NCBI RefSeq assembly: GCF_000568815.1
Contig: NZ_CP007201.1
Span: 496,001-560,000, forward strand
Source: Sulfurospirillum multivorans DSM 12446
GTDB lineage: Bacteria > Campylobacterota > Campylobacteria > Campylobacterales > Sulfurospirillaceae
Direction: 5' to 3'
Length of the DNA: 64,000 nucleotides
Part shown: positions 1 to 64,000 of the stretch, piece after piece
Layout of the letters: each line of letters starts with the position of its first letter
How positions within the stretch are numbered: position 1 is the stretch's first letter
Program-made: the position numbers and the translations under genes
The notes under the pieces: generated by a model
Told to the model about the DNA's origin: nothing
Seen by the model: the letters and a program-made list of their open reading frames with translations, nothing else
The model's database searches: none

Positions 1-319
1 GGGAACGAACGGTTTTGTGGCAGAGCTATTGATCGTCTTGGGCATTTTTCATTACAACCCTTACCTTGGCGTGCTCTCCGCCCTTACGGTTTTAGTCGCG
101 GCAAGTTACATGTTTTGGGTCTTTCAAAAAGCGGTTTTGGTCAAAAGTGACAACGATGTCTCGAACATGAAAGACTTAACATTGTATGAGATTTTAGGTT
201 TGCTTCCTTTAGCGGTGCTGATCATCGCGATGGGTATTTACCCCGATCTTTTCTTGTATAAAATCGAGCCGACCTTGCAGCACTATCTCATCGATATTTT
301 ACATGTAGGAGTGAAGTGA
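1..319 (+). CDS. nuoM: NADH-quinone oxidoreductase subunit M, 3' end (partial)
   Basis: This is the C-terminal part of an antiporter-like membrane subunit of respiratory complex I; the gene begins before the window. The frame is open from base 2 and reads GTNGFVAELL, matching the conserved PGTxGF loop of NuoM. At least three hydrophobic membrane segments follow. The stop TGA (317-319) shares its last base with the ATG of nuoN, so the two are translationally coupled. The last residues (ILHVGVK) are encoded by a near-copy of the window's TTACATGTAA palindrome. The family is clear from the sequence and from the following nuoN; only about 105 residues are visible. Confidence 0.9.
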   Translation, partial: GTNGFVAELLIVLGIFHYNPYLGVLSALTVLVAASYMFWVFQKAVLVKSDNDVSNMKDLTLYEILGLLPLAVLIIAMGIYPDLFLYKIEPTLQHYLIDILHVGVK

Positions 320-1824
320 TGCTTGTAAACGACCTTGGTTATCTTTTACCGCTCATCATTGTTGCAGGCGGGGCGGTTGTTTTGATGCTTCTCTCCCCCG
401 TTGAGCGTTTTTCGATGGAGCGTTTTTCACTCTTTACCTTTTTGATTTTACTGGGAGCTTTGGGTGCCGATCTGTTCTACTTTGGGGAGCTTTTCACCGC
501 TTTTCCGATGCAAGAGCTTTTTTCTAAGATGCTCATTGTTGACAGCTATTCGGTCTATTTTGACGCATTGATTTTGAGTGGTGCATTGGTGACTTCTCTC
601 ATTGGAACGCACTATTTTCAAACGAAACGTCACTTTAAAAAAGAGGTTTTTTCACTGTTTCTCTTCTCTGTTTTTGGCATGATGTTACTAGTACATGCCA
701 ATGAGCTTTTAACCGCGTTTATCGCGCTTGAGATCGCTTCACTTTCCCTTTATGTAATGATCGGGTTTCAAAAAATTCACGACAAACGGGTGGAAGCAAG
801 CTACCAATACTTAGTGCTTGGCTCCATTTCAGGGGCATTTTTCCTCTTAGGTTCTGCGATGATGTATGCAGGGCTTGGTACGACGATTTTGGGCGATATT
901 GGAAAAGCGCTTGATGTACAGATGGGCAAAGATGTTTCGCTCATAATCATCGGTGCGACGTTTATCTTGGTGACGTTCTTGTTTAAAATCTCCGCGTTTC
1001 CGTTTCAAAACTGGACGATTGACGTGTACGATGGCTCGCCTCTGCCCGTAACGGCGTTTATGGCGGCAACCTTTAAAGTGGCGATTTTTGGCTTTGTGCT
1101 TCGTTTGATGCTCATCGATCTTGACCCGATTCGCGACATTTGGGACACGCTTTTTGTTGTCGTGATTTTAGCGACCCTGCTGTATGGAACGTTCTTGGCG
1201 ATCATCCAAGAGAGTCTTAAGCGCATGCTTGCCGCTTCGAGCATCGTTCACACGGGCTATCTGCTCATCGCTTTCGTCTCTATCGGTTACGCAGGGGAGA
1301 GTGCATCTTCCTCCATCATCTTCTACCTCGTCGCCTATTTTCTCTCCGCGATGGGTGCGTTTGGACTCATCTCGTACATCGCCGCCGATGAGCATGTTCG
1401 TGTCACGTACGAGGATTTTCGTGGCTTTGCACATGTGCATCCTTATATGGCAGCGATGCTAAGTGTTTTTATGCTCTCGCTTGCTGGCATTCCAAGCACC
1501 ATCGGCTTTGTCGGTAAATTTTACATCTTCACGGGTGCGATTGAAGCAGGCTACACCTTTCTAGCCGTGTGTGGCATCATCGCCACGTTTATCTCGATCT
1601 ATTACTACTTCAAACTCATCGCACTCATGTACTTTTACCCCGCGTGCGAGAAAGAAGGTGCCATGATCCCCACACTGAGTGGCATTACACCCATTACGAT
1701 TGGTGTGATTGCGATAGCGGTTATTTGGGGAGGAATTGGTAATACCTTTATCGCTTATTTCCCAGGAGTCGATTTCTTGATTGATACCGCAAGACTTTCG
1801 TATATGTCGTTGTTTATTAAGTAA
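319..1824 (+). CDS. nuoN: NADH-quinone oxidoreductase subunit N
   Basis: Proton-pumping antiporter-like membrane subunit of complex I. The protein of about 501 residues is almost wholly made of transmembrane helices. It carries the proton-pump family signature around residues 115-330, including the KISAFPFQNWTIDVYDG segment and the SLAGIPSTIGFVGKF loop. The ATG at 319 overlaps the nuoM stop (TGATG); a GTG one codon earlier is less likely. The gene ends just before a full TTTACATGTAAA palindrome (1827-1838). It is the last complex I gene on this strand. The nuoABCDEF genes follow on the opposite strand, beyond an unrelated AT-rich gene. Confidence 0.95.
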   Translation: MLVNDLGYLLPLIIVAGGAVVLMLLSPVERFSMERFSLFTFLILLGALGADLFYFGELFTAFPMQELFSKMLIVDSYSVYFDALILSGALVTSLIGTHYFQTKRHFKKEVFSLFLFSVFGMMLLVHANELLTAFIALEIASLSLYVMIGFQKIHDKRVEASYQYLVLGSISGAFFLLGSAMMYAGLGTTILGDIGKALDVQMGKDVSLIIIGATFILVTFLFKISAFPFQNWTIDVYDGSPLPVTAFMAATFKVAIFGFVLRLMLIDLDPIRDIWDTLFVVVILATLLYGTFLAIIQESLKRMLAASSIVHTGYLLIAFVSIGYAGESASSSIIFYLVAYFLSAMGAFGLISYIAADEHVRVTYEDFRGFAHVHPYMAAMLSVFMLSLAGIPSTIGFVGKFYIFTGAIEAGYTFLAVCGIIATFISIYYYFKLIALMYFYPACEKEGAMIPTLSGITPITIGVIAIAVIWGGIGNTFIAYFPGVDFLIDTARLSYMSLFIK

Positions 1825-1826
1825 CG

Positions 1827-1838
1827 TTTACATGTAAA
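1827..1838. repeat. TTTACATGTAAA palindrome, intergenic, after nuoN
   Basis: This is one of 30 exact TTACATGTAA copies in the window. It starts three bases after the nuoN stop and, with the copy at 3701-3712, brackets the AT-rich gene at 1886-3664. Confidence 0.9.
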
Positions 1839-1859
1839 GACTTCTTGTTAATAGATTAC

Positions 1860-1865
1860 TATATT
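1860..1865 (+). promoter_or_regulatory. Putative -10 box (TATATT) of the DUF4209-like gene
   Basis: TATATT lies 20 bases before the ATG at 1886 and is followed by a good ribosome binding site (AAGGAG at about 1874-1879). No clear -35 is seen, as is usual in Campylobacterota. Confidence 0.35.
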
Positions 1866-1885
1866 AAAAAGAATAAGGAGAATAA

Positions 1886-3664
1886 ATGACCAGAGAAGAA
1901 TGCGGAAATGCTCCCCTATTGCTCCAAAATTTTATATCAATTAGAAATCAAATTAAATGTCAAAAAGATTGCAATGAATTTTCATTCAACTTTCATCAAT
2001 TAGCGCAAGATGCCGATGAGTCAACTATTGCAAGAATTTATTTTTTAATGAGTGATTTATGCTCAATGATGTTACATCCACAAAGCAAAAACGAACCATT
2101 TTCTCCACACATTATTCTTGCAGATGGTCGTCGTTCAGCAATACTTGATGATTTTACTTCAGAGGAATTAGACTTTTTTGAACTCATCCTCCCCGAATGT
2201 AAAACATACCAAATCAAAGCTCGCATAGCTGATGTCTTATGGACATTAAAACGAGGCAAAGTTATTGATTTTGCAAAAATTGCTATTGAAAACTATCAAA
2301 AATATCCACTCTCGCACGATACAATTCATTATGCAGGGAAAGCATGGCAACGAGCAATATTATTAGCTTTAACCATTAATCAACCTACTGAAAACCTTAC
2401 CAATCATATTTTAGAGCATATTAAAATAACTTCAAATGAAGACAATTTTTATTTAATGCGTCTTGTCGAAATTTTGGATATTGCCAAATTAGCAAAAGAA
2501 GAAATTGAAGTTATCACGACGCAACTCGAAATAATTGCCCAACAGTACAAAGAACAAAGATTCTATTATCAAAGTACACAATATTACCAATATGCCTTAA
2601 AATGGGCTAGAAAATTAAAAAATCAAGAATTATGCCACAAGCTACTCTATGAAACGGGTTTTTCTTTTTATCAAAATGCACTTGCCCAACCGTATGAATT
2701 TCAAAGTACAGCACATTATGAGAATGCGTTGCAAACACTCAGACAAATTCCCCAAAAACACCGTGATACCAATAATATTCATGCTCTTATCGCTGAGATT
2801 GAGAAAAAAATTCCTGAATCAAATCAAATCACTTTAGAATATATGCAAAGAGTTAAAACTCAAATAGACACTAAAGAAATGGTCGAATACAGTGAAAAAG
2901 CGGTATCAAATCAACCTAAATTTAAAACACTATTCATTTTTGCTAACTTAATTGATATACCAACAAAAGAATATTTTAAAGAGCAAGCTCAAGCACATAT
3001 CCAACAATTTCCATTACAACATTTATCCGGGGGTGTGCATATAAATCATGATGGAAGAACCATTGCCAAAACACCTTCCATTGATTTAAAAGAGAGCACG
3101 ACAGCTGATTTTGATACACTCTTCCCTACAATGGTACAAAACTATAAAAATTACATTGAACTTACTGCTCAAGCGTATGTCATTCCTGCACTTTTTCAAC
3201 TACTTCTTGAACATCGCATTACCAAAGAAGATTTATATCTTATCTGTACAAACTCTACATTGGTTCCCAACGAGAGAGTCGTTGCATGGGTTGAAGGACT
3301 ATGGCATGGTTTTGAACTTAATTTTTTAGTTTCTATTCAACTTTTAGTTCCTCAAGTTGAACACTTTGTTCGATTAGAATTAAAAGGTAGAGGCGTTAAA
3401 ACAACAACGATCGATAAAGAAGGAATTGAAACAGAGTTAGGCTTATCTAAACTTTTAGAGAAAGAGGAAATACATCTGGTTTTGAGTGAAAATCTACTTT
3501 TTGAAATGCAAGTGTTGCTAGCAAAACCACTCGGTTACAATTTTAGAAATAACTTAGCACATGGGTTATCCGAAGTAGGCGAAATGAACTCATACCCAGC
3601 TGCATATGTGTGGTGGCTGTGTTTAAAATTGGTCATCAATAACAATAGTTTTGATTTTAAATAA
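1886..3664 (+). CDS. DUF4209-type protein with C-terminal HEPN-like RNxxAHG motif
   Basis: Protein of 592 residues. Most of it is alpha-helical, with repeat-like segments around residues 100-330. The C-terminal quarter resembles DUF4209, including VPQVEHFVRLELKGRG and, near residues 554-560, RNNLAHG. The R(x4)H spacing matches the catalytic motif of HEPN ribonuclease folds. No signal peptide or membrane segment is seen. The gene is visibly richer in A/T than the nuo genes beside it, contains none of the window's palindromes, and lies alone between the convergent complex I halves, bracketed by palindromes at 1827 and 3701. HEPN proteins are common in toxin and phage-defence systems; a defence role here is inference. 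The family call is from memory of the motif. Confidence 0.65.
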   Translation: MTREECGNAPLLLQNFISIRNQIKCQKDCNEFSFNFHQLAQDADESTIARIYFLMSDLCSMMLHPQSKNEPFSPHIILADGRRSAILDDFTSEELDFFELILPECKTYQIKARIADVLWTLKRGKVIDFAKIAIENYQKYPLSHDTIHYAGKAWQRAILLALTINQPTENLTNHILEHIKITSNEDNFYLMRLVEILDIAKLAKEEIEVITTQLEIIAQQYKEQRFYYQSTQYYQYALKWARKLKNQELCHKLLYETGFSFYQNALAQPYEFQSTAHYENALQTLRQIPQKHRDTNNIHALIAEIEKKIPESNQITLEYMQRVKTQIDTKEMVEYSEKAVSNQPKFKTLFIFANLIDIPTKEYFKEQAQAHIQQFPLQHLSGGVHINHDGRTIAKTPSIDLKESTTADFDTLFPTMVQNYKNYIELTAQAYVIPALFQLLLEHRITKEDLYLICTNSTLVPNERVVAWVEGLWHGFELNFLVSIQLLVPQVEHFVRLELKGRGVKTTTIDKEGIETELGLSKLLEKEEIHLVLSENLLFEMQVLLAKPLGYNFRNNLAHGLSEVGEMNSYPAAYVWWLCLKLVINNNSFDFK

Positions 3665-3690
3665 GAAGATTAGAGCATTTTAAAAAGAGC

Positions 3691-3722
3691 ATTCAATAGC
3701 TTTACATGTAAAGCTATTGAAT
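3691..3722. terminator. 32-bp perfect palindrome between convergent genes (bidirectional terminator candidate)
   Basis: A perfect 32-base inverted repeat centred on ACATGT contains the TTTACATGTAAA core (3701-3712) with ten further matching bases on each side. It lies between the DUF4209-like gene and nuoF and includes the nuoF stop codon (CTA at 3714-3716 on the + strand). The position suits a bidirectional terminator, though no long T-tract follows. Confidence 0.6.
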
Positions 3723-4958
3723 CAATGTCTCAAACTCTTCCCGAAACTTCTGAATGTAACTCTGCGCGATAAATGCCACCGATGGCGCAAAAACGCAGAT
3801 GGTTTTGCCGTTAAGCATATCGCACGCATCAAGGATGGTTTTAAAGTCTTCCTGTGTGCCTTTGCCAGCTATGATTTTGGCTAAAACACGATCAACCCAG
3901 CCTGTGCCTTCTCGACACGGAGTGCATTGACCGCAGGATTCGTGGTGGTAAAACTCGAAGAGGTTTTTCATCACTTCAGGGATGCTCACATCTTCATCCA
4001 TCACGATGATACCGCCTGTTCCAAGGGCGGAGCCATGCGCTTTGAGACTTTCGTAATCCAGCGTTATACCTTCGATCTCATCGGCTCTAAGTATCTGTAC
4101 GGACGAACCACCGGGAATGACGGCTTTGAGTTTTTTGCCACCTTTAATGCCACCGCACAGCGTGTAGATCACCTCTTTCATACTCGTGCCATACGGCAGT
4201 TCGTAGATACCGGGTCGTTCCACCTGACCGCTGATGCCAAAAAGCATGGTTCCAGGAGATTCTGCTGTGCCATAAGCGCGGTACGCTGCGAAGCCTTCGT
4301 TGATGATGTACGGCACACTGGCGATGGTTTCAACGTTGTTAACAACGGTTGGATTGCCAAAAAACCATTCAGGCTCTTTGCCTTTGGGTTTCAGTCTTGG
4401 GTGTCCGCGTTTGCCCTCAAGAGATTCTAAAAGTGCCGTTTTTTCGCCACAGATGTAGGCACCTGCTCCTTTGTGAACCGTTACATGTAAAGCGTAATCG
4501 TGCCCTAAAATGCTTTCCCCCAAGATGCCAGCCGCATAGGCTTCATCAATGGCATTTTGCAAGCGATTGATCCAAAAAACATATTCACCACGAACGTAGA
4601 CATACGCGTGATGTGCACCGATGGCGTAAGAGGAGTCAATAATTCCTTCAAGGAGCAGGTGCGGATCAAACTCTAAAATCTGGCGATCTTTAAAGGTTCC
4701 AGGTTCGCCCTCATCGGCGTTAATCACCAAATAAACAGGTTTGTCACTGTTTTTGGGGATAAGTCGCCACTTCTCGCCCGTTGCTGCACCTCCGCCACCT
4801 TTGCCGCGAAGTCCGCTTTTTTCAACTTCACACGTCACATCATCAGGGCTCATGCTAAAGAGTTTGTTCAAAGAGGCATACCGACCATGGTTTCGCGCCA
4901 CCTCTAAGGTATGCGCATTGGGAATATCAAAATTTTTACTGACCAGTTTCACCATCAT
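3714..4958 (-). CDS. nuoF: NADH-quinone oxidoreductase subunit F (NADH/FMN-binding)
   Basis: Complex I subunit that oxidises NADH through FMN and a 4Fe-4S cluster. Of 414 residues, the N-terminal part carries the NADH loop GLRGKGGGGAATGEKW (about 49-64) and the flavin motif NADEGEPGTFKDR (about 79-91). The C-terminal part carries CGQCTPCREG followed later by a fourth cysteine (NGKTICVFAP), the N3 cluster ligands. The start overlaps the nuoE stop by four bases (ATGA). An internal TTACATGTAA at 4481-4490 encodes LHV. It is the last gene of this nuo operon; nuoG, normally next, is absent here. Its presence shows that a genuine NADH-using form of complex I exists, unlike the E/F-less complex of many Campylobacter and Helicobacter. 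Confidence 0.96.
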   Translation of the reverse strand: MMVKLVSKNFDIPNAHTLEVARNHGRYASLNKLFSMSPDDVTCEVEKSGLRGKGGGGAATGEKWRLIPKNSDKPVYLVINADEGEPGTFKDRQILEFDPHLLLEGIIDSSYAIGAHHAYVYVRGEYVFWINRLQNAIDEAYAAGILGESILGHDYALHVTVHKGAGAYICGEKTALLESLEGKRGHPRLKPKGKEPEWFFGNPTVVNNVETIASVPYIINEGFAAYRAYGTAESPGTMLFGISGQVERPGIYELPYGTSMKEVIYTLCGGIKGGKKLKAVIPGGSSVQILRADEIEGITLDYESLKAHGSALGTGGIIVMDEDVSIPEVMKNLFEFYHHESCGQCTPCREGTGWVDRVLAKIIAGKGTQEDFKTILDACDMLNGKTICVFAPSVAFIAQSYIQKFREEFETLIQ

Positions 4959-5434
4959 TTTGAAAGTTCCTCCAAAAGCGCGTCGAGTTTTTCAAGGGTA
5001 AGATTTTCGATGTAATCATCATTGAGTCGCATACAAGGCGCTGTGCCACACGAGCCTAAACACTCGACCAACGAGAGGGTAAATTTGCCATCAGGTGTGG
5101 TTTCTCCTGCTTTAATGCCAAGGCGGTTTTGAAGATGCTCTTGCAAGGTTTTAGAACCTGCCAGCATACAGGAGAGTGTTTTGCACAGCTGAATATGGTG
5201 CGTTCCAATGGGTTGAAGCAGAAACATCGAGTAAAACGAAGCGACAGAGTAGACATCCATCGCCGAACATCCCAATTTTTTCGCCACAAATTGCATCGCA
5301 TCGAGACTGATCCACCCCTCTTGGTACTGAACCATCCATAACGAAGGGAGCATCAAGGAACTTTTATCGGGGTAGCGCTCTAACAGAGCACTGAATTTTT
5401 CCTCATTGTCTTGATTGAATAAAAAAGTGCTCAT
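4955..5434 (-). CDS. nuoE: NADH-quinone oxidoreductase subunit E (2Fe-2S)
   Basis: Thioredoxin-like 2Fe-2S subunit of the NADH module, 159 residues. The four ligand cysteines are seen at 84 and 89 (CKTLSC) and at 125 and 129 ([11 protein letters not shown]). The N-terminal helical part contains the family's [12 protein letters not shown] and ASFYSMF segments. It overlaps both neighbours by four bases (nuoCD upstream, nuoF downstream), so the three are translated as a coupled unit. Confidence 0.95.
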
Positions 5435-7098
5435 CGATCTAACTCCCCTGCGATGATATTAAGACTGCCTAAGGTCAAAACCGCGTCTGCGATCATGCTG
5501 CCTTCAATGATGCGTGGATACGCCGCCATCGCGTAAAAACACGGAGGTCTGACTTTGACTTTGTAGGGTGTGCCACTGCCATCGCTGACGATAAAAAAGC
5601 CAAGCTCTCCGTTCGCACCCTCAATAGCTCGGTAATACTCAGAAGCAGGCACTTTCACCCCCTCGTAGACGAGTTTAAATTGATTCATTAAGCCTTCAAT
5701 GTTGTTATAGACCTCTTTTTTAGGTGGCAGGGAGATCGCGTGATCTTGCACGCAAATAGGCCCTTCTGGTAAGCGTTGCATCGCTTGGTTAATGATGCGT
5801 GTGCTCTGTTTGATCTCTTCAAAACGTACCATCATACGATCGTACACATCGCCAACACTGCCTAAAGCGATGTCAAAGTCAAACGTCTCGTAGTGATAAT
5901 AAGGTGCTGTGACACGAAGGTCGTAAGGAACGCCACACGCACGTAAATTAGGCCCTGTGAGTCCTCGGTTGATCGCATCTTCTTTGGAAATAATGCCCAC
6001 ATTTTGCGTGCGGTCGTGAAAAATACGGTTGTGCTCAATGAGTTTAAGCGCATCACTGACCCCTTCTTTGATCTCTTTAAGACACACCTTAAGATCATGC
6101 TCAAAGCCATCGTACAAATCGTAACTCATACCGCCAATACGCATGTACGAGTTCGTTAGACGCGCACCTGTGAGTTTGGAGAGAAGGTCGTACACTTTTT
6201 CGCGGGGGTTGTAAAGGTACCAGTAATTGGTCAGCGCTCCCATATCCACCAAAATCGCCGCTAAACAGACGAGATGGTCGATGATGCGTGAGAGTTCGCC
6301 GATGATAACACGAATAAACTTCGCGCGCTCAGGCAGATCAACGCCTAAAATTCCCTCAACGGCGTGTGCATAAGCGATGTTATTTAAAATCGCAGAGCAG
6401 TAATTCAGCCGATCGGTGTAAGGAATAATTTGGTTATAGGTATGGTTTTCGCACGACTTTTCAAAGCCTCGGTGTAAGTAACCTATCTCACTGACTGCCG
6501 AGGTGATATTTTCACCATCAAGGGCGACAAACGTGCGAATCGTACCGTGACTTGCGGGGTGCGCGGGGCCAAGGTTGAGAAACATCAGATCTTCATGCGA
6601 AGTGTAGCCTTTAGATTTCAGACGCGGTGTCATCTCGTCCATCAAGGTATCGCTTTGGTGGCAGAGTTGCCCCTGCGTGATCGGATAATCTTTGCGTAAA
6701 GGGTGTCCCACAAACTCTTTGTGATTTAAAATGCGTTTGAGGTTGGGGTGGTTTTTAAAGTGAATGCCGTACTGATCCCAAATCTCCCGCTCCGCCCAGT
6801 TGGCACTTTTAAACAGCGGCGTCACGCTTTGCGTCGCAAGGGAGCTGTCGATGTAGGTTTTGATCGTAATAAGGTTTTGAAAATTCTGATCGCGCAAAAG
6901 ATAGACAACGGCAAAACGCTCGGGTTGGCTCTTTACATGTAAATAATCAATGGCGGTGATATCGACCAAAAAAGTGTATTTATCTTCTTCTAATAGGGTC
7001 TGTAGCGCTTTGAAAATAAGCGCTTTATCTAAAATAAATGCGCCATAAGTATCCACAGTGTAAGCGGTTTTGAACTGTTCTTTAAAGGATTTAGACAT
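5431..7098 (-). CDS. nuoCD: NADH-quinone oxidoreductase subunit C/D fusion
   Basis: One reading frame joins the 30-kDa (NuoC) and 49-kDa (NuoD) peripheral subunits of complex I, 555 residues. Residues 1 to about 150 are NuoC-like ([20 protein letters not shown]). NuoD follows, with [15 protein letters not shown] and [20 protein letters not shown] lining the quinone pocket, and a conserved IAGELDR end. The ATG at 7098 has AAAGGAG seven bases upstream and overlaps nuoB by eight bases; an upstream start at 7128 is possible but less likely. C/D fusion is known in several lineages. A TTTACATGTAAA at 6934-6945 encodes LHVK. Confidence 0.95.
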
Positions 7099-7609
7099 CG
7101 AGCACTCCTTTAAAAACACGTTTGGCACGATCGTCTAAAAGGCTCTGTGTTGCTTGAATCTTTTGAACCTCCAAAAGAGCATCCAAAAAGGCTTCAGGAC
7201 GCGGTGGACAGCCTGCGACATACACATCCACAGGAATGATGCTATCAATGCCTTGAAGGGTTGTGTAGTTGTCGTAAAAACCACCGCTACAGGCACAAGC
7301 ACCTGCGCTGATGACCCACTTGGGCTCACTCATTTGATCGTAAATTTTCTTTAAAATCGGCGCTTGCTTGTAGCTGACGGTTCCTGCAATGATGAGCAGA
7401 TCAGCTTGGCGAGGGGAAAAACGAACGACTTCGGCGCCGAAGCGGGAGATGTCGTATTTGCTGCTCGCCACGCTCATAAATTCGATGGCACAACAGGCGG
7501 TTCCAAAAACATACGGCCACATGGAGGATTCTCTTGCCCATGAAATGGCACTGTCCAGTTTGGTGGTAATGAGGCTTTCGCCAAAGATTGCTTCTGCGCC
7601 TACTGCCAT
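7091..7609 (-). CDS. nuoB: NADH-quinone oxidoreductase subunit B (N2 cluster)
   Basis: Subunit carrying the terminal 4Fe-4S cluster N2 that passes electrons to quinone. Of 172 residues, the cluster ligands are visible as adjacent C39-C40 ([10 protein letters not shown]), C105 (GACACSGG) and C134 (GCPPRPEA). It overlaps nuoA upstream by 10 bases and nuoCD downstream by 8. The length is normal for the family. Confidence 0.96.
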
Positions 7610-7962
7610 GAGAGTGCCTTAATACGGTAGATGTAAATAAGTCCTAGCAGAAGCAGTCCGATGAAGGTAAACATCTCAAAAAGCCCAAAAAGAGAGAGTT
7701 CACGCACGTTGACTGCCCAAGGAAACATGAAGACGATCTCCACATCAAAGAGAACAAATAAAATCGCCACCAGATAAAACTTGGCGCTAAAGCGACTTTC
7801 GCTGTTTCCGATGGGAGAACTAATCCCACTTTCATACACACTGTTTTTGGCTTTATTGCCACTGTTAGAAGGGCCTAGTTTTCGACTGAGTAAAAAAAGT
7901 GTGGGAAGAAGGATGACCAGTAGAGCGACGATTGAAGAAGCTAAAATAAGTTCTAATGACAT
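7600..7962 (-). CDS. nuoA: NADH-quinone oxidoreductase subunit A
   Basis: Small membrane subunit of complex I, 120 residues with three transmembrane helices and the conserved loop YESGISSPIGNSESRFSAKFY followed by FLFDVEIVFMFPW-type residues. It is the first gene of the minus-strand nuoA-B-CD-E-F operon. The ATG at 7962 is preceded by a weak GAAAGA ribosome site. A possible -10 (TATCAT on the minus strand, 7995-8000) lies in the divergent gap shared with the Csd6-like gene. Confidence 0.95.
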   Translation of the reverse strand: MSLELILASSIVALLVILLPTLFLLSRKLGPSNSGNKAKNSVYESGISSPIGNSESRFSAKFYLVAILFVLFDVEIVFMFPWAVNVRELSLFGLFEMFTFIGLLLLGLIYIYRIKALSWQ

Positions 7963-8079
7963 GGGCGCATCTTTCGTTGAAGTTCGATAAATTCATGATA
8001 GCCAAAGATTTTTAAAATGTACGTAAAAAAAGAAAATCAATTGTGATTCGTCAAAAGAGGAGCTCTTAAGTGATTTTTT

Positions 8080-8087
8080 TATAGAAT
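8080..8087 (+). promoter_or_regulatory. Putative promoter, TATAGAAT after a T-tract
   Basis: GATTTTTTTATAGAAT matches the Campylobacterota vegetative promoter shape (T-rich stretch directly before the -10). It lies about 70 bases before the Csd6/Pgp2-like gene at 8156. Confidence 0.45.
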
Positions 8088-8155
8088 AGCCCCAAAAATT
8101 GTCTTAGACCAAAGTACTGCTTCTCGCAGTGAACGTCTATGTAAAGAGGGGTTGT

Positions 8156-9253
8156 ATGCGCTATCTGTTCTTTTTGTCTCTGTGTGCTCTTGCCTTATAT
8201 GCGGCAACGGCTGAGGATATTTATAAAATCTACAAAACGAAAGGTATCAACGCTGTTGAGGACTTCCTCAAAAAAGAGTTTGAATCCAAAGAGGTGAAGG
8301 CTCCGATTAAAGAGGTTAAAAAAGAGAAAGAAGTGATTCTTGAACCTGCGGTGAAACTAGGTCACAATCGGTTTGTTAAATCAAAAACACCGAGCGAAAA
8401 AGAGAGTGTATCACGCGATTATTGGCTCAAACACCTTAAAGGGATTGATGTCAGTTATGGTTACTATGAAGATGTCGAGTCGCTTGTTGTCTGCGAAAAA
8501 GAGAAAAAACGGTGTGAAGTCTATCACGTCGAAACCGATGGTTTGAAACTGGTGCGTGGGCATGATGATGTAATTATGGGTAAAAGTGGGGATAAGCTCA
8601 AACGTGGCGATCTTAAAACGCCTGTAGGGGTTTATGAGATCACCAGACGCTTTAAGCCAACCGATCAATTTTACGGACCTTTAGCCTTTGTGCTTTCGTA
8701 CCCCAATCTTTTCGATACGTTACGCAATAAAAGTGGCGATGGTATCTGGATTCACGGTATGCCCATTGATGGAAAAGATCGCGATGATCGTACCAAAGGG
8801 TGTGTTGCCTTTGAAAACAATCAACTTATAACACTCGACACCGAAATCAACGCGCAAAGTGCCGTTGTGATTATTGGAGAGTCAAAAGTGCCTAAAATGA
8901 CGCGCGAACAAATTGCCACCATTTTAAGCGAAGTGTACAAATGGCAACGTGCTTGGAAAGTCAGTGACGTCAATACATATTTGAACTTTTACTCGAATGA
9001 CTTTAAAAAATCTGATGGATCGGGTAAAGTGCAATTTTCCAATATGAAAAAACAAATTTTTTCACGTAAAGAGAAAAAAACGATTCTTTTTGAGCATATG
9101 AGTATTTCGCCGTATCCAACATTGGATGACCGTAAACTGTTTAAAATCTCATTTTACCAAACCTATAAAAGTCCCTCATTTGCTTCTAAGGGCGAAAAAG
9201 AGCTTTACATAGAGCTTATCGGTGATAAAATGCAGGTTTTGGCAGAGAAATAA
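8156..9253 (+). CDS. L,D-carboxypeptidase of the Csd6/Pgp2 type (YkuD domain)
   Basis: Periplasmic peptidoglycan-trimming enzyme; Helicobacter Csd6 and Campylobacter Pgp2 cut tetrapeptide to tripeptide stems and set helical cell shape. From the ATG at 8156 (AGAGGGG upstream) the protein has 365 residues: a signal peptide (1 to about 18), a helical region, and a YkuD domain (about 105-235) with IWIHGMP (H200, G201) and TKGCVAF (C216). The 16-residue His-to-Cys spacing is that of Csd6 (H160/C176). An NTF2-like C-terminal domain (about 255-365) fits the same family. The gene starts a likely operon with a small unknown gene and alr, all cell-wall related. A start 27 bases upstream is possible. 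Confidence 0.88.
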   Translation: MRYLFFLSLCALALYAATAEDIYKIYKTKGINAVEDFLKKEFESKEVKAPIKEVKKEKEVILEPAVKLGHNRFVKSKTPSEKESVSRDYWLKHLKGIDVSYGYYEDVESLVVCEKEKKRCEVYHVETDGLKLVRGHDDVIMGKSGDKLKRGDLKTPVGVYEITRRFKPTDQFYGPLAFVLSYPNLFDTLRNKSGDGIWIHGMPIDGKDRDDRTKGCVAFENNQLITLDTEINAQSAVVIIGESKVPKMTREQIATILSEVYKWQRAWKVSDVNTYLNFYSNDFKKSDGSGKVQFSNMKKQIFSRKEKKTILFEHMSISPYPTLDDRKLFKISFYQTYKSPSFASKGEKELYIELIGDKMQVLAEK

Positions 9254-9262
9254 GGATAGAAG

Positions 9263-9499
9263 ATGAATCCAAACGAAATAGAGATCGATCAAGAGCTTGC
9301 TAAACTCATTGACGCTCGAGATGCTTTTATGGCGTATATTGACACACAGGTTCCAAAAGACAGCAAAGGGATCGCGTTTGATTTTTCAAGCGCCCCAATG
9401 CTCGATGCAAAAACGGTGTATGAACATTTTTACAAACTCGATTACCAAGCCCGTAAAATCAGGGGTTTTGTAATCCGTAATCTTGGGGTGAAAGCGTAG
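9263..9499 (+). CDS. Small conserved-looking protein, function unknown
   Basis: Protein of 78 residues, soluble, acidic N-terminus, no recognised motif (it contains KGIAFDFSSAPMLDAKTVYE). It lies 9 bases after the peptidase gene and 4 bases before alr. AGGATAGAAG upstream gives a ribosome site for the ATG at 9263. Its place inside a tight cell-wall operon suggests that it is real and co-expressed, but no function can be assigned. Confidence 0.7.
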   Translation: MNPNEIEIDQELAKLIDARDAFMAYIDTQVPKDSKGIAFDFSSAPMLDAKTVYEHFYKLDYQARKIRGFVIRNLGVKA

Positions 9500-9503
9500 A
9501 GAC

Positions 9504-10532
9504 ATGGCATTTATTACGATTAATAAAGCACACTTTTTTCATAATCTTGATCTTTTGTGTGCCAAAGCTGGGGGCAAAACAAAGCTCATGGCGGTTTTAA
9601 AAGATAACGCGTATGGGCATGATCTGAGGACAATGGCAGAACTAGCCGCTGAGTACGGTCTGCTTCGCGCAGCGGTTAAAAACATCGAAGAAGCAGAATC
9701 GATCGCTGATCTGTTTGAAGAGGTTTTGGTGTTAGTCGATCATCCTACATGTAAAACACTTTCTCCTTCCATTTCATTTGCAACACACTCTTATGAAGCG
9801 CTTCAAGCACTTCCTGAAGGTGCTTCGATTCATCTCAGTCTTGATTCGGGGATGCACCGCAATGGCATTAAGGAAGAGGACATTGAAGCGGCGATGGCAT
9901 TGATACATGCTAAAAAATTGCGCTTAAAAGGGGTCTTTACTCATTTTAGAAGTGCGGATGAGCTGAACAGTGAACTTTTCTGGCAACGCGCCAATTTTGA
10001 GCGCGCGAAACTCAAAATCAAAGCGATTGCACAAGCGTATGGAATGCCATCCATTGCCTTTCACTCGTGCAACTCCGCAGCGCTCTTGCGTGTAAGCTCG
10101 ATTGGGAGCGATGATTATGCCCGTTCAGGCATCGCGATGTATGGCTACACCACGCTTCCTTCTTCCATCGCTTCGTTTGATCTCAAACCAGTTCTTGCAC
10201 TCTGGGCAGAAAAACTGAGTTCTCGCATCTTGAAACAAGGAGAACGCGTTGGATACGGTGGGGTTTATGAAGCCAAAGAGGACGAACTGATCTCTACCTA
10301 TGACATTGGCTATGGGGATGGGTTTTTTCGTTTTGATGGCTTTACGCCTGTTCCAATGGCAGATGGCAGTCTCACCAAAGGGCGCATGTCTATGGACAGT
10401 TTTTGCCTTGGAGGCGATGCCAAAAAGGTGTGCATGTTTGAGGATGCAAACCCTTTGGCGAAGCAGTTTAACACAATCAGTTATGAGATCATCACGAAGC
10501 TCTATCCTGCGTTAAAGCGAGTTATTATTTAA
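9504..10532 (+). CDS. alr: Alanine racemase
   Basis: PLP-dependent racemase making D-alanine for peptidoglycan. Of 342 residues, K33 in AVLKDNAYGH is the PLP lysine. The barrel continues with SLDSGMHRNGI and FHSCNSAALL. The catalytic tyrosine motif is seen as RVGYGGVYEA, followed by DIGYGDGFFR and GRMSMDSF. It is slightly shorter than the usual 360-370 residues. It is the last gene of the plus-strand cell-wall operon and is followed by a hairpin (10575-10593). A near-copy of the palindrome (CTACATGTAAAA, about 9746-9757) encodes PTCK. Confidence 0.95.
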   Translation: MAFITINKAHFFHNLDLLCAKAGGKTKLMAVLKDNAYGHDLRTMAELAAEYGLLRAAVKNIEEAESIADLFEEVLVLVDHPTCKTLSPSISFATHSYEALQALPEGASIHLSLDSGMHRNGIKEEDIEAAMALIHAKKLRLKGVFTHFRSADELNSELFWQRANFERAKLKIKAIAQAYGMPSIAFHSCNSAALLRVSSIGSDDYARSGIAMYGYTTLPSSIASFDLKPVLALWAEKLSSRILKQGERVGYGGVYEAKEDELISTYDIGYGDGFFRFDGFTPVPMADGSLTKGRMSMDSFCLGGDAKKVCMFEDANPLAKQFNTISYEIITKLYPALKRVII

Positions 10533-10574
10533 CGGATGCTACGCACCTTTTTTTCTCTCATTGTTGAAGATACC

Positions 10575-10593
10575 GTTACGCAAACGGCGTAAC
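10575..10593. terminator. Hairpin between convergent alr and GGDEF gene
   Basis: GTTACGC, a five-base loop, then GCGTAAC forms a 7-bp stem in the gap between two converging genes. There is no strong T-tract. Confidence 0.45.
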
Positions 10594-10594
10594 A

Positions 10595-11848
10595 TTAATG
10601 ATTTAACTCTGTGGTTTGAAGTTTTACCTCGATGGCATTGCCCTCTTTGGCTGAGGCTGCAACAAGGGCACTCTCGGCTCTGGCTTTAAAGCTACCGATG
10701 GTGTCTTTGGGCGAAATCGAGGTGATGCCATAACTGCAACTGATTTTGCCTACTCTGGCAAATTTGGTCTCATCTAAAATCGCTTGAAGTTTTTTAGCCA
10801 CGCGTTGACCTGCGCGAAAATCAACATCAGGCAGGAGCAGGGCGAATTGGTCATTGCTCCACTTTCCAAAAATATCCACTTCACGTGTATGTTTAATCAC
10901 TAACTGTATAAAATCTTTTTTAAGGGTTGTCACCACTTCTGCTGGAAAAACTTTGGTGAGGTTTTTGAGCATCGTAATGTCGATCAGAACCAGCGTTAAT
11001 TGGGTGTGGTAGCGTTTATGACGTTTGTACTCTTGATCGATGTGCTCTTGCACTTTAGAGAAGTTAATGATATTGAGCACCTTGTCAAAATGACTCGTTG
11101 TATCGCTGGAGTATTGCGAATTGAGGTTTTGCAAGAGCTCTTTTTTCGCAGCGATGGAGAGTGCAAATGTCAGCATCTGCGTGCATTTTTCGATCATATC
11201 TGTCTGTTCTTCAAGAAATTTTGCATTACTGCTAGCAAGAACAAGATTGCCTAAAGCGGTTTCACTGCGAGGCTCTTTTAACGCAAAGCTAAAAAGCGTG
11301 ACCGGTCTGTTCTCTACCTTAACGCTCTCTTTGGATGTCATGCGCTTTTCCAAAAAACAGTTAATGGCAAACGTCTCAACAGCACTTCTTGAGGGGTTTG
11401 TACGAAACGGTAAAATCTCTTTTGAGCGAAATGTGGCTTTGATAAACTCATTTTCATTGTAAAGGCTTAGACTCTCTTTGTTGTAGATAAACAGCAGACT
11501 TGATTCAAGATGCAGGCTCTCTTCAAGCATTTCAAGCGCTTTGATCACATTAATCCGAGTCGAGAGTGAGGAGAAGAGAATGTCTGAAATACGCTGCAAC
11601 TCTGCAAATTCATTGGGAGGTATGGGCGCATTTTTATCCATACGCTGTTTGAAAAAAAGCGGTGTTAGGGTGAGCGTAAAGAGAAGTCCTGCGGTTAAGA
11701 GTTTAATGAAAATAAGAGTGTGCGGCGTTTGGAGTAAAATCTCATCGATCAACGAAGAGCCATAAAGCGATACACTGGTATACGCATCAAGAAACCAATA
11801 GAGTAATGTGATAAGAGAAGCAAGGATAAAATAGTGTTGTTTGCTCAT
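10595..11848 (-). CDS. Membrane protein with degenerate GGDEF domain
   Basis: From the ATG at 11848 (GAGAGG upstream) the protein has about 417 residues: two N-terminal transmembrane helices (about 8-25 and 48-66), a GAF-like middle region (about 85-235), and a GGDEF-type domain (about 265-410). The active-site loop reads GKWSNDQF instead of GGDEF/GGEEF, so cyclase activity is doubtful. The inhibitory-site motif REVD, placed as RxxD six to nine residues before the loop, is kept. This is the pattern expected of a c-di-GMP-binding receptor rather than an enzyme (inference). It is probably co-transcribed with the small genes upstream and rsmG. An upstream start at 11938 would overlap the preceding gene. 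Confidence 0.85.
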   Translation of the reverse strand: MSKQHYFILASLITLLYWFLDAYTSVSLYGSSLIDEILLQTPHTLIFIKLLTAGLLFTLTLTPLFFKQRMDKNAPIPPNEFAELQRISDILFSSLSTRINVIKALEMLEESLHLESSLLFIYNKESLSLYNENEFIKATFRSKEILPFRTNPSRSAVETFAINCFLEKRMTSKESVKVENRPVTLFSFALKEPRSETALGNLVLASSNAKFLEEQTDMIEKCTQMLTFALSIAAKKELLQNLNSQYSSDTTSHFDKVLNIINFSKVQEHIDQEYKRHKRYHTQLTLVLIDITMLKNLTKVFPAEVVTTLKKDFIQLVIKHTREVDIFGKWSNDQFALLLPDVDFRAGQRVAKKLQAILDETKFARVGKISCSYGITSISPKDTIGSFKARAESALVAASAKEGNAIEVKLQTTELNH

Positions 11849-11858
11849 ATACCTCTCG

Positions 11859-12236
11859 TTAAAGTGATGTAATACCAGTTTCAAATAAGATGCCATCGAT
11901 GGCATGAGACGCTGTAAATTCGATCTCATTCTCATCACTGCTTAAAAGTAACACTTTGCCATCAAAAAGGTAATCATCGGCAATTTTTTGCGCGTGAAGG
12001 GCTAAGCTTTTATCGACGACAAAGTAAGAAGCACCTAACGCATTGGCAAAAATGAGCTCTTTAATATGCCTTACATGTAAAGCAAACGTAACCTTTTGTT
12101 CGACACAATAGGCCGATAATGCAGGCTCAAACTCAAACAGAACCACGGCATTAGAAGGTGTTTTGGCAATCTCTTCAACAGAGGCAACTTTGTAAAAAGG
12201 CTCGCTGGAAATAAGTTCATGACCGATCAGTATCAT
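11859..12236 (-). CDS. Conserved-looking hypothetical protein downstream of rsmG
   Basis: Soluble protein of about 125 residues (MILIGHELISSEPFYK...), unrecognised. The ATG at 12236 overlaps the stop of the upstream gene (TAATG), supporting this start over the longer reading. The alternation of hydrophobic and charged blocks (NAVVLFEF, SYFVVDKSLA, GKVLLLSSD) suggests a small alpha/beta fold. An internal TTACATGTAA (12071-12080) encodes LHVR. Function unknown; position in a rsmG operon suggests a housekeeping role. Confidence 0.7.
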   Translation of the reverse strand: MILIGHELISSEPFYKVASVEEIAKTPSNAVVLFEFEPALSAYCVEQKVTFALHVRHIKELIFANALGASYFVVDKSLALHAQKIADDYLFDGKVLLLSSDENEIEFTASHAIDGILFETGITSL

Positions 12237-12466
12237 TAGGGCAACCTTGCACACTCTTTCGAGCAGTAAAAAAGTCCATCTTTGATGATGGCCTCTTTGT
12301 GGCTGATAAAGGTTGAACACGCATGGCACTCGACCATTGTTTCACCTTCTAGAACTTTTTTAGAGGCACTTTTTTGAATATCGTCTTTACGGCTATTTTT
12401 GAAAAAAAAGATATAAATCAGAAAGATGACACCGGCAAACAACGCAATTTTAATTAACATTAACAT
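12236..12466 (-). CDS. Small membrane-anchored zinc-ribbon protein (PP0621-like)
   Basis: Protein of 76 residues: an N-terminal membrane helix (about 4-22), a basic stretch, then a metal-binding end with ECHACSTF (C-x2-C) and YCSKEC (C-x3-C), as in small TRASH/zinc-ribbon proteins such as PP0621. It overlaps the rsmG stop by 17 bases and the next gene by one base. AAGGA lies six bases before the ATG at 12466. The molecular role is unknown. Confidence 0.7.
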   Translation of the reverse strand: MLMLIKIALFAGVIFLIYIFFFKNSRKDDIQKSASKKVLEGETMVECHACSTFISHKEAIIKDGLFYCSKECARLP

Positions 12467-13019
12467 CCTTCATAACAAGATAATAGCGTTTATCACGCTG
12501 GTAAACCTGACAATTTTTTAGCCCTTGAATCTCTTCATCGACCAATTCGCCTTTGTAAAACAGAAGCGTCGTCTTTGGATCAATAAAGTTTTGACACAAT
12601 TTTACCAACATTTTAGTGTTCGTAACCGCGCGTGAGCTAATCAGATCGACCTGAAAAGGCGTGACTTTTTCAACTCTGTTGGTCGATACATCGACATTTT
12701 TGAGTTCCAGTGTAGTTTTGGCTAAATGCAAGAACGCACTTTTCTTCGCAATCGGCTCAAACAGCGTAAAATGAACGTGTGGCAGAGCAAGGGCGAGTAA
12801 AAGACCGGGAAATCCAGCCCCCGTGCCTATGTCAATCGCACGTTTTAATTCATTTACATGTAAATACTGCAAAGGGTAAATGCTATCGTCCACATTTCTC
12901 AGCACCACCTCTTTGCTCTTCGCCCCAGAGATATTGTGGGTTTGGTTGTACTGAAGCAGAAGGGTCGAAAACAGATCCACATCCTGCCAAAATGTATCGG
13001 GAAGCACGTATGCAGCCAT
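12450..13019 (-). CDS. rsmG: 16S rRNA (guanine-N7) methyltransferase RsmG
   Basis: SAM-dependent methylation of the 530 loop of 16S rRNA. Of 189 residues, the SAM-binding motif is AIDIGTGAGFPGLLLA (about 65-80), followed by the acidic FTLFEP strand and the family's DLISSRAVTN segment. The N-terminal NISGAKSKEVVLRNVDDS matches the RsmG start region. Length is normal for Campylobacterota. A TTTACATGTAAA (12853-12864) encodes LHVN. First gene of a minus-strand run with two small genes and the degenerate GGDEF gene. Confidence 0.94.
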   Translation of the reverse strand: MAAYVLPDTFWQDVDLFSTLLLQYNQTHNISGAKSKEVVLRNVDDSIYPLQYLHVNELKRAIDIGTGAGFPGLLLALALPHVHFTLFEPIAKKSAFLHLAKTTLELKNVDVSTNRVEKVTPFQVDLISSRAVTNTKMLVKLCQNFIDPKTTLLFYKGELVDEEIQGLKNCQVYQRDKRYYLVMKDVNVN

Positions 13020-13155
13020 TGCCTAAAACCTTGTGTATTATTTCGTCTCTTTATGGTAGCAAAATAGCGATTAATGAGCGATTAATCTCTGAAAGCAGGA
13101 GCGTTAAACGGTAAAACTAATTGTTTCTATTTAGCATTCATTTAGTAAGAAGCAG

Positions 13156-13161
13156 TAGAAT
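13156..13161 (+). promoter_or_regulatory. Putative -10 (TAGAAT) for sodB
   Basis: TAGAAT lies 35 bases before the sodB ATG; AAAGGAG precedes the start codon directly. Confidence 0.35.
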
Positions 13162-13196
13162 GAATCGTATCTAAATTTTAAATAAAGGAGTTTTTT

Positions 13197-13793
13197 ATGG
13201 CTATTACTTTACCGGCACTTCCTTACGAAGCTAACGCACTAGAACCTCACATCTCAGCCAATACCCTTGGATTTCATCATGGAAAGCATCATCAAACTTA
13301 TGTTACCAATCTGAACAATCTTATCCAAGGCACTGAACTTGCCGAGGAGAGTCTTGAAAAGATCATTTTAGCGGTTGCCAATAAACCTGAAAAAATGGGT
13401 ATTTTTAACAATGCTGCTCAAGTTTGGAACCATACGTTTTACTGGAACTGTATGAAAAAAGGCGGCGGTGGCGCTCCAAGTGGCGCGATTGCGACTAAAA
13501 TCACCGAAGATTTTGGAAGTTTTGACACGTTTGTCGAAGCGTTTAAAAGCGCAGGACTCACACAATTTGGTAGCGGTTGGGCATGGCTTGTACTTGAAGG
13601 TGGAAAACTGAAAATCACCAAAACTGCCAATGCTGACACACCTCTCGCACACGATCAAAAAGCGATTTTAACCGTCGATGTTTGGGAGCATGCGTATTAT
13701 CTGGATTATCAAAACAAACGTGCTGATTATTTGGATGTTTTCTTGAAAAGTCTTGTCAATTGGGATTTTGCTAACGCAAATTTAAAAGCATAA
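13197..13793 (+). CDS. sodB: Superoxide dismutase (Fe)
   Basis: Cytoplasmic iron superoxide dismutase, 198 residues. Metal ligands are recognisable in GFHHGKHHQTY (His 27), QVWNHTFYW, and DVWEHAYYLDY (Asp and His). The sequence FGSGWAWLV with the AQVWNHTFYW context favours the Fe type. It is a single gene with its own ribosome site AAAGGAG. It is followed by a pair of inverted palindromes (13809-13842) that separates it from mscL on the other strand. Expected role: oxygen tolerance in a microaerobic or anaerobic organism. Confidence 0.95.
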   Translation: MAITLPALPYEANALEPHISANTLGFHHGKHHQTYVTNLNNLIQGTELAEESLEKIILAVANKPEKMGIFNNAAQVWNHTFYWNCMKKGGGGAPSGAIATKITEDFGSFDTFVEAFKSAGLTQFGSGWAWLVLEGGKLKITKTANADTPLAHDQKAILTVDVWEHAYYLDYQNKRADYLDVFLKSLVNWDFANANLKA

Positions 13794-13808
13794 GACGTTT
13801 TTTTTCTG

Positions 13809-13842
13809 TTTACATGTAAAGTGTTTTGGCTTTACATGTAAA
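13809..13842. terminator. Paired TTTACATGTAAA palindromes forming a hairpin between sodB and mscL
   Basis: Two full copies (13809-13820 and 13831-13842) lie 10 bases apart. With flanks they read GTTTACATGTAAAG and CTTTACATGTAAAC, so the pair can also form a 14-bp stem with an 8-base loop. It is followed by CGCTTTTTT in the + direction. The place (between convergent genes) and the T-run suit a terminator. Confidence 0.7.
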
Positions 13843-13849
13843 CGCTTTT

Positions 13850-14278
13850 TTACACTTGTTCACTTCCACAATAAGGGCATTTTTTAGCCGCCACAGGGAT
13901 AGCCATAGCGCACTCTGGACATGTTTTAGTGATGGTTTCAGGTGCTTTTTTCGGAGCGATTTTTGAATACCCTTTGATCATCATAAACATGACAAAGCCT
14001 AAGATGACAAACGAGGTGAAGTCATTGAAAAAGACACCCAGTTTAATGGCAGGAGCTCCCGCTTTTTCCAAATCCGCCAAAGAAGCATACACTTTGCCAT
14101 CCAACGCAATGAAAAGCGATGAAAAATCCACATTGCCCAGCAGCAGACCAATGGGAGGCATAATCACGTTGGAGACAAGCGATTTGACAATGGTCGCAAA
14201 TGCCGCACCAAAGATAAATCCAACCGCCATATCGACCACATTACCTTTGAGTAAAAAATCACGAAATTCTTTGAACAT
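13850..14278 (-). CDS. mscL: Large-conductance mechanosensitive channel with C-terminal zinc ribbon
   Basis: Osmotic-shock release channel in the inner membrane, 142 residues. The N-terminus FKEFRDFLLKGNVVDMAVG and TM1 with the pore-lining GxxFGAAFATIV are typical; TM2 is around residues 87-105. Beyond the usual cytoplasmic helix the protein carries a short zinc-ribbon-like end with TCPEC and CPYCGSE (two C-x2-C pairs), giving it an extra C-terminal metal-binding tail. It is the last gene of a probable ribA-acetyltransferase-mscL operon. Confidence 0.94.
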   Translation of the reverse strand: MFKEFRDFLLKGNVVDMAVGFIFGAAFATIVKSLVSNVIMPPIGLLLGNVDFSSLFIALDGKVYASLADLEKAGAPAIKLGVFFNDFTSFVILGFVMFMMIKGYSKIAPKKAPETITKTCPECAMAIPVAAKKCPYCGSEQV

Positions 14279-14287
14279 GGGACTCCT

Positions 14288-14710
14288 TTAAAATAGATGT
14301 TTGACGAAGTATTTGGGAGATTCAACAAAGCCGTGGCGTTCGTAAAAACGGTGCGCATCTTTGCGTCTTTCATGGCAATGCACTTCGATGCGATCACACC
14401 CTTTCTCTTTGGCAATTTGACTTGCCAACGCTTCTAGTTCCGCCCCAATCTTGAGTGAGCGTGCCTTTTCATCCACGACAAAATAACTGATGCGCAAGAA
14501 GGAGCCTAAAAGTGCGATTTGAGGAATGACATGTAAAGACAGAAGTGCAACAACCTTGCCCTCAGATTCGTAGCAAAACAACAGTGCATCGGGGTTTTTG
14601 AGAAGCTCTTGGATACGCACGTGCATAAAAGCGTGGGTGTCTGCGTATCCTAGTTGTGCAAGAAGTGAGACAATGGCTTGGGCATCATCCACCGTAGCTT
14701 CGCGTATCAT
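14288..14710 (-). CDS. GNAT-family N-acetyltransferase
   Basis: Acetyl-CoA-dependent acetyltransferase of 140 residues. The N-terminus MIREATVDDAQAIVSLL and the acetyl-CoA loop RSLKIGAELEAL with the RFYERHGF end are family hallmarks. Substrate unknown. It lies 8 bases after ribA and 9 bases before mscL, suggesting one transcript. A degenerate palindrome copy (about 14527-14536) encodes SLHV. Confidence 0.85.
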   Translation of the reverse strand: MIREATVDDAQAIVSLLAQLGYADTHAFMHVRIQELLKNPDALLFCYESEGKVVALLSLHVIPQIALLGSFLRISYFVVDEKARSLKIGAELEALASQIAKEKGCDRIEVHCHERRKDAHRFYERHGFVESPKYFVKHLF

Positions 14711-14718
14711 TGTGACTC

Positions 14719-15282
14719 CTAAAGAAGATGTCCCATTTGCTCTTTTTTTGTTTTCAAATACCCTGCATTAAATTTATTGGAAGGGATAATGACAGGGATT
14801 CGCTCGACAATGTCAATGTTTTTCAAACTCTCAATTTTTTTAGGATTGTTGGTTAAAAGCTTAATTTTGGTGATCTTAAAATAGTCCAAAATAAACTCAA
14901 CCATCTCATAGGTGCGCTCATCATCTAAGAAGCCGAGTTGGTGGTTTGCTTCGATGGTGTTAAACCCTTTATCTTGCAGCGCGTACGCATTGACTTTGTT
15001 TAGAAGCCCAATGTTTCTGCCTTCCTGACGTAAATAAATGACCATTCCACCATTTTTTTCGATCGTGCTCAGTGCAAATTCGAGCTGATCGCGGCAGTCA
15101 CATTTGAGACTTCCTATGCTATCTCCGGTTAAACATTCACTGTGAACGCGCACCAACGGAATCTCTCCTAAAGGCTCTTTAAAAATGACTAAATGCTCTT
15201 TAATACCCTCTTTAAACGATTGGATTTTGAACGTCCCAAAACGTGATGGGAGGTTCGCAATCTCGGAAATTTCTATTTTCAT
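14719..15282 (-). CDS. ribA: GTP cyclohydrolase II
   Basis: First step of riboflavin synthesis: converts GTP to diaminoribosylamino-pyrimidinone phosphate and formate. Of 187 residues, the zinc ligands C50, C61 and C63 are seen in HSECLTGDSIGSLKCDCR. The catalytic region is YLRQEGRNIGLLNK and the nucleotide-binding end is LLTNNPKKIESL. It is a stand-alone RibA, not fused to RibB. It is divergent from hemB, as in Campylobacter, where ribA also neighbours hemB (from memory). Confidence 0.95.
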   Translation of the reverse strand: MKIEISEIANLPSRFGTFKIQSFKEGIKEHLVIFKEPLGEIPLVRVHSECLTGDSIGSLKCDCRDQLEFALSTIEKNGGMVIYLRQEGRNIGLLNKVNAYALQDKGFNTIEANHQLGFLDDERTYEMVEFILDYFKITKIKLLTNNPKKIESLKNIDIVERIPVIIPSNKFNAGYLKTKKEQMGHLL

Positions 15283-15304
15283 TTTCTTTTATATCCAGTT
15301 ATGC

Positions 15305-15310
15305 TAAAAT
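15305..15310 (+). promoter_or_regulatory. Putative -10 (TAAAAT) upstream of hemB
   Basis: TTATGCTAAAAT fits the TTnTGnTAnAAT-like promoter form; it lies 50 bases before the hemB ATG in the divergent ribA/hemB gap. Confidence 0.4.
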
Positions 15311-15360
15311 CACTACTTTTTATAACGAGTGGGTAATTTTAACCAAGATAAGGCAAAAGA

Positions 15361-16335
15361 ATGTTTAAAAGATTTAGAAGACTAAGGATGAACGCAACGC
15401 TTCGCTCTCTTGTTCGCGAAACAACACTGAGTATGGACGATTTTATTTATCCGTTATTTGCTAAAAGCGGCGAAGGGTTTAAAAAAGAGATCGGCTCGAT
15501 GCCAGGTGTTTTTCAGATGAGCATTGATGAGATTATAAAAGAGTGTGGAAGCTTGCAAGACCTTGGCATTAACTCGATTATTTTATTTGGAATTCCCGAA
15601 GTGAAAGACAGTGTGGGAAGCGACGCGCTGTGTGAGCATGGCATCATCGCTAGTACGATCAAAGCGGTTAAAAAAGCCTACCCAAACATGTTTGTCGTGA
15701 CCGATCTTTGCTTTTGTGAATTTACCGACCACGGACATTGCGGTATCTTAGACATCGAACATGAGAGCGTTGACAACGACGCAACACTCGAAATCTTAGC
15801 CAAACAAGCCCTCGTTCATGCGCACGCAGGTGCAGACATGATCGCTCCAAGTGGTATGATGGATGGTATGATCGAAGCGTTACGTGAAGCGCTGGATAGT
15901 GAAGGGTTTATCAACCTTCCGATCATGAGTTACTCGACTAAATTTGCCAGTGCATATTATGGACCATTCCGCGATGTAGCGGAGTCTGCTCCTTCTTTTG
16001 GTGATCGTAAAACCTACCAAATGGACCCTGCAAATAGAAGAGAAGCGATCGCCGAATCCGTGGAAGATGAGATGCAAGGGGCGGACATTTTGATGGTTAA
16101 ACCAGCTCTTGCGTACCTAGACATCATCCGTGATGTACGCAATGCAACATCGACTCCCTTGTGTATTTACAACGTGAGTGGCGAGTACGCGATGCTTAAA
16201 GCAGCTGGGCGTGCAGGCGTGATTGATTATGAGCGTGTGATGATGGAGACGATGATCGCGTTTAAACGTGCTGGGGCTGATATGATCATCAGTTACCACG
16301 CGAAAGAAGTAGCTGAAGTTTTAAGGAGAAAATAG
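15361..16335 (+). CDS. hemB: Delta-aminolevulinic acid dehydratase (porphobilinogen synthase)
   Basis: Condenses two aminolevulinates to porphobilinogen in haem synthesis. 324 residues. Metal-site cysteines lie in [15 protein letters not shown]; the Schiff-base lysines are in [16 protein letters not shown] and [12 protein letters not shown]. The typical N-terminal arm ([20 protein letters not shown]) is complete. It is the first gene of the tight hemB-argF-UPF0763-hemN-oxidoreductase run, one base before argF. Confidence 0.96.
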
Positions 16336-16336
16336 G

Positions 16337-17263
16337 ATGAGACATTTTTTAACCCTCAAAGATTATAGTAAAGAAGAGATTTTAGAGATCATCGATTTGG
16401 CGATCAAGATCAAAAAACAGGCGAAAAAGGGGAAATTTAAACCCTACCTTGAAAATCAAACCTTAGGTATGATTTTTGAAAAAAGCAGCACCCGAACGCG
16501 TGTGAGTTTTGAAGTGGGCATCCATCAGCTTGGTGGAAAAGGATTGTTTCTCTCTTCTAACGACCTTCAGCTTGGACGTGGTGAGCCTATGAAAGACACG
16601 GCGCGTGTCATTAGCCGTATGGTTGACATGGTCATGATACGCACATTCGCGCAAAGCACTTTAGAAGAGTTTGCCGCTTATTCGCGTGTGCCTGTCATCA
16701 GCGGTTTGAGTGATTCGTACCACCCTGTTCAATTGATGGCAGATTATCTTACGATGGTCGAGTATAAAAAAGATCAAAACCCAATCGTAGCTTACGTGGG
16801 CGATGGCAATAATATGACCCATTCGTGGTTGATGATGGCTTCTAAACTGGGCTTTGAGCTTCGCGTCGCAACACCCAAAGGGTATGAAGTCGATGCGACC
16901 ATTTTAGAAGAAGCACTTGCTTTTGCCAAAGAGAGTGGCGCGGTGATTAAAATTGGTAATGACCCTAAAGAGGCGATCGCAGGTGCTACCGTTGTGACCA
17001 CAGACACATGGGTTTCAATGGGTCAAGAAGCGGAAAAAGCGAAGCGAATCGCTGATTTTCAAGGATTTATGGTCGATGATGCGATGATGGACTTGGCGCA
17101 AGACGATGCAATGTTTTTACACTGCTTACCAGCGTACCGCGACTATGAAGTGAGTGAAAGTGTCTTTGAAGCGCATGCCGATGAGATTTTTGATGAAGCA
17201 GAAAACAGACTGCATGCCCAAAAAGCCGTGATGGTATGGCTGGATAGGCATAGAAATAGCTAA
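16337..17263 (+). CDS. argF: Ornithine carbamoyltransferase
   Basis: Arginine biosynthesis: ornithine plus carbamoyl phosphate to citrulline. 308 residues. The carbamoyl-phosphate site is [12 protein letters not shown] (about 50-61); HPVQ and the ornithine-binding [13 protein letters not shown] follow. Its stop shares a base with the next start (TAATG). Order hemB-argF-unknown-hemN is shared with Campylobacter (from memory). Confidence 0.95.
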
Positions 17264-17751
17264 TGGAATTTAAGCAACGAAAAGAGTTCAGGATGATAGA
17301 CAAAATTTCTAAGGGTTTGAGCCTCAGTAAACAAAAAGAACAGACGGTTTTAGAGATAACTCCCAGCGAGGAAGAGAGCACAAAACTTTTGCGCCTTAAA
17401 CGCGGTTCATGGGAGAATGCGAAAGAGCCATGGTTGGTGTATGATGAGAAGCAAAAGCTTCATGCGCTGCTCTCCATTGATACGCTGAGCAAAATGATAG
17501 AGCATTTTAAAAAAGCGGAGCAAGAAGCCCTCTTTTTAAAACTTGAAAAGAGCATTTTGCAGCATTTGCCACTCGATTTTAACGATGTTCTTACGGTGGC
17601 AATGGAAGAGATGAACAAAAGTAAAAAGAAAGACATAGACTTTAATAAATTGATCAAAAAGATCAAAAAGGATCACCCAAATCTCTTTTTAGATATTAAA
17701 GATCTCTATTTGCCTGAAGGGGCGAGTATTATCAGCGCGACTACGCGCTAG
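17263..17751 (+). CDS. UPF0763/DUF2603-family protein, function unknown
   Basis: Protein of 162 residues, rich in lysine and glutamate and mostly helical; no signal peptide or membrane segment. Position between argF and hemN and features such as LRLKRGSWENAKEPWLVYDE and the end LYLPEGASIIS fit the Campylobacterota-specific UPF0763 (DUF2603) family. The ATG at 17263 overlaps the argF stop (TAATG); an ATG at 17293 is an alternative. Function is not known; co-transcription with haem and arginine genes may just reflect operon crowding. Confidence 0.72.
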   Translation: MEFKQRKEFRMIDKISKGLSLSKQKEQTVLEITPSEEESTKLLRLKRGSWENAKEPWLVYDEKQKLHALLSIDTLSKMIEHFKKAEQEALFLKLEKSILQHLPLDFNDVLTVAMEEMNKSKKKDIDFNKLIKKIKKDHPNLFLDIKDLYLPEGASIISATTR

Positions 17752-17759
17752 GATGTAGC

Positions 17760-19133
17760 ATGATTGATTTTGATAAATTTGCCAAGTACTCCAAAGCGGG
17801 TCCTAGGTACACGAGTTACCCAACAGCGCCCGAGTTTCATGAGAGCTTTACATGTAAAAGTTATGAGGACGTCTTGGCAACCCAAGATAAGAGTCGTAAA
17901 CTCTCGCTTTATTTTCACCTTCCTTTTTGCCGAAGTGCCTGTTATTTTTGTGGCTGTAACGTTGTTTACACCAGCAAAGAGGATAAAAAAGAGCGCTACA
18001 TTGACTATCTTGTGCGCGAACTTGAGCTTCTCTCTAAACACCTTGATACGTCGCGTGAAGTGATTCAGATGCACTTTGGTGGCGGTACACCAACCTTTTT
18101 CAGCACAGCACAGTTAGAGCGCATTATTGGCGCTATCAAAAGCCACTTCAAAAACTTTGCAAAAGATGCTGAAATCAGCTGTGAGATCGACCCGCGTTAC
18201 TTAACCAAAGAGCAGTTAGATGTGCTTACATGTAACGGGTTTAACCGCGTGAGTTATGGCGTTCAAGACTTTAACGATGAGGTTCAAAAAGCGATCCACC
18301 GCATTCAACCGTACGATGTGACTGCCAATGTGGTAAAGATGGCAAAAAGCGCAGGTATTAAGTCGATCAATATGGATTTGATCTACGGTCTTCCGTATCA
18401 AACCTTTGAGACGTTTAAAGAGACATTACGTCTTGCCGTTTCGCTTGATCCAAGCCGTTTGGCGGTGTTTAACTACGCCCATGTGCCGTGGATGAAAAAA
18501 ACAATGCGCAAGATCGATGAGACAACGCTTCCGCTCCCAAGTGTCAAGCTTGCCATTATGCGCTATACGATTGATTATTTAGAGTCCAATGGCTACAAAA
18601 TGATCGGTATGGATCACTTTGCTAAGCCTGATGATGAGCTTTTCTTAGCGATTGAAAAAGGCGAATTGCACCGCAATTTCCAAGGATATACGACCAAAGG
18701 TGGCGCAGACTTGATCGGCATTGGTTTGACGAGCATCGGTGAAGGCTTGAGTCACTACGTGCAAAACTTCAAAGAGATGGATGCATACGAAAACGCCATC
18801 GATGCGGGTGTTTTGCCAGTACATCGTGGGCTAACACTTAATGATGACGACGTACTTAGAAAAGCGGTCATCATGGAGATGATGAGCAACTTTAAGCTCA
18901 ATATCGCTGGCATTGAGCAAGCATTTGGCATTGACTTCTTTGACTATTTTGCCGATGCGATTAAAGCACTTGAGCCTTTTGAGCAAGAAGAATTAGTCGT
19001 TGTGGATAGAGTTGCTAAAAAGATTTTCGTCAATACCACAGGCACACTGCTCATTCGCAACATTGTGATGCCTTTTGATGCGTACCTCCAAAAAATCCCT
19101 GAAGATAAACGACGCTTCAGTAAAACGGTGTAA
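17760..19133 (+). CDS. hemN: Oxygen-independent coproporphyrinogen III oxidase
   Basis: Radical-SAM enzyme that decarboxylates coproporphyrinogen III anaerobically. 457 residues. The N-terminal GPRYTSYPTAPEF segment and the cluster motif CRSACYFCGC (C-x3-C-x2-C plus an extra Cys) are diagnostic of true HemN, followed by HFGGGTPTF. Two palindromes are embedded: 17847-17858 (FTCK) and 18226-18235 (LTCN). It ends directly before the Fe-S oxidoreductase (TAA then ATG). Confidence 0.95.
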   Translation: MIDFDKFAKYSKAGPRYTSYPTAPEFHESFTCKSYEDVLATQDKSRKLSLYFHLPFCRSACYFCGCNVVYTSKEDKKERYIDYLVRELELLSKHLDTSREVIQMHFGGGTPTFFSTAQLERIIGAIKSHFKNFAKDAEISCEIDPRYLTKEQLDVLTCNGFNRVSYGVQDFNDEVQKAIHRIQPYDVTANVVKMAKSAGIKSINMDLIYGLPYQTFETFKETLRLAVSLDPSRLAVFNYAHVPWMKKTMRKIDETTLPLPSVKLAIMRYTIDYLESNGYKMIGMDHFAKPDDELFLAIEKGELHRNFQGYTTKGGADLIGIGLTSIGEGLSHYVQNFKEMDAYENAIDAGVLPVHRGLTLNDDDVLRKAVIMEMMSNFKLNIAGIEQAFGIDFFDYFADAIKALEPFEQEELVVVDRVAKKIFVNTTGTLLIRNIVMPFDAYLQKIPEDKRRFSKTV

Positions 19134-20399
19134 ATGATGTTTAAATTTAACGTAACGAGCGATGCCTGTGTCAAGTGTGGCAAGTGTATACCTGTTTGTA
19201 CGATTCACGAAGTTAACCGTGATGAAGTCACCAGTCCTAGAGGATTTTTAGACCTTCTTAGTGCGTACCAACGAGGCGAACTTGAACTCGACAAAAACGC
19301 TAAAAACATCTTCGAGAGCTGTTTTTTATGTACCAATTGCGTCGATGTCTGTCCGAACGATTTACCTGTGGATATGATTATTGAACAAGTACGCAATGAC
19401 ATTCGCAAAAAATTTGGCTTGGCTTGGTACAAAAAACTCGCCTTTTTCTTGCTTCGCAACCGTAACATCATGGACGTTCTCGCACGTTTTGGCTTTATGT
19501 TCCAAACCTGTGGTTTCAAAATGGTGGGAAAACAAAGCTCGATGTATCTGAGAAACTTCCCCATCATCAAGATGGACAGACTCTTTCCAAGTCTTGCCAA
19601 AAAGACCTTTTTGAACTCCCATCCCGATGTCATTCTTAACGGTGGCAAAGGCAAAGTGGGTATTTTTATCGGTTGTTTGGCGAACTACATGTACACCGAC
19701 ATCGGCAAGTCACTTTTGGAAATTCTCAAAGTGCTTGAGATCGACGCATACCTCATCAAACAACAAAAATGCTGTGGTGCGCCCCAATACTTTACGGGCG
19801 ATTTTGACAGTGTGGATTTTCTCGCAAAATTTAACATCGAGTACATCGAAGGTTTCGTAAACGAACTCGATGCCATCATCATCCCCGAAGCGACCTGTAG
19901 TGCTATGATCAAAGAAGACTACGCGCACTTCTTTCACGATCAACCCGAATGGAAAGCAAGAGCCGAGGCGATCAAACCACACATCTTTATGGCAACCGAA
20001 TACTTAGAGAAAAAGACCAACCTAGCGCAAATCCTAGCCACCAAAGCACGTCAAAGTGAAAGCATCACCTACCACGACCCTTGTCACGCACGCAAAATGC
20101 AAGGTGTGTGGAAAGAGCCACGAAACTTACTCTCACAAAATTATGTGATGAAAGAGATGAGTGACCCGAACCGCTGTTGTGGATTTGGTGGTGTAACGAT
20201 GCAAACCGAAAAATACCGCTTCGCCAAAGCCGCAGGACTCCCAAAAGCGGCGATGATCAAAGAGACGGGCGCTGAGTACGTAAGTGCAGAATGCAGTGCC
20301 TGTCGTATGCAGCTTAGCGACGCCATGCACGGACAAAAAGTCGATGTTATCTTTAAAAACCCGATTGAATTAATTGCTAAAGCGCTTCGCGAGGGGTAA
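19134..20399 (+). CDS. Fe-S oxidoreductase of the GlcF/HdrB-like type
   Basis: Protein of 421 residues: two N-terminal 4Fe-4S motifs (CVKCGKCIPVC and CFLCTNCVDVCP) and two C-terminal CCG domains (QQKCCGAPQYF about 205; NRCCGFGGV about 345), the layout of glycolate/lactate oxidase Fe-S subunits and HdrB-like proteins. No catalytic flavoprotein gene is adjacent. Campylobacter also has a ferredoxin-type oxidoreductase gene beside hemN (from memory). A decayed second copy of its last 51 bases is found at 21008-21058, after the ORF6N gene, so its 3' end has been the site of an insertion or exchange. Substrate unknown. Confidence 0.85.
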   Translation: MMFKFNVTSDACVKCGKCIPVCTIHEVNRDEVTSPRGFLDLLSAYQRGELELDKNAKNIFESCFLCTNCVDVCPNDLPVDMIIEQVRNDIRKKFGLAWYKKLAFFLLRNRNIMDVLARFGFMFQTCGFKMVGKQSSMYLRNFPIIKMDRLFPSLAKKTFLNSHPDVILNGGKGKVGIFIGCLANYMYTDIGKSLLEILKVLEIDAYLIKQQKCCGAPQYFTGDFDSVDFLAKFNIEYIEGFVNELDAIIIPEATCSAMIKEDYAHFFHDQPEWKARAEAIKPHIFMATEYLEKKTNLAQILATKARQSESITYHDPCHARKMQGVWKEPRNLLSQNYVMKEMSDPNRCCGFGGVTMQTEKYRFAKAAGLPKAAMIKETGAEYVSAECSACRMQLSDAMHGQKVDVIFKNPIELIAKALREG

Positions 20400-20995
20400 T
20401 GATGTCGGATCAACTTCTTATCACGGCGGAGCGTATTGAAAAAAACATCTATACGGTGCGTGGTATTGAAGTGATGCTCGATAGCGATCTAGCAAACATC
20501 TATAATGTTGAAACTAAGCGTATTAATGAAGCAGTTAAAAGAAATCCTAAAAAATTCCCCGATGATTTGATGTTTCAACTGACTCAAGAAGAGTTTGACA
20601 ATTTGCGGTCGCAAATTGCGACCACAAATTTTACTATGACACGAATACTGCCAAAAGTCTTTACGGAGCAAGGCATTTACATGCTAGCAACCGTTCTAAA
20701 AAGTGACAAAGCTACCGATGTGACACTCTCTATCATGCGAACATTTACAAAATTACGACGCTACGCCATGGAACACCAAAATTTAGCCATTCAGATTAAA
20801 GCGCTTAAAGATGAACTCAAAGAAGAGTTTACGCAAGAGATGATGAAAACAAAGTCTTGGACAAAAGATAGGTTAAGTGCCGTTGCCGATTCCATCATCA
20901 TTTTAGAAGAATCTATTACCGAGTTACAAGATGTCTTTAGTGATTTTAAGTCGGCAAACGAAGTCGAAAAAATTGGATTTGAGAGGGATAAGTAA
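20399..20995 (+). CDS. ORF6N domain-containing protein (phage/mobile-element type)
   Basis: Protein of 198 residues. The N-terminal half is an ORF6N (KilA-N-related) domain: IYTVRGIEVMLDSDLANIY, NPKKFPDDLMFQLT, LRSQIATTNF and FTEQGIYMLATVLKS. The C-terminal half is a coiled-coil-like helix. ORF6N proteins are typical of phages and mobile elements and presumably bind DNA. The ATG at 20399 overlaps the oxidoreductase stop (TAATGATG). A 31-base imperfect palindrome (20600-20630) lies inside the coding sequence. The gene sits between two copies of the oxidoreductase gene end, so it looks inserted. Confidence 0.85.
   Translation: MMSDQLLITAERIEKNIYTVRGIEVMLDSDLANIYNVETKRINEAVKRNPKKFPDDLMFQLTQEEFDNLRSQIATTNFTMTRILPKVFTEQGIYMLATVLKSDKATDVTLSIMRTFTKLRRYAMEHQNLAIQIKALKDELKEEFTQEMMKTKSWTKDRLSAVADSIIILEESITELQDVFSDFKSANEVEKIGFERDK
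20600..20630. repeat. Imperfect 31-base palindrome inside the ORF6N gene
   Basis: Arms AATTTG-c-GGTCGCAA and TTGCGACC-a-CAAATT around one central base; 14 of 15 pairs match. It encodes the conserved NLRSQIATTN segment of the ORF6N domain. It could be an internal operator or simply a coding coincidence. Confidence 0.6.
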
Positions 20996-21007
20996 GTTTT
21001 CCATTTA

Positions 21008-21058
21008 CTCTTTAAAATTTTGATTGAATTGATTACTAAGGTTCTTCGAAAAAGCTAA
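21008..21058 (+). pseudogene. Remnant of a second 3' end of the Fe-S oxidoreductase gene
   Basis: The 51 bases align without gaps to the last 51 bases of the oxidoreductase gene (20349-20399), 36 identical by my count, and keep the frame: FKILIELITKVLRKS-stop here against FKNPIELIAKALREG-stop there. Immediately upstream, no further similarity is evident. It marks the former gene end or the far junction of the inserted ORF6N segment. Confidence 0.7.
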
Positions 21059-21067
21059 GTAAAATGT

Positions 21068-21077
21068 TTACATGTAA
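21068..21077. repeat. TTACATGTAA palindrome upstream of the SIR2 gene
   Basis: Intergenic copy, 33 bases before the SIR2 start and just after the oxidoreductase remnant. With the copy at 24773-24784 it brackets the two-gene SIR2 system. A possible -10 (TATTCT, 21083-21088) follows it. Confidence 0.85.
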
Positions 21078-21109
21078 TAGACTATTCTAAGAAAGGTATT
21101 TAAAAAATA

Positions 21110-22045
21110 ATGGAAATTTTAGAGATACCGCCACTCCCCAAAGAAATAAAAAGAGCAGCTGAACTAGGCGAACTTGTTATTTTTATAGGTGCGGGAATGT
21201 CTTATGATTTAGGATGTTCTGATTGGAATGGATTAGCAAAAGAACTTATAAAAACTTGTGAAAATACTCTCAATGAAAATGAACCATTAATCAATAACTT
21301 TGAAGCAAATCAATTGCAAAATATGCTTCATAATGGCGTTGGAAATAAAAAAATTATAACCATCTGCAATAAGATTTTAAGAGATAACCAAAAAGAAGAT
21401 ATATTTTTAAAGCAGATGAAAAAATCTTTGAATGATGATGAGGATAAGGTCACAAAAGATAATCCCAAATTGAAAACATATAAAGATTTATTTCAGCTGG
21501 ATGGTATCTTTGTCACTACAAATGCAGATAGACATATAGATCAAATTTTTGTTAGCGAACAAAATATTATCTATGATGGATTTACAACCAATACCCCACT
21601 TATAAATAAAAATCTTTATAAAATACATGGTAGCATCACAAAGCCTGCGAGCTTAATATTTACGGTTGAACAATATTTTAAACGATATAAAGATCAAGAG
21701 TTTTTAGGATTTTTAAAAAAACTTTTTGGCACAACAGTGCTCTTTGTTGGTTATGGATTGGGTGAATTTGAGCTATTAGAGTATATGTATAAGGGTATTG
21801 ATTCAAAAGAAAATAAGTATTTTTATTTAGATGGTTATTATACGCATGAAGCGAAGATTTGCGATTTCGAACAAATGTATTTTGAACAAATGAAAATCAA
21901 GCTCATACCTTATTCTAAAGATAAAAAGGGATTTAAACAACTTCCAATTATTATCGAAAAATGGGTTGAAGAAATAAAAAGTACTTCAGGTGTTTTACAG
22001 AAAAACTTTGATGAAATTGATGAAGCATTAAGGAATCCATTTTGA
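21110..22045 (+). CDS. SIR2-family protein, candidate NADase effector of a two-gene defence system
   Basis: Protein of 311 residues with a bacterial SIR2-like fold: NAD-binding FIGAGMS (G27-S31), TTNADRHID (about 136-144, in place of the usual TTNYD), HGS with the likely catalytic H173, and FVGYGLGEFE (about 212-221). No signal peptide or membrane segment is seen. It is strongly AT-rich relative to the core genes and lacks internal palindromes. It overlaps the next gene by four bases (TTGA), so the two form a coupled pair. In known defence systems SIR2 domains deplete NAD+ on phage infection; applying that here is inference from the family and context (ORF6N gene on one side, toxin-antitoxin pair on the other). 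A sirtuin deacylase role is less likely, as no zinc-binding cysteines are seen. Confidence 0.85.
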   Translation: MEILEIPPLPKEIKRAAELGELVIFIGAGMSYDLGCSDWNGLAKELIKTCENTLNENEPLINNFEANQLQNMLHNGVGNKKIITICNKILRDNQKEDIFLKQMKKSLNDDEDKVTKDNPKLKTYKDLFQLDGIFVTTNADRHIDQIFVSEQNIIYDGFTTNTPLINKNLYKIHGSITKPASLIFTVEQYFKRYKDQEFLGFLKKLFGTTVLFVGYGLGEFELLEYMYKGIDSKENKYFYLDGYYTHEAKICDFEQMYFEQMKIKLIPYSKDKKGFKQLPIIIEKWVEEIKSTSGVLQKNFDEIDEALRNPF

Positions 22046-24768
22046 ATACTATCGTAAATACCATTCAAAAAATGAAACATAATAAAGAATACGAAAGTTA
22101 TTTTTTTAGGAATGCACCAAAATATCAAAATTTGTATTTATGGCTTGAACCTCTTAAAAATGAGGGTTATTTTACTCCTAAAGAAGATTTAAATCTTGTT
22201 CTAGACTATTTAGAAGCGGTATCTTTGCAAAATAAAGATAAGCCAAAAAGTGAAGTTACAGAGACTTTACTAGATATTGTAAACCAAATTATAAACTATC
22301 GCAAAGAAGATGGGACAAGAATAGATAATTATATTACAGATTGGTTTATGGGTAAAATCATTTTTAATTTGCCAAAAGAACAAATTACTTTAGATCATAT
22401 CAAGTTTATAAGCATATCTCTAAAAGAATCCCAATATCAAGGAGTTTTAAGTAGTGAAATTGAAACAATAGTTTTGCCAGTATTATTAGAAAATGAGATG
22501 AAAAGTCATTTACTAGAACTGCTTAAAATAATTTTTGATTACAAAATAGTAAACAAAGGCACTTCATATCACGAAAGAGAGCCTTTGATAGAAACTTATT
22601 GCCTAGAGAGTCTATTAAAAAAACATTCACAAGGGATGATAAAATTAATTGGCATTGATGGGTTAAAGCTAGTAATTGGGATTATAAAGCAAGTTGTTTT
22701 GGAAGATAAAAGTAGTTTTAATAATGTTTGGATTGCAACGATAGAAGATCATGCTCAAAATAGTTTTCCAGATAGATATGACAATCAATTAGTTTCATTT
22801 ACGAGAGATTTGCTAGAAGATTTAAATGCGATAGAGATAAGAAGTTATATAGAGTCCTTCCTAAAAGATGAGTTTCCATTATTTAAAAGACTAGCTCTTC
22901 ATACCATTAATCAAAAATATGATGAGTTAAAAGATATTTTTTGGGAATGGTTTAATGCAGGCATTACTGTAAATACAACTTTTAGGCACGAGCTTTATAA
23001 GTTTTTAGAAGATAGGAGCGATCAGTTTACTGATGAAGAATTTAGTGCAGTTATCAATTGGATAGAAAGCTTAAAATATCCAAAATATAATGTAGAAGAA
23101 ACGCCAGAACAGCTAAATAAATACACAGCTTATAGAAAAAAAGAGTGGTTATTGTGTTTAAAACAACATAACAAAAAGGCACAAAAACTTTATGAAAAAT
23201 ATGATGCTATAAATCCATCTGAGATTGAACATGCAGGTTTTGATATGTGGAGTGATGGAGTACAATGGATTGGGAATAGAAGTCCAGTAAAGGATATTGA
23301 TAACTTTTGCGCTAAATCGGTTGATAACATTGTTATGTATATTAAAACTTTTAATCCATCAGAAATAAAAAAAGAAAAGTTTACAAGTGATGGCGATTTA
23401 ATTGAAGGTTTAGCTAATGATTTAGCAAGTTGCATCAAGAAAAATCCTCAGAAATTTAGTAATAAAATAGAAATTTTTCATGATCTGCACTTTATTTATA
23501 AATATCATTTGATTTATGGTTTTGTAAATGGCTGGAGAGATAAACAAAAATTTGATTGGGAAAAAGTATTTGATTTTATTTTAAAAGAGCTAAATGATGA
23601 TTTCTTTCAATCAGAAGAACAATATGCTAAATGGCTGAGAGGTGAAATAGCCAATTTGATTGAATATGGTACACAAGAGGATAAAAATGCTTTTGGGAAA
23701 GAACATTTACCAAAAGCAAAAGAGATTTTATTTAGATTGTTACACAACAAAGAAGATGAAAAAGACGAACAAAATAATAATTTAGGCATTCATGTATTGA
23801 ATTCTATCAATGGTAAAGCTCTTCATGCACTGATAAATTACGCTTTAAGATATGGTCGTTTAAATAGTACAAAGCAAATCAAATGGGAAGATGATATAAA
23901 AGCATTTTTTACTTACGAATTAACGCAAAACACTGTTTATTCAAAGTCTATATTTACAATTTTGGGACACTATTTACCAAATTTAAGTTTTTTGGATAAA
24001 CAATGGATAGATGACAATTTTAATCGTATATTTCCTATTGAGAATGATGCACTATGGGAAATTTCAATCACTGGATATTTTGGATATGCAACAACTGTCT
24101 ATACTGGTATTTATGAACAGTTTAAAAAACATAAACATATTGCTAAAGCATTAGAGTACGCATTCAAATCAAAAGAAGTCAAGAGAAAAGTTATTGAGCA
24201 TATCTGCATAATGTTCACAAGCAAAAAAGATAATGAGACCATTTTTGATGTTATCAATGCAAAAAATAGAGATAATATTTTAGAAATCATTAGATTTATT
24301 TGGCAACTTTTTAGAGATAAAATAGACGAAAATGCATTAAGTCAAATTAATATTTTATGGGGTAAAATTTATCAAACCTTTAAAGATGATGATTCTAGTG
24401 AGGCACAAGCAATTTTTTCCACTCTATCAAAGTGGTTTGTTTATTTGGATGTTATTACTGATGCAATAATGCCTCAATTGAAACTTACAGCCAAATATAC
24501 TGAAAAAAATCATAATGCATATTTTATAATAGAACAGTTAGCAAGGCTTGTTGAAAAAAATCCAAAATTTGTTGGTGAGCTGTATCTTGAAATGCTTTCC
24601 AATGGTGTTGTCCCAACTTATAAACAAGAGAATATTGAAAATACTGTAGAAATTTTATATAAACTCAAAGAATATGATAATGCTTTAGAAATATGCAATA
24701 GGTATCGGGCAAATAATGTGTATTTTTTAAATGAATTAAGTAAAAAATATGAGGCTATAAAGAGATAA
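22042..24768 (+). CDS. Large helical-repeat protein partnered with SIR2 (unrecognised; sensor candidate)
   Basis: Protein of 908 residues from a TTG start at 22042 with AAGGA seven bases upstream, overlapping the SIR2 stop; an ATG at 22072 is an alternative. No P-loop, helicase, nuclease or membrane motif was found on reading. The sequence is almost entirely amphipathic helices, with segments such as FPLFKRLALHTINQKYDEL (about 272-290), suggesting a solenoid-type scaffold or sensor. Together the two proteins total 1,219 residues, close to single-chain SIR2 defence proteins of the DSR type that carry a long C-terminal helical region, so this may be a split version. AT-rich throughout and free of the palindrome. 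Function is inferred from linkage only. Confidence 0.7.
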   Translation: MNTIVNTIQKMKHNKEYESYFFRNAPKYQNLYLWLEPLKNEGYFTPKEDLNLVLDYLEAVSLQNKDKPKSEVTETLLDIVNQIINYRKEDGTRIDNYITDWFMGKIIFNLPKEQITLDHIKFISISLKESQYQGVLSSEIETIVLPVLLENEMKSHLLELLKIIFDYKIVNKGTSYHEREPLIETYCLESLLKKHSQGMIKLIGIDGLKLVIGIIKQVVLEDKSSFNNVWIATIEDHAQNSFPDRYDNQLVSFTRDLLEDLNAIEIRSYIESFLKDEFPLFKRLALHTINQKYDELKDIFWEWFNAGITVNTTFRHELYKFLEDRSDQFTDEEFSAVINWIESLKYPKYNVEETPEQLNKYTAYRKKEWLLCLKQHNKKAQKLYEKYDAINPSEIEHAGFDMWSDGVQWIGNRSPVKDIDNFCAKSVDNIVMYIKTFNPSEIKKEKFTSDGDLIEGLANDLASCIKKNPQKFSNKIEIFHDLHFIYKYHLIYGFVNGWRDKQKFDWEKVFDFILKELNDDFFQSEEQYAKWLRGEIANLIEYGTQEDKNAFGKEHLPKAKEILFRLLHNKEDEKDEQNNNLGIHVLNSINGKALHALINYALRYGRLNSTKQIKWEDDIKAFFTYELTQNTVYSKSIFTILGHYLPNLSFLDKQWIDDNFNRIFPIENDALWEISITGYFGYATTVYTGIYEQFKKHKHIAKALEYAFKSKEVKRKVIEHICIMFTSKKDNETIFDVINAKNRDNILEIIRFIWQLFRDKIDENALSQINILWGKIYQTFKDDDSSEAQAIFSTLSKWFVYLDVITDAIMPQLKLTAKYTEKNHNAYFIIEQLARLVEKNPKFVGELYLEMLSNGVVPTYKQENIENTVEILYKLKEYDNALEICNRYRANNVYFLNELSKKYEAIKR

Positions 24769-24772
24769 ACTC

Positions 24773-24784
24773 TTTACATGTAAA
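24773..24784. repeat. TTTACATGTAAA palindrome after the SIR2 operon
   Basis: Intergenic full copy four bases after the stop of the large SIR2-partner gene; it also forms the left border of the toxin-antitoxin module. Confidence 0.9.
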
Positions 24785-24792
24785 CCCCTCAT

Positions 24793-24821
24793 TTGACAAA
24801 ACCCCCTCACCAAAGTATAAT
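24793..24821 (+). promoter_or_regulatory. Consensus sigma-70 promoter of the toxin-antitoxin pair
   Basis: TTGACA (24793-24798), a 17-base spacer and TATAAT (24816-24821) form a perfect consensus promoter. This is unlike the other promoters in the window, which lack a -35, and suggests transfer from another background. Transcription would start about 30 bases before the antitoxin ATG. Confidence 0.75.
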
Positions 24822-24856
24822 AAACACCAAATAAAGTACTAAAAAAGGTGTCTATT

Positions 24857-25108
24857 ATGCAACCTATTTTATCCAACTATACAGCAAGTATCACAGAACT
24901 TAAAAAATCACCGACGCAAATTCTTGAAAATGCAGGGGATGAGGTTGTTGCCATACTCAATCACAATGTGGCGAGTGCTTACCTTGTTCCTTCTAAAACC
25001 TATGAAAAGCTAATGGCGATGTTGGATGATTATATGCTCTCCAAAGAAGTCACAAGCAGGCAAAGTGAAGATTATACGCCCATCAAAGTAACGCTTGATG
25101 AGCTATGA
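24857..25108 (+). CDS. Antitoxin of a RelBE/StbDE-type module
   Basis: Protein of 83 residues from the ATG at 24857 (AAGGTG upstream). The N-terminus ILSNYTASITELKKSPTQIL and AILNHNVASAYLVPSKTYEKL match the Phd/YefM/StbD antitoxin fold: DNA-binding N-terminal domain, toxin-neutralising C-terminus. It probably represses its own consensus promoter. It overlaps the toxin gene by 11 bases. A GTG nine bases upstream is possible. Confidence 0.88.
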   Translation: MQPILSNYTASITELKKSPTQILENAGDEVVAILNHNVASAYLVPSKTYEKLMAMLDDYMLSKEVTSRQSEDYTPIKVTLDEL

Positions 25109-25388
25109 GTTAGAATTTCACCCACAAGCGCTTAAAGAGTGGAAGAATTTGGGTGAGACGATTAAAGAGCAGTTCAAAAAGAAACTGAAAGAGAGACTTG
25201 AAAATCCGAAAGTTCCCAAAGACAAACTGGTTGGATTTGATGCCGTCTATAAAATAAAACTCAAAGCATTTGGCTATCGACTTGCGTATGAAGTGATTGA
25301 TGAGAGAGTTGTTGTTATGGTATTGGCGGTTGGAAAAAGAGAAAACAACAGAGTGTATAATGCCCTTCATTCTCGATTTGGCAAATAA
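25098..25388 (+). CDS. RelE/ParE-superfamily toxin
   Basis: Protein of 96 residues. YELEFHPQALKEWKNLG, the helical KEQFKKKLKERLENP, KLVGFDAVYKIKL and the strand pair YRLAYEVIDERVVVMVLAVGKRE are characteristic of RelE/StbE ribosome-dependent mRNA interferases. Basic residues K and R in the strands and the final VYNALHSRF are as expected. It starts inside the antitoxin gene (ATG at 25098). A full palindrome (25395-25406) follows the stop. Confidence 0.88.
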   Translation: MSYELEFHPQALKEWKNLGETIKEQFKKKLKERLENPKVPKDKLVGFDAVYKIKLKAFGYRLAYEVIDERVVVMVLAVGKRENNRVYNALHSRFGK

Positions 25389-25394
25389 ATTATC

Positions 25395-25406
25395 TTTACA
25401 TGTAAA
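25395..25406. repeat. TTTACATGTAAA palindrome after the toxin gene
   Basis: Intergenic full copy seven bases after the toxin stop. With 24773-24784 it brackets the toxin-antitoxin pair. Confidence 0.9.
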
Positions 25407-25458
25407 ACCAAAATAGAAGCTAATATTTTAATGTGACATTTTTGTAAAATAATTTTAG

Positions 25459-25464
25459 TATACT
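25459..25464 (+). promoter_or_regulatory. Putative -10 (TATACT) of the SBP-GGDEF gene
   Basis: TATACT preceded by AATTTTAG, 35 bases before the ATG at 25500. Confidence 0.35.
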
Positions 25465-25499
25465 GGATTGCAGAACACGTTGGTTGAATGGAGTAGGCT

Positions 25500-28337
25500 A
25501 TGAAAGCAGTTATTTCTCTTCTTTTTGCTGTTTTATCGGTTTTAAGTTGTTTGAATGGTGCTGCTTTTGATATTACTCCCAGTGAACAAGCGTGGCTTGA
25601 CAAAACCAAAACACTCAAAGTTCGTGTCACCAAAGATCTTCCTCCTTATCAGTTTATACAAAATGGCGAATATGCGGGCATTAGTATCGAGTACATCAAA
25701 TTTTTTGCATCCACGTTTAATCTCAAAATAGAGTATGTTACGGATGGAAGTTGGGCAGAAGCGTTAGAGCGTGTTCAAACGCACGATGGCATTGATGTGA
25801 TTTTACGTGTAACGCCTAATGCTAAGCTGAGCAAAACGATGCTTTTTAGTAAAGTTTACAGTGCATTTCCCTTTTCACTCCTCACGCCAAATGAGCTCAC
25901 ATCAGAGAATTTTTTTGGCGCGACACCTAGGAGCGTAGCGATAGTACCAAGTTATATAGTGAATGAGAAGTTGAAACAGGATTATCCTCATTTTCGCTAC
26001 ATCACGTATCCTAATTCGCTTGAGGCGATGAGGGCGGTGAATGAACAGAAGGTCGATGGATTTGTCGGGGATATTGCCATTATGAGTATGTTTGTCAAGA
26101 ATTATCATCTCACGAATGTTAAAATCTCGCATTTTTCAAATTACACAGCCGAAGAGCAATCGGTTGCAACGGCGGCGGATTGGCCTGAGTTTATCTCGTT
26201 GTTCAACAAAATGCTGACTTCCATGCCCTCTGATTTACATGTAAAGATCAAACGCAAATACCTTCCGCTCATCAAAGAAGTACAAGCGCCTTTTATCATG
26301 CAAGAGATAGAATTAAGTGCGTCTGAAAAAGCGTATATTGCTGCGCATCCGAGCATTAGCGTGACCAATGAGCTTGGTTGGTATCCGTATGATTTTAACG
26401 AAGAGGGCGAAGCTCGGGGCTTTTCGGTTGATTATCTGAGGCTTTTAGGCAAAAAAATAGGGGTTCATTTTAATTTTGTCAGCGACACATGGCCTAATGT
26501 GTATGAGAAGTTTGAAAACAAAGAGATCATGATGGCGCACCCACTGATTCCCTCAACTGAGCGACGTCAAAAATTTCGCTTTAGCGATAAATTTATTACG
26601 ATGGATTTAGCACTCATTACCCAAATCAAACGTCAAGATATTACCTCCATTGAAACGTTAAACGGTAAAACCGTGGGTGCAGGAAAAGGGTGGCCTACGA
26701 CGAAGTATCTTAAAGAGGAGCATCCTGAGCTCAATGTGGTAGAGTACGAAACCACCAAGGAAATGCTTGAAGCCATTGCGTTTGGGTTGATTGATGCAGG
26801 TGTGGATGACGCTTTTACCGCGCACTACATCATCGAGAAAGAGATGTTATCCAATTTGCATGTTGTCTCCAAAATAGAACTGCAAAATTTAGAAGATAAA
26901 AACCTCTACATCGTCATGCACCCCGAAGATGAGACACTGCAAACCATCATCAATAAAGCGCTGCGCAGTGTGCGACCTGAAGAGTTAGATGCCCTCAAAT
27001 CCAAGTGGTTGAAAAGCATTGTACCCAAAGAGACGAAGTTGGCTTTTTCACTCGATGAGCAGCTATACCTTTCCCAAAAGAAGCGTATAATGCTCTGCAT
27101 TAACCCAGATCAAATGCCCTTAGAGATGAATCAAAAAGGAAAACACGTCGGCATAGTAGCCAATTACATCGATGAAATGGAGCAGTTTATAGGTATACCG
27201 ATCGAGCTGGTTCAAACCCAAACATGGACAGAATCTCTGAAATATGCCAAAGAGCGCACCTGCGATATTCTCTCCCTCTCTATCGCTACACCTGAGCGTA
27301 AAACGTATCTGAATTTTACCCATGCGTATATGCAACTTCCTCTTGTGCTTGTTTCCAGTGAAGATAAAGTGTTTTACTCTGATATAGGGCAACTCGTTGG
27401 CAAACCTATTGGGCTTACAAAAGGCTATGCGTTTGGAGAAATTTTAAGAGTTCGCTACCCCAACATTCACTTTGTTGATGTCAGCAGTGATGCCGATGGG
27501 CTGAAGCAAGTGGAGCAAAAGAAGCTTTTTGGTTATATCGGCACACTGGCGACGGTGGCGTATCAAATTCAAAAAGAGTATTATGGCTCATTAAAAATTG
27601 TGAGTAAACTGGATGATAAGCTGGATCTGAGCGTGGCAACACGAAATGATGAACCACTGTTACACGCTATTTTTGAAAAAGCGGTCAATTCGCTTGATGG
27701 TGCAAAAAAGCAGGCCATTTTAAACAAATGGATTTCAATCAATGTTGAAGATCATCTCGACTACACCTCTATTTACATGGCGATGGGGTTCATTGGTGTT
27801 ATTATTTTGATAGTTCTGATCCGTCAGTATCAACTCAAAAAATACAATGCACAGCTGGAAATTCTTTCCAGCACCGATAAATTAACGGGGATTCACAACC
27901 GCTTGAAGCTTGATGATATTTTGGAGTACGAGAAAAAGATGTTCGACCGCGACCAGTTACCGCTTTCGATTATTCTTTTTGATTTGGATCATTTCAAACA
28001 TGTCAATGACAACTATGGGCACAAAAGAGGCGATGAGGTTTTAAAGAGCATTGCCAAAATTGTGACAGATGCCAAGCGTGAAACGGATGTCTTTGGGCGT
28101 TGGGGTGGCGAAGAGTTTTTGTTGATTTGCCACGATACCGATCGTGCGGGAGCAAAAATACTGGCGGAGAAACTACGTTTGGCCATCGCTTCGTATGAAT
28201 TTCCCGAAATTATCTCTTTAACCGCAAGCTTTGGAGTGGCGCAATTTGAAAAGTACGACAGCATCGTCAAAGTCTTTGACAAAGCAGACAAAGCCCTTTA
28301 TGAAGCCAAAGAGCAAGGTCGAAACTGCGTTGTATAG
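25500..28337 (+). CDS. Diguanylate cyclase with three periplasmic solute-binding domains
   Basis: Membrane sensor of 945 residues. A signal peptide (1 to about 22) is followed by three tandem family-3 solute-binding-like domains: about 38-255 (KVRVTKDLPPYQF), about 281-510 (VTNELGWYPYDF) and about 527-745 (MLCINPDQMPLEM). A single transmembrane helix lies at about 760-778, then a cytoplasmic GGDEF domain (about 790-945). The active site GRWGGEEF is intact and the inhibitory RxxD (RETD) is present, so active, feedback-controlled c-di-GMP synthesis is expected. Each binding domain probably senses an amino-acid-like ligand (inference). A palindrome at 26234-26245 encodes LHVK. It stands alone, convergent with an MFS exporter gene. 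Confidence 0.9.
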   Translation: MKAVISLLFAVLSVLSCLNGAAFDITPSEQAWLDKTKTLKVRVTKDLPPYQFIQNGEYAGISIEYIKFFASTFNLKIEYVTDGSWAEALERVQTHDGIDVILRVTPNAKLSKTMLFSKVYSAFPFSLLTPNELTSENFFGATPRSVAIVPSYIVNEKLKQDYPHFRYITYPNSLEAMRAVNEQKVDGFVGDIAIMSMFVKNYHLTNVKISHFSNYTAEEQSVATAADWPEFISLFNKMLTSMPSDLHVKIKRKYLPLIKEVQAPFIMQEIELSASEKAYIAAHPSISVTNELGWYPYDFNEEGEARGFSVDYLRLLGKKIGVHFNFVSDTWPNVYEKFENKEIMMAHPLIPSTERRQKFRFSDKFITMDLALITQIKRQDITSIETLNGKTVGAGKGWPTTKYLKEEHPELNVVEYETTKEMLEAIAFGLIDAGVDDAFTAHYIIEKEMLSNLHVVSKIELQNLEDKNLYIVMHPEDETLQTIINKALRSVRPEELDALKSKWLKSIVPKETKLAFSLDEQLYLSQKKRIMLCINPDQMPLEMNQKGKHVGIVANYIDEMEQFIGIPIELVQTQTWTESLKYAKERTCDILSLSIATPERKTYLNFTHAYMQLPLVLVSSEDKVFYSDIGQLVGKPIGLTKGYAFGEILRVRYPNIHFVDVSSDADGLKQVEQKKLFGYIGTLATVAYQIQKEYYGSLKIVSKLDDKLDLSVATRNDEPLLHAIFEKAVNSLDGAKKQAILNKWISINVEDHLDYTSIYMAMGFIGVIILIVLIRQYQLKKYNAQLEILSSTDKLTGIHNRLKLDDILEYEKKMFDRDQLPLSIILFDLDHFKHVNDNYGHKRGDEVLKSIAKIVTDAKRETDVFGRWGGEEFLLICHDTDRAGAKILAEKLRLAIASYEFPEIISLTASFGVAQFEKYDSIVKVFDKADKALYEAKEQGRNCVV

Positions 28338-28339
28338 TG

Positions 28340-28351
28340 TTTACATGTAAA
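28340..28351. repeat. TTTACATGTAAA palindrome between convergent genes
   Basis: It lies in the 17-base gap between the diguanylate cyclase stop and the MFS gene stop and nearly fills it; a possible shared terminator stem. Confidence 0.9.
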
Positions 28352-28354
28352 GCG

Positions 28355-29533
28355 TTAAAGTCGTTTTAAAAGGTAGGTTTTCCAAATCCAAATCGCCAAA
28401 ACAAGCGCGGTCATTCCAAAAAGTGCTCCAACTAATCCGACATGTGCCATCGAACTTCGCGAGATAACAAGACTGCCCACAAAAGCACCGCCACCGATAC
28501 CAATGTTATAAATGCCCGAATACAGCGACATCGCCACATCGGTGGCATCAGGGGTGAGCTCCAAAACCGTCACTTGAAGAATAAGGCTAATAAGGCAAAT
28601 CGCAATGCCCCAAAAAAGGCATAAAAGGCCGAGTGGAATGCTATAAGGTGCCAGTGGGAGCATCAAAAGCAAGGCTAAAATAAGTGCTGTGAGGGCGCTT
28701 ACGATGATCGTAAAAGGGTATTTGCGTTTATAGCGCGCAAACAGCATACTTCCCATTATGCCAGCGATTCCAAAGATGAAAAGCGTGATGGTCGCAAAAT
28801 CAGCACTTAAAAAGGCGATCTGTTGCACAAAAGGCTCGATGTACGAGTAGGCGGTAAAATGCGCGGTAATGGCAAGCGCTGTGAGAAGATAAACGCCCAT
28901 GAGTGCGGGTCGTTTGATCAAAAGGGGTAAACTTTTCAGGGAGCCTGCGTTGATGCTAGGAAGAGGCGGTAAGATTTTAAGAAGAAAAAACATCATCAAA
29001 AAGGCGATAAACGCAACGCAGGCAAAGGTCGTGCGCCATCCCAAACTTTGACCGATGAGGCGACCCAGAGGTAAGCCCAACACGATGGCGAGCGATGTGC
29101 CTGTGGCTAAAATGCCCAGCGCTTTTGTCTTTTGACCTTCAGGCGCTAAACGATAGGTCAGCGAAGCGGTAATCGACCAAAAAATCGCGTGCGAAAGAGC
29201 GATGCCAATGCGCGAAATCATCAAAACCCAAAAGCTCCACGCGAGTGAGGAGAGGATATGGCTGGCAATAAAAAAAGAGAATAAAAACAGAAGCAGACGT
29301 CTGCGTTCCATATCTTTGGTGAGAAGCATTAACGGTAATGATGTCGTTGCAACCACCCATGCATAAACCGTCATCATAAACCCAGCTTGAGCTTCGCTAA
29401 TGTTAAAATCGCTTGCGATGTCAGTGAGTAGGCTAATAGGAGCAAATTCGGTGGTGTTAAAAATAAACGCTGAAATGGTGAGACAAACGACCGGAAACCA
29501 GGGGTTCCATGAACGTAAAAGGGAAGCAAACAT
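28355..29533 (-). CDS. MFS exporter (sugar/arabinose efflux SotB-like)
   Basis: Twelve-helix major facilitator, 392 residues from the ATG at 29533 (AAGG ten bases upstream); the longer reading would need TTG at 29575. FNTTEFAPISLLTDIASDF, DMERRRLLL after helix 2 and SLYSGIYNIGIGGGAFVG are typical of the DHA1/SotB drug and sugar exporters. The substrate cannot be told from sequence. It is a single gene, convergent with the diguanylate cyclase. Confidence 0.85.
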   Translation of the reverse strand: MFASLLRSWNPWFPVVCLTISAFIFNTTEFAPISLLTDIASDFNISEAQAGFMMTVYAWVVATTSLPLMLLTKDMERRRLLLFLFSFFIASHILSSLAWSFWVLMISRIGIALSHAIFWSITASLTYRLAPEGQKTKALGILATGTSLAIVLGLPLGRLIGQSLGWRTTFACVAFIAFLMMFFLLKILPPLPSINAGSLKSLPLLIKRPALMGVYLLTALAITAHFTAYSYIEPFVQQIAFLSADFATITLFIFGIAGIMGSMLFARYKRKYPFTIIVSALTALILALLLMLPLAPYSIPLGLLCLFWGIAICLISLILQVTVLELTPDATDVAMSLYSGIYNIGIGGGAFVGSLVISRSSMAHVGLVGALFGMTALVLAIWIWKTYLLKRL

Positions 29534-29670
29534 CGTTAAAAAGCCTTGTGGTAAATGAACGGTTAGTGTAGCCAAACTAGGGATAAACCCCGTTTAAATG
29601 CCACGCTTGTAGTGGGGATTTATCGAAAAATTTGTATAATAATCGCCTCAAAGCGACGAAAAGAGGAAGA

Positions 29671-30072
29671 ATGAACGAAGCAAATCTCTGTCCGTGTGGC
29701 AGTGGAAAAACCTATGAAGCGTGTTGCGAGCCGTACCATAAAAAACACAACGCTCCAACTGCCGTTGCCCTGATGCGTTCACGTTACAGCGCGTTTGTAT
29801 TTGGACGGGTGGATTATCTTTATGAAACCACGCATCCAAGCCACCGAGCTAAGAATCTCAAAGAGGAAATCGCGTTTACATGTAAAGGTTTGGCGTGGAC
29901 GAAACTTGATGTTTTAGAGACGTGGCAAGGCGGAGTGGGCGACAAAGTAGGTAAGGTCTTTTTTCGAGCTTCCTTTGTCCAAGAGGGTAAAGAAGGTTTG
30001 CATAGTGAACATTCACGGTTTAAACGTTTTGGCAAGGCGTGGATGTATGTTGATGGCGACGTGAAAGGCTAG
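29671..30072 (+). CDS. YchJ-family protein with SEC-C zinc motif
   Basis: Protein of 133 residues. The N-terminal SEC-C motif CPCGSGKTYEACC binds zinc; VALMRSRYSAFVFGRVDYLYETTHPS is the conserved YchJ region with an NTF2-like fold. The ATG at 29671 is preceded by AGAGGAAG; a longer reading begins 39 bases earlier. A palindrome (29875-29886) encodes FTCK. It lies two bases before a Crp/Fnr regulator gene. Biochemical role unknown. Confidence 0.85.
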   Translation: MNEANLCPCGSGKTYEACCEPYHKKHNAPTAVALMRSRYSAFVFGRVDYLYETTHPSHRAKNLKEEIAFTCKGLAWTKLDVLETWQGGVGDKVGKVFFRASFVQEGKEGLHSEHSRFKRFGKAWMYVDGDVKG

Positions 30073-30074
30073 AT

Positions 30075-30731
30075 ATGTACGCACTCGAAGTCCTACAGCA
30101 AGAACTCAAAGAGGACATAGAACATTTTGGGCGTGTGGTACATGTCAAAAAAGGCGAAATCCTGATGCGACCCGAAGAGTGCATGGAGCACTTTTTTGTC
30201 ATCTTGGAAGGGCGTGTGAAAATCTCGCAGATCAATTTTGAGAATGGCAAAGAGCAAATTCTCTATCTGCTCACCAAAGGCGATATGTACGATATCATCA
30301 CGCTTTTAGATGCCAAAGTGCATGAAAACGTGGCAATGGCACTGGATGATGTGAAACTCCTTGTTTTTCCCATCGAGCTGTTTCGCGAATGGATCGAGAC
30401 CAAACCTTCGTTTAACAAACTCTTTTTGCCTTATGTCGCTAAACAACTGCGCGATGTAGAAACTTTAGCAAGCGATCTTTCTTTGTATGACACCACGACG
30501 CGCTTGGTGAAATTGATCGCTAAAAACATCGAAAAACAAGGTGATCAACAGACCCTAAAACTTATTAACAACCTTTCGCATGAAGAGCTCGCTAGTCTTG
30601 TAGGCACGGTGCGCAAAGTGCTCAACCGCAATCTGCAAACGCTTAAAAAGCAAGGGCTGATTGATGTGAAACGCAAAGAGATTTTCATCAAAGACTCCCA
30701 AAATCTACTCGAACATCTTCCTGAAGAATAA
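30075..30731 (+). CDS. Crp/Fnr-family transcription regulator
   Basis: Regulator of 218 residues: N-terminal cyclic-nucleotide-type sensor domain (about 15-125, with GEILMRPEECMEHFFVILEG) and C-terminal winged helix (about 145-210) with LSHEELASLVGTVRKVLNRNLQTL as the recognition helix-turn-helix. It lacks the N-terminal cysteine cluster of Fnr, so it is not an obvious oxygen sensor. It lies directly after the YchJ-like gene, probably co-transcribed. Targets are unknown. Confidence 0.88.
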   Translation: MYALEVLQQELKEDIEHFGRVVHVKKGEILMRPEECMEHFFVILEGRVKISQINFENGKEQILYLLTKGDMYDIITLLDAKVHENVAMALDDVKLLVFPIELFREWIETKPSFNKLFLPYVAKQLRDVETLASDLSLYDTTTRLVKLIAKNIEKQGDQQTLKLINNLSHEELASLVGTVRKVLNRNLQTLKKQGLIDVKRKEIFIKDSQNLLEHLPEE

Positions 30732-30750
30732 ACGTCATACAAACTACATT

Positions 30751-30820
30751 CTGCCTCGCAAGAGGCAAGCTTTAGCGCCACAGCGGCTTAGCGTAGGCTT
30801 TTGGGCTTTGCCTAAAAGCC
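30751..30820 (+). repeat. Double-hairpin intergenic repeat, copy A
   Basis: The first hairpin is GCCTC-GCAA-GAGGC (30753-30766) and the second GGCTTTTGGGC-TTT-GCCTAAAAGCC (30796-30820), joined by an AGCTTTAGCGC linker. It resembles 62813-62879 in order, spacing and linker. A third, unrelated stem (GCCACTTAAGTGGC, 30843-30856) follows. It lies after the Crp/Fnr gene and may act as a terminator or an mRNA-end structure. Confidence 0.75.
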
Positions 30821-30868
30821 GTGATTAAAAATGGTTTTTTGTGCCACTTAAGTGGCAGACAAACATCT

Positions 30869-30878
30869 TTACATGTAA
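30869..30878. repeat. TTACATGTAA palindrome upstream of hsp20
   Basis: Intergenic copy 35 bases before the hsp20 start; it reads TTTACATGTAAT. Confidence 0.85.
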
Positions 30879-30912
30879 TAAACTTCTTCCATAAATTTTT
30901 AAGGAGTTTACC

Positions 30913-31341
30913 ATGTTAGTCACACGATTTAATCCCTACAAAGAGCTTAAAGAGTTGGAGAGTCGGTTGTTTAACTACTATCCTACCGAAGCCAATGAGA
31001 GTAGTATCTCCGCGTTTAGTCCAACGGTGAGTACCCGTGAAGGTGAATTTGCGTACCACATTGAGGTCGATCTTCCAGGGATCAAAAAAGAGGATATTCA
31101 CATTGATCTGAAGGAAAATCAGATCATTATCTCAGGCGAGCGAAGTTTTAAAGAAGAGCGCCAAGAAAAAGACTACTACAAAGTAGAAAGCAGTTACGGC
31201 AAGTTCCAACGAAGCTTTGCACTGCCTGAAAATGTGGATGTGGAAAACATTGAAGCCAGCAGTGAAAACGGTGTGCTGGAAGTCGTCCTTCCCAAACTCA
31301 AAATCGAAAAAACCGAAGTAAAAAAAATCGAAGTCAAATAA
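30913..31341 (+). CDS. Small heat-shock protein (Hsp20/alpha-crystallin)
   Basis: ATP-independent holdase chaperone, 142 residues. The alpha-crystallin domain (about 38-135) includes YHIEVDLPGIKKEDIHIDL, NQIIISGER, YGKFQRSFALPENVD and the NGVLEVVLPK strand. AAGGAG lies eight bases before the ATG. It is a single gene with its own terminator. Confidence 0.95.
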   Translation: MLVTRFNPYKELKELESRLFNYYPTEANESSISAFSPTVSTREGEFAYHIEVDLPGIKKEDIHIDLKENQIIISGERSFKEERQEKDYYKVESSYGKFQRSFALPENVDVENIEASSENGVLEVVLPKLKIEKTEVKKIEVK

Positions 31342-31348
31342 ATATCTT

Positions 31349-31373
31349 GAGGCAAGAGATGAACTCTTGCCTC
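31349..31373 (+). terminator. Terminator hairpin after hsp20
   Basis: GAGGCAAGAG, a five-base loop (ATGAA) and CTCTTGCCTC form a perfect 10-bp stem eight bases after the stop; a weak T-run follows. Confidence 0.75.
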
Positions 31374-31447
31374 TGTTAATATCATTCGATTCCTTTTCCT
31401 AATTTACGCTACAATTTGCTTTAGTAATGGTGTAAAGGAGGAGTTTC

Positions 31448-33736
31448 TTGAAACGATTTTGGGAATCTACGCTCTTACCATGGTTTATTTTACTTTTAGG
31501 ATTACTGTTTTCTTTGTTGATGGCATGGAAGAGTTATCAATGGATTGAAAATGTTGAAGCGATACGGTTTGATGCTGCCTCTAAAGAGATAACCGCTTTA
31601 ATTCAAAAAGAACTCGACTCCCATGTACAACTTTTAAACAGCAGTGCTGCGTTTATTTTTGCTTCAGAAACTATTACCCGCAATGAGTGGCATACTTTTG
31701 CAAAGATGCATGACTTAGCCATTAATTTTCCAAGCCTTTATGCTTTAGGGTATGTGCCTTTGGTGGAAGCTTCGAAGAGAGAAGCCTATGAAAAAAAGAT
31801 GGCAGAAGACAGTGCTATGGCACAGTATAAGATTTTCCCCTCATCTTCTTCTCATTCAACACTCTTTCCCATTACGTATATTGAGCCTTTTACAGAACAA
31901 ACTGTACAGATTTTAGGGTATGACATGGGTTCTGAAGCGATGCGCAGGCAAAACATCGAAAAGGCTTTAAAAAAAGGCTCTGTAACCATTACGCCAAAAA
32001 TTGAATTTGTGAAACAAGCTCAAGCTTCCGAAAAAAAAGGGTTTATTATTTACATGCCTTTTTATTATCGTCATCATTCACTTCAAAATGAGGCAGAGCG
32101 TTTAGCTGCTGCAAAAGGGGTTGTTTACAGCGCCATAAAAGTCAATACCTTTTTTGAAAATATTTTAAAAGCGAATGATGGGTTAGTGAGTTTTGAAGTG
32201 TATGATTGTGAATCTTTAAGCGAGGAGACACTGTTATATAATTCCAATTCACAATTAACCAAGCCTCGATTAGAGCGTTCCGTTGTATTTACGTCATATG
32301 ATACTCATTGGACACTCTATTTTAAAGCCAATAGCGTATTGCATAATCAATTAAATCATTATTTCCCTCATATTCAAGTCTTTATTGGCATACTTTTTTC
32401 CATACTATTGAGTGGATGGGTGTATGCTTTGCAACGTACACGTAGCCGTGCGTATGAGATTGCGGAAGAAAAAACAAAACAGCTTTCTGAATCTGAGGCA
32501 TGGGTGCGTCTTCTTTTTAAAACGATGCAAGAGGGTATTATAGTAATCAATCGCGAAGGGGTCATAACAGAGTGTAACGATACTGCGGAAAAGATGTTAC
32601 CTTCTTTTAATAAGACGCTTAATGGTGATCTTCCATGGAAAGCCCTTCATGAAGATGGTTCTTCTTTTTTACCAGAAGAGCTTCCTTTTATGAAGGTTTT
32701 GCGATCGGGTGAGTCACAACATGGCATTATTATGGGGATTCAAAGAGAGGGGTATCCTCTTGTGTGGATGCAAATGAATGCAGCACCTATTTATTTACAT
32801 CATAAAGATAATATCAGTGCGGTAGTTTTAACCTTGAGTGATATTACCAACTATCGAAAATCAAAATATAAATTGGAAAAATATTTAAGTATGATTGATA
32901 AACATGTGATTATCTCAACCACCGATTTAAAGGGTGTGATTACCGAGGTCAGTGAGGCATTTTGTAAGATTTCAGGGTACTCTAAAGAAGAACTCATTGG
33001 TGCCAATCATTCGATTGTACGTCATGCGGATGTTCCTTCCTCGGTGTATGAGCAGATGTGGAAGGCGATTAAAAGTGGCTTGATTTGGAAAGGCGAGCTT
33101 AAAAATAGACATAAAGATGGCAGTGCGTATTGGGTCGAGACCATTATTGCGCCACGGTACGATGAAGATTACCCTTTAATTGGATATACCGCCATTCGAA
33201 CGGATATTACGGATAAAAAACGGGTCGAAGAACTCTCTATCACCGATAGACTCACAGGACTTTATAATCGTTTAAAATTGGATGAACTTTTTGCGTACCA
33301 TCTTTCCATTGCAAGGCGACATCACACACCTTTTTCGATTATTTTGCTTGATATTGATAAATTTAAATCGGTCAATGATATCTATGGGCATCAAGTGGGA
33401 GACACGATTTTGCAAGAGTTTGCTTTATGCGTTAAAGCACAGATTCGCTCTGAAGATATTTTTGGGCGTTGGGGTGGGGAGGAATTTTTACTTTTATTGC
33501 CCAATAGTACGCTTGAAAATGCTTCTTTACTAGCAGAAAAATTGCGTCTATGCGTTGCATCATTTTCCTTTTCACAGGTTGGGATGAAAACAGCCAGTTT
33601 TGGGGTGGCAACCTTTCATGAGGGAGATGATGAAAAAAGCATGATGGTACGTGTGGATGAGGCATTGTACCGTGCTAAAGAGAATGGGCGTAACTGTGTA
33701 GAAGTAGAAATTTATACATGTGTTTTGCCTCTCTAA
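31448..33736 (+). CDS. CHASE-PAS-PAS-GGDEF diguanylate cyclase
   Basis: Membrane sensor of 762 residues. TM1 (about 12-30), a periplasmic CHASE domain (about 60-235, with ETITRNEWHTFAK), TM2 (about 305-325), a first PAS (about 350-465), a second PAS (about 480-595, with EVSEAFCKISGYSKEELIG) and GGDEF (about 600-755). The active site GRWGGEEF and inhibitory site RSED are intact, so c-di-GMP synthesis is likely. The start is TTG with an excellent AAAGGAGGAG eight bases before it; no nearby ATG fits the membrane segment. The last residues lie close to the lgt promoter region. Confidence 0.9.
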   Translation: MKRFWESTLLPWFILLLGLLFSLLMAWKSYQWIENVEAIRFDAASKEITALIQKELDSHVQLLNSSAAFIFASETITRNEWHTFAKMHDLAINFPSLYALGYVPLVEASKREAYEKKMAEDSAMAQYKIFPSSSSHSTLFPITYIEPFTEQTVQILGYDMGSEAMRRQNIEKALKKGSVTITPKIEFVKQAQASEKKGFIIYMPFYYRHHSLQNEAERLAAAKGVVYSAIKVNTFFENILKANDGLVSFEVYDCESLSEETLLYNSNSQLTKPRLERSVVFTSYDTHWTLYFKANSVLHNQLNHYFPHIQVFIGILFSILLSGWVYALQRTRSRAYEIAEEKTKQLSESEAWVRLLFKTMQEGIIVINREGVITECNDTAEKMLPSFNKTLNGDLPWKALHEDGSSFLPEELPFMKVLRSGESQHGIIMGIQREGYPLVWMQMNAAPIYLHHKDNISAVVLTLSDITNYRKSKYKLEKYLSMIDKHVIISTTDLKGVITEVSEAFCKISGYSKEELIGANHSIVRHADVPSSVYEQMWKAIKSGLIWKGELKNRHKDGSAYWVETIIAPRYDEDYPLIGYTAIRTDITDKKRVEELSITDRLTGLYNRLKLDELFAYHLSIARRHHTPFSIILLDIDKFKSVNDIYGHQVGDTILQEFALCVKAQIRSEDIFGRWGGEEFLLLLPNSTLENASLLAEKLRLCVASFSFSQVGMKTASFGVATFHEGDDEKSMMVRVDEALYRAKENGRNCVEVEIYTCVLPL

Positions 33737-33774
33737 ACACTTTCTTAATCTAGATAAGGTACACTTTTCTTTTT

Positions 33775-33784
33775 TTACATGTAA
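33775..33784. repeat. TTACATGTAA palindrome merging into the lgt ribosome site
   Basis: The right arm continues as TTACATGTAAGGATAAAAATG, so the palindrome supplies part of the AAGGA Shine-Dalgarno of lgt. Confidence 0.85.
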
Positions 33785-33792
33785 GGATAAAA

Positions 33793-34611
33793 ATGCCTTT
33801 TTGGAATACTATTTACTCACAGTTTGACCCTATTGCGTTTAAGTTAGGCCCTATTGCCGTGCATTGGTATGGATTAATGTACATATTAGCTCTTTTGGGA
33901 GCACTGTACGTTGCAAAATGGTTTGTGAAAAAAGACAATTTAGGTTTTAGTAATCAAATTTTAGAAAGCTATTTTATTTGGATTGAAATAGGGATCATTT
34001 TAGGTGCTCGTATTGGGTATATTCTTTTTTATGACCCGCATGTGGACTACTATCTCTCCAATCCATGGCAGATGTTTAATCCTTTTTTGGATGGCACATT
34101 TGTAGGAATTCGTGGTATGAGTTACCATGGTGCTATTGTTGGTTTTTTTCTAGGAACATGGCTTTTTAATCTTAAATATAAAATCAATGTTTGGAGACTT
34201 CTTGATGTTGTTGCTATCAGTGTCCCTGTTGGCTATGTGTTTGGACGCATAGGCAATTTCTTGAATCAAGAGCTTTTTGGTCGTCCGACGGAAGTTACGT
34301 GGGGTATTTATGTCGATGGCGTTCTTCGTCACCCTTCACAACTTTACGAAGCATTTTTAGAAGGCATTATGGTGTTTGTGATTCTTTACATGTATCGAAA
34401 GTTTAAAAAACACGATGGAGAACTTATTGCGCTTTATGGTTTTTTCTACTCTTTGGGACGCTTTATTGCAGAGTTTTGGCGAGAACCAGACTTTCAAATT
34501 GGTTTTGTTTATGGAGAGTGGATGAGTAAAGGACAAGCGCTTTCTGTTCTGATGATCCTCGCCTCTTTACTTCTCTATGGCTTCCTTATTAAACGAGGGA
34601 AAAGGGGATGA
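33793..34611 (+). CDS. lgt: Prolipoprotein diacylglyceryl transferase
   Basis: Inner-membrane enzyme that attaches diacylglycerol to the lipobox cysteine of prolipoproteins. Of 272 residues with about seven transmembrane segments, HWYGLMYI (the essential His-Gly-Leu region), GVRGMSYHGAIVG-type residues and the signature GRIGNFLNQELFGRPT are seen. The ATG at 33793 has AAGGA formed together with the palindrome. Another near-palindrome (about 34384-34395) is read in the third frame as LYMYRK, with TAT in place of the stop TAA. Confidence 0.95.
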   Translation: MPFWNTIYSQFDPIAFKLGPIAVHWYGLMYILALLGALYVAKWFVKKDNLGFSNQILESYFIWIEIGIILGARIGYILFYDPHVDYYLSNPWQMFNPFLDGTFVGIRGMSYHGAIVGFFLGTWLFNLKYKINVWRLLDVVAISVPVGYVFGRIGNFLNQELFGRPTEVTWGIYVDGVLRHPSQLYEAFLEGIMVFVILYMYRKFKKHDGELIALYGFFYSLGRFIAEFWREPDFQIGFVYGEWMSKGQALSVLMILASLLLYGFLIKRGKRG

Positions 34612-34636
34612 AAAAATCCCTTTTAAATCCCCTTTT
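34600..34636 (+). terminator. Terminator hairpin overlapping the lgt stop
   Basis: AAAAGGGGAT (34600-34609) pairs with ATCCCCTTTT (34627-34636). The stem includes the last codons of lgt and ends in T residues. A shorter alternative pairs GGGAT with ATCCC at 34616-34620. Confidence 0.65.
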
Positions 34637-34751
34637 GTATATTATAATTTCAACCTGCATGTATAAAATAACATAGTTATGATGTGTTTAAACTTCTTAC
34701 AAAATGCCTTTTAAAGGGATTTTTATTCGAAATTGACATTCATAAGTGTGT

Positions 34752-34757
34752 TATAGT
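34752..34757 (+). promoter_or_regulatory. Putative -10 (TATAGT) of the frd operon
   Basis: GTGTTATAGTGCAC lies 45 bases before the frdC GTG. A TTGACA at 34733-34738 is only 13 bases away, too close for a normal -35. Confidence 0.4.
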
Positions 34758-34801
34758 GCACATTTATGAGTGTTTATAAAACTTCACAAAAAGGATAAAA
34801 T

Positions 34802-35584
34802 GTGAGTGACCTACTTGAAGGTTTTCTAGGTACGAGCGTTGAGGGAAAAAAGAGTAGAGTTCCTGCGAAATTGGACTATGTTCAAAGTGCAACAGGACTA
34901 TTCTTAGGTTTGTTTATGTGGGGACATATGTTCTTTGTATCAACTATTTTGATCAGCAAAGACTTTATGTACACCATAACCAAAATGTTTGAAGGCAGTA
35001 TGTTCTTCAGTGAGCCAAAGCCTTGGATCGTTTCTGCGATCGTATTGTTTGTGTTTGCTATCTTTATTGTACACGCAATGCTCGGTATGAGAAAATTGCC
35101 TAATAACTTTAGACAGTATCAAGCCTACAAAACACACATGGGCATGATGAAACACGATGATACGACGATGTGGTTTACACAAGCGTTCACCGGCTTTGCA
35201 ATGTTCTTCCTTGGTTCTGCACACCTCTTTACAATGGCGGTTAAAGCAGATGAAATCGGACCATACGGTTCAGCAGATAGAATGTACAGTGATTTCATGT
35301 GGCCATTTTATCTTCTTCTTCTTCTAGCAGTTGAATTCCACGGTGGTATTGGTCTTTACCGTCTCTGTGTTAAATGGGGTTGGTTTGAAGGCGAACACGC
35401 TAAAGAATCTCGTAAAAACCTCAAAAAAGCGAAATGGGCTATAACCGTCTTTTTCTTAGCATTGGGTCTTTTAACACTGGCTGCGTATGTCAAAATCGGA
35501 TACGAGCACAGAGATAATGCAGGTGAAGCGTATAAACCAACGGCACAAGTAGAAGCAAGATATGATGTGAAGGTTAGGGCGTAA
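34802..35584 (+). CDS. frdC: Fumarate reductase cytochrome b subunit
   Basis: Dihaem membrane anchor that passes electrons from menaquinol to the fumarate reductase head. 260 residues, five transmembrane helices; candidate axial histidines in [22 protein letters not shown] and EFHGGIGLY match the four-haem-ligand pattern of the Wolinella protein. The start is GTG (AAGGA six bases upstream); ATG one base upstream is out of frame. It is the first gene of frdCAB, two bases before frdA. Confidence 0.95.
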
Positions 35585-35586
35585 AA

Positions 35587-37572
35587 ATGAACGTAAAATA
35601 TTGTGATGCACTGGTAATCGGTGGTGGTTTAGCAGGTCTTAGAGCGGCGGTTGCTACGCAATCTCGTGGTCTTAGTACAACAGTTTTAAGTCTTTGTCCA
35701 GTTAAGAGATCTCACTCTGCTGCGGCACAAGGTGGTATGCAAGCAAGTCTTGGTAACTCAAAAATGAGCCGTGGCGACAACGAAGATGTCCACTTTGCCG
35801 ATACCGTCAAAGGTAGCGACTGGGGATGTGATCAAGAAGTTGCACGTATGTTCGTAACCGTTGCTCCTAAAGCGATCCGCGAATTAGCGGGCTGGGGCGT
35901 GCCTTGGACGAGAATTGCAAAAGGTAGCAGAGAAGCGATCATCAATGCTGAGAAAACAACAATCGTTGAAGACGAAGAAGTTCACGGGTACATTCACTCA
36001 CGTGACTTTGGTGGTACTAAAAAATGGAGAACCTGTTATACAGCAGATGCAACAGGACATACCATGCTTTTTGGTGTTGCCAATGAAGCATTAAAACATA
36101 ACGTCAACATTGAAGATAGAAAAGAAGCGATTGCTTTAATTCATGAAAACAACCGTTGTTACGGTGCGATTGTAAGAGATTTAGTGACAGGTGAGCTTTG
36201 GGCTTACGTTGCTAAAGGTACTTTGATAGCAACAGGCGGGTACGGAAGACTTTACAAACAAACAACCAATGCGGTTATTTGTGATGGTATCGGTGCTGCA
36301 ATTGCACTTGAGACAGGTGTTGCGACACTTGGAAATATGGAAGCGGTACAATTTCACCCAACCCCAATCGTTCCTTCAGGTATCCTTTTAACAGAGGGTT
36401 GTAGAGGTGATGGTGGTCTATTACGTGACGTTGATGGTCATCGATTTATGCCAGACTACGAGCCAGAGAAAAAAGAACTTGCAAGTCGTGACGTTGTAAG
36501 TCGTCGTATGATGGAACACATCCGTAAAGGTAAAGGTGTTAAATCTCCGTATGGCGAGCACTTGTGGTTAGATATTTCGATCCTTGGTCGTGCACACATT
36601 GAGAGAAACCTAAGAGATGTACAAGAAATTTGTCAAATCTTTAACGGTATCGATCCTGCGGATGAAGGTCCAAAAGGTTGGGCACCTGTTCTTCCAATGC
36701 AACACTACTCAATGGGTGGTATCAGAACCAAACCAACGGGTGAGTCTCCAACGCTTTCAGGTCTCTTTTCCGCAGGTGAAGCAGCATGTTGGGATATGCA
36801 CGGATTTAACCGTCTTGGTGGTAACTCAGTCAGTGAAACCGTTGTTGCAGGTATGATTGTTGGTGATTATTTTGCAGATTTTTGTTTGGCAAATGAAGTC
36901 AATATCAACACAGCAACAATTGAAAAAACATTGAAAAAACAAAAAGATTTCATCGACCATTTGTTAACCAACAAAGGTAAACACAACATCTTTGAAATCA
37001 AAAACAGAATGAGAGATATTATGTGGGAAAAAGTTGCGATTTTCCGTGATGGCAAAGGTCTTGCTGAAGCGGTTAATGAACTTGAAGAATTGCTCAAAAA
37101 ATCTCATGATGTTAACGTTAAATCTAAAACAGCTTCTGCTAACCCAGAGCTTGAAGAGGCGTACCGAGTGCCTATGATGCTTAAACTCGCATTGTGTGTT
37201 GCTATGGGCGCACGTGAGCGAACAGAGAGTCGTGGCGCGCACTACAGAGAAGACTTCTTGAAACGTGATGATGCAAACTGGTTGAAACGAACCCTTACAT
37301 CATGGTCTGAGGGTGCTACACTTCCAACGGTTAGCTATGAAGATTTAGACATTATGAAAATGGAAATTCCACCAGCGTTCCGCGGATACGGTGCAAAAGG
37401 TATGATTATTGAAAATGAACTCAGCCTTAAACGCCAAGAAGAAGTGGACAAACTTCGTGAAGAGATGGAAGCAGCAGGCAAAGACAGACATGTGATTCAA
37501 GATGCGCTTATGCCATTTACGCTTCAACCATACTATAAAGCTAAAAATGAGAGATTTGGAGATGCAAAATGA
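35587..37572 (+). CDS. frdA: Fumarate reductase flavoprotein subunit
   Basis: Catalytic subunit with covalent FAD reducing fumarate to succinate as the end step of anaerobic respiration. 661 residues. [12 protein letters not shown] is the FAD fold; H in [15 protein letters not shown] is the flavin attachment site; the active-site regions [10 protein letters not shown] and [15 protein letters not shown]-type arginines and [10 protein letters not shown] are present. The frdB start overlaps its stop (ATGA). The codon use is of a highly expressed gene. Its length matches Wolinella FrdA (about 656 residues). Confidence 0.96.
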
Positions 37573-38288
37573 GTAGAACTATTACCATAAGGGCTATGAA
37601 ATATAACCCACAATCAAAACTTTCTAAAGCGCACTTTGCAGAGTACAAACTAGAAGAAACTGATGGTATGACTCTGTTTATTGCATTGACTAAAATTCGT
37701 GAGACAATGGACGCCGATCTTTCGTTTGACTTTGTATGCCGTGCTGGTATCTGCGGAAGTTGTGGAATGATGGTCAATGGTAAACCTGCGCTTGCATGTC
37801 GAACATTGACAAAAAATTTCCCAGGTGGTGTGATTCAATTGATGCCTATGCCTGCATTTAAGTTACTCAAAGATCTTTCCGTTGATACAGGTAACTGGAT
37901 GAACGATATGAGTAGACGTGTTGAGAGTTGGATTCACACGAACCACAAACCAGACATCTCTAAACTTGAAGCACCGATGGAGCCAAAACTCGCGGATGAG
38001 ACCTTTGAGCTTGATCGTTGTATCGAATGTGGTATTTGTGTTGCAGCGTGCGGTACAAAATTGATGAGACCAAACTTTATTGGTGCCGTTGGTTTGAACC
38101 GTGTTGCGCGTTTTGCAATGGATCCACACGATGAGAGAACCGATGAAGACTTCTATGAGCTTGTCGGTGATGATGATGGTGTTTTTGGATGTATGAGTCT
38201 CGTTGCGTGCGAAGACAACTGCCCAAAACATTTACCACTTCAATCAAAAATCGCTTATATGAGAAGAAAACTCGTCGCTCTCAAATAA
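37569..38288 (+). CDS. frdB: Fumarate reductase iron-sulfur subunit
   Basis: Carries electrons between haem and flavin through 2Fe-2S, 4Fe-4S and 3Fe-4S clusters. 239 residues. The 2Fe-2S ligands are C57, C62, C65 and C77 ([10 protein letters not shown] then ALACRTL); the second set is [12 protein letters not shown] and [17 protein letters not shown]. It overlaps frdA by four bases and ends the operon before a hairpin. Confidence 0.96.
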
Positions 38289-38304
38289 GTTTGCCTTCTT
38301 TTAG

Positions 38305-38330
38305 AGGGATAAGACACTTGTCTTATCCCT
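38305..38330 (+). terminator. Hairpin terminator after frdCAB
   Basis: AGGGATAAGACA and TGTCTTATCCCT with two bases between form a perfect 12-bp inverted repeat 17 bases after the frdB stop. The T-run after it is weak. Confidence 0.7.
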
Positions 38331-38386
38331 TGCCTTAATCTTGACATTTAGTCTTACATTTTTGTTTCTATTATAAGAAATACTGA

Positions 38387-38392
38387 TATAAT
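38387..38392 (+). promoter_or_regulatory. Putative -10 (TATAAT) of the dynamin operon
   Basis: ACTGATATAATC lies 27 bases before the ATG at 38419; no -35 is seen. Confidence 0.5.
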
Positions 38393-38418
38393 CAAAAAAA
38401 CTTTAAAGATAGTATCTC

Positions 38419-40791
38419 ATGCATGTAATCAATGATTTTTTCTTACTTATTTGGAGTGAGAGGTTAAACCAGCAGGCTGTTTTCGATGAAAAACATAAAC
38501 GAGAGCTTGATCAGATCCTCTCAACCACTTTCGATATTTTTTGCGATAGCGCTGCTATCTTGCTTATCATCAGCCCCCACAATTTTGCCAATATGGCACG
38601 CCTTGAAGAACCTAAAACTGTTTTAAAAACCCTGTTTCAACACACAACGTTTAGCAAAGAAACGATTCAATACGCTCAAAGTCAACTGCTCGGATATTTG
38701 ATAGATCTGGGCAATGTCCAGATCTATCATGCCATTTTGAAACGCTTAGAGCTTTTAAAAAAAGAGGGGATTATCTCCTACGATGCCTTGCGTTCTTTGG
38801 GCAGTATACTCTCCCTTATTGAAGAAAAAAAGATCGAAGTCACCGCTTTACATGTAAAGCGTGCAACACCCCAAGAAAACTACTACAAAACAGCGCTCTA
38901 TAGGCTTTTTGTCGCCATTGAAAACCTTAAAGGTGCGGTTGAGCTTCCAAGGCTTCAAGAGCGTTTACATCTCATCCCTGAACGCCTTGAAAATCAACGC
39001 TTTTCCATCGGAATTACGGGCGTTATGAACGCTGGAAAATCCACGATGCTCAACGCGCTTTTGGGGCAAGAGGTTCTAGGCACTTCTGTTGTTCCCGAAA
39101 CCGCCAATCTAACCTTGATCAAATACGCCAAAGAGCCTTATGCCGTTGTGAACTTTTGGAATGCCAAAGAGTGGAGCAAGATCGAAGAGGGCGCCAAAAG
39201 TCTTAAAAGTTTAGAGGCGTTTGTCAAAGAAAGCAGGGCGCATTTTGGTGAAACATTTAACGCACTCGTGACGCCAAAAGGGGAGAGTGCGTCCATCCCT
39301 GTGGAAAGTTTAGCGCTGTATACTTCCGCCAAACACTCCGATAAAAAATGCAATCTTGTCAAAAGTGTCGAACTCTACACCGATCTTAAATTTGTCCAAG
39401 ATGGCGTCCAAATCGTTGATACTCCAGGACTTGATGATCCTGTGATTCAGCGCGAAGAGATTACTCTAGAATACCTAAGCGAATGCGATCTAATGATTCA
39501 TCTTATGAACGCGGCGCAAGCGGCAACGCAAAAAGATATTGATTTTATCATTGATGCACTCTTATACCGCAATGTGGCGCAGTTACTCATCGTCATTACG
39601 CGCATTGACGCGATTGCCGAAAAAGAGCTTCAAGAGGTTATCGCATATACCAAACGCAGCATCGAAGCACGTTTGAAAGAGCAAAACAAGGGCGCGAAAC
39701 TGGATGAAGTGATCGCTAAAATTGTCTTTATTCCGATTGCAGGAAAACTTGCGTTGATGCATAAATTGGGTCAAGCAAAAGAAGCACTTGCGCTTGGTTA
39801 TGACATTGAGCGCACAGGGTTACCTCTGGTTGAGGCGTACCTTGAGGATGTTCTGTTTGGAAGTAACAGCCAAAAAGCCAATCTGATCATCTCTTCCAAT
39901 CGCAAAGAGATCGAGTCGATCATCATTGAATCGATGGCATCGTTTGAGCAAGAACGTCACTACTTAACCATTTCGCACGAAGAGATCGAGCAAGCGTATG
40001 CCAAACACCAAGAAGAAAAAACGGTGATGGCACACTTTTTAGAGCAGATCAAAACCAGTGTGGCGCAAAGCAAAGAGGAGATGGAGCACTACTTTGGCAC
40101 CCTTCAAAAATTTGCAAACAATCAGCTCGATAAATTGAGCTATGTGGTGAAACGTCGCATCAGCGATGATGTCAGCTATGAGTTTAGTAAAAACAAAAAA
40201 GCGCCCAAAGAGGAGCGTATTGGCTCGATGATCGAGACGGCGATGAAAGATGGTTTGGTCGATTTGGTGCGGGATTATCGCTACGAGTTTCAAAAAAAGA
40301 TGCAAAGTTCCTTAGAGTACATGGACGCGAAATACGGCGAATTTAAAAGCGACACATCGGCGCATCATTTTGATGCGAGAGCGTTTTGTGAAGAGCATTT
40401 GGGTTCACTCTTGATCTTTAAAAACAGCACGATTGTTATCACAGGAGCCAATGATGCGATCAAAAAATACGGCAAAAATGATCTTAATATGCTTTCAACC
40501 GCACTCGATGCGATTTTAGCAACCGAGTTTTTACATGTAAAAGAGATGCTAGAAGAGAAACTGCACAAAATCAATGAAGAGTTGTTAAGCTCCTTTGTAA
40601 GTCTCTGCGAAGCACCAGCGCGTTTGATAGAGGAGCGTTTTAGTGCTGAAGAAGCACTGTTAGAAAAAGCAATGCGTCAGATGAAAGATGCAACGCTTAA
40701 TCGTGAAGCGCGCAGTTTAGAGATAGAAGAAAAAGTGCGTGTAATGGGCATTGTGTTAAATGATTTGAGCGCGACTAAGGAGTCAAAATGA
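38419..40791 (+). CDS. Bacterial dynamin-like GTPase, first of a pair
   Basis: Protein of 790 residues. The G domain has G1 GVMNAGKS (201-208), G3 DTPG (334-337) and G4 TRID (394-397). Long helical stretches on both sides suit the stalk and neck of dynamin-like proteins. It overlaps the second GTPase gene by four bases (ATGA). The same tandem pair is known in Campylobacter jejuni (Cj0411/Cj0412), where the two proteins assemble and tether membranes. Two palindromes lie inside: 38847-38858 and 40530-40541, both encoding LHVK. The ribosome site is weak. Confidence 0.9.
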   Translation: MHVINDFFLLIWSERLNQQAVFDEKHKRELDQILSTTFDIFCDSAAILLIISPHNFANMARLEEPKTVLKTLFQHTTFSKETIQYAQSQLLGYLIDLGNVQIYHAILKRLELLKKEGIISYDALRSLGSILSLIEEKKIEVTALHVKRATPQENYYKTALYRLFVAIENLKGAVELPRLQERLHLIPERLENQRFSIGITGVMNAGKSTMLNALLGQEVLGTSVVPETANLTLIKYAKEPYAVVNFWNAKEWSKIEEGAKSLKSLEAFVKESRAHFGETFNALVTPKGESASIPVESLALYTSAKHSDKKCNLVKSVELYTDLKFVQDGVQIVDTPGLDDPVIQREEITLEYLSECDLMIHLMNAAQAATQKDIDFIIDALLYRNVAQLLIVITRIDAIAEKELQEVIAYTKRSIEARLKEQNKGAKLDEVIAKIVFIPIAGKLALMHKLGQAKEALALGYDIERTGLPLVEAYLEDVLFGSNSQKANLIISSNRKEIESIIIESMASFEQERHYLTISHEEIEQAYAKHQEEKTVMAHFLEQIKTSVAQSKEEMEHYFGTLQKFANNQLDKLSYVVKRRISDDVSYEFSKNKKAPKEERIGSMIETAMKDGLVDLVRDYRYEFQKKMQSSLEYMDAKYGEFKSDTSAHHFDARAFCEEHLGSLLIFKNSTIVITGANDAIKKYGKNDLNMLSTALDAILATEFLHVKEMLEEKLHKINEELLSSFVSLCEAPARLIEERFSAEEALLEKAMRQMKDATLNREARSLEIEEKVRVMGIVLNDLSATKESK

Positions 40792-42812
40792 GTCTTATTG
40801 AAAGTTTTGTGACCTCCTACAAAGAGCACTTTTTAAAAGTCATTCCCCAGTTTGATGCAACCCTTTTAGGCGCACTCAAAAAAGTACAATATGTGCTTCT
40901 TGGTGAAGAGCAACTGCCTTCCATTCAACTCAAAAAAGCACTGGATCGCCTTCAAATGCGCTCAGAAGAGCCGATGAAAGTCGCCATCACAGGACAGTTT
41001 TCAAGTGGTAAATCAACCTTCCTCAACGCGCTTTTAGCCAAAAGTATTTTACCCACAGGCATTACGCCCGTGACGTCCAAAGTCAATTACATTCGTTACG
41101 GAGAAGAGTTTAAAATCCGTGTGCGCTATAAAGATGGGCGTGATGAATACCATGACATCAACACGATTGCGCACTTTACCGACCAGAGAGAGCATGTAGA
41201 AGACATCGCGTACTTAGTTCTTTATGCACCACTTAATATTCTCAAAGACGTTGTGTTTGTCGATACACCAGGACTTAATTCCCAAGCGGCGAGTGACACG
41301 CAAACAACTGAAAAAGTGCTCAAAGAAGTCGATGGCATTATCTGGCTGACACTCATCGACAATGCAGGAAAAATGAGTGAGCTTCAGGTCTTAGAAGAGT
41401 ATCTTGGAAAGTACCAAAACAAGTCACTCTGCGTGCTCAATCAAAAAGATAAATTTACACCCCAACAAATCGAAGAGACGACGAATTACGTTAAAACAGC
41501 GTTTAAAGAGTTTTTTAGTGATGTCATCCCAATCTCGGCGCGCCAAGCGTTGGAGTCCCGCAGTCACGACAAAAAAGTGATGATGGAAGAGACGTTAGAA
41601 TCGTTTATGCACGCTTTACATGTAAAGCTTCAAAACGGTGGCGAGAAGCTTGATTTTAGTGGCATTGAGCATGATTTTAAGACGTATCAAACCACGCTGG
41701 ATTCGATCTTACAAAGTGACTTGGGTGCCAATCTTAAGCTCTTGGAAGAGTCCAACATCGACAAAGTTTTGGACTTCATTCGCAATGAGATTCAACCCAA
41801 ATCGACCCAATCCAAAGAGTTCGCGATCAAAAAAGAGGTCAAAGAGATCGTCTCTAAACTCATCGCACAGCATCAGCTTTTCCTCTGCATTTACGATGAA
41901 CTTTTAGAAGAGATCGTCCGTTTTGAAACCGAAGCCAAAGGGCTTTTTAGCGATCTTAAAAGCAAATTTTCACACGATCTTAAGAGTGCGTTTATGCGCA
42001 TTGAACAGATCATCGAAACGATTGCGGACGCGATTTATAACCAAATGAGCAGTGAGAAGCTGACACGCTACGAAGCCCAAAAAGCAGGACTTTTTAGCAA
42101 ACAGGCAACGTTTGTTCCTTTTGAATACCAAGCGCCTAAAATCAACTCCGATCTCATCTATAAAAGCCTCTTTTACGAAGAGAATCTCATTGGCAAAATG
42201 TTCAAACAGTATGTGAAAAATTTAGGCGCCATCCAAAACGAAGTTAACGACAAAAACCGTTTGGTCTATCGCTCTTTGGAGCAGGGCATTTTGAAATGGC
42301 AAGCGCCCTACGAAGTGATTCGCAAAAGTGAAGAGCTTCACTCCGACATCGAGTTTGCCAACATGCGCCGTTTCGCCTCCAAGGCGTACGAGAGCATTTT
42401 GAAGCCTTTCAATGATGAGATTGCAGCTTCGTACGCGAAGATCAGCTCTGAGTTTAACCATCTTTCCAGTGCGGTGAGTTTTAACTACCAAAACGCCACT
42501 GAAGTGTGTGTCGCATTTTTGGAAAACAAGATCGAAAAGTCCGTCAAACTGTACGAGGAAAACCCCACAAAATTTTCACTCTATACTCCCAAACTCGATG
42601 AGATCAAAGAGCGTCTTAGAACGTCGTTTCATCTCTACGAGCTTGAAAACATGATGAACACACGCAACACGTTTTTGAGTAAAGATTACGACCGTCTCAT
42701 CAGCCAATTTACCGCCATAAAAGAGGAAAAAGTAGCGTTCTTGGAAGAGCGAAAAGCGCGCCACTACAAGATTTTAGAGCAGATAGAAGCATTGGTTAAA
42801 GAGGTAGAATAA
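40788..42812 (+). CDS. Bacterial dynamin-like GTPase, second of a pair
   Basis: Protein of 674 residues. G1 GQFSSGKS (69-76), G3 DTPG (159-162) and G4 NQKD (218-221) are clear. Helical C-terminal stalk; the region GLFSKQATFVPFEYQAP may be the membrane-facing tip (inference). Translationally coupled to the first dynamin gene; the two probably form a hetero-oligomer, as for the Campylobacter pair. Palindrome at 41615-41626 encodes LHVK, in a wider GCTTTACATGTAAAGC context. A stem-loop (42878-42908) follows. Confidence 0.9.
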   Translation: MSLIESFVTSYKEHFLKVIPQFDATLLGALKKVQYVLLGEEQLPSIQLKKALDRLQMRSEEPMKVAITGQFSSGKSTFLNALLAKSILPTGITPVTSKVNYIRYGEEFKIRVRYKDGRDEYHDINTIAHFTDQREHVEDIAYLVLYAPLNILKDVVFVDTPGLNSQAASDTQTTEKVLKEVDGIIWLTLIDNAGKMSELQVLEEYLGKYQNKSLCVLNQKDKFTPQQIEETTNYVKTAFKEFFSDVIPISARQALESRSHDKKVMMEETLESFMHALHVKLQNGGEKLDFSGIEHDFKTYQTTLDSILQSDLGANLKLLEESNIDKVLDFIRNEIQPKSTQSKEFAIKKEVKEIVSKLIAQHQLFLCIYDELLEEIVRFETEAKGLFSDLKSKFSHDLKSAFMRIEQIIETIADAIYNQMSSEKLTRYEAQKAGLFSKQATFVPFEYQAPKINSDLIYKSLFYEENLIGKMFKQYVKNLGAIQNEVNDKNRLVYRSLEQGILKWQAPYEVIRKSEELHSDIEFANMRRFASKAYESILKPFNDEIAASYAKISSEFNHLSSAVSFNYQNATEVCVAFLENKIEKSVKLYEENPTKFSLYTPKLDEIKERLRTSFHLYELENMMNTRNTFLSKDYDRLISQFTAIKEEKVAFLEERKARHYKILEQIEALVKEVE

Positions 42813-42877
42813 ATCTATCTCTTTTGTTTAAAAATCATCCACCAACCAACCTATGTTTGTGTAGCGGCAAGAAATAA

Positions 42878-42908
42878 GAGGCTATAAAATTTTGTAGCTT
42901 TTAGCCTC
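42878..42908. terminator. Hairpin between convergent dynamin and AI-2E genes
   Basis: GAGGCTA (42878-42884) pairs with TAGCCTC (42902-42908); the inner A/T tracts extend the stem. It lies between converging genes. Confidence 0.65.
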
Positions 42909-42915
42909 AATGTCT

Positions 42916-43956
42916 TTACATGTAATGTTTCTCTTTGAGCAGTTTGTAGAGTTTCAAAAGCGATATAAAGAGCGTAGTAATAGCAGGTCCAAGGATCATT
43001 CCCCAAAAACCAAACGTTGTGAGTCCTGCAAAAATTGCGAAGAAAATCAAAAGTTCATTGACGGCGGTAGGTGTTTTGACCATCTTGTCGTTGATGTATT
43101 TGATGATAAGTGGTTTGATGAAGGTGTCAGCGATGATGGAGATCACGACAATTGAGTAGGTCGCGATGATAATCGCTGTGGTGGTATTGCCATGTGCTAC
43201 TTCAATCGCGCAGAGTGGAATCCACATGATGGCTCCTCCGATGACGGGAATGAGCGATGCAAAACCGTAGAAAATGCCCAGTAATAGTCCGTCATAGCCA
43301 AAGTACATGCCGATAAAAGAGAAAAGCGCACCTTGTAAAATGGCGCTGAGCAAAATGGAGTAGAAAACCACACTCATCACATTGGTGACTTCGGAGAAGA
43401 CGATATTGACCTCTTTGGCATCAATGGGCATCACGCTTTTAAAATAATCCACCAAATCTTTGCCATTTAGGAGTGCAAAGAAGAAAAAGACAACAATAAG
43501 AAGCATATCTTTTAAAAAGCCAGCACTGTTTTTGCCGATAGATCCAAAATACGAAAGTGCTGTACTTGAGAGCTGAGCGATATTCAGTGAGTTGATAAAA
43601 TCATCCAAGGGTGCTTGCATAAAAGCAAGCGGAGCTGGCAGTTTGTAATCGAGTGTATGCAGATACGCTTGAACGCGCTCGATCATCGAAAAATCAAAAT
43701 TGTTCACAATGCTACCCACCGAAGTGATGGTATAGACGATTGGACCAAAAAGAAGTAAAGAGAGAAGCATAGTGGATAAAACCGCCGCAATATGCCTGTT
43801 TTTAGTGACTCCATAGAGTTTGAAATTGAGATTGTACGTCGCCATGGCAAGCAGGGATGCAATAGCGATAATCATCAAAAAAGGCTGATAGAGTTTAATA
43901 ATTGAAAAGAGAACGGCTAGAAAAATGGCCGTTAAAAAGAAGCGATGTTCATTCAT
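42916..43956 (-). CDS. AI-2E family membrane transporter (PerM-like)
   Basis: Protein of 346 residues with seven or eight transmembrane helices. [18 protein letters not shown] and [17 protein letters not shown] are hallmarks of the AI-2E/PerM exporter family; the transported substrate is unknown. The stop codon (TTA at 42916-42918 on the + strand) is part of a TTACATGTAA palindrome (42916-42925). It overlaps ruvB by four bases as the last gene of a panB-ruvB-AI-2E operon. Confidence 0.9.
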
Positions 43957-44984
43957 ACATGGTCCTCAAATAATCCATTTTGCAAAATCGGTGGGGTGAG
44001 ACGAAAAAGCTCATACGTTTTAGGCGTTGCAACTCTTCCTCGCGCTGTTCGTTCGATGTAACTGTTCGCCAGCAAATAGGGTTCGATGACATCTTCGATG
44101 GTGCCTTCATCTTCACTCAGCGCTGCTGCCATCGTGCTTAGACCCAAAGGGCGACCTTTGCTTTGCAGTAGTAATTCGAGGTATTTAATATCGAGTTCAT
44201 CAAAACCAAGGTCGTTGACACCCAGTTCATTCAAGCCATATTGCGCTCTCTCAATGCTAATGCTCTCTTCATCCACCACATCCGCATAATCACGAATACG
44301 TTTCAAAAGACGAAGCGCAATTCTCGGAGTTCCACGTGAACGTCTTGCCATCTCATGTGCAGCATCTTGAAGACATATTTTCTCCAGTTTATGAGACGCT
44401 TTGGTGATGATGATGGAGAGTTCATCTTTGGTGTAAAACTGTAGGCGAAAGTGCATTCCAAAACGATCGCGAAGTGGCGAGCTAATCATACCCGCTCTCG
44501 TGGTCGCTCCTATCAGGGTAAAATGGGGCAGGTCGATCTTGATCGTTTGTGCCGCAGGGCCTGAACCGATGATGATGTCCAGACGAAAATCTTCCATCGC
44601 AGGGTAGAGAATCTCTTCAATGGCAGGCGAAAGCCTGTGAATCTCATCGATGAAGAGAATGTCTCCTTCTTGAAGATTGGTCAAAATAGCAGCTAAATCG
44701 CCACTTTTTTCGATCATCGGTGCCGCGGTTATTTTCATATTGGCACGCATTTCGTTGGAGATGATATGCGCTAAAGTCGTCTTTCCAAGACCCGGAGGGC
44801 CAAAAAAGAGAATGTGGTCTAAACACTCGGAACGTTTTTGTGCCGCTTGGATGAAGACTTGTAAATTTTTTTTGATCTTCTCTTGCCCGATGTAATCTTC
44901 AAACGAAGAGGGGCGCAAACTTTTTTCATACTCGTTCTCAAAAGAGATTTTTTCGATTTCGACGATGCGTTCCATCACACTCAC
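43953..44984 (-). CDS. ruvB: Holliday junction branch migration helicase RuvB
   Basis: AAA+ motor of the RuvAB complex. 343 residues. Walker [13 protein letters not shown] (about 62-73), Walker [10 protein letters not shown] (about 110), sensor region [18 protein letters not shown] and the winged-helix end with [12 protein letters not shown] are complete. It overlaps panB and the AI-2E gene by four bases each. Confidence 0.96.
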
Positions 44985-45769
44985 TTTGTATAGGTGTAAG
45001 AAGCTTCAGGAAAACTTCGCTCTTGCACCTCTTTGACATAGGCATCAACGGCGTCTTGAACCAGCGTGGCACCTTCTAAATAGCGTTTGACAAATTTAGG
45101 TTGAAATGCTTGAAAGAAACCAAGCATGTCGCTCCAAACTAAAACTTGACCATCAGTGTATTTACCAGCTCCAATGCCAATGGTAGGAATAGAAATTGCT
45201 TCAGAAATACGACGTGCGGCTTCTTCAACAACCCCTTCGATGACCAAACTAAAGGCACCCGCCTCTTCAACGGCTTTGGCATCTTCGATTAAGGCAAGTA
45301 TGTCCTCTTCCGTGCGCCCACGTACTTTATAGCCACCTTCACTGCGTACGTACTGAGGCATTAATCCGATGTGCCCCATAACGGCAACAGAGTTTTGCGT
45401 GAGTGCTCTTATGATGTGAGCGCGACTCACACCACCTTCAATCTTAACGGCATGCGCATTGGTTTGGCTGTAAACGAGAGATGCGTTATGAAGTGCCATC
45501 TTCTCATCGGTGTAGGTTCCAAAAGGCATATCGCAAACGATAAAAGTTTCTTTAGCACCCGCACACACTGCTTTGGTATGGTACAACATCACTTCCATGC
45601 TAGCGGAGAGAGTGTCTGGTTTGGCATTGAAACTCATATTGAGGCTATCGCCAACGAGGATGATGTCGACCTTTTGATCGAACAGTGAAGCAAAAAGTGC
45701 ATCATACGCGGTAATGACGCTAAGAGGTGTTTTCCCCTTGTGTTGTTTAATGGATGTAATTGTTTTCAT
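44981..45769 (-). CDS. panB: 3-methyl-2-oxobutanoate hydroxymethyltransferase
   Basis: First step of the pantothenate branch: makes ketopantoate from ketoisovalerate with methylene-tetrahydrofolate. 262 residues from the ATG at 45769 ([20 protein letters not shown]); a longer reading adds 39 unlikely residues. [11 protein letters not shown], the metal-binding EGG region [16 protein letters not shown] and [21 protein letters not shown] are conserved. It starts the minus-strand operon with ruvB and an AI-2E gene. Confidence 0.95.
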
Positions 45770-45848
45770 GGAAGAATTATACCCTATTTTATGACAAGAA
45801 ATTTTTAGATTAAACATGATACAATGAGCTACTTCGGAGGGTAACAAC

Positions 45849-46259
45849 ATGGGTGTTTTGGCACAATTGGAAGTTGAATTTGACATCGAAATTGTAGGAG
45901 ATTTTATCTCTCACTATGCCATTATGTTTGAAAATATGGAACCTCTGATTATTGGGCTCAGCAAAAAAGAGCGTTATGCTGACAATATCGGAGACATTTT
46001 TCGCATTTTTCACAATATGAAATCAGCCGCAGGATTTTTAAAACTGGATCCTATTATTAAACTGGCAGTCTTGTGTGAAGATATCGTCGAAGAAGCGCGC
46101 GTCCTTAAAGGCCCTGCAAGCGAAGAGTTTATTGACTGGTTATTATTAGTCAGTGATCAGTTTGAAAAGTACCGCAAAGATGTCGAAGATGATGCTGATT
46201 TTTTTACCGTTTTAAATCCCTTGATTATTAAAGTACCTCATACGTTGGAGAGAGCGTGA
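45849..46259 (+). CDS. HPt-domain (histidine phosphotransfer) protein
   Basis: Helical protein of 136 residues. FHNMKSAAGFLKL, with H55 followed by K58 and S59, is the phosphorylated-histidine motif HxxKS of HPt domains. GGAGG precedes the ATG at 45849. It overlaps trpA by four bases (GTGA). No histidine kinase or receiver gene is adjacent, so its phosphorelay partners are elsewhere. A link to tryptophan synthesis is not implied. Confidence 0.8.
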   Translation: MGVLAQLEVEFDIEIVGDFISHYAIMFENMEPLIIGLSKKERYADNIGDIFRIFHNMKSAAGFLKLDPIIKLAVLCEDIVEEARVLKGPASEEFIDWLLLVSDQFEKYRKDVEDDADFFTVLNPLIIKVPHTLERA

Positions 46260-46996
46260 AGCAATTAGTTGCCTACATTACGGCGGGTTTTCCCGATAAA
46301 ATTTTTTCATTAGATTTAGTTTCTGCCTTAAAAGAAGCAGGTGTCGATAAGTTAGAGTTAGGCATTCCTTTCTCCGATCCTGTTGCGGATGGTCCTATTA
46401 TTGAGGTGGCAAATTTACATGCACTGCAAAATGGGTTTAAAATGGAGACGCTTTTTGAAATCTCTTCCATCGTTGCGCCTACAATTGAGACCTACTGGAT
46501 GGGCTATTTTAATCCTTTTTACCATAAAGGCATGGAGACATTTGCCCAAAAAGCAACCGAGTTTGGCGTTAAAGGGTTTATTATTCCCGATCTTCCGCAT
46601 GAAGAAGCCACTCCTTACATTCCGTTGATGAATCAGTATAACATCTCATTGATTAGTTTTGTAGCGCCAACGCACAGTAAAGAGCGCATCGCCACTGTTG
46701 TGAAAGATGCTAAAGGGTTTATCTATTTGGTCGCGTATGCTGGCATCACAGGAGCGCACGCGAGTGAAGACTTGAGCAAAACGATCCAAACCATTAAAGA
46801 ACAGAGCAACACCCCTTTGTTTGTAGGATTTGGTGTCAATGAAAAGACCGCAAAAGAGCGTGTACGCGGTGTGGATGGCGTTATCGTAGGCAGTGCTTTT
46901 GTGGAAGTGCTTTTAAATGAAAGTCTCAGTGGAAGTGAAAAGATTGCGAGTATTGCTCAAAAAGCACGAATCATTAAAGAGAAAATTAACGCGTAA
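46256..46996 (+). CDS. trpA: Tryptophan synthase alpha subunit
   Basis: Cleaves indole-3-glycerol phosphate to indole. 246 residues. LELGIPFSDPVADGPIIE contains the catalytic glutamate and aspartate neighbourhood; VAYAGITGAHAS and VGFGVNEKTAK bind the phosphate. The start is GTG overlapping the HPt gene stop. trpB and the other trp genes are not in the window. A hairpin follows. Confidence 0.95.
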   Translation: MKQLVAYITAGFPDKIFSLDLVSALKEAGVDKLELGIPFSDPVADGPIIEVANLHALQNGFKMETLFEISSIVAPTIETYWMGYFNPFYHKGMETFAQKATEFGVKGFIIPDLPHEEATPYIPLMNQYNISLISFVAPTHSKERIATVVKDAKGFIYLVAYAGITGAHASEDLSKTIQTIKEQSNTPLFVGFGVNEKTAKERVRGVDGVIVGSAFVEVLLNESLSGSEKIASIAQKARIIKEKINA

Positions 46997-47004
46997 AAAA
47001 GTGC

Positions 47005-47032
47005 GTAGCAGTGATGGTGATCTCACTGCTAC
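47005..47032. terminator. Bidirectional terminator between trpA and mlaC
   Basis: GTAGCAGTGA (47005-47014) pairs with TCACTGCTAC (47023-47032), flanked by an A-run on the left and TTTT on the right, between convergent genes. Confidence 0.8.
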
Positions 47033-47625
47033 TTTTGTGTTGGCTCATCAGGCTGTTTGAGTTTTTCAAGCAGGGAATCAAACGAATCTTTGGTTAAAAT
47101 ATCGGCGAACTGCGTACGGTAGGTTTGAATAATGCTCACCCCTAAAATATCAACATCGTAAATCATCCAGCTGCCATTTTTATCTTTATAAAATTTATAG
47201 ATAATCTCATACACTTCGCTGTTTTTCATCAGATGCGTCGTTAAATGAATCCGCGTATCTTTGATCTTTTCCAAATTCTTAATAACAATCTTCTCATCGG
47301 TGTAAAGATCAAGTTTTTCCATGTACGATGTTTTGAGTTTCATCTCAAAAAGCTTGCTAAATTCCATCTGTTTGGAAGGTGAAAGCGATGCCCACTGTTT
47401 TCCACCCAGAGAAAGTTGTGACATTAACGTATAATCAAAAATAGAATCAAAAATGGTGAAAAGTTTTTCGGTTTTTTGAGGCTTTGGCATTTTTTTATCG
47501 CGTAAAATGGTGGTTGCAAGGTCTATATTGCTTTGCATAAACGAAGGAATATCCGCTTCTGGAATCGCAAAAGAGATGTTACATGTAAAAAGTAATGCTA
47601 AAAAGATACGTGCAAAAAAGTTCAT
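47029..47625 (-). CDS. mlaC: MlaC/Ttg2D-like phospholipid-binding periplasmic protein
   Basis: Shuttles phospholipids between membranes in the Mla lipid-asymmetry system. 198 residues: signal peptide (1 to about 20, ending CNISFA), then the Ttg2 domain with FDSIFDYTLMSQLSLGGKQW and the SYMEKLDLY segment. It lies three bases after mlaA. The MlaFED transporter genes are not in the window. A palindrome (47579-47588) falls inside the signal peptide, encoding FTCN. Confidence 0.85.
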   Translation of the reverse strand: MNFFARIFLALLFTCNISFAIPEADIPSFMQSNIDLATTILRDKKMPKPQKTEKLFTIFDSIFDYTLMSQLSLGGKQWASLSPSKQMEFSKLFEMKLKTSYMEKLDLYTDEKIVIKNLEKIKDTRIHLTTHLMKNSEVYEIIYKFYKDKNGSWMIYDVDILGVSIIQTYRTQFADILTKDSFDSLLEKLKQPDEPTQK

Positions 47626-47628
47626 ACG

Positions 47629-48378
47629 TTACTCACTAATCAGTTTAGTTCTGCGTGATTCATAGACATCACGCAAGAAAGGATAGAGCTCAATCGCATC
47701 TTTTTTAAAGTTGTCATACTCTTTTACATGTAAAGAAGTTTTATTGATCGTGTAAAAGGCAGTAGCCGCCATTGCTTGATCTGAATTATCGAGCAGATTG
47801 GCATCGTGGCGTCCTTTCATGTAGGTGATTGGGTTAAGCCACATATCGCCAGCAAGTCCTGCAATATCGCGAACATTGGATGGTCCAAAGAGCGGAAGGA
47901 CAACGTGGAAGCCATTGCCAACACCGTAATGTCCCAGTGTCTGACCCAAGTCTTCATCGTGCGCTTTGATGCCAAGCTCTTCGCCCGCCACATCACGAAA
48001 GCCTAAAATTCCCATGGTGGAGTTGAGTACAAACCGTTCTGTCTCTTCCAAACTGTTGTAAAATTTGAGTTGCAAAAGGTTGTTCACGAGACGAATAGGA
48101 TAAAAAATATTCTCAAAAAAGTTTGAAACACCATGACGCGCCATTTCAGGAACGACATACGCGTAGCCTTGTGCGGTTGGTCTTAGAAGGTATTCGTAAA
48201 ATTTGTCATTGACGCTTGTCATCATTTCATTGTAGCCACTGAGTGGATCGAAAAGATTTTCGCTATTTTTAGTATTAAATTCAGCCTCAAAGTCGTCATT
48301 GTTATGTGTCGTCGTGCCAATATAGTCACTTGCGGACAAGAAGGAAAGGCTTATGAAGCAGGCTAAAATAAAACGCAA
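47629..48378 (-). CDS. mlaA: MlaA/VacJ family outer-membrane protein
   Basis: Removes misplaced phospholipids from the outer leaflet of the outer membrane. 249 residues. DPLSGYNEMMTSVNDKFYEYLLRP, FENIFYPIRLVNNLLQLKF, NSTMGILGFRDVA and LGHYGVGNGFHVVLPLFGPSNVRD are the VacJ hallmarks. The N-terminus is a signal peptide but shows no proper lipobox: the only early Cys (residue 7) lies inside the hydrophobic core, so unlike E. coli MlaA it may not be a lipoprotein. A palindrome (47723-47734) encodes LHVK. Confidence 0.9.
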   Translation of the reverse strand: MRFILACFISLSFLSASDYIGTTTHNNDDFEAEFNTKNSENLFDPLSGYNEMMTSVNDKFYEYLLRPTAQGYAYVVPEMARHGVSNFFENIFYPIRLVNNLLQLKFYNSLEETERFVLNSTMGILGFRDVAGEELGIKAHDEDLGQTLGHYGVGNGFHVVLPLFGPSNVRDIAGLAGDMWLNPITYMKGRHDANLLDNSDQAMAATAFYTINKTSLHVKEYDNFKKDAIELYPFLRDVYESRRTKLISE

Positions 48379-48451
48379 AATAGTACCTCTTTCTTTTTAA
48401 ATTGCGCAATTATAGGATTTTTTTGATTTAAAGTAAATTAAAGCAGGCATC

Positions 48452-48494
48452 TTTGCTTGTAATTAGATTAAAACAAGCAAAATTTAATCTAATT
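48452..48494. promoter_or_regulatory. Two interleaved inverted repeats before the rpsB promoter
   Basis: Arms in order: TTTGCTTGT (48452-48460), AATTAGATTAAA (48461-48472), ACAAGCAAA (48473-48481), TTTAATCTAATT (48483-48494). The first pairs perfectly with the third and the second with the fourth, so only one hairpin can form at a time. It lies in the divergent mlaA/rpsB gap just before the -10; a candidate operator. Confidence 0.65.
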
Positions 48495-48499
48495 TTGAC

Positions 48500-48505
48500 T
48501 ATAAT
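48500..48505 (+). promoter_or_regulatory. -10 box (TATAAT) of rpsB-tsf
   Basis: ATTTTGACTATAATC matches the Campylobacterota vegetative promoter (T-rich, TTTTGnnTATAAT). It lies about 100 bases before rpsB, leaving a long leader. Confidence 0.7.
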
Positions 48506-48521
48506 CACCGTCCAAATCTCA

Positions 48522-48570
48522 CACACACCAATCCTTTACGGTTGCAGTTTACGCTGTTGATGGGTGTGGA
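48522..48570 (+). promoter_or_regulatory. Structured rpsB mRNA leader (candidate S2 autoregulation site)
   Basis: CACACC (48524-48529) can pair with GGTGTG (48563-48568), closing a loop of about 33 bases with its own internal pairing potential, just before the rpsB ribosome site. Ribosomal-protein leaders that bind S2 are known in other bacteria; identity with them is not established here. Confidence 0.45.
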
Positions 48571-48603
48571 GGCAAAACCAAAAAAAACACAAGGAGCAAA
48601 TTC

Positions 48604-49392
48604 ATGGTAACCATGAAAGACCTATTAGAATGTGGTGTACACTTCGGACACCAAACACGACGTTGGAATCCAAAGATGAAAAAATTCATCTTCGGCGAGA
48701 GAAAAAACATCTATATCGTAGATTTACAAAAAACACTACGTTATTTTAGATACACGTACAATGTTGTTAAAGATGCAGCAGCAGAAGGCAAAACAATGCT
48801 TTTTGTTGGTACCAAAAAACAAGCAAGCCAAGCCGTTAAAGAGTACGCAGAAAAATGCGGTATGCCATACGTTAACCACAGATGGTTAGGCGGAATGCTT
48901 ACTAACTACCAAACAATCAGACAATCAATCCGTAAACTTGACATCATCGAGAAGATGGAAGAAGATGGACAAATCGACCTTCTCACTAAAAAAGAAGCGT
49001 TGATGCTTAGAAGAAAAAAAGAGAAACTTCTTGATTACCTTGGTGGTATCAGAAACATGAAAAACTTACCTGATATGATCTTTGTTATCGACACCGTAAA
49101 AGAAAAAATCGCGGTTCAAGAAGCAAGAAGACTTGGAATTACCGTTGTTGCTCCTCTTGATACCAACTGTGATCCAGACGTTGTTGATCTTCCAATTCCT
49201 GGAAATGATGATGCGATCCGTTCAATTCAACTTTTCTGTAAAGAGATGTGTGAAGCGATGACTGAGGGTTATGAAATCCGTTCAAAAGATGCTCCAGCTG
49301 AAGAAGTAGCAGACATTAATGAAGACGAGAAAAAAGAGTTGATCGCGGAAGTGGTCAGCGAAGCAGAGTTTGCAGTAGAGGAAGGCGAATAA
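48604..49392 (+). CDS. rpsB: 30S ribosomal protein S2
   Basis: Small-subunit ribosomal protein, 262 residues. [19 protein letters not shown] and [17 protein letters not shown] are invariant S2 segments; [14 protein letters not shown] and [25 protein letters not shown] follow. AAGGAG lies eight bases before the ATG. An acidic C-terminal tail of about 35 residues is present. The stop shares one base with the tsf start (TAATG). Confidence 0.97.
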
Positions 49393-50459
49393 TGGCTGAG
49401 ATTACTGCTGCTTTAGTTAAAGAACTTCGTGAGTCCACTGGGGCTGGTATGATGGACTGCAAAAAAGCACTAGTCGATACCGATGGTGATTTTGAAGCAG
49501 CCAAAGATCTTTTAAGAGAAAAAGGTCTTGGTAAAGCGGCTAAAAAAGCTGACAGACTTGCTAGCGAAGGTTTGGTCAACGTTTTCGTTGATCCGAGTCT
49601 TAAAATAGCAACGGTCAGTGAAATCAATGCTGAAACTGACTTCGTTGCAAAAAATGAAGGCTTTATCAATTTAACCAAAGACACCACAGCACATATTCAA
49701 ACGACCAATGTTGAAACAACAGAAGAGTTGATGAAAACAACGATTAATGGGACTGTGTTTGAAGAGTATTTTGCAACGAAAGTTGCAACGATTGGTGAGA
49801 ACTTGGTCGTTAGACGTTTTACAACGCTTAAAGCGGGCGCAAATGGCGTTGTTAATGGGTATGTTCACTCAAACGGTCGTGTAGGTGTTTTAATTGCGGC
49901 AAATTGTGATAGCGAAAAAACAGCAGCAGCAGCGGGTGAGTTTATCCGTAACCTGTGTATGCACGCAGCGGCAATGAAACCAAGTTTTTTAAGCTATACA
50001 GAGCTTGATGCCGAGTTTGTTGAGAAAGAGACCGTTGGTATTAAAGCGGATATTGAAAAAGAGAATGAGGAGTTGAAAAGACTTCAAAAACCTCTTAAAC
50101 GTATGCCTCTTTTTGTTTCTCGTGTGCAGTTAACCGATGCTGTTTTAGCAGATGCTAAAGCTGAGATGCAAGCGGAACTTAAAGCACAGGGTAAACCTGA
50201 GCAAATCTGGGATAAAATTATTCCTGGACAAATTGATCGCTTTATCGCTGATAATACACAGCTTGACCAACAATACACACTTTTAAGTCAATTCTATGTT
50301 ATGGATGATAAAAAAACCATTGCACAAGTTGTTGAAGAAAAAGCTAAAGAGCTTGGTGGTAAAATTGAGCTTGTAGGCTACGTTCGTTTTGAACTTGGCG
50401 AAGGCTTAGAGAAAAAAGCATGTGACTTCGCGAGCGAAGTTGCTGAGCAACTCAAATAA
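49392..50459 (+). CDS. tsf: Translation elongation factor Ts
   Basis: Nucleotide exchange factor for EF-Tu, 355 residues. ELRESTGAGMMDCKKAL is the UBA-like N-terminal signature and EINAETDFVAKNEGF the second one. The long C-terminal half with VQLTDAVLADAKAEMQ suits Campylobacterota EF-Ts, which is larger than the 283-residue E. coli protein. Ends before a hairpin. Confidence 0.96.
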   Translation: MAEITAALVKELRESTGAGMMDCKKALVDTDGDFEAAKDLLREKGLGKAAKKADRLASEGLVNVFVDPSLKIATVSEINAETDFVAKNEGFINLTKDTTAHIQTTNVETTEELMKTTINGTVFEEYFATKVATIGENLVVRRFTTLKAGANGVVNGYVHSNGRVGVLIAANCDSEKTAAAAGEFIRNLCMHAAAMKPSFLSYTELDAEFVEKETVGIKADIEKENEELKRLQKPLKRMPLFVSRVQLTDAVLADAKAEMQAELKAQGKPEQIWDKIIPGQIDRFIADNTQLDQQYTLLSQFYVMDDKKTIAQVVEEKAKELGGKIELVGYVRFELGEGLEKKACDFASEVAEQLK

Positions 50460-50476
50460 ATCTAAAAATTTTTCGT

Positions 50477-50498
50477 GGTGGAGAGGCAACTCTTCACC
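50477..50498 (+). terminator. Terminator or attenuator hairpin after tsf
   Basis: GGTGGAGAG-GCAA-CTCTTCACC forms a 9-bp stem with one G-T pair and a tetraloop, followed by CTCTTTCTT; it lies between tsf and the ABC ATPase gene. Confidence 0.7.
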
Positions 50499-50518
50499 CT
50501 CTTTCTTGAAGGACATTG

Positions 50519-51163
50519 ATGTCTTTACTACATGCACAAAATATCTCTCATGCTTTTGATTATCTTCTATTTGAAAATGTTAATTTTACGCTTTCCCCCA
50601 AAGAGTCGATGGCAATTTTAGGTGTCAGTGGTAGTGGAAAATCAACCTTACTTCATATCTGTTCGACACTCCTTCAACCTAATCATGGCGAAGTGATTTT
50701 GTGTGATCATACTATTTACAGTGATAGTGATGATGCAAGGTTAAAACTAAGACGTTACGATGTAGGGATTATTTTTCAATCTCACTACCTTTTTAAAGGC
50801 TTTTTTGCCAATGAAAATGTGGAACTTGCCTCTTTTATCAGTGATCAAGAACTTGATCCTAGCATTTTAGAGCGTTTGGGCATCGCTGATTTTATGCACT
50901 ACCGTGTGGGAGATCTCTCAGGTGGTCAACAACAACGTGTCTCTATAGCGCGCGTACTGGCTAAAAAACCCAAAATTATCTTTGCCGATGAGCCCACAGG
51001 AAACTTGGATGACAAAACCGCTCAAGAGGTCATGAACGTTTTGTTTGAGTACATTGAAAAAGAAAATGCGGCTCTTCTTTTGGTCACCCATAATCATCAA
51101 TTAGCCAAACAGTGCACCTATACCAGACATCTCCATGTGGATGGACTCAAAGAGGAAGCATAA
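50519..51163 (+). CDS. ABC transporter ATPase (LolD/FtsE-like)
   Basis: ATP-binding subunit, 214 residues from the ATG at 50519 (AAGGA upstream). Walker A GVSGSGKST (about 35-43), signature LSGGQQQRVSIARVL, Walker B IIFADEPTGNLD and H-loop LLVTHNH are complete; the latter two are typical of the LolD/MacB/FtsE branch. No permease gene is adjacent. The same ATPase sits between tsf and fliR in Campylobacter (from memory), so the partner must be encoded elsewhere. Confidence 0.88.
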   Translation: MSLLHAQNISHAFDYLLFENVNFTLSPKESMAILGVSGSGKSTLLHICSTLLQPNHGEVILCDHTIYSDSDDARLKLRRYDVGIIFQSHYLFKGFFANENVELASFISDQELDPSILERLGIADFMHYRVGDLSGGQQQRVSIARVLAKKPKIIFADEPTGNLDDKTAQEVMNVLFEYIEKENAALLLVTHNHQLAKQCTYTRHLHVDGLKEEA

Positions 51164-51164
51164 C

Positions 51165-51941
51165 GTGGAATCACTTGTAAAACTTTTTGGTGAAGGGCAA
51201 GTTATTCTCTTTTTTCTTCTTTTCGCTCGTTTAAGTGGTCTTTTTGCGTTTTTCCCTTTTTACTCTCATGCCAATATTCCACTCAGCATTAAATCATCCA
51301 TCACGTTTTTTATGGTCATTTTTTTATTTCCACTTCTCCCTCCAGCTTTACATGTAAACGCAACACTGCTCAATCTTTCGCTGGCGATTGTCGGCGAACT
51401 GTTGATTGGTTTTGTGGCAGGGCTTTTTTTAACCATAACGATTTCTATTTTGCAAATGGCGGGAATGCAGATTTCGTTTGTGATGGGTTTTACGATGGCA
51501 AGTGTTGTGGACCCTCAAACGAGTACTTCGATTCCTCTTCTATCCCAAATGCTCTCTTTAATCGGGCTGATGGTCATTTTAGCCTTTAATGGGCATCACC
51601 AAATGCTTCTTTTTATCGCCGATTCCCTAACGCTTTTACCGTTAGGAAGTTTTTATCCACAAACCAATATTCTCACCTATCTTCTTAAAGCAATGACAGG
51701 AATGTTTGTGTACGGGTTTATCCTCTCTTTTCCTGTCGTAGGCTTTTCCCTTCTGTTGGATGTTGTTTTTGGAATGCTGATGAAAACCATGCCTCAATTT
51801 AACCTTTTGGTTATCGGATTTCCTATTAAAATTATGGTTTCATTGGTGGTACTTGTTGCAATACTCGCTTCGATGATGCTGATCTTTAAGAAAGAATTTA
51901 TCGAAGCGCTCAACCATTTGACCATTCTTTTTGTGCGTTAA
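51165..51941 (+). CDS. fliR: Flagellar export apparatus protein FliR
   Basis: Inner-membrane component of the flagellar type III export gate. About 258 residues from the GTG at 51165 (GAGGAA upstream), one base after the ATPase stop; a longer reading inside the ATPase gene is unlikely. Six or so transmembrane helices, with FARLSGLFAFFPFYS, GELLIGFVAGL, GMQISFVMGFTMASVVDP and PQFNLLVIGFPIKI conserved. A palindrome (51347-51358) encodes LHVN. Confidence 0.93.
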   Translation: MESLVKLFGEGQVILFFLLFARLSGLFAFFPFYSHANIPLSIKSSITFFMVIFLFPLLPPALHVNATLLNLSLAIVGELLIGFVAGLFLTITISILQMAGMQISFVMGFTMASVVDPQTSTSIPLLSQMLSLIGLMVILAFNGHHQMLLFIADSLTLLPLGSFYPQTNILTYLLKAMTGMFVYGFILSFPVVGFSLLLDVVFGMLMKTMPQFNLLVIGFPIKIMVSLVVLVAILASMMLIFKKEFIEALNHLTILFVR

Positions 51942-52001
51942 AGCAATCATAAATTTTTTTATACTACAATGAGTGTTAATAATTCTCATTCAGGAGTGAG
52001 C

Positions 52002-53411
52002 ATGCGCCTGTTACTACTCAATAATAATCCCGCTGTTTCAAGATTGATCAAACTTAGTGCCGAAAAAGCTGGGTATGAGTTAGACGAGTTTGAAGATTAC
52101 GGCTTAGTGCCACTCACAACGTACGACCTCATTTTAGTGGACAATGAACTCTATGATGAGAATGCCCTCGTAGCACTTCGTGAACATACAGACTGTGACT
52201 ATGTCGTCTACATCTGCCAAAGAGGTTCCAAAAAACCTGAAGCGGTCAATGTGGTACTTGAAAAACCCTTTTTGCCAACCGATTTTTTAGTCCTTTTAGA
52301 GAAGATTAAAAATGTGATTGAAAGTCATAAAGCTGAAGAGGTTACTGAAGATCCCATAGCGACATCTTCTGCAACAACCGATGCTTTTGATATTGATCAA
52401 ATCGATACGCTTGAGGGCGAAGATGATATGCTTCCTATCAACCTTCTTGAAGAGTATGACAATGACTTTAAAAAAGAGGAATCAAGCGAGCAAAGGGATA
52501 GCTTTGACGACCTTGAACGTGATGATTTGAATTTAGATGATAACGCTTTGGAAGATAAACAGAGTGACCTCGAAGAAAAAGAGTTGACGCTGGAAGATCC
52601 ATTCTCATTTGATGCGGTTGACTCTTTGGATAAAGAGGCTCCAACGTCTTTTGAAGATTTTGATTTTGAAGAAGAACCGAGTACTGTTTCGTCGTCTCTT
52701 GATGAAGAAGAGGTGCATAACCCTTCTATTTTGGATAAAGATGATATTGATGAAGTGAAGCAGCTTTTAGATGAAAGCGAAGAAGAAGAGGATGAAAAAG
52801 AGATTGACGCATTGTCATTGGATGCGCTTGGTATCGAAGAAGATGATGCGGGAACCTTCTTCTTGGATGAAGAAGAAAAAGAAGAAGAAGAACCTTTGGT
52901 AAAAGAGGAAGATTCTTTAGCGCTTGAAGCAGATGATATGTCTGATTTAACCTTTGAAGATGTTCCTCCCGTAGAAGACGAGATGGAAGATGCGCTTGAA
53001 AAGGACACGGTTGTTGCAGAAGATCAAGAAGAGATTATTGATGATTTTGCAGAAGTGATCGAGGAAAAAATAGAAGAAGAGAAAGAACAGGCATTAGAAG
53101 AAGAGGAATTCCTCCCAAGTCTTGATAGTGCCCTTAGTGGATTGGATGATGCGCTAGGAGAGATTGACTCTTTGGATGATCTCAATGAAACTATGCTCAA
53201 AGTCGCTTTTGGTGAAGAGGTTGAAGAAGAAGCTGAAGCTCCTGCTCCTGTAGCGACTGAAGCTCCAAAAAGCCAAGATATTGAAGTGATTCGCGATGAG
53301 ATTGAAAATAGTATTGCGCGTAGTATCTCAAGCTTAGCGCAAAGCGATATTTTACGTGAAGCGCTTAAGGGAATGCGTCTGAATATCTCCATTACCTTTG
53401 ATGAGAAGTAG
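52002..53411 (+). CDS. Highly acidic protein with N-terminal receiver-like domain
   Basis: Protein of about 469 residues from the ATG at 52002 (AGGAG upstream); an ATG at 51969 has no ribosome site. Residues 1 to about 115 resemble a response-regulator-type alpha/beta fold (MRLLLLNNNPAVSRLIKLSA, YDLILVDNELYDE, VVLEKPFLPTDFLVLLEKI). A low-complexity region rich in Glu, Asp and Ser follows (about 120-420), then a helical end (about 430-469, SQDIEVIRDEIENSIARSI). Campylobacter has a highly acidic protein at the same place beside fliR and gmk (from memory). Its role is unknown; polar or flagellar organisation would be a guess. Confidence 0.8.
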   Translation: MRLLLLNNNPAVSRLIKLSAEKAGYELDEFEDYGLVPLTTYDLILVDNELYDENALVALREHTDCDYVVYICQRGSKKPEAVNVVLEKPFLPTDFLVLLEKIKNVIESHKAEEVTEDPIATSSATTDAFDIDQIDTLEGEDDMLPINLLEEYDNDFKKEESSEQRDSFDDLERDDLNLDDNALEDKQSDLEEKELTLEDPFSFDAVDSLDKEAPTSFEDFDFEEEPSTVSSSLDEEEVHNPSILDKDDIDEVKQLLDESEEEEDEKEIDALSLDALGIEEDDAGTFFLDEEEKEEEEPLVKEEDSLALEADDMSDLTFEDVPPVEDEMEDALEKDTVVAEDQEEIIDDFAEVIEEKIEEEKEQALEEEEFLPSLDSALSGLDDALGEIDSLDDLNETMLKVAFGEEVEEEAEAPAPVATEAPKSQDIEVIRDEIENSIARSISSLAQSDILREALKGMRLNISITFDEK

Positions 53412-53413
53412 CC

Positions 53414-54028
53414 GTGAAGGGTAACCTTTTAGTGATTTCAGGACCGAGTGGCTCGGGAAAAAGTTCTTTAATGAAAGAGGTGCTTCAAGAGATCCCCGAT
53501 GCGTACTTTTCAATTTCAAGCACAACACGCTCCATTCGTGAAGGGGAAAAAGAGGGTGTTAATTACCACTTTATCTCCAAAGCAGAGTTTGAAAAAGATA
53601 TGGATGAAGGGTTCTTCTTAGAGTGGGCGAAAGTGCATGATAACTACTATGGTACATCACTCAAGCCTATTTTAAAAGAGCTTCATGAAGGTAAATTGGT
53701 CATCTGTGATATTGATGTACAAGGGCATAAAATTGCACGGGAAAAATTTGGAAGTATCATCACCTCTGTTTTCATCACAACACCTGATCAAAAGTCGCTC
53801 AAAGAGCGTCTGATCAACCGAGGAACCGATAGTGCTGAAGTGATTGAAAAGCGTTTAGATAATGCAGTTTCTGAGATGACACGCATCAGAGAATACGATT
53901 ATCTTTTAATTAATGACGATTTTAAAACCACACTGCACGCACTGTTTGCCATTGCGCATGCTTCGCGAAAAAAAATGGCGTTGATGGATTTGGGTGAATT
54001 TATGAGTGCGTGGGCAAACATCGATTAG
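53414..54028 (+). CDS. gmk: Guanylate kinase
   Basis: Phosphorylates GMP to GDP. 204 residues. P-loop ISGPSGSGKSSLMKE, the GMP-binding SISSTTRSIREGEKEGVNYHF and FLEWAKVHDNYYGTS, and the lid region with RLINRGTDSAEVIEKRL are all present. The start is GTG at 53414, two bases after the acidic-protein stop. Confidence 0.96.
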   Translation: MKGNLLVISGPSGSGKSSLMKEVLQEIPDAYFSISSTTRSIREGEKEGVNYHFISKAEFEKDMDEGFFLEWAKVHDNYYGTSLKPILKELHEGKLVICDIDVQGHKIAREKFGSIITSVFITTPDQKSLKERLINRGTDSAEVIEKRLDNAVSEMTRIREYDYLLINDDFKTTLHALFAIAHASRKKMALMDLGEFMSAWANID

Positions 54029-54098
54029 ACTTTTTGTTTATCAAAAAATGGTACAATACCAATAACTATATATATCGTTATCAGACAAAGGAGAGAGT

Positions 54099-54341
54099 AT
54101 GGGTTCATTTAGTATTTCACATTGGTTAGTCATTTTAGCAGTGGTTGTTTTGCTTTTTGGTGCAAAAAAAATACCAGAACTTGCTAAAGGTGTAGGTCAA
54201 GGTATTAAAGATTTTAAAAAAGCTATCAAAGAAGATGAACAAGCAAAAACAACAGTCGATCAAGTAGAGACAAAACCAGAATCTGGTGCTACACCAACGG
54301 CTACGACATCAACACCCGCAGACGAAAAAAAGTCTGTATAA
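54099..54341 (+). CDS. tatA: Sec-independent translocase subunit TatA
   Basis: Pore-forming component of the Tat pathway for folded proteins. 80 residues: one N-terminal membrane helix ([20 protein letters not shown]), an amphipathic helix with the [20 protein letters not shown] signature, and a Thr/Pro/Glu-rich tail. AAAGGAGAG precedes the ATG. It lies nine bases before argS. Confidence 0.95.
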
Positions 54342-54350
54342 GGTTACGTA

Positions 54351-55937
54351 TTGAAAAAATCGGTTATTCGTGCTATTAAAGAAAAATTACAAAGAGAGTT
54401 TGTTTTAGAGAAACCTACCAATCTCTCTTTTGGTCATTATGCAACCCCCATCGCTTTTTCACTTGCGAAAGAGCTCAAAAAATCCCCTATTGCCATCGCA
54501 GAAGAGATTGCTACGCAGTTTGATCTTGGTGAGATTTTTCAAGAAGTTACGCCTATTAAAGGGTACATTAACTTCAAACTCAGCGAAAGCTTTTTGAATC
54601 AGTATGCCACATGGGCGATTCAAAATGAAGCGCTTTTTGGAAAAGACGATCAAACTGAGACGATCCTGCTTGAGTATGTCAGTGCCAATCCAACCGGCCC
54701 TTTGCATATTGGTCATGCCAGAGGTGCCGTTTTTGGTGATGCGTTAGCTCGCATTGGAAAACATTTAGGGTATAAAATTACCACAGAGTATTATGTCAAT
54801 GATGCGGGTAATCAAGTAGACCTTTTAGGACTTTCCCTTTATCTCTCAGGACGTGAGCACATTTTAGGCTTACATGTAAACTGGCCAGAAGAGTTTTACA
54901 GAGGTGAATACATCATCGATCTCGCGCATGTTGCCAAGACAGAACTGGGCGATGCTATTTTTGAAGATGAAGCCAATATCAAAACGCTCTCCGTCTGGGG
55001 AAAAGATAAGATGTTAGAGCTTATCAAGTCCAATCTTGCCGATGTCGGCATTGAATTTGAGCAATTCGTCAGCGAAAAATCCCTTTACGATAAATGGGAT
55101 GAGAGCTTTGTCAAACTTCAGAAGCATGATAAAACCTACGAAGAGGGTGGTAAAACCTGGATTCGCTCTACCGAACTTGGCGATGAAAAAGATCGTGTGG
55201 TGGTGAGAGAAGACGGCAGACCCACCTATCTTGCAGGCGATATTATCTACCACGATAACAAATTTCAACGAGGGTATGATCGGTATATCAACATCTGGGG
55301 TGCAGATCATCATGGGTATATTGCACGGGTCAAAGCGGCGATTAACTTCTTAGGGTACGATGAGCAAAAACTTGAGGTTTTGCTGGCTCAAATGGTTTCT
55401 CTGCTCAAAGGTGGCGAACCGTATAAAATGAGCAAACGCGCGGGCAATTTCATCTTAATGAGTGATGTGGTCAGCGAAGTAGGCAGCGATGCACTGCGTT
55501 TTGTTTTTTTAAGCAAAAAGTCTGATACCCACTTAGAGTTTGATGTCGATGTTTTTAAACAAGAAGACAGCAATAACCCCATTTTTTACATCAACTACGC
55601 CCATGCGCGCATCAATCAAATTTTTGCAAAAGCAGAAAAAAGTCTGAGCGATGTCCAAGAGGTTACGTTGGAAAATCTGAACGAAGAGGCACACAATCTT
55701 CTCTTTAGCGCACTTTTATTGCCAGAAGTGCTTGAAGATGCTTTTAACTCGCGTCAAGTGCAAAAGTTGACAGAATATCTCAAAAATTTAGCGGCAAGCT
55801 TGCATAAATTCTACAATGAAAACCGTGTTGTCGGCAGTGAGGATGAAGAAAAATTTCTCAAACTCTTCGCCGTTGTAGCCCTTTCACTCCGCGTAGGACT
55901 TAAACTGATAGGCATTAACGCAAAAGACAAAATGTAG
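54351..55937 (+). CDS. argS: Arginyl-tRNA synthetase
   Basis: Class I synthetase, 528 residues. The HIGH motif is GPLHIGHARGAVFGD, the YVNDAGNQ segment follows, and the KMSKR-like site is YKMSKRAGNF. The C-terminal DALRF/anticodon-binding DALR domain ends the protein (about 400-528). The start is TTG at 54351 with AAGG upstream; no closer ATG fits. A palindrome (54870-54879) encodes LHVN. Confidence 0.95.
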   Translation: MKKSVIRAIKEKLQREFVLEKPTNLSFGHYATPIAFSLAKELKKSPIAIAEEIATQFDLGEIFQEVTPIKGYINFKLSESFLNQYATWAIQNEALFGKDDQTETILLEYVSANPTGPLHIGHARGAVFGDALARIGKHLGYKITTEYYVNDAGNQVDLLGLSLYLSGREHILGLHVNWPEEFYRGEYIIDLAHVAKTELGDAIFEDEANIKTLSVWGKDKMLELIKSNLADVGIEFEQFVSEKSLYDKWDESFVKLQKHDKTYEEGGKTWIRSTELGDEKDRVVVREDGRPTYLAGDIIYHDNKFQRGYDRYINIWGADHHGYIARVKAAINFLGYDEQKLEVLLAQMVSLLKGGEPYKMSKRAGNFILMSDVVSEVGSDALRFVFLSKKSDTHLEFDVDVFKQEDSNNPIFYINYAHARINQIFAKAEKSLSDVQEVTLENLNEEAHNLLFSALLLPEVLEDAFNSRQVQKLTEYLKNLAASLHKFYNENRVVGSEDEEKFLKLFAVVALSLRVGLKLIGINAKDKM

Positions 55938-55940
55938 CGT

Positions 55941-56777
55941 ATGCGCGTGAAAAGATCGTTTGTTATTTCTGCTCTAACATTTTGCCTTAAATATCCCAAA
56001 GCATTTTTAGTAGCCTTCCTTTTAGGAGGGCTATCCTACTCATACGAAGTTTTCATCGCACGCGATACGATGAGCTTTCAAGGTATTCCTACTGCTGCGA
56101 CGCAAAACGCATCCTACACACGTATTTTTCGTAACCGTGCATATATGGTCGGTTACTCTGATCTTAAAGGCAATCCTCTGTGGGTTGTGTATCAACTGAC
56201 TCTTGCAAAAGAGAATGCACCTCACCTGAAACGTCCGGATGGTTTTCATGCAGATTGGCGCAATGTGGGGCTCATCACCAGCAGTGATTATACGAACAGT
56301 GGTTACGATAGAGGTCATATGGCGCCCAATCATGCTATCTCGATTCTGTATGGCAAAGAGGCGCAGTATGAGACCTTTTTGATGACCAATATTACGCCTC
56401 AAAAACCCTCTTTAAACCAAAAACTGTGGCAACAGTTAGAAGAGAAAGAATTAGAGATGTTTGCGCCAAAATTTAAAGCACTGTGGATCTATACAGGTCC
56501 TTTGTTTGATGCAAAGGTTACACGACTGAAAAGCTCGTATTTTGTGGAGATTCCCGATGCGTTTTATAAAATGTATGTGGGAATAGAAGAGGATGGTACG
56601 CTTAGAGCCTTAGCCTTTATTCTCCCTCAAAATGCGAAAGCGACGGATCGTTTAGAGAAGTATGCGGTGAGTATTGATGAAGTAGAGCGCCGTAGTGGGT
56701 TTGATTTTTTACATGAGCTTGAAGATGAAATTGAAGAAGCGCTTGAAAAAAAGGTAGACGTTAAAGCGTGGTTTTGA
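55941..56777 (+). CDS. DNA/RNA non-specific endonuclease (NucA-like), membrane-anchored or secreted
   Basis: Protein of 278 residues with an N-terminal hydrophobic segment (about 18-34, a signal or anchor). The metal-dependent nuclease motif is YDRGHMAPN (DRGH), with TNITPQKPSLNQKLWQQLE following as the second family block. It lies three bases after argS, ATG at 55941. Related nucleases act in the periplasm or outside the cell on nucleic acids, where they can serve nutrient salvage or limit DNA uptake. Confidence 0.88.
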   Translation: MRVKRSFVISALTFCLKYPKAFLVAFLLGGLSYSYEVFIARDTMSFQGIPTAATQNASYTRIFRNRAYMVGYSDLKGNPLWVVYQLTLAKENAPHLKRPDGFHADWRNVGLITSSDYTNSGYDRGHMAPNHAISILYGKEAQYETFLMTNITPQKPSLNQKLWQQLEEKELEMFAPKFKALWIYTGPLFDAKVTRLKSSYFVEIPDAFYKMYVGIEEDGTLRALAFILPQNAKATDRLEKYAVSIDEVERRSGFDFLHELEDEIEEALEKKVDVKAWF

Positions 56778-56794
56778 TCTTTACATGTAAAGAT
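56777..56794. terminator. Extended palindrome between convergent nuclease and GGDEF-EAL genes
   Basis: An 18-base perfect palindrome (ATCTTTACATGTAAAGAT) containing the TTTACATGTAAA core (56780-56791) begins at the nuclease gene's stop and is followed by TTTT; the opposite gene ends at 56797. Confidence 0.65.
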
Positions 56795-56796
56795 TT

Positions 56797-58701
56797 TTAG
56801 GCGTCTATTAACGGGCTAGGCGTTGAGAAAAAGAGTCCTTGCGCATACTCAATGCCCAAAGATTGAATCATCCCATAAATGGATGCATCGCTGACATACT
56901 CAGCAATCACTTTAATCTGTGCTTCCTTCGCAAAGGCAACAATATTTTTGACCAATAAAAAAGAGATTTTATCGTCTAAAACTTTCTGAATAATCGCCCC
57001 ATCGATTTTAATATAATCAGTTTTTATCTCTGCCAGATAGATGAAATTGGAGTAGCCGCTACCAAAATCATCGATGTAAATCGTATAGCCCAACGATTTG
57101 AGCATCAAAAGATTGTTTTTGGCATCTTCTCTGTTGGTAATATCTTCGGTTTCGATGATCTCAAGTCCAAGCCTTGGGGCAATATTTTCTTGCAGTGCAT
57201 AGTTTTTTAAAATGCTAAGGATCGACTCATCAATCACATCATGCGGATTGAGATTGACGCTAATGCTCACCTTGGGATGGCGTAGCAGCTCTTCGTAACA
57301 GATACTCAGCACCTCTTTGGTGATATTGCGTAAAATGAAGGTGCCTTTAATAGTCGGAAGAATGCGATCAGGCAAAATAACGTTTCCATTCTTATCGATG
57401 ATACGAAGCAGTGCCTCGTAGTGTGAAAGCTCTTGGGTAGTTGTGTGGACAATTTTTTGATAGTAGCACTCGATACGATGCTCTTCAATCGCTGCTTTAA
57501 TCTCATTAAGTGACATACAGGTATTTTGCGTATTTTCATTCTCATCGTAAATTTCTATAGTATTGCGACCTTTTGTTTTGGCATTATAGAGTGCAATATC
57601 AGCTAGTTTAAAAGCCTCTTGGAAGGTTCGTGATTTATGGGGGACAAGGTTAACACCGATGGAAACGGTGATTTTAATCGACTCTTCGTCTGAGATAGCA
57701 AAGGCATTTTCTTGGATAGCGTAAAAAATGCGCTCAATCATATTAAGAGCAATCAAATGCCCATCTCTGCGTGTTTTGGCAAGGATTAAAAACTCTTCGC
57801 CGCCATAGCGTATGACAATGTCATCTTTATGTCTGATGGTCAGCAAAATGGTACTGGCGACTTGTTTTAAAATGGTGTCGCCGACATCATGCCCGTAGGT
57901 GTCATTGACTTTTTTGAAATAGTCAATGTCGAGTGTTGCGAGGATGTAATCGTCAAGGTTAATAAAATCTTCATATTTTTGAAGGTAATTTCGATTGTAA
58001 ACATTGGTTAGTTTATCGATAAAAGCACTTCTTCTAACGGCACTAAACCGTTTGGTTTGAATGATAACAAAGATAAGTATGGCAAAAATAACGCTCATAA
58101 CACCCAAAATACCATTTTGGATGGTATGAATAATTTGATTGATCTCTTCAATTTTATCGATGGAAAAATCAATCGCTAAAATCAGCTCGACATCGCCTTT
58201 ATTTAAGATGGGAACCAAATAACTGATCGAGAGTTGTTGCAAGAGGGTATGTCGAATGATAAGTGGCGCTTTTGTGCTATAAATTTGCAGCCATTCAGGG
58301 CTTTCGACATCCAGTTTTTGATCAATAAAGGCTTTTTCTTCATGAATGGAAGCATCGCTTAAAAAGCGAAAAACACCTCTGTTATCTCGGTACAAAAGGT
58401 AGGCGTATTTGATATGCGGCGTTAAGAGTGTTTTTAAACTCTCTTCAATTTTGCGCTGAAGAAAACTATTTTTTTTAATATCCTCAGAGAAATGGGTACT
58501 CTCTTTTAAAAGCGTTTCGATATAGGTTGCACTGTTATGGGTAATAGAAAAAACATCGGAGGTCGAAATTTCAAAAATTTTAGTTTCAATGCTTTTTTCA
58601 AGCCGCATCGTTGCTAAGAGCAAAAAAAGCAAAATAGAGGCGATGACGATAATAGGAACGAGCATATAAAAAGGATTTTTAAACAAAGGCTTCTTATGCA
58701 T
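56797..58701 (-). CDS. GGDEF-EAL membrane protein (c-di-GMP turnover)
   Basis: Protein of 634 residues. TM1 (about 12-31), a periplasmic sensing region (about 32-195), TM2 (about 197-220), GGDEF (about 228-390) with IRYGGEEF intact but no RxxD inhibitory site (HKDD instead), and EAL (about 400-630) with YEALLRI, LEIIETED, IDDFGSGYSNF and DYIKIDG. Both active sites look intact; the EAL signature is complete, so it may act as synthase, phosphodiesterase or both. The ATG at 58701 overlaps the upstream periplasmic-protein gene stop by one base. Third gene of the TonB-receptor operon, so its activity is likely tied to that receptor's ligand (inference). Confidence 0.9.
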   Translation of the reverse strand: MHKKPLFKNPFYMLVPIIVIASILLFLLLATMRLEKSIETKIFEISTSDVFSITHNSATYIETLLKESTHFSEDIKKNSFLQRKIEESLKTLLTPHIKYAYLLYRDNRGVFRFLSDASIHEEKAFIDQKLDVESPEWLQIYSTKAPLIIRHTLLQQLSISYLVPILNKGDVELILAIDFSIDKIEEINQIIHTIQNGILGVMSVIFAILIFVIIQTKRFSAVRRSAFIDKLTNVYNRNYLQKYEDFINLDDYILATLDIDYFKKVNDTYGHDVGDTILKQVASTILLTIRHKDDIVIRYGGEEFLILAKTRRDGHLIALNMIERIFYAIQENAFAISDEESIKITVSIGVNLVPHKSRTFQEAFKLADIALYNAKTKGRNTIEIYDENENTQNTCMSLNEIKAAIEEHRIECYYQKIVHTTTQELSHYEALLRIIDKNGNVILPDRILPTIKGTFILRNITKEVLSICYEELLRHPKVSISVNLNPHDVIDESILSILKNYALQENIAPRLGLEIIETEDITNREDAKNNLLMLKSLGYTIYIDDFGSGYSNFIYLAEIKTDYIKIDGAIIQKVLDDKISFLLVKNIVAFAKEAQIKVIAEYVSDASIYGMIQSLGIEYAQGLFFSTPSPLIDA

Positions 58702-59156
58702 TAAAAATTCTCAACAAACTGATCAAAGGTTTTTGGCAGCTCTATTGCTTTTATTTCAAGCCTTTTTTGGATAAAGACGATATTTGGCCTGCTTTTATTC
58801 CAAAAAAGTGCCCCAAAATACTTCTCATCGGAGAGAAGCTTGCGGTAGTTGTTGGTAAAAAAGAGTCGGTTTGTATTATCGCATAAACTCTCTTTTTCGA
58901 CAGATTTATTGACAAAAACAAAGTTGGATGTTTCACATTTTGAACTCAGTGTAAAATATTTTGAATAGACTTTTTCTTCCATCTCTGACATATGCGGGAT
59001 AAAAAGTTTTATTTTTCCATGCAGTGAAGCAGTCGCAATTTCAGCAATAATTTTTGCCTCAAGCTCAACCTCTTTACTGTAGGGTTGTACCAAAAAAGTA
59101 TAGTTTTCGGAACTCAAAAAGCTTAAAAGTGTGATAAGAAGGATAAGTACTCTCAT
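58701..59156 (-). CDS. Small periplasmic protein of the TonB receptor/GGDEF-EAL operon
   Basis: Protein of 151 residues with a signal peptide (MRVLILLITLLSFLSS) and two cysteines (CETSNF, SLCDN) that could form a disulfide. No family was recognised. The ATG at 59156 overlaps the receptor stop (TAATG) with AAGGTGG upstream. It sits exactly between the outer-membrane receptor and the inner-membrane GGDEF-EAL protein, so a signal-relay role like that of YfiR toward YfiN is a reasonable guess; there is no sequence proof. Confidence 0.7.
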   Translation of the reverse strand: MRVLILLITLLSFLSSENYTFLVQPYSKEVELEAKIIAEIATASLHGKIKLFIPHMSEMEEKVYSKYFTLSSKCETSNFVFVNKSVEKESLCDNTNRLFFTNNYRKLLSDEKYFGALFWNKSRPNIVFIQKRLEIKAIELPKTFDQFVENF

Positions 59157-61051
59157 TAGAATACCCACCTTATTGAGAAGGTGACACTTCGATCATTGTC
59201 ATCTAAAGCAAAAAACCCAGATCCTAAATTAGTAAAATAAAGTGATTGTGTAGAGCGATCTAAAATATTGTTGGCTTTAAGACTGTAGCTCAAATCTTTT
59301 GTCACATGATAGGTCACACCAAAGCTCATATCAAAGCTATCGGGAATATCAAGACCCAAGTATTCATACCCATTTCGATAGATAATCGAGGTAAAGTAAT
59401 CAAACTTCTGGTATCCTCCCATAAATTTGACATAACCCCCTTTGGTGGAGTTGTTAATGGTTTCACTGAGTGTGGATGTATAGTAATTTAAATGGATTTT
59501 GTCTCGTTGTGAGAAGCTGTATTCATAGTCAAAAAGAAGTCCATTGGTTTTAATTCTGTGATCAATATTGATAAACCCAATCGGTGAGAGATAAAGAAAA
59601 TCATCAATCTCCACATGATCAAATGTCACTCCAAATTTTGAGTTACCTTGCGTATAAACGCCCTCGAGTGAGTAGATATAGTATTGTTGCGATGTGAGTG
59701 CTGGCTTACTGGTATCGGCATAATCAACGTTATAAAAAGAAGGTGCTAGGGCTGTTTGGGTGTAAAAGCTTTTAAATCCCCAATTATCAGTAGGGGTGTA
59801 GATGGCTCCCACTCGCAATAGTGTCTCAGAACTGTCTTTCAAATAGGCATTTCGATCGTAATAGTCAAGCTTCGTGTTAGCGACTAAAATAAGGTCATCT
59901 CTCAGTTGATAACTGTCCTGAAAGAGTAATGAAGAGATGGTCTCCTCATCAAAATCGCTAAAGTGCCCTATAGAACTATTTGTATTGCTTTCTCTATTTT
60001 GGACATCATAGGTTTTATTTTTAACGTTTACAGCTGCGATAAAGGAGTTATCTTCGACATCAAATGATTTTGAAAGATAAGCATTCGTTTTGATAAAGCG
60101 TAAATCCTCACTATAACGTTTAGGCCCGCTAGGACCATATTGAGAAAAAGTGATTAAAGGAACAATAGCAATTCCTTGCGTATTTTCTTCCTCGTAACTG
60201 CGATCATTCACATCAACCGAGAGGTTGGCTTTAAGCGATTTATCTTCTAAAAAAGAGTGCGTAACATCAACGAAAAAGTCTTTCGAGAGACTCTTCCCAC
60301 TATTGGGTGTGGCATCAAAGGCAAGACCGGCGTAGTTGTTTTTAGAAACATCGGTATACCCCATATTGATTTTTGTGGTTTCGTTGCTAATATCAGCATA
60401 GAGGTACTGTTTTGTGCCATTTGTATTAAGTTTTTGACCGTTGTAAATGGAGGTATATTTGATCTTTTCGTGATTCAAGAACATCAAATAAGACCAGCCA
60501 TTTTCAAAGCTTGCAGAGTTGGTGAAACTTTGTGAGTTTGAGCCTTTAGAGGTAATCCAGCTATTAATCTCAGAACTATTCTCTTTAAGCGCTGATTTGG
60601 TGTAGATACGTACAAAATAGATGCCTGTTTCATTGCCAAACGAAAACGAGCTCTCTCCGTAATAGATCTCGACATGATCAACAAAATCTAAAGGTAAATC
60701 GCTCCAAGAGAGTGAGGTGGACTGATCGTAGCCTGAGCTGATTTCATGGTCATTTATAAAAAAGCGAAAAAAGCCGCTGGTCGTTGTTTTTGAGCCTGTG
60801 AGCGAGTAGTTGGTGAGTCCAAATTGGTTGGTATTAATGTTAAAAAGCGGCAGTTCTTTTAAAATATCATTGAGCTTGGTGTATTGCATGAGGCGGATCT
60901 CTTTTTGAGAATAAATCACCACATGCCCGATCTTTTCATTGACCGTTTGCAAAGAGTTATCAGACGTTGATTTATACTCTTGCAAGAGGGCATCAAGTGA
61001 GTCAGAAAAGAGTAGACTACTAAGGAGTCCAAGCAGCACAATAATCTTCAT
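59156..61051 (-). CDS. TonB-dependent outer-membrane receptor
   Basis: Protein of 631 residues: signal peptide (1 to about 16), plug domain (about 40-150: VVIYSQKEIRLMQYTKLNDIL, DFVDHVEIYYGESSFSFGNETG), then a beta-barrel ending in the outer-membrane C-terminal aromatic SFSIRWVF. The ligand is not deducible; siderophore or metal uptake is common. No ABC importer genes are beside it; instead a periplasmic protein and a GGDEF-EAL protein follow, hinting at a sensing role. A TTACATGTAA (61069-61078) merges into AAGGA upstream of the start. The upstream PerR/Fur gene is on the same strand. Confidence 0.88.
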   Translation of the reverse strand: MKIIVLLGLLSSLLFSDSLDALLQEYKSTSDNSLQTVNEKIGHVVIYSQKEIRLMQYTKLNDILKELPLFNINTNQFGLTNYSLTGSKTTTSGFFRFFINDHEISSGYDQSTSLSWSDLPLDFVDHVEIYYGESSFSFGNETGIYFVRIYTKSALKENSSEINSWITSKGSNSQSFTNSASFENGWSYLMFLNHEKIKYTSIYNGQKLNTNGTKQYLYADISNETTKINMGYTDVSKNNYAGLAFDATPNSGKSLSKDFFVDVTHSFLEDKSLKANLSVDVNDRSYEEENTQGIAIVPLITFSQYGPSGPKRYSEDLRFIKTNAYLSKSFDVEDNSFIAAVNVKNKTYDVQNRESNTNSSIGHFSDFDEETISSLLFQDSYQLRDDLILVANTKLDYYDRNAYLKDSSETLLRVGAIYTPTDNWGFKSFYTQTALAPSFYNVDYADTSKPALTSQQYYIYSLEGVYTQGNSKFGVTFDHVEIDDFLYLSPIGFINIDHRIKTNGLLFDYEYSFSQRDKIHLNYYTSTLSETINNSTKGGYVKFMGGYQKFDYFTSIIYRNGYEYLGLDIPDSFDMSFGVTYHVTKDLSYSLKANNILDRSTQSLYFTNLGSGFFALDDNDRSVTFSIRWVF

Positions 61052-61068
61052 GGTGGAGTCTGAAATCC

Positions 61069-61078
61069 TTACATGTAA
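61069..61078. repeat. TTACATGTAA palindrome upstream of the TonB receptor gene
   Basis: On the coding strand it reads TTACATGTAAGGA, so AAGGA overlaps the palindrome, though it is 14 bases from the ATG, farther than usual. Confidence 0.85.
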
Positions 61079-61158
61079 TTTATAAGCAATATTAGTATAG
61101 AAAAGAAGAGCTTAATAATCTCTATGGAAGAAGAAAAGCGTAATCTAATTGTAATAGA

Positions 61159-61584
61159 CTATGAAGATGCCCTTAACGTTTTAGCCGCACATACTTTACA
61201 CATACCATTCATAACGATAAAACTATGACTAATCTGAAAACCACTTCGCAAAGAAATTGTCTCTAAAAAGGGTTTTGTCTCCATAAACATATCTTCGACA
61301 CTGCCACATTCTGAACATAAAAGATGAATATGGGGTACTTTTTTTATCTCGTACTGCTGCTTTTGCTGCGGAAGTTTAACCTCTTCTAAGATGTGAAAGG
61401 AGATGAGATCGTTGATGTTTCGGTAAAGCGTTGCTTTGGACATTGTCGGGTATTTATGAAAAATGGCGTCGTAAAGTGTGTCAATATCGACATGTCCAAA
61501 CTGATCGATTGAATCTAAAATCGCAAGTCTCTGGTGCGTTGATTTGAGATTGCTTGCTTTTAAAACGTCTTTAAACCGATCCAT
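61159..61584 (-). CDS. Fur/PerR-family metalloregulator
   Basis: Protein of 141 residues. Winged helix with STHQRLAILDSI and MSKATLYRNINDL; C-terminal metal sites CSECG and CKVCA are the structural zinc CxxC pairs of PerR-like members. It probably responds to iron or peroxide and may control the divergent peroxidase gene and the TonB receptor (inference from position). The ATG at 61584 has AAAGGA ten bases upstream, contributed by the palindrome at 61599-61608. Confidence 0.9.
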   Translation of the reverse strand: MDRFKDVLKASNLKSTHQRLAILDSIDQFGHVDIDTLYDAIFHKYPTMSKATLYRNINDLISFHILEEVKLPQQKQQYEIKKVPHIHLLCSECGSVEDMFMETKPFLETISLRSGFQISHSFIVMNGMCKVCAAKTLRASS

Positions 61585-61598
61585 CTGAATGCTGTCCT

Positions 61599-61608
61599 TT
61601 ACATGTAA
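61599..61608. repeat. TTACATGTAA palindrome merging into the PerR/Fur gene ribosome site
   Basis: On the coding strand it reads TTACATGTAAAGGACAG, so its right arm forms the AAAGGA ribosome site. Confidence 0.85.
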
Positions 61609-61661
61609 TGCTAAATTTTATAGGAGCTGAACTTAATAAGATATTAACTATCCTATTTATT

Positions 61662-61728
61662 CCTTAAAAATAATGAGAAATAATTCTAAATAAGATTAAT
61701 TACTATTTAAGATTTAAATTCATATACT
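61662..61728 (+). promoter_or_regulatory. Peroxidase promoter region with possible Fur/PerR box
   Basis: An A/T-rich stretch with AATAATGAGAAATAATT (about 61668-61684) loosely resembles a Fur/PerR box. A -10 candidate TATACT lies at 61723-61728, about 30 bases before the ATG. The operator is tentative; no site was tested against a matrix. Confidence 0.3.
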
Positions 61729-61756
61729 TCTATCACAAACTTAAAAAGGAGAAGAA

Positions 61757-62785
61757 ATGAAAATTTCTAAGGTACTTAGCCTTTGTGCACTCAGTGCAAC
61801 CGTTGTTTTCGGAGCGAACACGCTGGTAGATAAGGTGAAACAAAATGGAATCGAAGCCATTCCTGTAAGTCAACTGGAAATTTTAAAGCTAATTGATGAT
61901 CCTAAGGATCCAATTACGACTGCGAAAGTAGAACTGGGCAAAAAACTCTACTTTGATCCTCGTATGTCACGAAGTTCCATCATCAGTTGTAACACCTGTC
62001 ACAACCTTGCAACAGGCGGTGTTGATGGCATTAGTGCTGCAATCGGTCATGGTTGGACCGCCAACCCGCATCATCTGAACTCTCCAACGGTGTATAACTC
62101 TGCCTTTTTTAAAGCACAATTTTGGGATGGCAGAAGCCCACACTTGGCCGATCAAGCACAAGGTCCTGTTCAAGCAGGCCCTGAGATGGCGGCACCTCCA
62201 AAATTAGTTGAAGAGCGCATTAACTCCATTCCTGCCTATGTGGAAGAGTTTAAAGGTGCATATGGTGATAATGTGAAAATCTCATTTGAGAAAATTACAT
62301 CCACGATTGCGATTTTTGAAAAAACCTTGGTTACCCCATCGCGTTTTGATGATTTTTTAAATGGCAATGCAAATGCATTGAGTAAAGCTGAAAAAGAGGG
62401 GTTGGAAGTGTTTATGGATAAAGGGTGTGCGAGTTGTCATAATGGTATCGCCTTAGGCGGTACGATGCAACCTTTCCAAGTCGCTGGGAAATATAAATTT
62501 GCGCAAGTCGGTGATTTTGCGGGCGATAAAAACGGATTGGTCAAAACACCAACGCTTCGCAATATCACAGAAACAGCACCATACTTCCACAACGGAGCGA
62601 TCTGGACACTTAAAGATGCGATCAAAGAGATGGGAAGTACACAGCTTGGTATTAGCATCAATGACGTTGAGAGTGCTAAAATTGAAACATTCCTTAAAGC
62701 GTTAAAAGGGAGAAAACCAGTGGTGATTTATCCTGAGCTTCCTGAGAGCAGTGAGAAAACGCCAAAACCTGACGCAAAACTTTAA
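61757..62785 (+). CDS. Dihaem cytochrome c peroxidase
   Basis: Periplasmic enzyme reducing hydrogen peroxide with cytochrome c. 342 residues: signal peptide (1 to about 20, ending VVFGA), haem motifs CNTCH (C78-H82) and CASCH (C224-H228), the LYFDPRMSRSS, HHLNSPTVYNSAF and TPTLRNITETAPYFHNGA segments of the CcpA/MauG family. AAAAGGAGAAG precedes the ATG. It is divergent from a PerR/Fur gene, which suits peroxide control. A double-hairpin repeat follows it. Confidence 0.93.
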   Translation: MKISKVLSLCALSATVVFGANTLVDKVKQNGIEAIPVSQLEILKLIDDPKDPITTAKVELGKKLYFDPRMSRSSIISCNTCHNLATGGVDGISAAIGHGWTANPHHLNSPTVYNSAFFKAQFWDGRSPHLADQAQGPVQAGPEMAAPPKLVEERINSIPAYVEEFKGAYGDNVKISFEKITSTIAIFEKTLVTPSRFDDFLNGNANALSKAEKEGLEVFMDKGCASCHNGIALGGTMQPFQVAGKYKFAQVGDFAGDKNGLVKTPTLRNITETAPYFHNGAIWTLKDAIKEMGSTQLGISINDVESAKIETFLKALKGRKPVVIYPELPESSEKTPKPDAKL

Positions 62786-62812
62786 TAGACTTTTTCAAAA
62801 TAGTCAAAAGTT

Positions 62813-62879
62813 TCTGCCTCAAAAGAGGCGAGCTTTAGTGCATAGCGCAGCGTAGGCTCTTAGGCTTTGCCTAGGAGCC
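62813..62879 (+). repeat. Double-hairpin intergenic repeat, copy B
   Basis: GCCTC-AAAA-GAGGC (62816-62829), an AGCTTTAGTGC linker, then GGCTCTTAGGC-TTT-GCCTAGGAGCC (62855-62879). It matches the copy at 30751-30820, but several stem bases differ in a paired way (for example TTTT/AAAA there against TCTT/AGGA here), so pairing is conserved rather than sequence alone. It lies between convergent ccp and nadD genes. Confidence 0.75.
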
Positions 62880-62893
62880 GTTATCAAATAAGA

Positions 62894-63775
62894 TTACTCT
62901 ACGCCTCTTACTTTTTTCATCTCGTCTTCGCGCTCTTTGAGGAAAAGTTCAAGATTGTATTTTTGACGATACACTGGCGTCATAAGGTGAATTAAAATGT
63001 CTCCCATATCAATAACCGTCCAGTTATCATCGGCGTCGACGTTTAAAAAACTCTCCCCCGCACCTTTGAGTTCGGTTTTGAGGTGATCTAAAAGTGAAAG
63101 ACCATGTCTCTCTCCCATCGTGGTTGCAATCACAACCGTGTTGACAAAATAGTCTTTGCCTGTCATATCAAACACTTGTATCTCTTCTGCTTTTTTATCA
63201 CTGAGTGCTGTGACAATTCTTTCGATTCTGCTATCCATTGGATTCCTTGTATAAAACGCCATCACTTCATTTTCGATGCTTTTGGGAATAAATCTTCGAT
63301 CTAAAAATGAGCGGAGCTTTGAAGAACTGATATTAACATTAATTGGTAAAATTTTCAAGTCTTCAGGCGGGTGAAAAGCACCACGAGGAGCTACGACAAA
63401 TTCTACGTGAGAGCAAAGCTCGTCATAGCGGTTCCATTTGGGCAAAGCGGTGAAACTGTCACTTCCCACAATGAGATAAATCTTGGCATTTTTGTAAAGA
63501 TGCTTTACATGTAAAACCGTTTCAATGGTCGGAACCTGTCTTTTTTGATCGCATTCGTACGAAAAAATCTCTACTTTTTCCATGCCTTCAAACATCTTCG
63601 CAAGCCAACGTTGGCGCATCGGAGCAGGGGCACAAAAACTCTCCTTAAACGGACTTAAGTAGGTCGTTACGACTAAAAGTTTGTCAATATCGAGAATTTC
63701 AAGGGCTTTTTGGACAATGAGCTCATGCCCTGTGTGAGGAGGATCGAAAGAGCCTCCAAAAATAGCTATGTTCAA
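62894..63775 (-). CDS. NadD-RsfS fusion: nicotinate-nucleotide adenylyltransferase plus ribosome silencing factor
   Basis: A single frame of 293 residues. Residues 1 to about 178 are NadD: GGSFDPPHTGHELIV (nucleotidyl-transferase HxGH), IVGSDSFTALPKW and SISSSKLRS-type ISSSKLRSFL, the step making NaAD for NAD+. Residues about 180-293 are RsfS (DUF143): MDSRIERIVTALSDKKAEEI, VIATTMGERH, DDNWTVIDMGDILIHLM. These are usually two adjacent genes. There is no stop between them; an AAGGA five bases before the internal ATG (63235-63237 on the + strand) suggests that RsfS may also be made alone. Palindrome 63504-63515 encodes LHVK. Confidence 0.9.
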   Translation of the reverse strand: MNIAIFGGSFDPPHTGHELIVQKALEILDIDKLLVVTTYLSPFKESFCAPAPMRQRWLAKMFEGMEKVEIFSYECDQKRQVPTIETVLHVKHLYKNAKIYLIVGSDSFTALPKWNRYDELCSHVEFVVAPRGAFHPPEDLKILPINVNISSSKLRSFLDRRFIPKSIENEVMAFYTRNPMDSRIERIVTALSDKKAEEIQVFDMTGKDYFVNTVVIATTMGERHGLSLLDHLKTELKGAGESFLNVDADDNWTVIDMGDILIHLMTPVYRQKYNLELFLKEREDEMKKVRGVE

Positions 63776-63821
63776 CGGTGTGTCTCCATGGACTTTAAAC
63801 TTTTTTATACATCATTTTTGC

Positions 63822-63827
63822 TAAAAT
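63822..63827 (+). promoter_or_regulatory. Putative -10 (TAAAAT) of gap
   Basis: CATTTTTGCTAAAAT matches the T-rich TTTTTGnTAnAAT promoter form, 60 bases before the gap ATG. Confidence 0.55.
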
Positions 63828-63842
63828 AATTCGCTTTTCTAA

Positions 63843-64000
<158 letters not shown>

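Follow-up and report, generated by a model that had tools for sequence, protein, structure and literature searches.

A TonB-type receptor, a YfiR-like periplasmic protein and a GGDEF-EAL protein form a conserved module that probably connects the cell surface to c-di-GMP in Campylobacterota

Within the window, that is, the whole stretch of 64,000 nucleotides of Sulfurospirillum multivorans DSM 12446 that was analysed, three genes form an operon on the minus strand in the order TonB-type receptor, small periplasmic protein and GGDEF-EAL protein (Table 1). The one-base overlaps that the sequence-only reading had described were borne out at both junctions, which read TAATG, so that each stop codon shares one base with the following ATG. 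An alternative GTG start 12 nt upstream would lengthen the small protein from 151 to 155 residues, and a scan for putative promoters was uninformative, with 14 sites versus 16.5 expected. The neighbours tested with Pfam encode a FUR-family regulator, a di-haem CCP_MauG peroxidase, an Endonuclease_NS, an RsfS/CTP_transf protein and a guanylate kinase; none of them is an importer gene, in agreement with the earlier claim that the receptor has no importer at its side.

Table 1. Genes and features of the three-gene operon, in window positions
Feature	Positions	Strand	Basis
TonB-type outer-membrane receptor, 631 aa	59156..61051	-	Signal peptide, plug domain, predicted barrel, C-terminal Phe
Near-invariant S..T..E..G segment of the receptor (residues 33-42), behind the signal peptide and ahead of the plug	60926..60955	-	Receptor alignment
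Small exported protein of the periplasm, 151 aa, predicted to fold like YfiR	58701..59156	-	AlphaFold2 and structure comparison
Inner-membrane GGDEF-EAL protein, 634 aa	56797..58701	-	PF00990, PF00563
Periplasmic single-Cache/PAS-like sensor (predicted), residues 37-192	58126..58593	-	Flanked by two predicted transmembrane helices
GGDEF domain, residues 226-380	57562..58026	-	Pfam; active-site GGEEF at 300
EAL domain, residues 399-628	56818..57507	-	Pfam and motif table

The plug domain of the receptor was matched by Pfam (PF07715, 34.7 bits with a cut-off of 23.9), which gave no match to the barrel domain PF00593 or to the STN signalling domain. In place of an obvious TonB box, the receptor carries the S..T..E..G segment, conserved at 94% (S), 99% (T), 84% (E) and 100% (G) among 88 aligned receptors, and this segment could be the site of a TonB box or of a contact with the relay. 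Neither FecR nor a sigma factor was found by Pfam among the three operon genes. At the other end of the operon, the GGDEF-EAL protein scored 120.7 bits for GGDEF (PF00990) and 181.6 bits for EAL (PF00563), without any Pfam match to CHASE8 or HAMP. According to a motif table of 93 aligned rows, its GGDEF domain is devoid of the I-site RxxD and its EAL domain has the motifs EALLR, VNLN, IETE, DDFGSGYS, IKIDG, IAEYV and YAQG; the GG[DE]EF and EAL catalytic motifs are intact, and enzyme activity is predicted. The AlphaFold2 model of the periplasmic sensor (pLDDT 89.5) superimposed on the WalK sensor 4ywz_B with Z 15.8 (140 residues aligned, rmsd 2.3), so that this region is predicted to fold as a single-Cache domain.

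The small protein yielded nothing credible in sequence searches of Pfam and NCBIfam, with DUF4154 (PF13689) absent even at E <= 10, nor in searches of solved-structure sequences, whether made with the protein alone or with an alignment of 65 of the 101 small proteins from the window and 100 further loci (alignment A1). It had no match in a plasmid collection, its own genome has no PF13689 protein over the cut-off but sub-threshold chance matches only, and DUF4154 was absent among the Pfam families listed (25 of 38) for the 65 family members. Its AlphaFold2 model (pLDDT 91.1) in all likelihood has a YfiR-like fold, since VIA-align 2 placed it on YfiR 4xjy_D with Z 10.4 (123 residues aligned, rmsd 3.2) and all YfiR rows fell at Z 9.4-10.4 with 119-124 residues aligned. 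Single-lobe substrate-binding-like proteins tie with YfiR in this comparison (6k1y, Z 10.2; 3lkv, Z 10.3), so that a ligand-binding instead of an adaptor role is possible, and the first row beyond YfiR and the single-lobe or ABC_sub_bind-like chains is at Z 7.2. Foldseek with the same model gave no match at E <= 0.001 and placed YfiR at E about 0.01. Comparison of a DUF4154 set (A2) with A1 by hhalign gave a probability of 95.5 with signal peptides and 50.3 without them, the latter with a score of 29.3 versus a mean of 11.5 and a maximum of 19.2 for 200 column-permuted controls, which suggests a weak relation between the small-protein profile and that of DUF4154 (YfiR/HmsC). The family motif GAFFWQKGRPNI near the C-terminus, which reads GALFWNKSRPNI in the window copy, is the C-terminal strand pair of the model, and G115, K121 and R123 are invariant in the 65 alignment rows. 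In hhalign, Phe128 falls on a strand of YfiR to which Phe162, the YfiN-binding residue, may belong; because a Phe is found there in just 8 of 31 DUF4154 rows, we do not claim that this site is kept. The small protein is treated here as a separate unnamed family outside Pfam DUF4154, whose members were found in this analysis in a single order of Campylobacterota.

Among 298 genomes of this order, the small protein was present in 104 and the periplasmic sensor in 106; 102 genomes had both, two the small protein alone, four the sensor alone and 190 neither (Fisher p 3.7e-72, with genomes that are not independent), and 115 adjacent small protein/sensor pairs were counted among 128 and 123 places. 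In 118 fetched loci with 119 small-protein gene matches, the receptor, identified by a family HMM, preceded 114 of the matches, and 107 were followed by a protein that bears the sensor. We are thus as good as certain that the three-gene module is real. The gene downstream encoded the sensor with GGDEF and EAL (71), with GGDEF (21), with a histidine kinase (13) or alone (2), the remaining cases being one kinase without sensor and 11 without any such gene; the output domain behind one sensor is hence exchangeable between GGDEF-EAL, GGDEF alone and histidine kinase. In 11 of 15 cases, the gene behind the sensor kinase encodes an EAL protein whose N-terminus resembles a receiver, and Pfam showed the receiver itself in L132. 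The co-occurrence of the three families that the sequence-only reading had proposed to check was thereby found, and the contrary pattern, in which the small protein would accompany mostly ABC importers and not GGDEF-EAL proteins, was not seen in the downstream slot; its GGDEF-EAL output held for 71 of the 119 matches, with GGDEF alone or a histidine kinase elsewhere. In five loci (L065, L066, L067, L079 and L089), the genes for receptor and small protein were not followed by a sensor gene, and two (L071, L210) had the small protein with neither receptor nor output. The pairwise distances of the three proteins were correlated (r 0.86-0.91, 87 modules passing length filters), which reflects co-inheritance only and is no evidence of contact.

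In other loci of Campylobacterota, and likewise in annotated Proteobacteria, the place of the small protein is taken by true DUF4154 proteins. From the best 40 of 55 DUF4154 matches, which were fetched, 33 proteins shorter than 230 aa were counted as stand-alone; a TonB receptor lay within 120 bp of 28 of these, a GGDEF or kinase gene was near 24, and 20 had both receptor and output. In L171 and L172, the sensor family of the window module (E 4e-26 and 1e-27) stands beside a DUF4154 protein and a receptor, and L194 and L195 encode single-chain DUF4154-GGDEF fusions directly behind a receptor. Annotated receptor-DUF4154 loci were found in Pseudoalteromonas Bsw20308, two Caballeronia, Paraburkholderia D15 and Sphingobium B90A, and among the plasmid matches to DUF4154 a TonB receptor was directly upstream in 7 of the 9 examined, of 11.

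Signalling across the envelope by a TonB receptor is established for FecA-FecR-FecI, and the same is proposed here for the window receptor. In contrast to FecA-type transducers, however, the latter has no STN match, its operon contains no FecR or sigma factor, and the output consists of c-di-GMP enzymes or kinases. NspS, a binding protein with two lobes that is not known to have a TonB receptor as partner, is thought to dock on the GGDEF-EAL protein MbaA; the likeness lies in the presumed control of a GGDEF-EAL protein by a periplasmic one, whereas the window small protein is single-lobed and comes with a receptor. With YfiBNR (TpbB/AwsXRO) of Pseudomonas aeruginosa, the module has three layers in common, namely an outer-membrane part, a periplasmic relay of YfiR fold (predicted here) and a c-di-GMP enzyme in the inner membrane whose periplasmic domain is of the PAS/Cache type. 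The outer-membrane part of YfiBNR is the OmpA/PAL-like lipoprotein YfiB, while the window operon has a plug-domain receptor; the YfiBNR relay belongs to DUF4154 (PF13689), outside which the window relay falls; and YfiN consists of PAS/CHASE8, HAMP and GGDEF, whereas the window enzyme lacks a CHASE8 or HAMP match and has EAL. Loci combining a TonB receptor and DUF4154 with CHASE8/HAMP/GGDEF, GGDEF-EAL or kinase outputs, in Campylobacterota and other Proteobacteria, share gene order and overlaps with the window module and differ in that their relay is true DUF4154 and not the unnamed family. A passage of PMC3375315 describes distant Yfi homologues in which the output has changed to GGDEF-EAL or to kinases.

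Given the YfiR-like predicted fold, the weak relation to DUF4154, the presence of DUF4154 in the same slot and the predicted single-Cache sensor, we hypothesized that the operon encodes a trans-envelope relay of the Yfi type, with a TonB-type receptor in place of YfiB as the outer-membrane input. We consider this the probable reading, and the direction of the signal, from receptor via relay to sensor, is to our mind about equally probable. The state of the receptor, ligand-bound or not and possibly TonB-coupled, would alter its periplasmic face; the YfiR-like protein would divide between this face and the single-Cache domain, and its binding to the latter would reset the balance between c-di-GMP synthesis and breakdown. 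By the precedent of P. aeruginosa YfiR, the small protein may inhibit the sensor protein and be sequestered by the receptor, although we hold this sign only tentatively and the opposite is possible. The proposal of the sequence-only reading, from outer membrane via periplasm to c-di-GMP, is thus strengthened by the conserved gene order, while ligand sensing and contact remain parts of the model. Its phrase of YfiBNR logic with different parts needs narrowing: since the relay is YfiR-like and DUF4154 occupies the same slot, it is the outer-membrane component that is the truly different part.

Other explanations have to be weighed against this relay. The receptor could import a ligand that the small protein captures before docking, in liganded form, on the Cache domain, and the presence of a plug domain, the tie of the small-protein fold with Rhodothermus substrate-binding-like chains and the two-lobed sugar-binding proteins that come next at Z 6-7 would all fit. 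The small protein has a single lobe, however, and therefore no obvious inter-lobe cleft, its top-conserved motif GAFFWQKGRPNI forms a strand pair in the model without an evident ligand pocket, and no importer adjoins the operon, so that we regard this co-sensor role as unlikely. Less likely still is that the small protein serves the receptor as a chaperone or accessory subunit in plug gating or assembly, with the Cache domain sensing its own ligand and the genes merely co-regulated. Cache folds are typical for direct ligand sensors, and the five loci with receptor and small protein but no sensor gene would agree with such a function; the 115 adjacent pairs, the near absence of the sensor where the small protein is absent and the loci L171 and L172, where DUF4154 stands in for the small protein next to a sensor of the same family, argue against it. 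Ordinary linkage, in which an iron or haem TonB receptor has a FUR-family regulator and a cytochrome peroxidase as neighbours and signalling plays no part, draws on the FUR-family and CCP_MauG genes that adjoin the operon in the window and on upstream genes of equal lengths in several same-genus loci. It is already unlikely, and in our estimate highly improbable, as the neighbour lists of other genera do not have these two genes beside the module while the three-gene core is kept.

Under the Yfi-type reading, the module, conserved in many Campylobacterota, probably transmits a cell-surface signal to the c-di-GMP pool. Our literature search found no report linking a TonB receptor to YfiR signalling, but it was thin on subscription journals and does not imply absence in print. 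A passage of Malone et al. 2012 (PMC3375315) states that yfiB is missing from nearly every one of the most divergent Yfi operons, with their outer-membrane input left open. A TonB-type receptor is a testable candidate for this input, and its replacement of YfiB would explain many distant Yfi systems reported without YfiB. It is conceivable, though we would not yet favour it, that TonB-type receptors form a general class of c-di-GMP inputs apart from FecR/sigma signalling, being sensors and not importers that act via a YfiR-fold shuttle on an exchangeable output (cyclase, phosphodiesterase or kinase) and supply the missing input of many YfiB-less Yfi systems. If the relay is true, specific extracellular ligands could be read into c-di-GMP without import of the signal to the cytoplasm. 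The module also puts an unnamed small-protein family, which 104 of the 298 genomes contain, into a definite setting and suggests what its role may be.

Both junctions of the three-gene operon are one-base TAATG overlaps, and these, together with the coordinates and the Pfam domains, confirm the gene arrangement proposed by the sequence-only reading in this genome of 3.18 Mb on one contig, whose closest named relatives belong to Sulfurospirillum. The 151-residue protein had no credible Pfam match.

Coordinates of the operon, the DUF4154 fusions at other loci (L-numbers, loci fetched from the searched genomes) and the palindrome
Feature	Position	Strand	Remarks
Receptor gene	61051-59156	minus	first of three; plug domain by Pfam
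Small exported protein gene, 151 residues	59156-58701	minus	second of three
GGDEF-EAL protein gene	58701-56797	minus	third of three; GGDEF and EAL by Pfam
DUF4154-GGDEF fusion, one chain	L194:5926-7428		TonB receptor 8 bp upstream
DUF4154-GGDEF fusion, one chain	L195:2248-3792		TonB receptor 8 bp upstream
DUF4154-SpoIIE fusion, one chain	L196:4567-6480		TonB receptor 8 bp upstream
DUF4154-histidine kinase-receiver fusion, one chain	L198:3928-6537		
TTTACATGTAAA palindrome, example sites	1827-1838, 56780-56791, 63504-63515		spread window-wide

The AlphaFold2 model of the small protein (pLDDT 91.1) had YfiR as its top VIA-align 2 match (4xjy_D, Z 10.4, 123 aligned, rmsd 3.2, 6% identity). Level with YfiR were 6k1y, a Rhodothermus single-lobe substrate-binding-like protein (Z 10.2), and the Vibrio protein 3lkv (Z 10.3, but rmsd 10.3), and the next different fold followed at Z 7.2. 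According to the available text of PMC4655355, the closest folds of YfiR itself include 3LFT and an uncharacterised V. cholerae protein, that is, the same sort of neighbours. Foldseek on its own gave a weak match to YfiR (E 0.012). Profile comparison with 31 proteins of DUF4154 (PF13689, the YfiR family) returned a probability of 95.5 with signal peptides included and of 50 (score 29.3) without, and much of the former stems from the signal peptide; the score of 29.3 exceeded all 200 column-permuted controls (maximum 19.2), a mild control. We read the small protein as a remote YfiR relative that falls outside DUF4154 by Pfam's rule.

Used as a single query, the small protein hit 97 of the order's 298 genomes that were searched. 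Profile A1, built from 65 relatives, matched 128 places in 104 genomes, profile A3, built from the GGDEF-EAL protein's periplasmic sensor region, matched 123 places in 106, and 115 pairs were adjacent on the same strand. Both were present in 102 genomes, the small protein only in 2, the sensor only in 4 and neither in 190; since these genomes are mutually related, the p-value of this co-occurrence should not be read at face value.

Loci were picked by the small protein alone, ignoring context, and neighbours were counted for 119 gene hits in 118 loci, one locus contributing two. Of these hits, 114 had a receptor of the window receptor's family upstream. Downstream, the sensor was combined with GGDEF and EAL (71), with GGDEF (21) or with a kinase (13), and the remaining classes were sensor only (2), kinase without sensor (1) and none (11). 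In four of these eleven (L065, L066, L067 and L079), receptor and small protein are followed by an HAD-like protein of approximately 153-160 residues replacing the sensor, a call made by Pfam for L065 and by reading and length for the others; all four lie in genomes of one genus (g8). L212 and L213, counted as none, stop at or near a contig edge. L089 holds receptor and small protein alone, L071 and L210 the small protein with neither receptor nor output; in L130 the order is permuted, with a GGDEF-EAL sensor protein immediately 5' of the receptor, and in L137 a sensor-kinase is present that the distance rule behind the downstream count overlooked. Pfam identified kinase outputs in L109 (cut by its contig), L115, L132, L135, L136, L138 and L218, with HisKA under cut-off in several, and an EAL-domain gene follows the sensor-kinase gene in 11 of 15 cases. 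Three loci of the window's genus (L049, L050 and L053) lack the EAL half and carry GGDEF only (387-393 residues), so output domains differ even among close relatives.

For the periplasmic part of the GGDEF-EAL protein, the prediction is a single-Cache/PAS-like domain (pLDDT 89.5), whose closest structure was WalK 4ywz_B (Z 15.8, 140 aligned, rmsd 2.3); the row ranked above it, 9a5d, is itself a model of a WalK complex. The GGDEF site of the window protein reads GGEEF, and GGEEF or GGDEF occurred in 85 of 93 aligned rows, while the window protein has no I-site RxxD, nor does RxxD figure among the commonest motifs listed for these rows. At L093 the GGDEF motif is degenerate, yet Pfam finds both GGDEF and EAL domains. 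Judging from these motifs, the common front end may serve making, breaking or both.

Between signal peptide and plug, the receptors share a segment, S..T..E..G, that hardly varies (S 94, T 99, E 84 and G 100%, n=88); it could represent a variant TonB box or a contact for the relay. No single full frame was read for the receptor of L042 or L043 (313 aa; 317 + 286 aa), and the small protein and GGDEF-EAL genes appear intact beside it. Immediately 5' of the window's receptor gene lies a FUR-family regulator with a divergent di-haem CCP_MauG peroxidase (61159-62785); upstream genes matching this pair in length were seen in several same-genus loci, a hint that these may be regulated by iron or peroxide.

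PF13689 scored above cut-off in 38 of the 298 genomes. Among the best 40 of 55 DUF4154 matches, 33 were stand-alone proteins (<230 aa), with a TonB receptor within 120 bp at 28, a GGDEF or kinase gene at 24 and both at 20; plug and barrel were found by Pfam in 9 of 9 receptors tested. One DUF4154 locus (L169) encodes, by Pfam, a CHASE8-HAMP-GGDEF protein, CHASE8 being the YfiN-type sensor, and two (L171 and L172) combine a DUF4154 protein and a receptor with the window operon's sensor family on a kinase. In annotated records, Pseudoalteromonas Bsw20308, two Caballeronia and Paraburkholderia D15 have a TonB receptor, YfiR and an EAL protein in that order, whose last place is taken in Sphingobium B90A by an ATP-binding protein. 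The slot of the small protein is also occupied by real YfiR at other loci.

Elsewhere in the window, the 12-base palindrome TTTACATGTAAA had 28 matches at ≤1 mismatch against 0.37 expected. Exact copies numbered 730 in its own genome; across the genus, the 19 genomes searched, this one among them, each had 14-792, against 0-1 in 12 genomes from other genera; it is a repeated motif specific to the genus. A very acidic, low-complexity 480-aa protein (51969-53411) has an N-terminus that is receiver-like by eye.

In YfiBNR, as described in the available text of PMC3375315, YfiR is sequestered by YfiB and YfiN is thereby freed. By analogy with this system, the chain most likely runs from receptor to YfiR-like protein to Cache domain to c-di-GMP: the state of the receptor would set the availability of the YfiR-like protein, which, when available, would act on the Cache domain, and this in turn on c-di-GMP. 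The earlier proposal of an outer-membrane sensor and periplasmic relay with YfiBNR logic and different parts is supported in part. The module is of the Yfi kind; what is new to that kind is a relay family without a name and a TonB-type receptor as the outer-membrane part. In the same available text, Malone et al. (PMC3375315) describe yfiB as mostly missing from distant Yfi systems and outputs as swapped, and to this picture our analysis adds what often takes yfiB's place.
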